27,537 bases of DNA, from positions 1 to 27,537 of IMG/VR virus record IMGVR_UViG_3300020411_003003; one strand, 5' to 3'. The notes below the pieces were generated by a model, which was given only the letters and a program-made list of their open reading frames with translations, was not told where the DNA came from and did not search any database. Source of the DNA: a virus. How positions within the stretch are numbered: the stretch's first letter is position 1; every line of letters starts with the position of its first letter. The position numbers and the translations under genes were made by a program. Positions 1 through 27,537 of the stretch are shown in pieces.

Positions 1-1161
1 AACGCGATCAACAATCCGAAATACCGTTTTGTATGTGCGGCTGTTTCGAGAAGGCAGGGTAAAACCTACATCGCAAACATAATCGGGCAGCTGGTATCAT
101 TAGTGCCCAACTCAAACATACTCATAATGTCCCCTAACTATGCCTTGTCTCAGATTTCTTTTGATTTACAGAGAAATTTGATTAAGCACTTTGACTTAGA
201 AGTAGCAAAAGACAATGCAAAAGACAAAGTAATAGAGTTAACTAATGGGTCCACAATCCGAATGGGAAGTGTTAATCAAGTGGATAGTTGTGTTGGCCGC
301 TCCTATGATCTTATTATATTTGATGAGGCAGCTCTGGCTGATGGGCGGGATGCTTTTAATGTAGCTCTTCGACCAACACTCGATAAAGACAATTCAAAGG
401 CTATCTTTATAAGTACGCCTAGAGGAAAGAATAACTGGTTCTCAGATTTTTTTCACAGGGGTTTTTCAGATGAATTCACAGAGTGGGCGTCTATTAAAGC
501 TACTTATAAAGATAACCCGCGCATGTCTGAAATGGATATTGCGGAAGCTCGAAAGTCTATGTCCGAGGCCGAATTTAGGCAAGAGTACGAAGCAGATTTC
601 AACACCTATGAAGGTCAGATCTGGAACTTTAACTACGAGGACTGTACAGGAAACTTCGAAGAAATTGATATATCGAAGATGGATGTCTTTGCAGGACTTG
701 ACGTCGGCTACAGAGACCCTACGGCTTTTTGTGTAATCGCCTACGACTGGGACGAAGAAAAGTTTTACTTAGTAGACGAGTACTTAGACGCAGAACAGAC
801 TACTGAAAAGCATGCACAGGAAATACAACGCCTGATCGCAAAGTGGGATATAGACTATATTTATATTGATTCTGCTGCACAGCAGACCCGTTTCGACTTC
901 GCTCAGAACTATGATATATCAACAATTAACGCGAAGAAATCAGTTCTTGACGGTATAGCACAAGTCGCAGCAATAGTAGACAACGATAAATTACTTGTTG
1001 AACAGACCTGTAAACAAACACTCTCTGCGTTAGATCAATACCAATGGGATCCCAATCCTAATCTAATGAAAGAGAAACCGAAACACAATTACGCATCGCA
1101 CATGGCGGATGCGTTAAGATATGCATTATATTCATTTGAGACTTCGGCAACAAGTTTTTAG
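1..1161 (+). CDS. terL: Phage terminase large subunit, 5'-truncated by window edge
   Basis: This is the DNA-packaging motor ATPase and nuclease, which docks on the portal and cuts concatemeric DNA. The frame is open from base 1, so the true start lies upstream; the GTG at 103 is internal because ATPase sequence precedes it. Visible parts in order: Walker A SRRQGKT at bases 46-66; Walker B LIIFDEA with the Asp-Glu pair at 322-327; coupling motif ISTPRG near base 415; then an RNase H-like nuclease domain starting at GLDVGYRDPTAF (about 697-732), a second acidic strand YIYIDSA (about 859), and a C-terminal MADALRYA helix (about 1102) carrying the last acidic residue. 386 residues are visible, consistent with a terminase lacking only its N-terminus. 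It is followed by a promoter rather than an overlapping gene, so downstream head genes can be transcribed separately from it. The assignment is secure from motif order. Confidence 0.95.
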   Translation, partial: NAINNPKYRFVCAAVSRRQGKTYIANIIGQLVSLVPNSNILIMSPNYALSQISFDLQRNLIKHFDLEVAKDNAKDKVIELTNGSTIRMGSVNQVDSCVGRSYDLIIFDEAALADGRDAFNVALRPTLDKDNSKAIFISTPRGKNNWFSDFFHRGFSDEFTEWASIKATYKDNPRMSEMDIAEARKSMSEAEFRQEYEADFNTYEGQIWNFNYEDCTGNFEEIDISKMDVFAGLDVGYRDPTAFCVIAYDWDEEKFYLVDEYLDAEQTTEKHAQEIQRLIAKWDIDYIYIDSAAQQTRFDFAQNYDISTINAKKSVLDGIAQVAAIVDNDKLLVEQTCKQTLSALDQYQWDPNPNLMKEKPKHNYASHMADALRYALYSFETSATSF

Positions 1162-1183
1162 GATACCTGGTCAAAAATAGTTA

Positions 1184-1212
1184 TTGACATAGTATCTTAA
1201 AGTAGATATAAT
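1184..1212 (+). promoter_or_regulatory. Consensus sigma-70 promoter P1 upstream of the head operon
   Basis: TTGACA at 1184-1189 and TATAAT at 1207-1212 are exact consensus hexamers separated by 17 bases. It lies in the short gap between the terminase stop (1161) and the HNH start (1246), giving a predicted transcript start near 1219. The same architecture recurs at 9212 and 23121, which makes chance unlikely. Activity itself is inferred. Confidence 0.85.
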
Positions 1213-1245
1213 TCTCTTACTGAAAATTAGAAAATCAGAAACCCG

Positions 1246-1611
1246 ATGGCCGAACTCAAACGTGATATAGTAAAATATATTCGAGACAAAGCGAAGAATA
1301 AGTACAAGAAAGGATCAGAGTGCTATATTTGCGGGGCAGAGACTCAACTTGATTTTCACCATTACTATACTTTAGCCCCTTTGGTACATAAGTGGCTTCG
1401 AGAAAATAAGTTAGATCCAAAGTATATTCTCGCAATTAGAGAAGATTTTATAGAGGAACATCATGATGAGTTATACGTCCATACTGTTACTCTATGTCAT
1501 CAGCATCACCGACAACTTCATAAAGTATACGGTAGAGACCCTGGTTTAGGAACAGTACATAAACAGAAGCGCTGGGTAGAGATACAAAGAGAAAAACATG
1601 GCATGGTATGA
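1246..1611 (+). CDS. HNH endonuclease-like protein
   Basis: The 121-residue product has the layout of a small HNH nuclease. A zinc-knuckle pair C26-x-x-C29 is followed by an Asp-Phe-His-His stretch (36-39) and a second motif with C84, H87, H88 and H92 (TLCHQHHRQLH). These fit the metal-binding and catalytic positions of the beta-beta-alpha-metal fold. Between them is a helical insert, residues 44-75, rich in charged residues. HNH proteins beside the terminase and portal are known in HK97-like phages, where they assist terminase cleavage of packaged DNA, so a packaging role is the leading inference; a selfish homing nuclease is the alternative. It is the first gene after promoter P1. No clear Shine-Dalgarno sequence precedes the ATG. 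Its last 14 bases overlap the portal start, suggesting coupled translation. Confidence 0.82.
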   Translation: MAELKRDIVKYIRDKAKNKYKKGSECYICGAETQLDFHHYYTLAPLVHKWLRENKLDPKYILAIREDFIEEHHDELYVHTVTLCHQHHRQLHKVYGRDPGLGTVHKQKRWVEIQREKHGMV

Positions 1612-2797
1612 CAGGTTCTTAGGCCGAAAAGAAGAGGATATTTATGAAAAATTAAATCCTGTTCAGCAGTATTTTGGCTCGGAGTCACAATCTTCTCGTG
1701 AGCATACTCAGAGTTATGAAAAATACTATGAGACTCTGGAAATTGTTAACCGTGCAGTAAATATGGTTGTAGATGATTGTGCAGAAATACCTGCAGTAGT
1801 ACAGCCTATTGGAATGTCAGGAGTTGTCAAAGGAATAAAGCGTTCAAAAGTTCAAAAACTTATAAATGAGGAACCAAACCTATTTCAAGACATTAGCTCC
1901 TTTAAGCGTAATTTAATTACTGATTTTATTCTTGATGGCAATATTTTTATCTACTATGATGGTGCTCATTTTTACCATATCCCTGCCTCCGATGTTACAA
2001 TCCATGCAGACCCAAAGACCTTTATCAATAGGTATACATACGCTGAAGTAGACTATTCTCCTGATGAGATTATTCATATAAAAGAAAATTCTTTTCATGA
2101 TATCTACAGAGGAGTTTCTAGATTAAAGCCTGCCGTTCGTACTATGTCTCTGATGGCAAATATGCGAGAGTTTCAAGATAATTTCTTTAAAAACGGGGCT
2201 GTGCCAGGACTAGTTTTAAAAAGCCCTAATACTTTGTCGGAGAAGATTAAAGAAAGAATGTTACAATCCTGGCAAGTAAGATACCAGCCTACAGCAGGAG
2301 GCAGACGGCCTTTAATTCTGGATGGCGGTATAGAAATAGATGCTATTTCAAATGTTAACTTCAGAGATCTAGATTTCCAGAGTTCTATAGCTGAAAACGA
2401 AAAGATTATATTAAAGGCGTTAGGAGTGCCCCCAATTTTATTAGACTCAGGTAATAATGCAAATATACGTCCGAATATGAGGATGTACTACTTAGAGACT
2501 ATATTACCTATAGTAAGAAAAGTTAACTTTGCACTGGAAAGGTTTTTTGGTTTTAGTATAAAGGAAGACATTACTAATATTCCTGCCTTACAGCCTGAAC
2601 TACGTGATCAATCGCAGTATTATACTTCCCTAGTAAATGGTGGAATTATAAGCGTAAATGAAGCCAGAGAACAACTAGGTTTCGAAATGTTAGAGGGGCA
2701 GGATGATGTTAGAGTCCCTGCAAATATTGCTGGAAGCGCGGCTAACCCCGACGAAGGCGGAAGACCTGTTGAGGATTCAGAGGAGTCAGAAGAATGA
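1598..2797 (+). CDS. Portal protein, HK97 family
   Basis: This is the dodecameric ring at the capsid vertex through which DNA enters and leaves; it nucleates head assembly and binds terminase and connector. The 399-residue length matches HK97-type portals. Family-like features are the N-terminal NRAVNMVVDDCAEIP segment at about 51-65, the central wing/stem sequence, the ALGVPPILLDSG stretch near 274 followed by a long helix, and a C-terminal GIISVNEAREQLGF motif near 348-362. The last 20 residues are acidic (Glu, Asp, Ser) and probably disordered. It overlaps the HNH gene by 14 bases and the next gene by an ATGA. The position after the terminase and before the protease is the standard one. 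Confidence 0.93.
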   Translation: MAWYDRFLGRKEEDIYEKLNPVQQYFGSESQSSREHTQSYEKYYETLEIVNRAVNMVVDDCAEIPAVVQPIGMSGVVKGIKRSKVQKLINEEPNLFQDISSFKRNLITDFILDGNIFIYYDGAHFYHIPASDVTIHADPKTFINRYTYAEVDYSPDEIIHIKENSFHDIYRGVSRLKPAVRTMSLMANMREFQDNFFKNGAVPGLVLKSPNTLSEKIKERMLQSWQVRYQPTAGGRRPLILDGGIEIDAISNVNFRDLDFQSSIAENEKIILKALGVPPILLDSGNNANIRPNMRMYYLETILPIVRKVNFALERFFGFSIKEDITNIPALQPELRDQSQYYTSLVNGGIISVNEAREQLGFEMLEGQDDVRVPANIAGSAANPDEGGRPVEDSEESEE

Positions 2798-3084
2798 CAG
2801 AAAAGAAAAAACCATTACATGAAAGGCAAAGGATGTTATCCTTGAAATACTTTGCAAGTACTTCTGTAGAGCAAGGGTATCTTATAAGCAAGGAGGACGC
2901 ACTGAAAACCAAATGGATGGACGAGTCTTACCTTGATGATGAGGTTTGGTTCAGTTCCTGGGATAGTATTATAACAACTATGAAAAGAGTTTTCCCAGAA
3001 ACTGCGAGCCTGAAACCAAAAGCTAAAGTGGCCCCAAAAGCGAAAAAAGAGGGCTCGGGAGGAGAGAATGGAAAAAGTATTTAA
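2794..3084 (+). CDS. Small unknown protein between portal and protease
   Basis: I do not recognise this 96-residue protein. Its ATG overlaps the portal stop as ATGA, and AGGAG at 2781-2785 lies at good spacing, so translation is well supported. The first 70 residues are mixed and aromatic (Tyr, Trp, Phe) and look folded. The last 25 are Lys-Pro-Ala-rich (KPKAKVAPKAKK) followed by a Gly/Ser/Glu tail, like a flexible basic tail. Its 3' end overlaps the protease-capsid gene by 17 bases in another frame, and that overlap contains the next gene's start. Context suggests a head-assembly accessory role, but nothing in the sequence names it. Confidence 0.75.
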   Translation: MTEKKKPLHERQRMLSLKYFASTSVEQGYLISKEDALKTKWMDESYLDDEVWFSSWDSIITTMKRVFPETASLKPKAKVAPKAKKEGSGGENGKSI

Positions 3085-5014
3085 TTTAACCTCTACTTTT
3101 AAGTCTCATACTGAGGATGATGGTAGTATTAAAATCAGAGGTATGGCTAGTACAACTGACTTTGATCGCGCGGGTGATTCTATTTCAGCGGATGCTTGGA
3201 CTAAAGGTGGGTTAAATAACTTCGAGAAGAACCCTATAATTCTTTTCAATCATGATTACAATAGACCGATTGGTAGAGCTACTAAAGTAAAAGCTACTGA
3301 TGGAGGTCTTGAGTTAACGGCAAAAATTAGTAAGGCGGCTAAAGATGTAGCTGAACTAGTTAAAGACGGTGTCCTTGGAGCCTTTTCTGTTGGTTTCCGA
3401 GTCAAGGATGCTGATTATATTGAGGAAACCGACGGATTAAGAATAAAGGACGCTGAGTTGTTTGAGGTATCGGTAGTATCTGTACCTTGTAACCAAACAG
3501 CTACTTTTTCACTGGCGAAGTCCTTCGACTCCATGGAGGAGTACGAAGATTTCAAAAAAACTTTCACTAATAGTGACGGGGCGCAAGTCCAAAAGGAGAT
3601 AACGATGTCTGAAGAGACACAACAACCCGTTGACTTGGAAGCTTTTGCTAAAAAAGTAGCTGAGGAAACTGCTGCTAAAATTGCAATGAAGCAAGCCGAG
3701 CAAAAAGCTGCTGATGAAGCAGCACAAAAAGAAGCTGCTGAAAAAGCTGCTGCGGAAGCAGAAGCCAAGGCTCAGCAGGACGAAGAAGTCAAGACGGCTA
3801 TCAAAACTGGCGTAGAGTCAGGAGCTGACCGTCTTGTACAAGACATGCAAAAAGAATTCGAAGCTGCAAAAGCTGAAGAAATCAATGAGCTTGTTAAGAA
3901 GTACGAAGCCGACGTTAAAGAGAAGGCTGACGAACTCGAAGCTATGCGTAGCCGTAAGTTTGAGTTTAGTTCTCAGAGCAAAGAAGACTTTGCAAAAGAA
4001 GCTCTTCACGCTAAAGTCTACGGCGCGATTACCAAGAAAGGTTGGGATACTGACCTCGGTAAGGAAGTCATGGAAAAGCAAGGTGTAGACTTTGGTACAC
4101 GAAGCTCTGCTGGTAATCTCGATATTACTGTAAGTCAACAGTTCGAAGAAGAAGTTGCACTTGAGACTAAACTTGCTGGATTGTTCCGTGAAATTCCTGT
4201 AACTTCAGGAGCCACAGTTATGCCTTTTGCTGCAGATACTAATGCTGCAACTTTCGGTACATCTTTTGATGTTGATACTGCTAATCAGCGTATTGATAAT
4301 GGTGGAACTAATGGACAGTGGGACGTTACTAATAACGTACTACAAACTGAGCGTTTGGCAGCAGGCACCTATATTGACAACAATATAGATGAGACTTCTT
4401 TGGTTTCATTCCTACCAATGATTACCTCAGCTCTCGCACGTTCCCACGCTGTAGCAATCGATAAGATGATTCTTCTCGGTACTAGCGGACCTACTGCTGG
4501 TATTGCAGGCGGAGACGGAACCGATAAAGGCTCTGGTCTACAAGCATCTACAGCAGCTTGTACTGCACAACAAGACGGTGCACCTGCATTCGCAGACTCC
4601 ATGCTTGAAATTGGTCGTGCAACAATGGGCAAATATGCAGTTAACCCTGCTGATATTGTCTACGTTGTTACTATCGATGCTTACTATGATCTACTCGCAC
4701 AAGCGGATGGAAAGTTCGTGACTGTAGATAAGGCTGGATCTGATCTGGCTACTAATATCAACGGCATGATGGGTACTATATTTGGTTCGCCACTTATTGT
4801 TTCCGCAGAAATGGTTGCTGCTAACGCAAGTACTGCAGCTGCTATTATCAACACCAGCCGATATGTTATTGGAAGACTCAAGGGTGTTAGCATTGAAACC
4901 GACTACGAAGTTGGTAAGCAGCGTAATGTTCTGGTCGCTAGCCAGGCATTAGGATTTAAGTCACTTGAAGGTACTTCAGGTGCTCATACCTTAACTTACG
5001 CGTCTAACGCTTAA
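3068..5014 (+). CDS. Prohead protease-scaffold-major capsid fusion protein (HK97 fold)
   Basis: A single 648-residue reading frame carries three head-assembly modules. Residues 1 to about 155 resemble the HK97-type (U35) prohead serine protease: FNHDYNRPIGRA with likely catalytic H62, GAFSVGF with likely nucleophile S107, and ELFEVSVVSVPCN with E133. Residues about 180-305 are an Ala/Glu/Lys-rich coiled coil, like the delta/scaffold domain that directs shell assembly and is digested later. Residues about 345-648 look like an HK97-fold capsid protein: an N-arm beginning near SAGNLDITVSQQFEEEV, an ALARSHAVAIDKMIL spine-type helix near 450, then the beta-rich A-domain. In HK97 protease and capsid are separate genes; here they are fused. 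The start has a very strong ribosome binding site (GGGAGGAG, 3057-3064). A second, in-frame site precedes Met180 and is listed separately. Confidence 0.9.
   Translation: MEKVFNLTSTFKSHTEDDGSIKIRGMASTTDFDRAGDSISADAWTKGGLNNFEKNPIILFNHDYNRPIGRATKVKATDGGLELTAKISKAAKDVAELVKDGVLGAFSVGFRVKDADYIEETDGLRIKDAELFEVSVVSVPCNQTATFSLAKSFDSMEEYEDFKKTFTNSDGAQVQKEITMSEETQQPVDLEAFAKKVAEETAAKIAMKQAEQKAADEAAQKEAAEKAAAEAEAKAQQDEEVKTAIKTGVESGADRLVQDMQKEFEAAKAEEINELVKKYEADVKEKADELEAMRSRKFEFSSQSKEDFAKEALHAKVYGAITKKGWDTDLGKEVMEKQGVDFGTRSSAGNLDITVSQQFEEEVALETKLAGLFREIPVTSGATVMPFAADTNAATFGTSFDVDTANQRIDNGGTNGQWDVTNNVLQTERLAAGTYIDNNIDETSLVSFLPMITSALARSHAVAIDKMILLGTSGPTAGIAGGDGTDKGSGLQASTAACTAQQDGAPAFADSMLEIGRATMGKYAVNPADIVYVVTIDAYYDLLAQADGKFVTVDKAGSDLATNINGMMGTIFGSPLIVSAEMVAANASTAAAIINTSRYVIGRLKGVSIETDYEVGKQRNVLVASQALGFKSLEGTSGAHTLTYASNA
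3593..3607 (+). promoter_or_regulatory. Internal ribosome binding site and in-frame ATG within the protease-capsid gene
   Basis: AAGGAG at 3593-3598 is followed after six bases by ATG at 3605-3607, in frame with the fusion gene (codon 180). It falls exactly at the boundary between the protease domain and the coiled-coil scaffold domain. That placement argues for a real second translation start rather than chance. Confidence 0.7.
3605..5014 (+). CDS. Probable internally initiated major capsid precursor (scaffold domain plus capsid)
   Basis: If ribosomes start at the internal ATG (Met180 of the fusion), they make a 469-residue protein beginning MSEETQQPVDLEAF. It would consist of the coiled-coil delta-like domain and the complete capsid domain, which is the usual composition of an HK97-type capsid precursor. 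The well-placed Shine-Dalgarno sequence supports this. The arrangement parallels lambda C/Nu3, where a scaffold is made from an in-frame internal start inside a protease gene. It would let many capsid subunits be made per protease copy. The alternative, that only the full fusion is made and every subunit carries a protease, cannot be excluded from sequence. Confidence 0.6.
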   Translation: MSEETQQPVDLEAFAKKVAEETAAKIAMKQAEQKAADEAAQKEAAEKAAAEAEAKAQQDEEVKTAIKTGVESGADRLVQDMQKEFEAAKAEEINELVKKYEADVKEKADELEAMRSRKFEFSSQSKEDFAKEALHAKVYGAITKKGWDTDLGKEVMEKQGVDFGTRSSAGNLDITVSQQFEEEVALETKLAGLFREIPVTSGATVMPFAADTNAATFGTSFDVDTANQRIDNGGTNGQWDVTNNVLQTERLAAGTYIDNNIDETSLVSFLPMITSALARSHAVAIDKMILLGTSGPTAGIAGGDGTDKGSGLQASTAACTAQQDGAPAFADSMLEIGRATMGKYAVNPADIVYVVTIDAYYDLLAQADGKFVTVDKAGSDLATNINGMMGTIFGSPLIVSAEMVAANASTAAAIINTSRYVIGRLKGVSIETDYEVGKQRNVLVASQALGFKSLEGTSGAHTLTYASNA

Positions 5015-5023
5015 TAGCATTTT

Positions 5024-5040
5024 GATTACTTTTAGTAATC
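5024..5040 (+). other. Inverted repeat (hairpin) just after the capsid gene
   Basis: GATTACT (5024-5030) and AGTAATC (5034-5040) form a perfect 7-base-pair stem with a TTT loop, ten bases after the capsid stop codon. No T-run follows directly. It may stabilise the 3' end of capsid mRNA or act with the next hairpin. Confidence 0.55.
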
Positions 5041-5048
5041 ATGGAAAC

Positions 5049-5077
5049 TGGGGGAGGTTCTCCTCCCCTAAGTTTTT
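5049..5077 (+). terminator. Probable rho-independent terminator after the capsid gene
   Basis: GGGGAGG (5051-5057) pairs with CCTCCCC (5062-5068) around a TTCT loop. The stem can extend by a G-T and a T-A pair at 5049-5050/5069-5070. A run of five T residues follows at 5073-5077. This is the form of an intrinsic terminator, probably partial because the connector and neck genes follow with no promoter that I can see. The effect would be to raise capsid transcripts relative to downstream genes. Confidence 0.7.
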
Positions 5078-5089
5078 ACTAATTGATTT

Positions 5090-5677
5090 ATGGCAGATTT
5101 AATAACATTAGCTAGTTATAAAGAGGCAGAAGGCTTGAGCACTCCAAAAGAGGACTTAAGAATTAATGCTTTAATACCTTCTGTAAGTCAATTAATAAAA
5201 ACTTATTGTGGTAATAGTTTTGTAGATTTTTATTCAAGTAATAAAACAGAAACGTTTAATATTGACTGGGGTACTTATATTGTACAGCTTACTGAGAGCC
5301 CTGTTAATGCTATCGTTAGTGTACAAGAGAGGCAGTCCTATGATGCCGCTTATGAGACTCTTACAACAGGAGCGTATGAGTACGCTTTAGACAAAAAGAC
5401 AGACAGTGTTTTTCGCACCAGCTCCGGCAGCTATAAGAATTGGGCTCAAGGAGTAGATTCAGTTAAAATAGTATATACTGCGGGATATAGTGCTGTTCCA
5501 GACGATTTAAAACTGGCAGTAATTGATTTAATTACATACTACTTAAAAGACGAACATAAAGAGCGAAGAACAATACAAGGAGCAAGCATACAAAACGCTG
5601 CTAGTTCTTCACAACGAGACAATGTTGCTTTCCCAGACCACATTAAGAGAGTCTTAGACTTGTATAAAAATTTTTAG
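5090..5677 (+). CDS. Head-tail connector protein (gp6-like adaptor)
   Basis: This 195-residue protein fits the HK97 gp6 / SPP1 gp15 connector family, which forms a ring beneath the portal. It begins with an alpha-helical segment (INALIPSVSQLIKTYCGNSF, about 26-45), has a beta-rich middle insert with TESPVNAIVSV, and ends with the family-typical sequence VPDDLKLAVIDLITYYLKDE (about 136-155) and a C-terminal helix. Its place directly after the capsid gene is standard. The ATG at 5090 follows the terminator-like hairpin and lacks an obvious Shine-Dalgarno sequence, which suggests low or structure-dependent translation. Its stop overlaps the GTG of the next gene by one base. Confidence 0.8.
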   Translation: MADLITLASYKEAEGLSTPKEDLRINALIPSVSQLIKTYCGNSFVDFYSSNKTETFNIDWGTYIVQLTESPVNAIVSVQERQSYDAAYETLTTGAYEYALDKKTDSVFRTSSGSYKNWAQGVDSVKIVYTAGYSAVPDDLKLAVIDLITYYLKDEHKERRTIQGASIQNAASSSQRDNVAFPDHIKRVLDLYKNF

Positions 5678-7050
5678 TGAGCAGTTCTTCTTTATACCAG
5701 TTCTTAAAAAAGCTGGACAAGGAATTGTCAGAAGGGGCAACAAAAGATAAAGCAGCCTCGGAAGCCTATAGAACACAAAAAGGAAATAAAAAAACAAGTA
5801 CTCTTACTTATAGGCCTAGAGAAATTACTGAGGCTTTGACACATTTAACAGAGATTCCCGAAAAGTTAAGAGACGCCTATGATGCTTTAGTAGACGAATT
5901 AACTGCTGACATGAGAGTTCTTTTTAAGAAAAAAGCAGTAGAGATAAATACAAAAAGTCCGGGCGATGCTAAAGTACGGGGAAATAAATATTCTGTTTCT
6001 ATAAGAATTATAAAAAGAGGTCAAAGAGATAATTACACTTTGCTAAAAAAGATCTATGAAGAGAGATTGGATAAATTTTATACGGATTTTCTTGGTCTTA
6101 TAAATAAGCCAGGAGGTTTAAAGAGATATAGTGATTCCGCAGGTAAAGAAGTAACATTAACTAGAGGAAAAGTGTGGGGGCAGACTCACGAAGGCGGCGC
6201 TAATATTTTTCATATGATGAATGACGCAGTATATGCAGCTATTGCGCATACTGTTAAACGAGCACAAGATCCTTCCGGCACAGACATAGCAAAAGATTTA
6301 GCAAAGTTAAAAAGAGCAGATGCACAAATTATTCTAGACATAATGAAAGACGGCCCTAGGGAAGAAGTATATATGGGAATTTCTAGTGCTCTTATTAACT
6401 CCAAAGAAGGCGGAGGTATGAAAGAGCAAGGTGCAAAAGCAAATTTAGATGCTGCTATAAATTCACTAAAACCTTTTATTCTCGCTACCGAAGGCTCGGA
6501 TAGTTTATTAACGGGACGAAGAAAAAAGATAGTTAAAGAGATAGTTAAGCCTTTTAAAAATAAAAAAGGAATTAAAGTCAAGCATGAAAATATAAAAATC
6601 AAAAACAATAAAAGCAAGGTAAATTTAGTAAAAGAACCTGGTAAAACAATTATAGAAAAAGGCGCACCTCTTTCCATAATGGGCAAAAAAGCAGTAAAAC
6701 GACAAGAAAAACGGAAAGGGACAACCTCAGGAATGAGTTTAGCAAATATACTAGGAGTTCTAAATAATCAACTACCTAAAACAGTAGCTAATAACATGGG
6801 TAGTCCTAGACTTGAAAACCGGACAGGAAGATTTGCTCAAAGTGTAAGAGCTGTAGATGTAACACGAACCGCACAAGGTTTTCCGAGTATTGGCTATACT
6901 TATATGAAAGAAAGGTACGGACCTTATGAAAGCACAAGTGGATCTAGGTTTGCAGATGTAGATAGAGACCCTAGACCGTTGATTGATCAATCAATAAGAG
7001 AGATAGTAATAGGCTTTGGTTTAGGAAGACTTTATACTAGGAGATTATAA
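5677..7050 (+). CDS. Unknown neck-region structural protein
   Basis: I cannot name this 457-residue protein. It starts at a GTG that overlaps the previous TAG by one base, without a clear ribosome binding site, so it is probably translated by coupling. The N-terminal half is helical and charged. The middle (about 290-345) is a low-complexity Lys/Asn-rich stretch with several KIKNNK-like segments, probably a flexible linker. The C-terminal 100 residues are different: NRTGRFAQSVRAVDVTR, an aromatic Tyr-rich loop and DRDPRPLIDQSIREI. An R-TGRF-xS type motif occurs in some tail-completion and neck proteins of the HK97 gp10 type. Since it sits between connector and tail terminator, where head-closure and gp10-like genes belong, I infer a head-closure/tail-completion function, possibly with a long added N-terminal domain. 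Confidence 0.72.
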   Translation: MSSSSLYQFLKKLDKELSEGATKDKAASEAYRTQKGNKKTSTLTYRPREITEALTHLTEIPEKLRDAYDALVDELTADMRVLFKKKAVEINTKSPGDAKVRGNKYSVSIRIIKRGQRDNYTLLKKIYEERLDKFYTDFLGLINKPGGLKRYSDSAGKEVTLTRGKVWGQTHEGGANIFHMMNDAVYAAIAHTVKRAQDPSGTDIAKDLAKLKRADAQIILDIMKDGPREEVYMGISSALINSKEGGGMKEQGAKANLDAAINSLKPFILATEGSDSLLTGRRKKIVKEIVKPFKNKKGIKVKHENIKIKNNKSKVNLVKEPGKTIIEKGAPLSIMGKKAVKRQEKRKGTTSGMSLANILGVLNNQLPKTVANNMGSPRLENRTGRFAQSVRAVDVTRTAQGFPSIGYTYMKERYGPYESTSGSRFADVDRDPRPLIDQSIREIVIGFGLGRLYTRRL

Positions 7051-7502
7051 TGACCGCAAGAACATACGCTTCAAGAAGGAAACGAATTGTTGACGGTCTT
7101 GTTACTAAATTAAAAACAATAAATGGTCAAGGAGCTTTTTTGACCGATGTTGGGGAAAATGTTCACCCGACATTAAAATTTTGGGACGAAGTAGATGAAT
7201 TCCCTGCACTCCACTGCAACGCCGGAAGTGAGACCAGAGAGTATAGAACAGCAGGAGTAAGGGATAGATTTCTTAGTATTACTATTAGATGTTATGTGCA
7301 GGAAGAAAATGCACAAGAAGCATTAAATGAGTTAATGGAAGATGTCGAAACAGTCATTGAAGACAACTCAAGATTAGAGTATAGTGATAAAATGAATAAT
7401 GTTTATCATACTCAACAGATTACCATTGTCAGTATTGATACTGATGAGGGTGTACTTGAACCCCTAGGAGTAGGTGAAATGCTAATAGAGGTTCGTTACT
7501 AA
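7050..7502 (+). CDS. Probable tail terminator / tail completion protein
   Basis: This 150-residue protein has the features of the lambda U / HK97 tail-terminator group, which caps the tail tube and joins it to the head. It has an N-terminal helix (RKRIVDGLVTKLKTINGQGAF), then a FPALHCNAGSE strand near residue 50, a beta strand with RFLSITIRCYV, a long acidic helix (NAQEALNELMEDVETVIED), and a final beta hairpin ending MLIEVRY. It begins at TAATG, overlapping the previous stop, and directly precedes the tail-tube gene, as terminators usually do. Assignment rests on predicted secondary-structure order and location rather than on a unique motif. Confidence 0.7.
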   Translation: MTARTYASRRKRIVDGLVTKLKTINGQGAFLTDVGENVHPTLKFWDEVDEFPALHCNAGSETREYRTAGVRDRFLSITIRCYVQEENAQEALNELMEDVETVIEDNSRLEYSDKMNNVYHTQQITIVSIDTDEGVLEPLGVGEMLIEVRY

Positions 7503-7565
7503 GAAAATTCTGACACGAATAAACATTCACGATCAGTCTTTTCAAGTTCATAGTGGGAGATAACT

Positions 7566-9191
7566 ATGGCCGAATATTTACATTTTAGTAGAGACTCACG
7601 GCTCTACATGGCAAAAGACGGGTATCTCTGGTCTATTCCTGTGCTTGACGGATTTAGTTTTTCTCAGGCGACGAATGCATCAGAAATAACGTTAAACGAA
7701 ATGGAAGACGCCTCAGGTAGATCGCGTAGGGGTCGTAAAATGTTTACTGACTCTCTATCCGCTGCTGAATGGTCTTTTAGTACCTATGTCCGTCCTTTCA
7801 AGTCAGCTGGTTCAAAGAGTTCTACAAATGGCCGTGCAGATAGTACTGCAAACCATCAGCACGCAGTAGAAGAAGCCCTCTGGGTTGCTATGGCGGGTAA
7901 GAACGTTTATGTGCCGGGTACAGGTAAGTTTCAGCATGGAGCAAATGGTGGAGCTATCAGTGGTTTAGCAATTACCAGTCAGGATACTAGTTCGCCTGGG
8001 TATACTGCAAGTACGACTACTACTTTGTCAGTGCCTAAAGCAGGATCCGGTAGTAATACTGGAGTCACAGTAGCAGCAGGATCAGGTTCAAATACTGGCG
8101 GAACAAACGCAGTTATAAAAGTTACAACAAACGGTTCCAGTGCAGTTACTGCAGTAGAGGTTACAGAAAGAGGTCAAGGCTTCGATACAGGTAATACTAT
8201 TACTGTAGACGCAGTAGAGCTTGGTGGAGCAGCTTCAGACGACAACGTTGTTCTTACAGTAACTTCAGAATCATTTACTTCTGATGCCACAGATCTAGAT
8301 ATTAATTTCTATGACTCTAGTCGTGCATCTCTTGGTACTTTTGATCTTTACTTTGTATTTAGTGATAGAAGTGCCGGTCGATTGCTTTACAAACTAGAAA
8401 ATGCAGTGGTTAACGAAGCATCTATTGATTTTGATATTGATGGTATTGCAACAATTAACTGGTCAGGAATGGCGGGACAAATTAAAGAAGTAGCCACAGG
8501 TACTGGAGCTGGACAGGTAACTGCTCAAGATGATGCACCAACTGCAAGTGCAGCAGGAGCACTATGGATCGATACTAATGATAGTGATACGATTTATATG
8601 TCTACTGCCGCCAACAATAGTTCTTGGTACGAAGCGGTAAGTGAGGCAACCACAAGTACGTCTAACTTTATTCGTAACCGATTGACTCAGTTGACGCTTG
8701 CACCTGAAACTAACTTCCAGGCTGATACTTCGTTTACGAACGCAGCAGGGTCTTCCGATACTTATGAAACATCTTACTCTGTGGCAATCACAGGTGGAAA
8801 CGTAACTATTAGTAATAATATTAGTTACCTGACTCCGGAAGAACTTGGTAAGGTTAACCAACCAATCGAGCACGTTACAGGAACTCGAACAGTTACTGGA
8901 AGTCTCACATGCTACTTAGCTAGCTCTGATGCTGCTACTAATAGAAGCCGGGACTTGTTTGCTGATCTAGTATCTGATGTTAATACGGTTATTAACAAGT
9001 TTGCTATTACACTTCAAGTGGGCGGAACGGACACAACGAAGCCTCGTTTTGAGATTTCCATGCCAACAGCACACCTTGAGATACCAAGCCACTCTATCGA
9101 GGATGTAATTTCTTTGGAAACCAACTTCCACGGTTTAGGCACAGGTGTTAGTGAAGGTGATGAAGTAACGCTTAAATACATTGGAGTATAA
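7566..9191 (+). CDS. Major tail tube protein with inserted beta-domains (tube protein 1)
   Basis: At 541 residues this is much longer than a minimal tube subunit (about 150-250). I read it as a bilobed tube protein with insertions. The N-lobe is residues 1 to about 130 (AEWSFSTYVRPF). An insert at about 150-235 carries two GSGSNTG repeats and a GQGFDTGNTITVDA motif typical of phage beta modules. The lobe resumes at about 245-310. A second insert at about 321-358 carries GALWIDT and a SSWYEAV strand, a module also seen in the fibre genes here. The C-lobe is about 360-541 (GTRTVTGSLTCYL, HLEIPSHSIEDVISLETNFHG). Inserts probably project outward and decorate the tail. GGGAG at 7555-7559 gives a strong start. 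The position between terminator and chaperones supports the call. Confidence 0.77.
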   Translation: MAEYLHFSRDSRLYMAKDGYLWSIPVLDGFSFSQATNASEITLNEMEDASGRSRRGRKMFTDSLSAAEWSFSTYVRPFKSAGSKSSTNGRADSTANHQHAVEEALWVAMAGKNVYVPGTGKFQHGANGGAISGLAITSQDTSSPGYTASTTTTLSVPKAGSGSNTGVTVAAGSGSNTGGTNAVIKVTTNGSSAVTAVEVTERGQGFDTGNTITVDAVELGGAASDDNVVLTVTSESFTSDATDLDINFYDSSRASLGTFDLYFVFSDRSAGRLLYKLENAVVNEASIDFDIDGIATINWSGMAGQIKEVATGTGAGQVTAQDDAPTASAAGALWIDTNDSDTIYMSTAANNSSWYEAVSEATTSTSNFIRNRLTQLTLAPETNFQADTSFTNAAGSSDTYETSYSVAITGGNVTISNNISYLTPEELGKVNQPIEHVTGTRTVTGSLTCYLASSDAATNRSRDLFADLVSDVNTVINKFAITLQVGGTDTTKPRFEISMPTAHLEIPSHSIEDVISLETNFHGLGTGVSEGDEVTLKYIGV

Positions 9192-9211
9192 TAACCCCTA
9201 AAAAATAATTC

Positions 9212-9240
9212 TTGACATTTGTGGTGTTTTGAAATATAAT
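9212..9240 (+). promoter_or_regulatory. Consensus sigma-70 promoter P2 between the two tail tube genes
   Basis: TTGACA at 9212-9217 and TATAAT at 9235-9240 are exact consensus hexamers with a 17-base spacer. The predicted start is near 9247, 49 bases ahead of the next ATG. It is the second of three matching promoters in the window and would give the distal tail genes their own transcript. Confidence 0.85.
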
Positions 9241-9254
9241 ATAGGGTAAAGATT

Positions 9255-9275
9255 AGGGGGTCTTTTTGGCCCCCT
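9255..9275 (+). terminator. GC-rich leader hairpin after P2 (terminator or attenuator candidate)
   Basis: AGGGGGTC (9255-9262) pairs with GGCCCCCT (9268-9275), including one G-T pair, around a TTTTT loop. The sequence after it, TTCTTAT, is only moderately T-rich. The hairpin lies about 8-28 bases into the RNA predicted to start at P2 and also follows the major tail tube gene. It could end read-through from upstream, attenuate P2 transcripts, or protect their 5' end. Which of these applies is not visible in the sequence. Confidence 0.5.
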
Positions 9276-9295
9276 TCTTATATTGAAGAGAAGAA

Positions 9296-10210
9296 ATGTC
9301 AGTTTTCAGTTTTAAGAAAGAAGTCGAAGTACGGGTTGTTTATAACGACACTCGATATAAAATAGATGTATCTGAAATTGAATTCGGTCAAACTTTTCAA
9401 GAAAAAAGTTATCCAGTAAAAACATTACATAATCAGTCAAGTTTTGAGGGTTCTGTAATAAATCGAGCAAACCCTGCAGAGTTTAGCTTAAGTTTTTATT
9501 TGGTAAAGGAGGACAAACATAGAGTATTGTTTGATCGCTTTCTTGATTCTGCAACATTTGATATGTACATTTCAAATCCGGGAGGTGCCCCATCAGGTGT
9601 TTTGCCTGATCCTATTCCGGATCAAGTTTGGAAGCTGGAAAACTGTGTTATTCAAGATGGGAATTTCGAGATTAATAAATCTAGACCCCTGCGACTAAGC
9701 ATAAGTGGAGAAGCAACTAAGCTGTCAAAATTTAGTGATGCGATTCCAGGAGGTAGTGACCCAGCTACAACTACTTCTACTTATATCGTACCCACTCTTA
9801 CCACTTTAACGCTGGGGTCTGATGATGTTTCCAGTTCTGTAATTGGAGTAACTGTAGAATTGCAGAATGATATACAATGGAATAGATATGATACTTTACA
9901 AGGTGCGGCAGCAGTAACTAATGTAGCCACAACAATGTATCCCAGTGCTTTTACACAAGGGAAACAGGTGCTTGGAGGGAGTATTCAGAAATATTTAAGC
10001 CAAGAAAGTACCAGTGTTCTAACATGGAATCAGGACACTGCTTTAAGATTAAAAGCAGGAAACGGTACACAAGGTTTAGATTTTAATATTAGTAATTGTT
10101 CGTTTACAAACAGGATGTCAGCAGGCGGTATATTTGGGGAGGAATATAACTGGCGAATGACTCAAAGACCAACAGCGCTTTCAAGCGTTATAACTTATAC
10201 AACAGCATAG
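9296..10210 (+). CDS. Second tail-tube-like protein (tube protein 2)
   Basis: The 304-residue product looks like a shorter relative of the preceding tail tube protein. It too is bilobed. The N-lobe (1 to about 150) has PAEFSLSFYLVKE, matching AAEWSFSTYVRPF in the neighbour. A Pro/Thr/Ser linker follows, then a C-lobe (about 165-304) with LTTLTLGSDD, GKQVLGGSIQKYL and LDFNISNCSFTNRM. These align in order with LTQLTLAP, GTRTVTGSLTCYL and RFEISMPTAHLEIPS in the larger protein. I infer a paralogue, either a second tube subunit or a tube-initiating or tube-capping ring. It has its own promoter P2, and GAAGAG just before the ATG as ribosome binding site. The tail-tube fold is inferred from pattern, so the exact role is open. 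Confidence 0.68.
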   Translation: MSVFSFKKEVEVRVVYNDTRYKIDVSEIEFGQTFQEKSYPVKTLHNQSSFEGSVINRANPAEFSLSFYLVKEDKHRVLFDRFLDSATFDMYISNPGGAPSGVLPDPIPDQVWKLENCVIQDGNFEINKSRPLRLSISGEATKLSKFSDAIPGGSDPATTTSTYIVPTLTTLTLGSDDVSSSVIGVTVELQNDIQWNRYDTLQGAAAVTNVATTMYPSAFTQGKQVLGGSIQKYLSQESTSVLTWNQDTALRLKAGNGTQGLDFNISNCSFTNRMSAGGIFGEEYNWRMTQRPTALSSVITYTTA

Positions 10211-10224
10211 GAGTATGTGACTTT

Positions 10225-10677
10225 ATGGAATTAAAAAAATTAGTGGTCGACAGTAAAGCCAAATGGATAGAATTTGGTGGACTCGACGGGTTCTCAGTAG
10301 AGATAGCAAACCTCTCACGAAAAGAATTAACAGGTATACGTAAAAAGTGTACTACAACAAAGTTTAATAGAAAATCAAGACAAGCAGAAGAAGTACTTGA
10401 CGAAGATAAATTTGTTACCGAGTTCACACGTAAAACTGTGAAAAATTGGAAAGGACTTACTTTGGCGCATTTGGAAACTTTAATCCTTGTTGATATAGAT
10501 GACCAAGACCCTAGTAAAGAGGTAGAGTACTCAGAAGAAAATGCTGAAGTACTTGTAAGTCAGTCAGCAGAATTTGATACTTGGCTCAATGAGGTAGTCT
10601 TTGACCTTGATAACTTTCGTAGCGAGCCAAAAGGAAAAGTGCCTCCAAAGGCTGGAGGAGCTGTTCAAAAATCTTGA
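10225..10677 (+). CDS. Tail assembly chaperone, first component (gpG-like)
   Basis: This 150-residue, soluble, acidic protein sits between the tube genes and the tape measure, where siphophages encode the G-type chaperone that binds the tape measure during tail assembly. It starts with a short beta segment (VDSKAKWIEFGGLDGFSVEI), followed by helices with SRKELTGIRKKC and FTRKTVKNWKGLTLAHLETL. That is the common pattern for this family: a substrate-like beta module followed by a helix-rich region ending in an acidic domain. Its last 80 bases overlap an open +1 frame that continues into the next gene, as in G/T pairs made by programmed frameshifting. The short Lys/Pro/Gly-rich C-terminus (KGKVPPKAGGAVQKS) looks like a termination tail rather than a folded end. 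Confidence 0.75.
   Translation: MELKKLVVDSKAKWIEFGGLDGFSVEIANLSRKELTGIRKKCTTTKFNRKSRQAEEVLDEDKFVTEFTRKTVKNWKGLTLAHLETLILVDIDDQDPSKEVEYSEENAEVLVSQSAEFDTWLNEVVFDLDNFRSEPKGKVPPKAGGAVQKS
10627..10677 (+). promoter_or_regulatory. Candidate programmed frameshift region of the tail chaperone pair
   Basis: The downstream chaperone frame is +1 (equivalently -2) relative to the first gene and is open from 10598. Within the overlap, AAA-G at 10630-10633 and 10636-10639 would allow a +1 slip of tRNA-Lys from AAA to AAG. The five A residues at 10667-10671 would allow a -2 slip of the AAA codon at 10669 onto AAA at 10667, just before the UGA at 10675. A Shine-Dalgarno-like GGAGGAG at 10654-10660 lies upstream of the last site. 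No classical -1 heptamer is needed or seen. Frameshifting at the last site would yield a fusion of about 265 residues. Confidence 0.4.
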
Positions 10678-10684
10678 TACTGGA

Positions 10685-11020
10685 ATGACCGCAGAGCGGT
10701 ACTTCGAGATGCAAGAACAAATGGGGCTGGAGATCGAGGAGGATAAAATACCCCCTTCTATGGAAGATTTTCCAGACCTTGTTGGAAATGCGTTAGAGCT
10801 TTTTAATCGACTAGGGGATAGAGTATACCCTGAAATCGGATATATAGGAAAAGACTACACAAATCTTAAACTATATATGGATATTTACGAAATAGAGGAG
10901 GAAGATAAAGATTTTCTTCTAGAAATTATAGAATGGTTGGACGCCAGAGCTATCAAAAAGTCGCAAGAGCAATTAAAGCGAGAATATGATAAGATGAAGA
11001 GAAAGTCTAGTGGCAAATAG
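10685..11020 (+). CDS. Tail assembly chaperone, second component (gpT-like)
   Basis: From ATG 10685 this frame gives 111 residues (MTAERYFEMQEQMGLEIEED...), helical and acidic, ending in a basic helix (EQLKREYDKMKRKSSGK). The frame is open upstream to 10598, just after a stop at 10595-10597. The upstream in-frame residues (LQRLEELFKNL) look like a genuine amphipathic helix, so the mature protein may be the tail of a frameshifted G-T fusion. The alternatives are free initiation at ATG 10685, seven bases after the previous stop, with only a weak TGGA ahead, or initiation at TTG 10601. The 3' end overlaps the tape measure GTG by 11 bases. Location and the overlapping-frame design support the chaperone call. 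Confidence 0.7.
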   Translation: MTAERYFEMQEQMGLEIEEDKIPPSMEDFPDLVGNALELFNRLGDRVYPEIGYIGKDYTNLKLYMDIYEIEEEDKDFLLEIIEWLDARAIKKSQEQLKREYDKMKRKSSGK

Positions 11021-14000
11021 TATTACATTTAAAGTTAAAGTCGAAAAAGACGGTAACTTAAAAGTTGTTGCTAAGGAAGCCAGTGCAGCAGCAAAAAGTA
11101 CGGATGATCTTAGTAAGTCTACTGATCGTGCCACAAAAAGTCGTAATCGTTTTCATAAAGCAGAAAAAGGAGTAGGCCAAGCAGGTCTATCCAGCGCAAA
11201 AGGATTTTCAAAAATGAACCAAACCATGGGCGGAAGCTCAGGGTTGGTTGCGGCTTATGCAACGTTAGCCGCTAATATCTTTGCTCTTACTGCCGCATTC
11301 GGGGCACTTTCAAGAGCAGCTCAAGTAGAAAAGTTAAAAGATGGTATGGTAGCAATGGGGCAAGCCTCAGGTATCGCCATGAATCATTTATCTAGGGGTC
11401 TTATAGAAACAACAGGCCATGCAATAAGCATGGAAGAGGCAATGAGAACCACGGCACAAGTTACTAGTGCTGGTTTCGGAGCCGACACAATCGAACGCTT
11501 AGGTAATGTTGCAAGAATAGCCAGCCAAGCACTTGGTCGAGACTTAAATGATTCCATGCAGAGAATCACTCGTGGTGCTGTTAAAATGGAACCAGAACTA
11601 CTTGATGAAATTGGTATTATGGTTCGTCTTGATGAAGCCACTGGTAGATACGCTGATTCGGTAAATAAATCTGCAGACGATTTAACAAACTTTGAAAAAC
11701 GTCAAGCTTTTATGAACGCTGTTCTCGAAGAAGGTGAGCGTAAGTTTGCTGCAATGGCAGATGTAGAGGTAAACCCTTATGCAGTTTTAGCTGCAACTTT
11801 TTCTGATTTAACCACTAAATTAATCAATCTTGTCAATGAAGGCTTAAAACCCGTAGTCACACTACTAGGAGGAAGCGGTACGCTATTAGTTAGTGCTATG
11901 TTGATTTTTGCTTCAACTGTGGGTAAAATGACAGCCCCTGCAGTAGGCCTGCTAGTCGGGAAGCTAGGACAATTATCTGCCGCTAATGCAGATGCAGCAG
12001 TAAAACAAGCTATGCTTATTGGAGCCCAAGGAAAGGGTTCCAAGAAAATGCAAGAATTAAAAAATGATCTCGCCAAAGGAAAAATAGAAACAGATAAATG
12101 GGCTTCTGGAATAGCAGGTGCAAAACGGTCTGTAATAGGCTATCAGGTGGCTTTAACTAAAAATATGAAGACTTTAGGACAATATGATGCAAAAACTCGT
12201 GCCTCTGTTATTGCTCTAAAACAAGCAAAAATTGAACATTATTCTCTAGTTAAAGCAAAATTAGCATTAGATATTGCTAATATTAAAAATTCTGCTACTA
12301 ATTCTGTTACCACTCTTCAAACACAGGGCCTTATTGCAGGTATGAAAGTTCTTAAAGGAGAGATCTGGGGAATAGCGGGAGCAACTTTTGCAGCCGCAAA
12401 AGGAATGGGTTTCTTGGCGGGAACAATGGTGGCTTTAAGAGGCGGAATTGCAATATTAACCACCGCTTTCGCAGCGTTGGGTACTGCAGTAATGATTTCT
12501 TTGAATGTTATTGGACTACTTATTGCTGCAGGGTATGCTGTTAAAATGGCCTGGGAATGGTTCATGGACAGGAATAAAGGAAAAAAAGAGCTCGCATTAG
12601 AAAGTGCTATAGAACGCTCTAATTTGGCCTTGGATGACCTTACCACAAATTTACAAGAAGTTGATAGTGCTTTTGACGGAACTTCTAATAAAATCACTAC
12701 TTTGTCTGCGAGATATACAGCCTTAAATAATATAATGAGTACTACTCAACATGAGTTTAGGAGATTAAATAAAGCCCAGGCAGAAGCAGATAAAGAAACG
12801 GGTACAGCTAGAACGACAGCGTCCGAAAGCCAAATGGAATTTGTTAAAAAACTTTTAGACGGCTCTGAGCATTTAACCGCTAAATTTAAAGAATTAGGTC
12901 CAGAAGTTTACACAGCTTTAATGAATGGGGACGTCGCAGCCTCTGCTCTTACTGCCACAATGGAAGAATTATTTGAGTGGAGCGACGCAACAAATAAACG
13001 ATTTGCTGGGTTTGCGGATTCTATTAAGGCTTTGGGAGACCCAATGGATGCTTTTTTCGCTAGTTTTAAAACAAAAACTAGTGCTGATGAAATGGTGGCG
13101 GGCTTAGACGATTTAGTTAAATATATGGATAACTTCGGAGGTAAGACTTCCGAAGAGTTTGTAACTGCTTTTTCAGAAAATGCGAGCCCCGCAATGGATA
13201 AGCTATTAGGAATACAACGAGATTTAAATGGAGAAATAATATTAGGAGAAGGAGGATATGAGGCTTTAGCTGCTAATATTAAGAAAGGTATTCCTGATCT
13301 TCAAACAGCTTTTAGAGAGCAGCAAAAACAAGAAAGACTAAATAAAAATAACTTAAAAACTCTGAAAGCAGAGCTTAAGCTGCACCAGTCTCGAAAATTA
13401 ATTGCAGGAGAGAGCTCAAAAGTCTGGGAAAAAACCAGAGAAATAAATCAAGCAGACAGGAATACTTTGCAGCAAAGAATAAATATGCTTGATATTGCGT
13501 TAAAAACTGATAAGGATAACAAAGATATAATTTCAGAAAAGAAAATGTTACAAAGTCAAATTAATGTACTGCTAGAACAAAATCTGACTTTAACTGATAA
13601 AGAAATTATGGCAGCTGAAGAAAGCCTGCGTATCGCTGAACAAAAACAGAAGGGGATGAAACAAGCCATCAAACTGTTAGGAGACATGTTAAAAGCTCAG
13701 CAAGCTATAATAAATCTTGAAGAGAGCAGCGCGCGTTTAGAGATGGAGCGAGCAAATAGACAAAACGTTCTTAAAGGCTATAGATCAAAACTATCAGAAT
13801 TTCAAATTCTTCAAGCAATGGTAGGAGAAGAAAAAGAATATTATAAATTAGTATATGAAAATGGTAAGCTTGAAAGAGTTAAAGCTAAGGATAAGGGTGA
13901 CTTATTAACTCGGCAAAAACAAGTGGCTCTTGATGAAGCCACTTTGAAAAAAGTTCAAAATGATATGGAATGGGAAATTCTAGGGTTGAAAATGTCCTTA

Positions 14001-15386
14001 TTGAAACTAGAATTTAGAAAATTACATGAAGAAAGAGAAAATATTAAGAAGAAGCAGAATCCTAAATATGAAATAAAACCATTTGAAGAGGCTTCTGTTC
14101 CCGGACTAAAAGTTATTGATGCTATTATGGAGAATAAAGAAGTCTGGAAGACAATGCAAGATCAGGCAGCAGATGCGGTCGCTCAAGGCATAATAAATGG
14201 TATTGATAGTGCTTATGAAAAGCAAAAAGAGAAAGTCGAAGAAATACTAAGGTCTGGAGGCGGTGGGGGCACTCTATCAGAAAGATTTCGCAATTTTTCT
14301 GAAGCTGGGGGCGCAGAATGGCTTAAAGATGACGATGTTGCAGTATCTAAAAAAGTTGAAGCAATTAAAGGATTAACGCAGCCTTTAGTAGATCAACTTG
14401 CGAAACTTGGCCCTCAGGGAGCACTAATTTCTTCCGTTGTAGAAGGCGCTTTTGTAATGACTCAAGCTTATATGAGAATGGCAGAAACTATAAACAGTGC
14501 TAAGGGCCCTGCTGCTTCCGCTGAGAAGTCTGTAGCAGCTTTAACCGCTTTAAGCGCAACAATCGGACAATTTGGCAATATTTATGCAGCAGCTTCTGCA
14601 AACAAGGTAGCAGGAATTGATAAAGAAATTGAGGCAGAGAAGAAAAGAGATGGTAAATCGAAAGAAAGCCTCGCAAAAATTCAGGCTTTAGAAAAGAAAA
14701 AAGAAGCACAGAAAAGAAAAGCTTTTGAAATGAATAAAAAGCTGCAAATGGCTCAAGTAGTTATAAGTACTGCAATAGGAATGATAACAGCTTTAGCACC
14801 GCCCCCGCTAGGATTAGGACCCTTATTCGGTCCTGTACTGGCCGGAATGGTTGCAGCCATGGGCGCAGCCTCCTTAGCTATGATAGCAGGAACTTCTTAT
14901 CAAGGAGGAGGGTCTTCCAGTGCAGGGGCGAGTACTCCTTCAAGTGTCTCTGTTGGAAGTAGGCAGTCAAAATCAGATTTAGCAACCTCCAAGTCAGCCC
15001 GAGGCGAACTAGCATACTTCCGAGGCGACCAAGGTGTTGGAGGCGCAGAAAACTTCCGTGGCGCCTTCTATGGCAAACGACATAGAGCTATGGGCGGAAC
15101 CACAGGTTATGTAGTCGGAGAACAGGGGCCCGAGTTATTTATGCCAGATCGTCCAGGTACTATTATGCCTGCGGATGATACTGCGGAAATGACAGGCGGA
15201 GCATCAAACGTAACATTTAATATCAGTGCCGTAGATGCAGCAGGAGTAGAAGAAGTGTTAACCAGACAGCAAGGACATATTATATCAATGCTGAGAACTG
15301 CAGCTAATTCATATGGTGAGGAATTTATGGAAGAAATAGACGATCAAGTTTTAACTCCTCACCAAGGTTTTATATCGAGATACTAA
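11010..15386 (+). CDS. Tape measure protein
   Basis: At 1458 residues this is the second longest gene here and fits the tape measure, which sets tail length and passes through the tube into the host at infection. It starts at a GTG inside the end of the preceding chaperone frame. Evidence: an Ala/Ser/Lys-rich helical N-terminus; hydrophobic segments at about 77-102, 284-318 and 468-517, and a long one at about 1243-1297; long coiled-coil stretches between about 780 and 1060; and near the C-terminus (about 1365-1388) GYVVGEQGPELF...PGTIMPAD, a frequent tape measure ending. I see no lysozyme or peptidase motif. At the usual roughly 0.15 nm per residue the tail would be near 220 nm, which is an estimate only. 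Confidence 0.93.
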   Translation: MANSITFKVKVEKDGNLKVVAKEASAAAKSTDDLSKSTDRATKSRNRFHKAEKGVGQAGLSSAKGFSKMNQTMGGSSGLVAAYATLAANIFALTAAFGALSRAAQVEKLKDGMVAMGQASGIAMNHLSRGLIETTGHAISMEEAMRTTAQVTSAGFGADTIERLGNVARIASQALGRDLNDSMQRITRGAVKMEPELLDEIGIMVRLDEATGRYADSVNKSADDLTNFEKRQAFMNAVLEEGERKFAAMADVEVNPYAVLAATFSDLTTKLINLVNEGLKPVVTLLGGSGTLLVSAMLIFASTVGKMTAPAVGLLVGKLGQLSAANADAAVKQAMLIGAQGKGSKKMQELKNDLAKGKIETDKWASGIAGAKRSVIGYQVALTKNMKTLGQYDAKTRASVIALKQAKIEHYSLVKAKLALDIANIKNSATNSVTTLQTQGLIAGMKVLKGEIWGIAGATFAAAKGMGFLAGTMVALRGGIAILTTAFAALGTAVMISLNVIGLLIAAGYAVKMAWEWFMDRNKGKKELALESAIERSNLALDDLTTNLQEVDSAFDGTSNKITTLSARYTALNNIMSTTQHEFRRLNKAQAEADKETGTARTTASESQMEFVKKLLDGSEHLTAKFKELGPEVYTALMNGDVAASALTATMEELFEWSDATNKRFAGFADSIKALGDPMDAFFASFKTKTSADEMVAGLDDLVKYMDNFGGKTSEEFVTAFSENASPAMDKLLGIQRDLNGEIILGEGGYEALAANIKKGIPDLQTAFREQQKQERLNKNNLKTLKAELKLHQSRKLIAGESSKVWEKTREINQADRNTLQQRINMLDIALKTDKDNKDIISEKKMLQSQINVLLEQNLTLTDKEIMAAEESLRIAEQKQKGMKQAIKLLGDMLKAQQAIINLEESSARLEMERANRQNVLKGYRSKLSEFQILQAMVGEEKEYYKLVYENGKLERVKAKDKGDLLTRQKQVALDEATLKKVQNDMEWEILGLKMSLLKLEFRKLHEERENIKKKQNPKYEIKPFEEASVPGLKVIDAIMENKEVWKTMQDQAADAVAQGIINGIDSAYEKQKEKVEEILRSGGGGGTLSERFRNFSEAGGAEWLKDDDVAVSKKVEAIKGLTQPLVDQLAKLGPQGALISSVVEGAFVMTQAYMRMAETINSAKGPAASAEKSVAALTALSATIGQFGNIYAAASANKVAGIDKEIEAEKKRDGKSKESLAKIQALEKKKEAQKRKAFEMNKKLQMAQVVISTAIGMITALAPPPLGLGPLFGPVLAGMVAAMGAASLAMIAGTSYQGGGSSSAGASTPSSVSVGSRQSKSDLATSKSARGELAYFRGDQGVGGAENFRGAFYGKRHRAMGGTTGYVVGEQGPELFMPDRPGTIMPADDTAEMTGGASNVTFNISAVDAAGVEEVLTRQQGHIISMLRTAANSYGEEFMEEIDDQVLTPHQGFISRY

Positions 15387-15387
15387 T

Positions 15388-16203
15388 ATGGCTTTTTTAA
15401 CAGTACTACCAGATCCTTCTACTAAAAGAAGTTATTGGGGCGCAGAAGATGCAAGCGGGGATGTAGGCCCTGGATTTGCAAGTGTAAAATTAACTTCTGA
15501 TCAAAATATGATGTTGACTAGAACCAACTCTCAGCGAGTTATTTCTAGAGCCTCAGCAGGACAAAAGTGGAATATTGATATTGGATATCATCCGATGACT
15601 AGAGCAGAATTTAATCCTGTTTATACTTTTTTACTTCAGCAAAGAGGTCCTTTGAATCCTTTCTATGTAGAACTCCCACAGTATGCTAGTTCTCAGAACG
15701 CCTTATTTAATACAGATACAAATGAGTCTGGAGACGCTACTTACAATACGAACACATTCGCAACAACTGGAGCAGAGTCTGCGGGTTCAACCTCTGTTGT
15801 TCTAACTCAGCCAACCGATTGGAAGTTAAAAAATTCTGCAGGAGCAGATATTACTTCTACTGCAAATACTAATGATGAGCCCTTTAATATACCAGCTGTA
15901 GGGGATGTATGTAGTTTTACGGACACAAGCAATAGTAATCATAAAAAAGTATACATGGTTACTTACGTAGAAACATATTTTAAATACAATACTCTTCCTT
16001 CTACTGGTAACGGGGAAGCCGTAGACTCTAGAAGAATAAGAGTAGGAATAACCCCTCCACTAGCAAAAACTGTTAGTTCGGGTTCTACTGCAAAATTTAA
16101 AGGAGTGCAGTTTTACGTAATTTTACCCACCGCAGTTAGAGAATATTCTCTAGGAACGGACAATCTTTATAAATTTAACTTAAAGCTAGAAGAATATTTA
16201 TGA
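15388..16203 (+). CDS. Distal tail / minor tail protein (lambda gpM-like region)
   Basis: This 271-residue protein follows the tape measure by one base, where distal tail or minor tail proteins lie. Residues about 48-101 (SQRVISRASAGQKWNIDIGY, then MTRAEFNPVYTFLLQQRG, then NPFYVELPQY) match the general form of minor tail proteins of the lambda M kind: a beta-strand pair, a helix with FxPVYxFLLxQRG, then a VxLP strand. A Thr/Ser/Asn-rich insert (about 105-200) follows. The C-terminus returns to a beta core ending YKFNLKLEEYL, a typical strand pair closing the fold. It probably forms the ring between tube and hub. It overlaps the hub gene by ATGA. Family placement is by pattern; Dit-type is an equivalent reading. 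Confidence 0.72.
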   Translation: MAFLTVLPDPSTKRSYWGAEDASGDVGPGFASVKLTSDQNMMLTRTNSQRVISRASAGQKWNIDIGYHPMTRAEFNPVYTFLLQQRGPLNPFYVELPQYASSQNALFNTDTNESGDATYNTNTFATTGAESAGSTSVVLTQPTDWKLKNSAGADITSTANTNDEPFNIPAVGDVCSFTDTSNSNHKKVYMVTYVETYFKYNTLPSTGNGEAVDSRRIRVGITPPLAKTVSSGSTAKFKGVQFYVILPTAVREYSLGTDNLYKFNLKLEEYL

Positions 16204-19200
16204 GTTTAAGAGCACTACATGCAGATGTTCAAGGGTCTCTCTTAAAAGGAGACTCTTTTGTTTATGCGCACTTATTAAAGTTTGAGAGAGTAATAAAAAC
16301 CCAAAGTGCAAAACCTTCTGAATCTGCCACCGATTATTCCTATGTTACGGATGCTTCCGTCGATATTTCTTGGGATGATGGTAGTAAAGATGTTTCAGAC
16401 GACCCTAATGGGGCACAAACCTATATAGCAAATCGTCTTTTAAAAGTCGGTGGAATTAATGAAACAACTGAAGCTAAAGCCTCTAATTTAGCAGTTACTG
16501 TATCTTCCGTTGCTCTAGGCGCTACCATGGTAGGTAGCGCTTCCAACAGAATAAACCTCACTAGAGTCAATACTAGTACGTATCCCTATACTGGTGCTTT
16601 AACTTTGCTTGATTCAAATGTTGATGATTGGATTGAGAGCGGTTTTTCAGAGGGGGACAAGGTTACAATTACCCATCCAACTAGTGATTGGAATGGTCTA
16701 GAGGCGACAATAGACACTTTCACAGGGGATAATAAAACAGCAAATATTACTTTCGTCGGAAAAACCCAACCTGCTGCTTATCAAGTTAATCAATCCAATG
16801 TTACTGTTGATTTATCAACGGATGAAGTTGTTGCAATCTTAAATGATCCTAATAGTACTACTTATGCTGGTTATATAAACAGAGAAGTTTTTATATATAA
16901 AGCACATATAAATCCTGATACAGGCGCCATTATTGGCGAGCCTTATTTAGTATTTAAAGGAATTATTGCTAAAGCTAAACTATCAGAAGATCCTTCTAAA
17001 GATTCAAAAGTTACATGGTCTCTAACAAGTCATTGGGGTGATTTTGTAAGAATTAATGGACGTAGAACCTCAGACGGAGACCACAGAGCGCTTTCAAATA
17101 AGGGCGCCCCAGATCCTTCCTCTTTGCATAGATTTGAGTATGCGGGTGATATGGGATTCATGCATAGTGAGACAGCAGTAAATATTATTGCAATATACCA
17201 AGTAATGGAAACTCGGTATAAGATGAAAAGCTCTGGATTTCTTGGTCTGAAGAAAAAGATGAAAGAGTATCAAGTAGAAGTCGATAGAGATGTCGATTTA
17301 CGGATAAATTTAGAAGCTAAGTATTTACCTATAATTTATGGAGTTAATAGAGTTGATAGTATTCCGGTTTTTGCGGATTCGTTAAAATCAGACTCGGCAA
17401 TGATTTACGTTGTATACGCAATATGTGAAGGAGAAGTTAGCGGAATTTATGATATTTATGTTGATGATCAGTCCCGAATATGCATAGATAAAAATGATAA
17501 TGATACTAGAGCTACTCAAACGGCAGAGAAAACAATTGATGTAATATGCGAAGGTCGAATGGATCGAGGAGATACCTTAAGTTCCTCAGCTACCTCCAAT
17601 AGAGCATCAGGAGTTAACACAGGCCTTCCTATGGGAGGAGGCGCCTTTCTGGGGCCTTTCGGCAATACTTTATATTATCTTCAAGGTCGTAACTTTGGGC
17701 GTAATAGAGCCCCTGTAATTAATAATAATTCTGATGCTGGTGTAACCCACGAGAAACAAACCACATTAGAATATCCTATTAAAACTACTCTACAGTTTCA
17801 TGCAGGACGCCCTTACCAACGGGCTAACGACATGCTTACTGGTATTGCTTCTGGTGGTACAGGAAACGGAACAGGGGGTTTCAAACTTCAAGGTGATCTA
17901 GCAGAGGATAAAGATAATTACTGGAATGCAAATCATAGATTACTTGATACTGCCTATGTAGCTGCAGAGTTTGAAATTGCTGAAGGGGATGTAACAATCC
18001 CTCAACTTGATTTTGTTGTTCGAGGAAAAGAAATTGAACAATACAATTATGATTATTCTTATAATGTGGCACCGAATGTATTGCCTGCTACAGCAGCTAC
18101 TTTACGAAGCACTTATTTTAAAGTAGGCGATAAAGTAGATTTTTACGACGGAGCAGGAAATGCTTTAGCTCAAGACGTTCAAATAGCAGCCTTAAATAAA
18201 TATATAAACTCTAGGGAAGAGGAGATATGGAAGTATAGATTTGTTTCCGACCCTTTAAATGGACAAGCTAAAACGTCCTTCAAAATGGTCGTAAATGGAG
18301 AAGCTCATAACCATGCTAGTGCATATTGGATGGTTACGTGGGATCATAAGGCATTATCAAGTAATGTTCTGACTAAAACGCTGACTAAACCGGTAACTAC
18401 AAATAACTCAGACAGCAACGCTACCATGACCGATAATAACACTACTGGCGGAGTTGACATAACTAATCTACCTACTGATTTACAAACGTGGATAGATTAT
18501 TTAAAAGCTACAGGCGGTCTTACCATTTCGATAATGGGGACTAGCTTTACCATTACAGCAGAGGATCTATTAGCAAATTTAGCGCAGTTTACGTTAGACA
18601 GTGAAGGAACAAATCCTACCGTAAAAACTAACGGCTCTGATACAGAACTAGAATTACCAACAGGGGAGTCTGCAGGAGGTGATATATTAATAACAAACGG
18701 CCTTTATATTGGTGATGCAACTGGTGTAGTAACTTCAACTACTGAGAACCCAACATTAAATGATGATTACTATAAAGGGCAGCGAGTAAGAATTACTCAA
18801 ACGGACGCTAATGGGGGTCTAAAAACTCAAACCAGAGAAATTATTGGCTATGACGCTTCAGAAAAAATAATATATACAGGAAGCTTCGGGCCTATAGAGG
18901 AAAATTCCGCAAGTGTAGGTAACTTTACTTGCGCAGATACACGGCCCTACCCTACTAGGACTGCTAAACTGACTTCTGTGTCGGGTTTAACTGTTGGCAA
19001 CGTAATTGAAAGAGTCCTTTCAACAACAAGTGGCGCTAATGCTTATATACCTCTTGATACAAAAATTACTAATATTGATACTACAAATAAGATTATAACT
19101 GTTGACAAAGACTGCTCCTTTCCAAAAGACTCTATTGTTTCTAGTGCGGTATCTACTAATTCTTCAAGTACGGTTGCTACCGCGCACCCCTTTGAGTTCA

Positions 19201-22200
19201 TGCCTTTGGGTACAGATAAAAGTTCTGTTGCTAATACTAAATGGGAGATTTTACCTCCTGGAGATACGAAAGTATCCATTAACCCAGCGGCTCAACTATT
19301 AGATTACTTAATAAATGATCGATACGGAAAAGGATTAGACCTAGATAAAGATATAGACTTACCGAGCTTTCAGGCCACGATGCGAGCTTGTGATACACGT
19401 TCTGATGTAACTTTAGTTCTTCCTGACGGCACTTATAATGTAGGGGATAAATACTCTCTTACTACAACTGTGGATGTGGACGGTACTGCTACTAACTTTT
19501 TTCAGTGGCAAGGCACAGTAAAATCTAGTTATGCTATACCCTCAGGAACTTACGCTGCTTATACGACGGTCACATTTACGGATTGTATCGGAAAAATAGC
19601 CCATAAATGGTATAACTGGAAATCTTTTGATAGAGGTAATATAATATACCATAAAGTAGGGGATGTTAATAGAATATATCGAGTAGATACTACTGGTGTT
19701 ATATCTACTGCACCTAGTGGAGGAAATGCCACTACTTTAACAATTACTAAAGAAGGCGGCGGAAATGTAAATGTCTTTTTAGGTGCAGATGTTTCAGGCA
19801 ATGGTGGATCAACCGCTACGGAATCTTCATGGGATCATAATCCCGTTGTAAAAAACTATGATTCAGACGAGGGTAACTTTTCTCCTAGCGGATATTCACT
19901 ATATGACTCCGATGACGTAAAGTATTGGAGATACTTAGGTTGGCAAAACCACAATCAAGATGAAGTAACTCGCCATCAAACTAATTGTGTAATTAGAAGC
20001 GAAACTCCCTTGTTTGATAACGTTAATTCAATGTTAGAACACTTTAATGGTATATTAAGGTATTCTAATGGAAAGTACGAATTAGACTTAAAAACTGAGG
20101 CACCTACTATTCCTTCTACCATAACTTATGGCGGAATCGCTTATACTGAACCTAGACGAATTCATGCAGATGATATTATTGGAACTATTACTGTTGATGA
20201 TGCGGGATTAAAAGGTAGCGCGAATACTGTATCAGTAGGTATATCAGACCCTGCAATAAGATATGATAAACGCAGCGTAAGTTTTTATAATAGTGAATAT
20301 TTAAAAGAAGATAGAGGAATACCTAAGAAAAAAACAGTAAAAACTCCTTTAATAACTAACTATTTTAATGCTAGAATGAACGCTGAGCAGTATTTAATTG
20401 ACTCTCGATACGCAAGAAAAATTAGTTTTCAACTAGGTCCTCAAGGTGCTTTATTATTAGCAGGGAGCGTAATTTTAATAACTTATCCTCGTTTTGGTTG
20501 GGAGAATAAGGAATTTAGAATCTCTAACTTACAGATAAAAGAGGATTGTTTAGTACAAGTAACTGCAGAAGAACACGATGATTCTGTTTATAAAATAGGA
20601 GCAAAGAAACGAGCACTTGGTCCAAATGCAGGAGGCAGAAGTGCGGGAGGTACTGGTAGAGCTGGAGGAGGCGGCAAAGCTCCTGATAATCCTACAGGAT
20701 TAACCGCCACAGGTACAAATAATGCCATTAATTTAGCATGGGATAATGCTGGAAATTTTGGATATAAAACAAAAAAAGGCAAGAATATGGAGGTTGCCTG
20801 GAATACTGTTATCTATAGAAATACTAGTAATAGTTTTGCTAGTGCGGTTCCGATTACAACATTTTCGCCTACAACAGCCTCTGAAGCTATAACTTCGTAT
20901 AAAGATCCTTTTCCAGATATTACTTCTGATACAACTTATTATTACTGGATTAAGCATGTACGAAGCGGAATAAGTTCTGTTGTTCATCCCACTGCAGCTA
21001 ATGGAACAGATGCAGGGAACGGAGTAAGTGCAACCGCTATATCAGTTGGGGGTTCTACTGGTATTTTATACTTGTACAAGAGTTCAATAAATGAGCCTAC
21101 TGATGACCCAAGCGATGACAATTTATTTCCTACTGTAACTGTTACTTTATCAGGAACTGATGCGGGTAAAATTACAGGAGTTCCCTCTGGGCAGGGCTCT
21201 GCTGCTCTCACAAATAATCAAATTATAGATACTGCAGGCAATGGTACAGGATGGTATATTGAACCAGTAGATCCAACAGACGAAGATCATGTTGTTTGGG
21301 TAGTTGCAGGAACCGGCAGTAGTAGTGGTTCAACAGATGAAATTGCAAGAGCAGAGTGGACAGAACCTGTTAAATGGTCTGGAGGAACAGGGTTAAGCAC
21401 AGCACAAGTAACTCTATATCAACTAACGAATAGTTCTAGTGCTCCTGCGGACCCAAGTGGAGATCTTGTTTATACTTTTGCTTCGCAGGCACTTACTACT
21501 AATAATTTAAATAATTGGACTACAGCTGCTTCTTCTCCTTCGGCAAATAATCAGTATTTATGGAGAATAACTGCCGCAGCTATAGGCAGAAAGGATACGC
21601 ATACTATTCCTGCGGCAGACTGGTCGGCTGCAGTAATTCACTCACAATTTGTAGTAGGCGGCACAGGAACGGATGCTAAAGCAGTAAAATTAACTGCGAA
21701 TAAATACGCGATCCCTTTTACAGAGGCAGGAACAGAAAGCTCCACTTTAACCTTTACAGCGACCCCTCAAGGACTCACAGGAACAGGAACTTATAAATTC
21801 GATGTAGATGCGGGCAGTGGTTTTGTAGAGAAGCAAGCTGCAAGTACTACTGCTACATATACAATGGCGCAAAACGATGAGCCAACTTCTGGGGATGCTC
21901 ATGTTGTTAAAGTAACTATGTATGATGGGGGTACTTCAGTTGCAACTGATTCCGTCTCTGTTTATGGAGTTCAAGATGGTTCTGATGCTTTAACTGTTGT
22001 ATTTACAAACGAAGCGCATGTTATGCCTGCCGCTACTAATGGGACCGTCAGTACTTACGCAGGGTCAGGAACAGATATACGAGTTTATAGAGGCGCTACT
22101 TTATTAACTGCTGCAACAAGTGGAACAACTACAAATACCTTTAAAGCTACAGCAAGTGCTTCAAGTATAACTGCTTCCTCCTCGACAGGAAGTACCGCAA

Positions 22201-23096
22201 ATGTTTTAGGTACAAGTGACACTTTAAGATATGCTGATCATAGTAATATGACAGCAGACAGTGCTTCTATTACTTATACGATAACTGTATATACTTCTGC
22301 AGGTACTACTACTATTACAAAAGTACAAAGTTTTTCAAAGAGCAAAAAAGGAGAAACCGGGGATACACCTGATGCTCCAGCGGATGGAACTGATGCAGCT
22401 AGAGTAATTACAGGAATTGTTTACTGGCAAGGGGCTGCTTCTGGCGAGACAACCTCATCTATTACTAGTGATCATAAACCTAGTAATACGGATTGTGATT
22501 ATAATTTTAATACTACTTTCTCAGATAGTGCTTTTAGTCCTGCTATCGGGGGAGGAAGTGTTGGGACCACTGATAATAGTGTTGCCAGAAATAATTGGAG
22601 CGTAACTCCTCCTGCTGCGTCATCTACTCGTGAAAAAGTGTTTTATTTACCTTTTACTGCAACTGAAACTTTATCTTCTGGAAACCACACAGGAAGCGGA
22701 GATGTAACGTTTGGAGATGTAACAGAAGGAATAAGTTTTACAGGAGTTGTAACTTTTTCAGGGGATACTTTAACTTCTGCTAATGGTAATACTATGAATA
22801 TAACAGCGATAAACGGTAGCACAATTACTACAGGATTTTTAAAAAGCTCCGGTACAGATGTTAGTTCTACAAACGGTTCCCAGTTTCAGTCTGCGGCGGG
22901 AAGAACCTATATTAATCTTGATAACGGAGCAATATCCTCCCATAACTTTAGAGTAGGCTCAGATGGCACAGTAGCACTTAGGGGCTCTACAGGCACTGGC
23001 GCAGGCCAAGGTGCAATTACGATAAATAGTGATGACCAAAAAATTGTTATAACTGATGGAACCGCAGATCGGGTAATACTTGGTAAACTCAGTTAA
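16200..23096 (+). CDS. J-like central tail hub and host-recognition fibre protein
   Basis: At 2298 residues this is the longest gene. Residues 1 to about 330 form an N-terminal beta-rich module (FVYAHLLKFERV, VDISWDDG) that resembles hub/lambda L-type sequence. About 330-1465 is J-like hub sequence, including LEAKYLPIIYGVNRVDSIPVF, TLEYPIKTTLQFHAGRPYQR, LLDYLINDRYGKGLDLD and, at its end, VTAEEHDDSVYKIG. A Gly/Arg-rich hinge (about 1467-1494) leads to a fibronectin-III-like domain (about 1495-1595). Two similar modules with LYxxxxxxPxxDPS and AxWxxPV patterns follow (about 1614-1730 and 1730-1830), then Ig-like modules ending QSFSKSKKGETG, then a third related module (about 2070-2160). The end (ITINSDDQKIVITDGTADRVILGKLS) resembles a J terminus. 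It binds the host receptor. It is coupled to the gene before by ATGA; promoter P3 follows. Confidence 0.9.
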   Translation: MSLRALHADVQGSLLKGDSFVYAHLLKFERVIKTQSAKPSESATDYSYVTDASVDISWDDGSKDVSDDPNGAQTYIANRLLKVGGINETTEAKASNLAVTVSSVALGATMVGSASNRINLTRVNTSTYPYTGALTLLDSNVDDWIESGFSEGDKVTITHPTSDWNGLEATIDTFTGDNKTANITFVGKTQPAAYQVNQSNVTVDLSTDEVVAILNDPNSTTYAGYINREVFIYKAHINPDTGAIIGEPYLVFKGIIAKAKLSEDPSKDSKVTWSLTSHWGDFVRINGRRTSDGDHRALSNKGAPDPSSLHRFEYAGDMGFMHSETAVNIIAIYQVMETRYKMKSSGFLGLKKKMKEYQVEVDRDVDLRINLEAKYLPIIYGVNRVDSIPVFADSLKSDSAMIYVVYAICEGEVSGIYDIYVDDQSRICIDKNDNDTRATQTAEKTIDVICEGRMDRGDTLSSSATSNRASGVNTGLPMGGGAFLGPFGNTLYYLQGRNFGRNRAPVINNNSDAGVTHEKQTTLEYPIKTTLQFHAGRPYQRANDMLTGIASGGTGNGTGGFKLQGDLAEDKDNYWNANHRLLDTAYVAAEFEIAEGDVTIPQLDFVVRGKEIEQYNYDYSYNVAPNVLPATAATLRSTYFKVGDKVDFYDGAGNALAQDVQIAALNKYINSREEEIWKYRFVSDPLNGQAKTSFKMVVNGEAHNHASAYWMVTWDHKALSSNVLTKTLTKPVTTNNSDSNATMTDNNTTGGVDITNLPTDLQTWIDYLKATGGLTISIMGTSFTITAEDLLANLAQFTLDSEGTNPTVKTNGSDTELELPTGESAGGDILITNGLYIGDATGVVTSTTENPTLNDDYYKGQRVRITQTDANGGLKTQTREIIGYDASEKIIYTGSFGPIEENSASVGNFTCADTRPYPTRTAKLTSVSGLTVGNVIERVLSTTSGANAYIPLDTKITNIDTTNKIITVDKDCSFPKDSIVSSAVSTNSSSTVATAHPFEFMPLGTDKSSVANTKWEILPPGDTKVSINPAAQLLDYLINDRYGKGLDLDKDIDLPSFQATMRACDTRSDVTLVLPDGTYNVGDKYSLTTTVDVDGTATNFFQWQGTVKSSYAIPSGTYAAYTTVTFTDCIGKIAHKWYNWKSFDRGNIIYHKVGDVNRIYRVDTTGVISTAPSGGNATTLTITKEGGGNVNVFLGADVSGNGGSTATESSWDHNPVVKNYDSDEGNFSPSGYSLYDSDDVKYWRYLGWQNHNQDEVTRHQTNCVIRSETPLFDNVNSMLEHFNGILRYSNGKYELDLKTEAPTIPSTITYGGIAYTEPRRIHADDIIGTITVDDAGLKGSANTVSVGISDPAIRYDKRSVSFYNSEYLKEDRGIPKKKTVKTPLITNYFNARMNAEQYLIDSRYARKISFQLGPQGALLLAGSVILITYPRFGWENKEFRISNLQIKEDCLVQVTAEEHDDSVYKIGAKKRALGPNAGGRSAGGTGRAGGGGKAPDNPTGLTATGTNNAINLAWDNAGNFGYKTKKGKNMEVAWNTVIYRNTSNSFASAVPITTFSPTTASEAITSYKDPFPDITSDTTYYYWIKHVRSGISSVVHPTAANGTDAGNGVSATAISVGGSTGILYLYKSSINEPTDDPSDDNLFPTVTVTLSGTDAGKITGVPSGQGSAALTNNQIIDTAGNGTGWYIEPVDPTDEDHVVWVVAGTGSSSGSTDEIARAEWTEPVKWSGGTGLSTAQVTLYQLTNSSSAPADPSGDLVYTFASQALTTNNLNNWTTAASSPSANNQYLWRITAAAIGRKDTHTIPAADWSAAVIHSQFVVGGTGTDAKAVKLTANKYAIPFTEAGTESSTLTFTATPQGLTGTGTYKFDVDAGSGFVEKQAASTTATYTMAQNDEPTSGDAHVVKVTMYDGGTSVATDSVSVYGVQDGSDALTVVFTNEAHVMPAATNGTVSTYAGSGTDIRVYRGATLLTAATSGTTTNTFKATASASSITASSSTGSTANVLGTSDTLRYADHSNMTADSASITYTITVYTSAGTTTITKVQSFSKSKKGETGDTPDAPADGTDAARVITGIVYWQGAASGETTSSITSDHKPSNTDCDYNFNTTFSDSAFSPAIGGGSVGTTDNSVARNNWSVTPPAASSTREKVFYLPFTATETLSSGNHTGSGDVTFGDVTEGISFTGVVTFSGDTLTSANGNTMNITAINGSTITTGFLKSSGTDVSSTNGSQFQSAAGRTYINLDNGAISSHNFRVGSDGTVALRGSTGTGAGQGAITINSDDQKIVITDGTADRVILGKLS

Positions 23097-23120
23097 TAAC
23101 AACCACCGCAAAAATAAAAC

Positions 23121-23149
23121 TTGACTAAGCATGTCCTTTGAGATATAAT
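23121..23149 (+). promoter_or_regulatory. Near-consensus sigma-70 promoter P3 ahead of the fibre genes
   Basis: TTGACT at 23121-23126 (one mismatch to consensus) and exact TATAAT at 23144-23149 are separated by 17 bases, in the 72-base gap after the hub gene. As in P1, GAGA or TAGA precedes the -10. The predicted start is near 23156, only about 13 bases before the next ATG, leaving just room for the GGAG at 23158-23161. Confidence 0.8.
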
Positions 23150-23168
23150 TTCAGAATGGAGAAATATA

Positions 23169-23507
23169 ATGACCGCAGCAACCTATGACTTAGTGATTGA
23201 CCAAGGCTCCGACTTTGCGATTGACTTAACAATTACAGAGGGAGGAACGGCGAAAAATCTGACTGGCTACTCGGGCAGGGCACAGCTGCGTACGACTCAT
23301 GCGGCTTCAAGTGCTACGGCAAGTTTCACAGTAACTGTAGTAAATGCGACAAATGGAACAATGAAAATGGAAATGCAAGCCAGTACTACTTCAGGTATTG
23401 CTGCTGGTAGGTATGTATATGATATGGAAATTCATACAGCGAATGATGCAACTGTTAAAAGACTAATTCAAGGAAGTGTAACAATAAATCCAGAGGTAAC
23501 TCGATGA
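23169..23507 (+). CDS. Small beta-sandwich tail/fibre protein
   Basis: This 112-residue protein begins MTAATYDLVIDQGSDFAIDL and reads as an alternating beta-strand protein with YSGRAQLRT, a Thr/Ser-rich centre and a closing GRYVYDMEIHTANDATVKRL strand pair. The pattern Q-G-(S/T)-DF---L-----G---L-G---RAQLR occurs in small phage baseplate or tail-tip proteins thought to act as adaptors. It is the first gene after P3, with GGAG eight bases ahead of the ATG, and overlaps the next gene by ATGA. I infer a tip-associated adaptor or chaperone for the fibre genes. The specific role is not seen. Confidence 0.7.
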   Translation: MTAATYDLVIDQGSDFAIDLTITEGGTAKNLTGYSGRAQLRTTHAASSATASFTVTVVNATNGTMKMEMQASTTSGIAAGRYVYDMEIHTANDATVKRLIQGSVTINPEVTR

Positions 23508-23911
23508 CTACACTAGGAACAAAAGTTGCTATTACGGAAGAAGTCACAACTATTGATGTAACAAATAATAGTAGTATTAGTGTCACTTTAGATGATAATA
23601 CTACTACTCTTGTTACTGTAAATAACCTTGCGCTTCCAGCACAATTTCAAGACGCAGCAAATATTGCTGTAACTCCTTACAATACTATAACATCTAGCAA
23701 TCTACAGACTGCTTTGCAACAACTTGCAGATCAAAGTTTTAGAGGTGCTGATGCCCCTACAGGGAGTACTGTAGAACAAGGAGATCTTTGGTATGAAACA
23801 GATACCGAGACATTAAAAATCTATAGAGAAGTTTCTTCAAATGTGTTTAATTGGGTTCCAATTGCAATGGGCACAGGAGATTCTGATACTTTAGACGGCG
23901 GGTCTTATTAA
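23504..23911 (+). CDS. Fibre-associated protein with GDLWYxT module
   Basis: The product is 135 residues. The N-terminus is Thr/Asn/Val-rich (TEEVTTIDVTNNSSISVTLD), likely beta strands. The middle has a short helix (SNLQTALQQLADQ) followed by the module GADAPTGSTVEQGDLWYETD, with a strand and a W in FNWVPIAM. This DLW-type motif is frequent in phage fibres and also occurs inside tail tube protein 1 here. It ends DTLDGGSY, like the next gene's DGGTY ending. Such endings often continue into longer fibre domains in other phages, so this may be a shortened fibre or an adaptor. No enzymatic motif is seen. Confidence 0.7.
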   Translation: MTTLGTKVAITEEVTTIDVTNNSSISVTLDDNTTTLVTVNNLALPAQFQDAANIAVTPYNTITSSNLQTALQQLADQSFRGADAPTGSTVEQGDLWYETDTETLKIYREVSSNVFNWVPIAMGTGDSDTLDGGSY

Positions 23912-23930
23912 GACTCAATAGGCTTTTATT

Positions 23931-24779
23931 ATGGCACAAGTAATTAAAATCAAAAGATCTACAGGAACGAGCGCTCCTTCAACGCTCGCAGTAGGAGAAT
24001 TAGCCTATAGTAAAGGTAGTGACACTTTGTACGTGGGAGACCCTGCTACTGCTAATACCCCTATTGCTATTGGAGGCGCAATTAAAAATAATGCAGGTAC
24101 ACCAGTACTTGCAACAGGAATTACAGCAGATGAGATAGCATCTTTAATTCTGCCAGCTATTTCTACCAGTGTTACGCTTGGAGATGCTACAGACGTAACT
24201 CTTACGACCGCGGGAGGATTAACGGTAACAGGAAATCTTACTGTAAACGGTACAACAACTACTGTTAATTCGACTACAACTACTGTTGATGATCCCATCT
24301 TTACGATTGGAGGCGATTCGGCACCTGGTTCTGATGATAACAAAGATAGAGGCATCGAATTCCGTTGGCACAATGGTAGTGACGCAAAAGTAGGTTTCTT
24401 CGGGTTTGATGATAGTACAGGTAAATTTACATTTATTCCTGATGCTACTAATAGTTCGGAAGTATTTTCTGGAACCGCAGGTACAGTTGTAGCAAATCTA
24501 GAAGGTAATGTAACCGGTAATGTAACCGGTAGTCTTATAGTTGGTGGCCACACAATAAATGACATAGATATTGCTAGTGAATTTAACGATGTTGATGACC
24601 ATTTAATGACTTCAGCAGCTATCAATGATAGGATTACATCATTTGGGTATGGAACAGGCGATATAACTCAGGTAGTAATTTCGAGTACTGACTCAAGTAT
24701 TACTGGAGGCGGTACAGGAGCAACGGGAAATATTTCGTTTGACCTGGAAGTAGGAACTATAGACGGCGGAACATACTAA
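23931..24779 (+). CDS. Tail fibre protein with MAQVIKxKRS N-terminal module
   Basis: At 282 residues this looks like a fibre subunit. Its first 50 residues (MAQVIKIKRSTGTSAPSTL, VGELAYSKGSDTLYVGD) match a common adaptor module that attaches fibres; the gene after next-door starts the same way. A central segment (about 85-125) is Thr/Val/Gly repeat-rich (GGLTVTGNLTVNGTTTTVNS), beta-helix-like. A tandem GNVTGNVTG follows near residue 192, encoded by two identical 12-base copies, then SAAINDRITSFGYG and TGGGTGATGNISFDLEVG, ending in IDGGTY. Fibre function is inferred from these repeats and the location. It may be shortened, since no receptor-binding tip is apparent. Confidence 0.78.
   Translation: MAQVIKIKRSTGTSAPSTLAVGELAYSKGSDTLYVGDPATANTPIAIGGAIKNNAGTPVLATGITADEIASLILPAISTSVTLGDATDVTLTTAGGLTVTGNLTVNGTTTTVNSTTTTVDDPIFTIGGDSAPGSDDNKDRGIEFRWHNGSDAKVGFFGFDDSTGKFTFIPDATNSSEVFSGTAGTVVANLEGNVTGNVTGSLIVGGHTINDIDIASEFNDVDDHLMTSAAINDRITSFGYGTGDITQVVISSTDSSITGGGTGATGNISFDLEVGTIDGGTY
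24504..24527 (+). repeat. Two perfect 12-base tandem copies in the fibre gene
   Basis: GGTAATGTAACC occurs twice head to tail, encoding GNVT-GNVT. Such Gly-Asn-Val-Thr repeats are usual in fibre shafts. The perfect DNA identity suggests recent duplication or potential slippage. Confidence 0.7.
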
Positions 24780-24790
24780 TAGGATAGGTC

Positions 24791-25624
24791 ATGGCTCAGG
24801 TAATTAAACCAAAACGTAGTTATACAGCTGGTGATGCGCCTACGACGAGTGATCTTGTAGAGGGCGAAATTGCAATCAACACCGCTGATGCTAAACTATA
24901 TATTCGTGATAATTCGAATAATATAGTTGCTATTGCAGGCGGTGGTGGTACTGCAAGTGGTGCAACTACAGAGGTAACGCAATCGAGTCACGGATTAAAC
25001 GTAAAAGATTGTATTCGTCATAATGGGTCAGCTTGGGTAAAAGCACAAGCAGATGATGCAGCTACTTTAGCACTTGGAGTTGTTACTGCAAAAGCTGATG
25101 CTAATACATTTACAGTGGCACAATCTGGGCGGTTTGAGTTAAGTTCACACGGTCTTACAGTAGGACAATGGTATTATTTAAGTGCTGATACTGCAGGGCT
25201 TTTAACAACTACTGAACCCACAATCTCCCAGCCCTTAGTTTATGTAGAAGGGTCAAACCACGTATTTGTCTATCCTTATAGACCTACAAATCTACTAGTG
25301 AATGGCGGCGCCTCTGTAGTGCCTGGCGATGGTACTGTTACTCTTGCAAAAATGGCAGTAAACAGTATAGATAGCGATCAGTATGTAGACGGAAGCATTG
25401 ATACCGTACATATAGCCGATAATGCAGTAACCCTTGCCAAGATGGCAGGTGGAACAGACGGAAACCTTATAAGCTACGATGCTAATGGAGACCCAGTGGC
25501 AGTAGCAACGGGTAATGCAGGACAACTTCTAACCTCTGCGGGAGCAGGAGCGCCTCCAACATTTGCGGACGCGCCCGCTAGTGGGCCGAGTGTTGGTAAA
25601 GCTTTCTTTATGGGACAATTATAA
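24791..25624 (+). CDS. Second MAQVIK-type tail fibre protein
   Basis: This 277-residue protein begins MAQVIKPKRSYTAGDAPT and VEGEIAINTADAKLYIRD, paralogous to the N-terminus of the preceding fibre gene. Residues about 55-160 form a beta-rich domain with QSSHGLNVKDCIRHNGSAWV and SSHGLTVGQWYYLSAD. After about 175 there is a shaft-like repeat region (DGTVTLAKMAVNSIDSDQ, IADNAVTLAKMAGG) and a motif often found before the tip of fibres, NAGQLLTSAGAGAPPTFADA. It ends with a short KAFFMGQL. A stalk-and-adaptor role in host recognition is inferred. It overlaps the next gene as TAATG. Confidence 0.78.
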   Translation: MAQVIKPKRSYTAGDAPTTSDLVEGEIAINTADAKLYIRDNSNNIVAIAGGGGTASGATTEVTQSSHGLNVKDCIRHNGSAWVKAQADDAATLALGVVTAKADANTFTVAQSGRFELSSHGLTVGQWYYLSADTAGLLTTTEPTISQPLVYVEGSNHVFVYPYRPTNLLVNGGASVVPGDGTVTLAKMAVNSIDSDQYVDGSIDTVHIADNAVTLAKMAGGTDGNLISYDANGDPVAVATGNAGQLLTSAGAGAPPTFADAPASGPSVGKAFFMGQL

Positions 25625-25932
25625 TGGCAGTTAAAATATCAGGTGTAAACCTATCAGCAAATACAACAGCAAACGTAGGACAAGCGGGTTCGAGTGGCGG
25701 TACATACACTGTGCATATTCTGAATCGAGGCACAGCTTCCGCTCAAGTACAATTAGGCGTGGGAGACTCTTCTGCGACTTTTGATACAAGCCAGAAGCTG
25801 TTAGAAAGTACCACTGTAGGAATAAATGAAAGCATGAGCTTTTCTCCTGTTGTATGTGGAGCATCAGATTATATAATTGGCAGATCAACGGTGGCGAATG
25901 TAAACATGGTGATGATGGGACATGACGAGTAA
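25624..25932 (+). CDS. Small beta-rich tail-associated protein
   Basis: I do not recognise a named family with certainty. The 102 residues are mainly beta: VKISGVNLSANTTANV, then TYTVHILNRGTASAQVQLGV, then SMSFSPVVCGASDYIIG. The pattern of a thread-like strand set with 'I-NRG-ASA-V-LGV' occurs in small tip domains of phage fibres, so it may be a separate tip or cap subunit for the preceding fibre. It is coupled on both sides by one-base TAATG overlaps, implying fixed stoichiometry with its neighbours. Confidence 0.65.
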   Translation: MAVKISGVNLSANTTANVGQAGSSGGTYTVHILNRGTASAQVQLGVGDSSATFDTSQKLLESTTVGINESMSFSPVVCGASDYIIGRSTVANVNMVMMGHDE

Positions 25933-26888
25933 TGGCTGGCTTAACTATAAATACTAAAAAGAGAGCCTGGCCAGAGTGGCCAGAGGGCGTTCGTTCTTTT
26001 GAGCCTTATAATGGCGCTTATCAGTATGATTTATATTATATTCATTGCCCAGGTTTTGTAGGCGATACAAGAACAAGCATAAGAATACCTTACACTGGGG
26101 TAAGTACTGCTTTGCAGTACTATGATGCGAACGGAACGGCTTCTACTGCAGGTGCCTGGAATGGCGGATTAACTGTTGGTGAAGGATATACTGATGCAGA
26201 TTACTGGGTTGGTTGGTACATGGATGCAAGTGATAATCTACTATATTTACTTTCATTAGATCATGGAACAAATCCTAACTCTCTTTGTCTCTCATCAGTT
26301 AACTCGTCAGGAACAGTTACTGAAATTGGAAAAACTGCATTTACAAATGCTGTTTTTAATTATATACATCAGACTAATTCATACCTTGGTCCTCTATATA
26401 GACCATCAGGAGACGGTTCTGGAGATTTTGCTATTAGTTTTTCTAATACTGCAGGAGGGAATGCTGCAGCAGGGGCTCCATGCAGGGGAGTATTAATCAC
26501 AATAGGCGCTTCTGATTGTGCATTAAGCTATTCAAACCTACTTCCTTCTACTTTCTCGGCAGCAACTGCGACCGGTGGGGGATTTAGATTTGGACCTACA
26601 TCTAATAATATTATAGGAGGGCCTTACGGAGCAATGCCAACCACTTGGTCAGGCGCTGATGGACAAGGATATTGGTACGGAGGCCTAATGAATACTAGTA
26701 CTGGTAAGGGCCATGCAAATGCAATATATAAGCTGCCTTTTCACTGGGCCACCACTATCCAGCCTTTCCACTGGAGAGAACATTATATAATGGGAGTAGC
26801 GGCTTACCTGTACGGTCCTCAAATATTTAGTGTAGAATCAGTACACAGCTATCTAGATGAAATGGCGATATATTATGGAATATTATAA
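25932..26888 (+). CDS. Unknown protein, candidate receptor-binding tip
   Basis: I cannot assign this 318-residue protein to a family. It is unusually rich in Trp, Tyr, Gly and Ser and poor in charged residues. It opens with a WPEWPEG repeat encoded by two identical 9-base copies (25968-25985). It has strand-like segments (LLYLLSLDHGTN, SLCLSSVNSSGTVTEIG) that resemble beta-propeller or beta-prism blades, then a Gly-rich central part (TGGGFRFGPTSNNIIGG), and an aromatic C-terminus (QPFHWREHYIMGVAAYLYG). There are three Cys residues and no signal peptide. Its position among fibre genes and its composition suggest a carbohydrate- or receptor-binding domain. That is inference only. Confidence 0.65.
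   Translation: MAGLTINTKKRAWPEWPEGVRSFEPYNGAYQYDLYYIHCPGFVGDTRTSIRIPYTGVSTALQYYDANGTASTAGAWNGGLTVGEGYTDADYWVGWYMDASDNLLYLLSLDHGTNPNSLCLSSVNSSGTVTEIGKTAFTNAVFNYIHQTNSYLGPLYRPSGDGSGDFAISFSNTAGGNAAAGAPCRGVLITIGASDCALSYSNLLPSTFSAATATGGGFRFGPTSNNIIGGPYGAMPTTWSGADGQGYWYGGLMNTSTGKGHANAIYKLPFHWATTIQPFHWREHYIMGVAAYLYGPQIFSVESVHSYLDEMAIYYGIL
25968..25985 (+). repeat. Two perfect 9-base tandem copies at the start of the unknown tip gene
   Basis: TGGCCAGAG is repeated head to tail and encodes WPE-WPE. Each unit contains the palindrome TGGCCA. It is probably a small duplication with no other visible role. Confidence 0.6.
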
Positions 26889-27168
26889 GTTTTCAGAAGA
26901 GGGGCAGAAAGTTTTTTCTTCCTCTACTTTTCTAAATCTTTTAACAGAGACCGAAATGTGTGCTTTTTTTCGAAGCAATACACAAATAATTAAAGATACC
27001 GCACTCTTAATGACGAATAGAAATTGGGTGGTAGATGTTACTAGTACTCGATTTAATGATGTTATGACTGCTTGTGTTTCGGAAGGTATCTTTACAAGTG
27101 ACCGAGTAGCAAATTTTAAAAAAGGTATTTGGCCTTCCACAGAGGCTGAATATAAACTTGGAATATAA
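26875..27168 (+). CDS. Small unknown protein in the fibre cluster
   Basis: From ATG 26875 the product is 97 residues (MEYYKFSEEGQKVF...). An upstream in-frame ATG at 26857 would add six residues. Neither has a clear ribosome binding site, and I chose the one that overlaps the previous gene less. The protein is mixed alpha/beta, with CAFFRSNTQIIKDTALLMTN in the middle and a C-terminal DRVANFKKGIWPSTEAEYKL. It lacks the Thr/Ser/Gly-rich makeup of its neighbours, so it is more likely a soluble helper, such as a fibre chaperone, than a shaft component. No family is recognised. Confidence 0.62.
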   Translation: MEYYKFSEEGQKVFSSSTFLNLLTETEMCAFFRSNTQIIKDTALLMTNRNWVVDVTSTRFNDVMTACVSEGIFTSDRVANFKKGIWPSTEAEYKLGI

Positions 27169-27171
27169 GAT

Positions 27172-27501
27172 ATGTCAACATCACCAGTAGCTTCTTCAAT
27201 TTCAGATATAACAGCAACCATTAATACGGCTTCTGTTACTGAATTTGTGGCTTCTTCCAATCAGACTACTTTTACTGTTGATTATACAGTTGGAGAAATA
27301 CTTGTATTTTTAAATGGTGTTCTACTAGATAACGGGGTGGATTATACGGCAACAAATGGAACCTCAGTAGTATTAACAAATGGCGCAGCAGCAAACGATG
27401 TGTTAACTACTGATACTGGAAAGTTAACATTTACAGGCACTTCTGTAGCAACTGCCGCATCAGTAGACGACGCCACAGCATTGGCAATCGCATTAGGATA
27501 A
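27172..27501 (+). CDS. Fibre module protein (FTVDYTVG-LNG repeat type)
   Basis: The 109 residues include VASSNQTTFTVDYTVGEILVFLNGVLLDNGVDYTATNG, followed by SVVLTNGAAANDVL. This module is widely repeated in marine phage fibres and structural proteins: a strand pair, then a V-LNG-xL turn, then DYTATNGT and VVLxxGAAA-DV. Here one copy stands alone in a short gene. The N-terminus (SPVASSISDITATINTASV) is a Thr/Ser-rich lead-in. The C-terminus ends with a short Ala-rich helix. An adaptor or small fibre subunit is the probable role. Confidence 0.72.
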   Translation: MSTSPVASSISDITATINTASVTEFVASSNQTTFTVDYTVGEILVFLNGVLLDNGVDYTATNGTSVVLTNGAAANDVLTTDTGKLTFTGTSVATAASVDDATALAIALG

Positions 27502-27505
27502 AATT

Positions 27506-27537
27506 ATGGCAAATACATTTAAAAACGCTTTTGCGGC
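27506..27537 (+). CDS. Start of a further gene, cut by the window edge
   Basis: ATG at 27506, four bases after the previous stop, opens MANTFKNAFA and runs off the right edge. Only ten codons are visible. The spacing fits the operon, and the start resembles other small phage structural proteins, but no function can be read. Confidence 0.55.
   Translation, partial: MANTFKNAFA

Follow-up and report, generated by a model that had tools for sequence, protein, structure and literature searches.

How can a phage build its shell from hundreds of subunits when its protease and its capsid protein are encoded in one reading frame? Such fusions are annotated as single proteins, which creates a puzzle of stoichiometry, since every one of those subunits would carry a protease. 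We addressed this question in the window, which is the whole stretch of 27,537 nucleotides that was analysed and belongs to a group of uncultivated marine T5-like phages. The gene concerned occupies 3068..5014 on the plus strand (as do all features given below) and comprises 648 codons plus TAA in one open frame. A sequence-only reading had pointed to an AAGGAG at 3593..3598 and an in-frame ATG at 3605..3607 (codon 180), from which a nested product of 469 residues (3605..5014) could be made. These coordinates proved exact.

The region 3131..3538 (residues 22-157) matched the S78 (U35) prohead protease family (PF04586, E=4.6e-16), its 59.8 bits exceeding the gathering score of 21, and the PHROG assignment was head maturation protease. 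The putative catalytic residues proposed earlier, His62 (3251..3253), Ser107 (3386..3388) and Glu133 (3464..3466), were each invariant in 142/142 distinct genes of the family, and we infer that they are the catalytic His, Ser and acidic residues of an S78 protease. The search for solved structures with a sequence match to the protease part gave none. The protease is followed by a flexible linker (3569..3637, residues 168-190; pLDDT below 50), which varies in sequence and length; in-frame insertions of about 24-30 residues separate subclades of the relatives. The internal ATG lies within this low-confidence linker, about 22 residues past the Pfam domain. It does not sit exactly where the protease domain ends, as had been claimed.

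The scaffold-like and HK97-type capsid domains of the sequence-only reading were both recovered. In the structure model, the delta-like scaffold domain (3635..3952) contains a long helix from residue 190 to 266 and another at 271-295. This model was based on a deeper alignment (pLDDT 73), and an 18-sequence model (pLDDT 47) was set aside. The capsid domain (4100..5011) has the HK97 fold of the T5 pb8 type, as evidenced by profile matches to the T5/DT57C capsids 8ho3, 8zvi and 5tjt (E about 1e-54 to 1e-57). The same capsids ranked top in Foldseek (8ho3, E=1.6e-20, probability 1.00, TM(target) about 0.67). The 458-aa chains of 8ho3 and 8zvi matched from the scaffold to near the C-terminus, and the nested product is the equivalent of the T5 pb8 precursor (458 aa); by alignment, the scaffold part is about 157 residues long here and about 159 in T5. 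Judging from the alignment with mature T5 pb8, the mature capsid N-terminus is expected near residue 337 (4076). The alignment of relatives also revealed a strongly conserved N-terminal scaffold segment at 3623..3709 (residues 186-214). This segment, VDLEAFAKKVAEETAAKIAMKQAEQKAA, is almost invariant in the clade while the remaining scaffold and the capsid diverge, and it could be a site recognised by the protease or the portal.

The gene order around the fusion is that of T5: terminase, HNH, portal, small gene, protease-capsid, head completion, tail completion and terminator, followed by major tail protein, baseplate tube, chaperones, tape measure and distal tail. From the terminase through the major tail protein, this is the order of the Demerecviridae head cassette. 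The portal gene (1598..2797; PF04860, E=3e-55) is followed by a small gene (2794..3084), the end of which overlaps the start of the fusion; River4 and Stubb have a small gene at the same position. The head completion (head-tail adaptor) gene lies at 5090..5677 (PF24163, E=1e-19). Farther downstream, two overlapping frames, 10225-10677 and 10601-11020, are one frame apart and match tail assembly chaperone families; CCAAAAGGAAAAG within their overlap is a candidate programmed frameshifting site. A frame of 2298 residues (16200-23096) lies downstream of the distal tail gene, and its only match is a short one to Phage-tail_3 (residues 1329-1443).

T5 and other Demerecviridae share with the window the gene order, the S78 protease, the capsid fold and the scaffold-capsid fusion. 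However, they encode the protease and the capsid precursor pb8, with its N-terminal scaffold domain, as separate genes, whereas here both lie in one frame. The two genes were split in all 21 T5-like loci compared (Stubb, River4, Eos, D17 and 17 viral contigs, some of which represent the same phages). In most of them, 3-14 nt separate the protease stop from the capsid ATG, and the capsid Shine-Dalgarno (SD) sequence is at or after that stop. Since split phages begin the capsid gene at the point equivalent to 3605, the internal start would most simply be the former capsid start, kept after fusion. In some split phages, for example Stubb, the two genes already share a frame, so that losing a single stop codon would be enough to join them. 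A tree of concatenated protease and capsid separated the fused clade from the split taxa with a support of 0.9. A further fused lineage (L258/L259), whose junction also has an ATG preceded by GAGGA, was placed between the fused clade and the split taxa.

To collect relatives, we scanned viral and bacterial collections with protein patterns; the resulting set comprised 234 loci. Both domains share one intact frame in 207 of these; the remaining loci are cut by contig ends, except for two split Demerecviridae that were added deliberately. The 207 fused loci represent 142 distinct genes, and among relatives long enough to judge none is split. All 142 distinct genes have an ATG with GGAG upstream at the equivalent place; in one group (L017-L019), this ATG comes after TTGGAGACTAAA.

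A lack of conservation of the internal site among relatives had been named beforehand as part of what would refute the proposal, and the outcome was the opposite. We counted parsimony changes for 128 distinct protease-plus-linker sequences on a tree from the protease DNA with a total length of 11 substitutions per site. The positions -10 to -6 (GGAGA) and the ATG had changed zero times and position -11 once, whereas the other linker sites from -36 to -1 had mostly changed 10-20 times each (a few sites 4-8 times) and protease third positions 16.5 times on average. GGAGA-N5-ATG is therefore invariant in 128/128 sequences within a diverging linker, although the number of independent lineages is effectively below 128, as much of the set has a closely related protease-plus-linker segment in common; even so, the tree rests on this very segment. 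In a synonymous-conservation scan the junction did not stand out, since mosaic descent has preserved the segments next to it too, and we relied on the tree-based count instead. Synonymous conservation is also high around residues 186-192.

The fusion itself is also kept: although about 300 changes are inferred at the 24 positions from -36 to -13, neither a stop nor a frameshift occurs in the linker of any relative. As 3% of single changes at these positions would make a stop, roughly nine linker stops would be expected without constraint, by a rough estimate. No separate protease or capsid gene was found in the records searched whole (single contigs of 25-83 kb).

We compared the predicted strengths of the two start sites by their duplex energies. 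In the window, the full-length product is preceded by GGAGGAG (3058..3064) before the ATG at 3068, with a duplex energy of -10.3 kcal/mol. Across the relatives, the internal site has a median of -8.7 kcal/mol and is never weaker than -5; the external site has a median of -6.9 and is weaker than -5 in 28/127. The internal site is the stronger in 87/127, and an energy of -7.4 is attained by 1.6% of other in-frame ATGs. In addition, the region of the internal site has less structure than randomly chosen positions of the gene in 119/126. A strong invariant internal site with a variable external site fits a design in which the capsid is kept constant and the protease-bearing form would be adjustable. 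On the window sequence alone, the internal site could be due to chance. An equally good start within 130 codons after the protease domain arose in 16% of synonymous recodings of the window sequence (p=0.16), and other fusion families were likewise not significant (combined p about 0.5), indicating that an SD-like site in one fused gene alone is no evidence. It is solely through conservation across relatives that the internal site becomes significant, and there the case is compelling.

Some relatives are mosaics. In relatives such as L020, L021, L022, L024 and L043, DNA identity is about 90-100% over residues 97-216, about 80% at 217-240 and about 40-70% beyond residue 240. The boundary, around residues 216-240, lies roughly 36-60 codons past the internal start and away from the fusion point, indicating that the protease moves as a block with the linker, the internal start and the first segment of the scaffold. 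At each of its ends, the L043 contig (82,805 bases) has a match to the start of the fusion gene (4271-6202 and 82165-82803, with 65% and 92% identity and differing lengths); the contig may represent an almost entire genome of about 80 kb or contain two protease modules.

One alternative is that the site is conserved solely because the protease and linker form a recently spread recombination module. Mosaics with capsids about 50% identical do keep the protease and linker about 90-100% identical in DNA, and the synonymous conservation around residues 186-192 points the same way. However, on that segment's own tree the flanks changed 10-20 times at 11 substitutions per site and the motif not once, and we regard this explanation as highly improbable. 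A fused frame created by assembly or sequencing error is practically impossible and was ruled out, since the fusion recurs in 142 distinct genes, drawn from numerous independent samples, and in several bacterial MAG contigs. A different view is that only the full-length fusion is made, that self-cleavage in the linker parts the protease from the capsid, and that the motif has been conserved as a cleavage site in the peptide. S78 proteases do cut head proteins, residues E177 and M180 are invariant, and the linker is flexible and of low confidence in the model. The conservation follows the nucleotides, however. The codon at -4, before E177, is AAG, CAG, GAG or TTG (K/Q/E/L) and its third base is G without exception; the codon at -3 is fixed as GAG, though just 36% of the Glu codons of these genes are GAG and GAA is the commoner; and position -6 is invariably A, in a codon that specifies I, T, M or K. 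This pattern can be explained by a ribosome-binding site but not by a peptide motif. The ATG and its spacing also suit initiation, and the JLK-2012 family keeps AAGGA despite a shift in codon phase that changes the peptide from HKEK to KG. We consider the cleavage-site explanation unlikely.

It could also be argued that the true start of the capsid is the internal one and that the two parts share a frame only incidentally, with the fused product serving as no more than the protease. In most relatives the internal site does exceed the external one in strength, and its place is that of the capsid start in split T5-like phages. Yet no relative has regained a stop or frameshift, linker length differences are multiples of three, and the fusion frame is the sole source of protease in the records searched whole, so that any protease made is necessarily fused. 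This makes an incidental joining very unlikely. Two nested products with the capsid in excess are the best fit to the compared sequences.

We therefore hold it highly probable, as a full reading, that one gene gives two nested products, with few protease-tipped subunits and many plain ones in the shell. The protease gene of a T5-like ancestor would have lost its stop codon and read on into the adjacent capsid gene, retaining the ribosome-binding site and ATG of the latter inside the new frame. Initiation at 3068 would yield the 648-residue protease-scaffold-capsid subunit, for which peptides spanning VQKEITMSEETQQP would be specific. Initiation at 3605 would yield the 469-residue scaffold-capsid subunit with the N-terminus SEETQQPVDLEAF, the counterpart of T5 pb8. 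The rare long form would co-assemble via its own capsid domain, so that its very architecture would bring the protease into the prohead. The short form, in excess, would make up most of the shell and spare the phage a protease on each subunit. After assembly, the protease would remove the scaffold and itself, leaving the mature capsid protein from about residue 337.

The domains, the fold, the gene order and the protease-capsid fusion as such (in Gifsy-2, JLK-2012 and actinobacteriophages) are already known. The arrangement described here brings together T5-type head genes, a Gifsy-2-type fusion and a lambda C/Nu3-type nesting. In lambda C/Nu3, an in-frame internal start in the protease gene gives a shorter assembly protein in excess, and the window likewise has a conserved in-frame internal start inside a protease-containing gene. 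The resemblance to lambda that was noted earlier applies to this logic but not to the parts: the nested product of lambda is a scaffold, its capsid protein E is encoded separately and its protease is ClpP-like, whereas here the capsid lies in the same frame. In HK97 (gp4/gp5), the protease is of the S78 type and is a separate gene, so the fusion is unlike HK97, as had been stated, but the closest relative is T5 with pb8 and a separate protease. HK97 shares with the window a scaffold that is fused to the capsid protein (PMC10275583).

Other fusion families were compared at the same junction. Salmonella phage Gifsy-2 has a tripartite capsid gene, according to the title of Effantin et al. 2010 as cited in PMC8538268, and the window gene is tripartite in the same way, with protease, scaffold and capsid in one frame. 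The Gifsy-2 protease is of the ClpP type (PF00574) and its capsid is Phage_capsid_4, in contrast to the S78 protease here, and the two fusions have unrelated origins. An in-frame ATG with GAGGA upstream, at codon 221 of the capsid gene in Gifsy-2, is present at the junction in 27/27 Gifsy-2 relatives, versus 11.7 expected under recoding. The "major capsid protein" of Escherichia phage JLK-2012 likewise joins an S78 protease to an HK97-fold capsid, but of the PF05065 type and of another lineage; AAGGA and then ATG occur at its junction in 10/10 distinct sequences, versus 1.4 expected under recoding. Within each of these two families the sequences are related and are not independent trials. Many actinobacteriophages have a "major capsid and protease fusion", as described in the available part of PMC5513430, where an internal start is not mentioned; such fusions are also reported in PMC9671004 and PMC9753647. 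Their architecture is the same as here, but the nested start is patchy. A plausible internal site is present in ScienceWizSam, Mudcat, the related FP_oengus, P078, Efeko, RRH1, McGonagall and RcKai (not significant in single-sequence tests), and the Arthrobacter AN family is mixed. The Streptomyces phages Namo (L434) and Annihilus (L435) have no Met at the homologous junction position. A universal rule of nested starts in such fusions is therefore false and was rejected. Namo and Annihilus form a natural contrast set of fusions that work without a nested start.

A conserved nested start is likely in several lineages. Whether nested in-frame initiation is a recurrent, convergent means of setting the ratio of protease-bearing to plain subunits, with S78 and ClpP proteases and in T5-like, JLK-2012-like and Gifsy-2-like phages, we judge to be evenly balanced; the old capsid start would survive each fusion because the shell cannot hold a protease on every subunit. 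In the literature covered, we found no description of a nested capsid start in a protease-capsid fusion; papers on Gifsy-2, the T5 prohead and the HK97 protease fall outside this coverage and could mention one. The conserved internal start offers a simple answer to the stoichiometry puzzle and would correct the capsid annotation in many genomes. The N-terminal SEETQQPVDLEAFAK is a precise predicted peptide to seek in marine viral proteomes. The locus shows a route by which phages could turn two genes into one while retaining their independent dosage.
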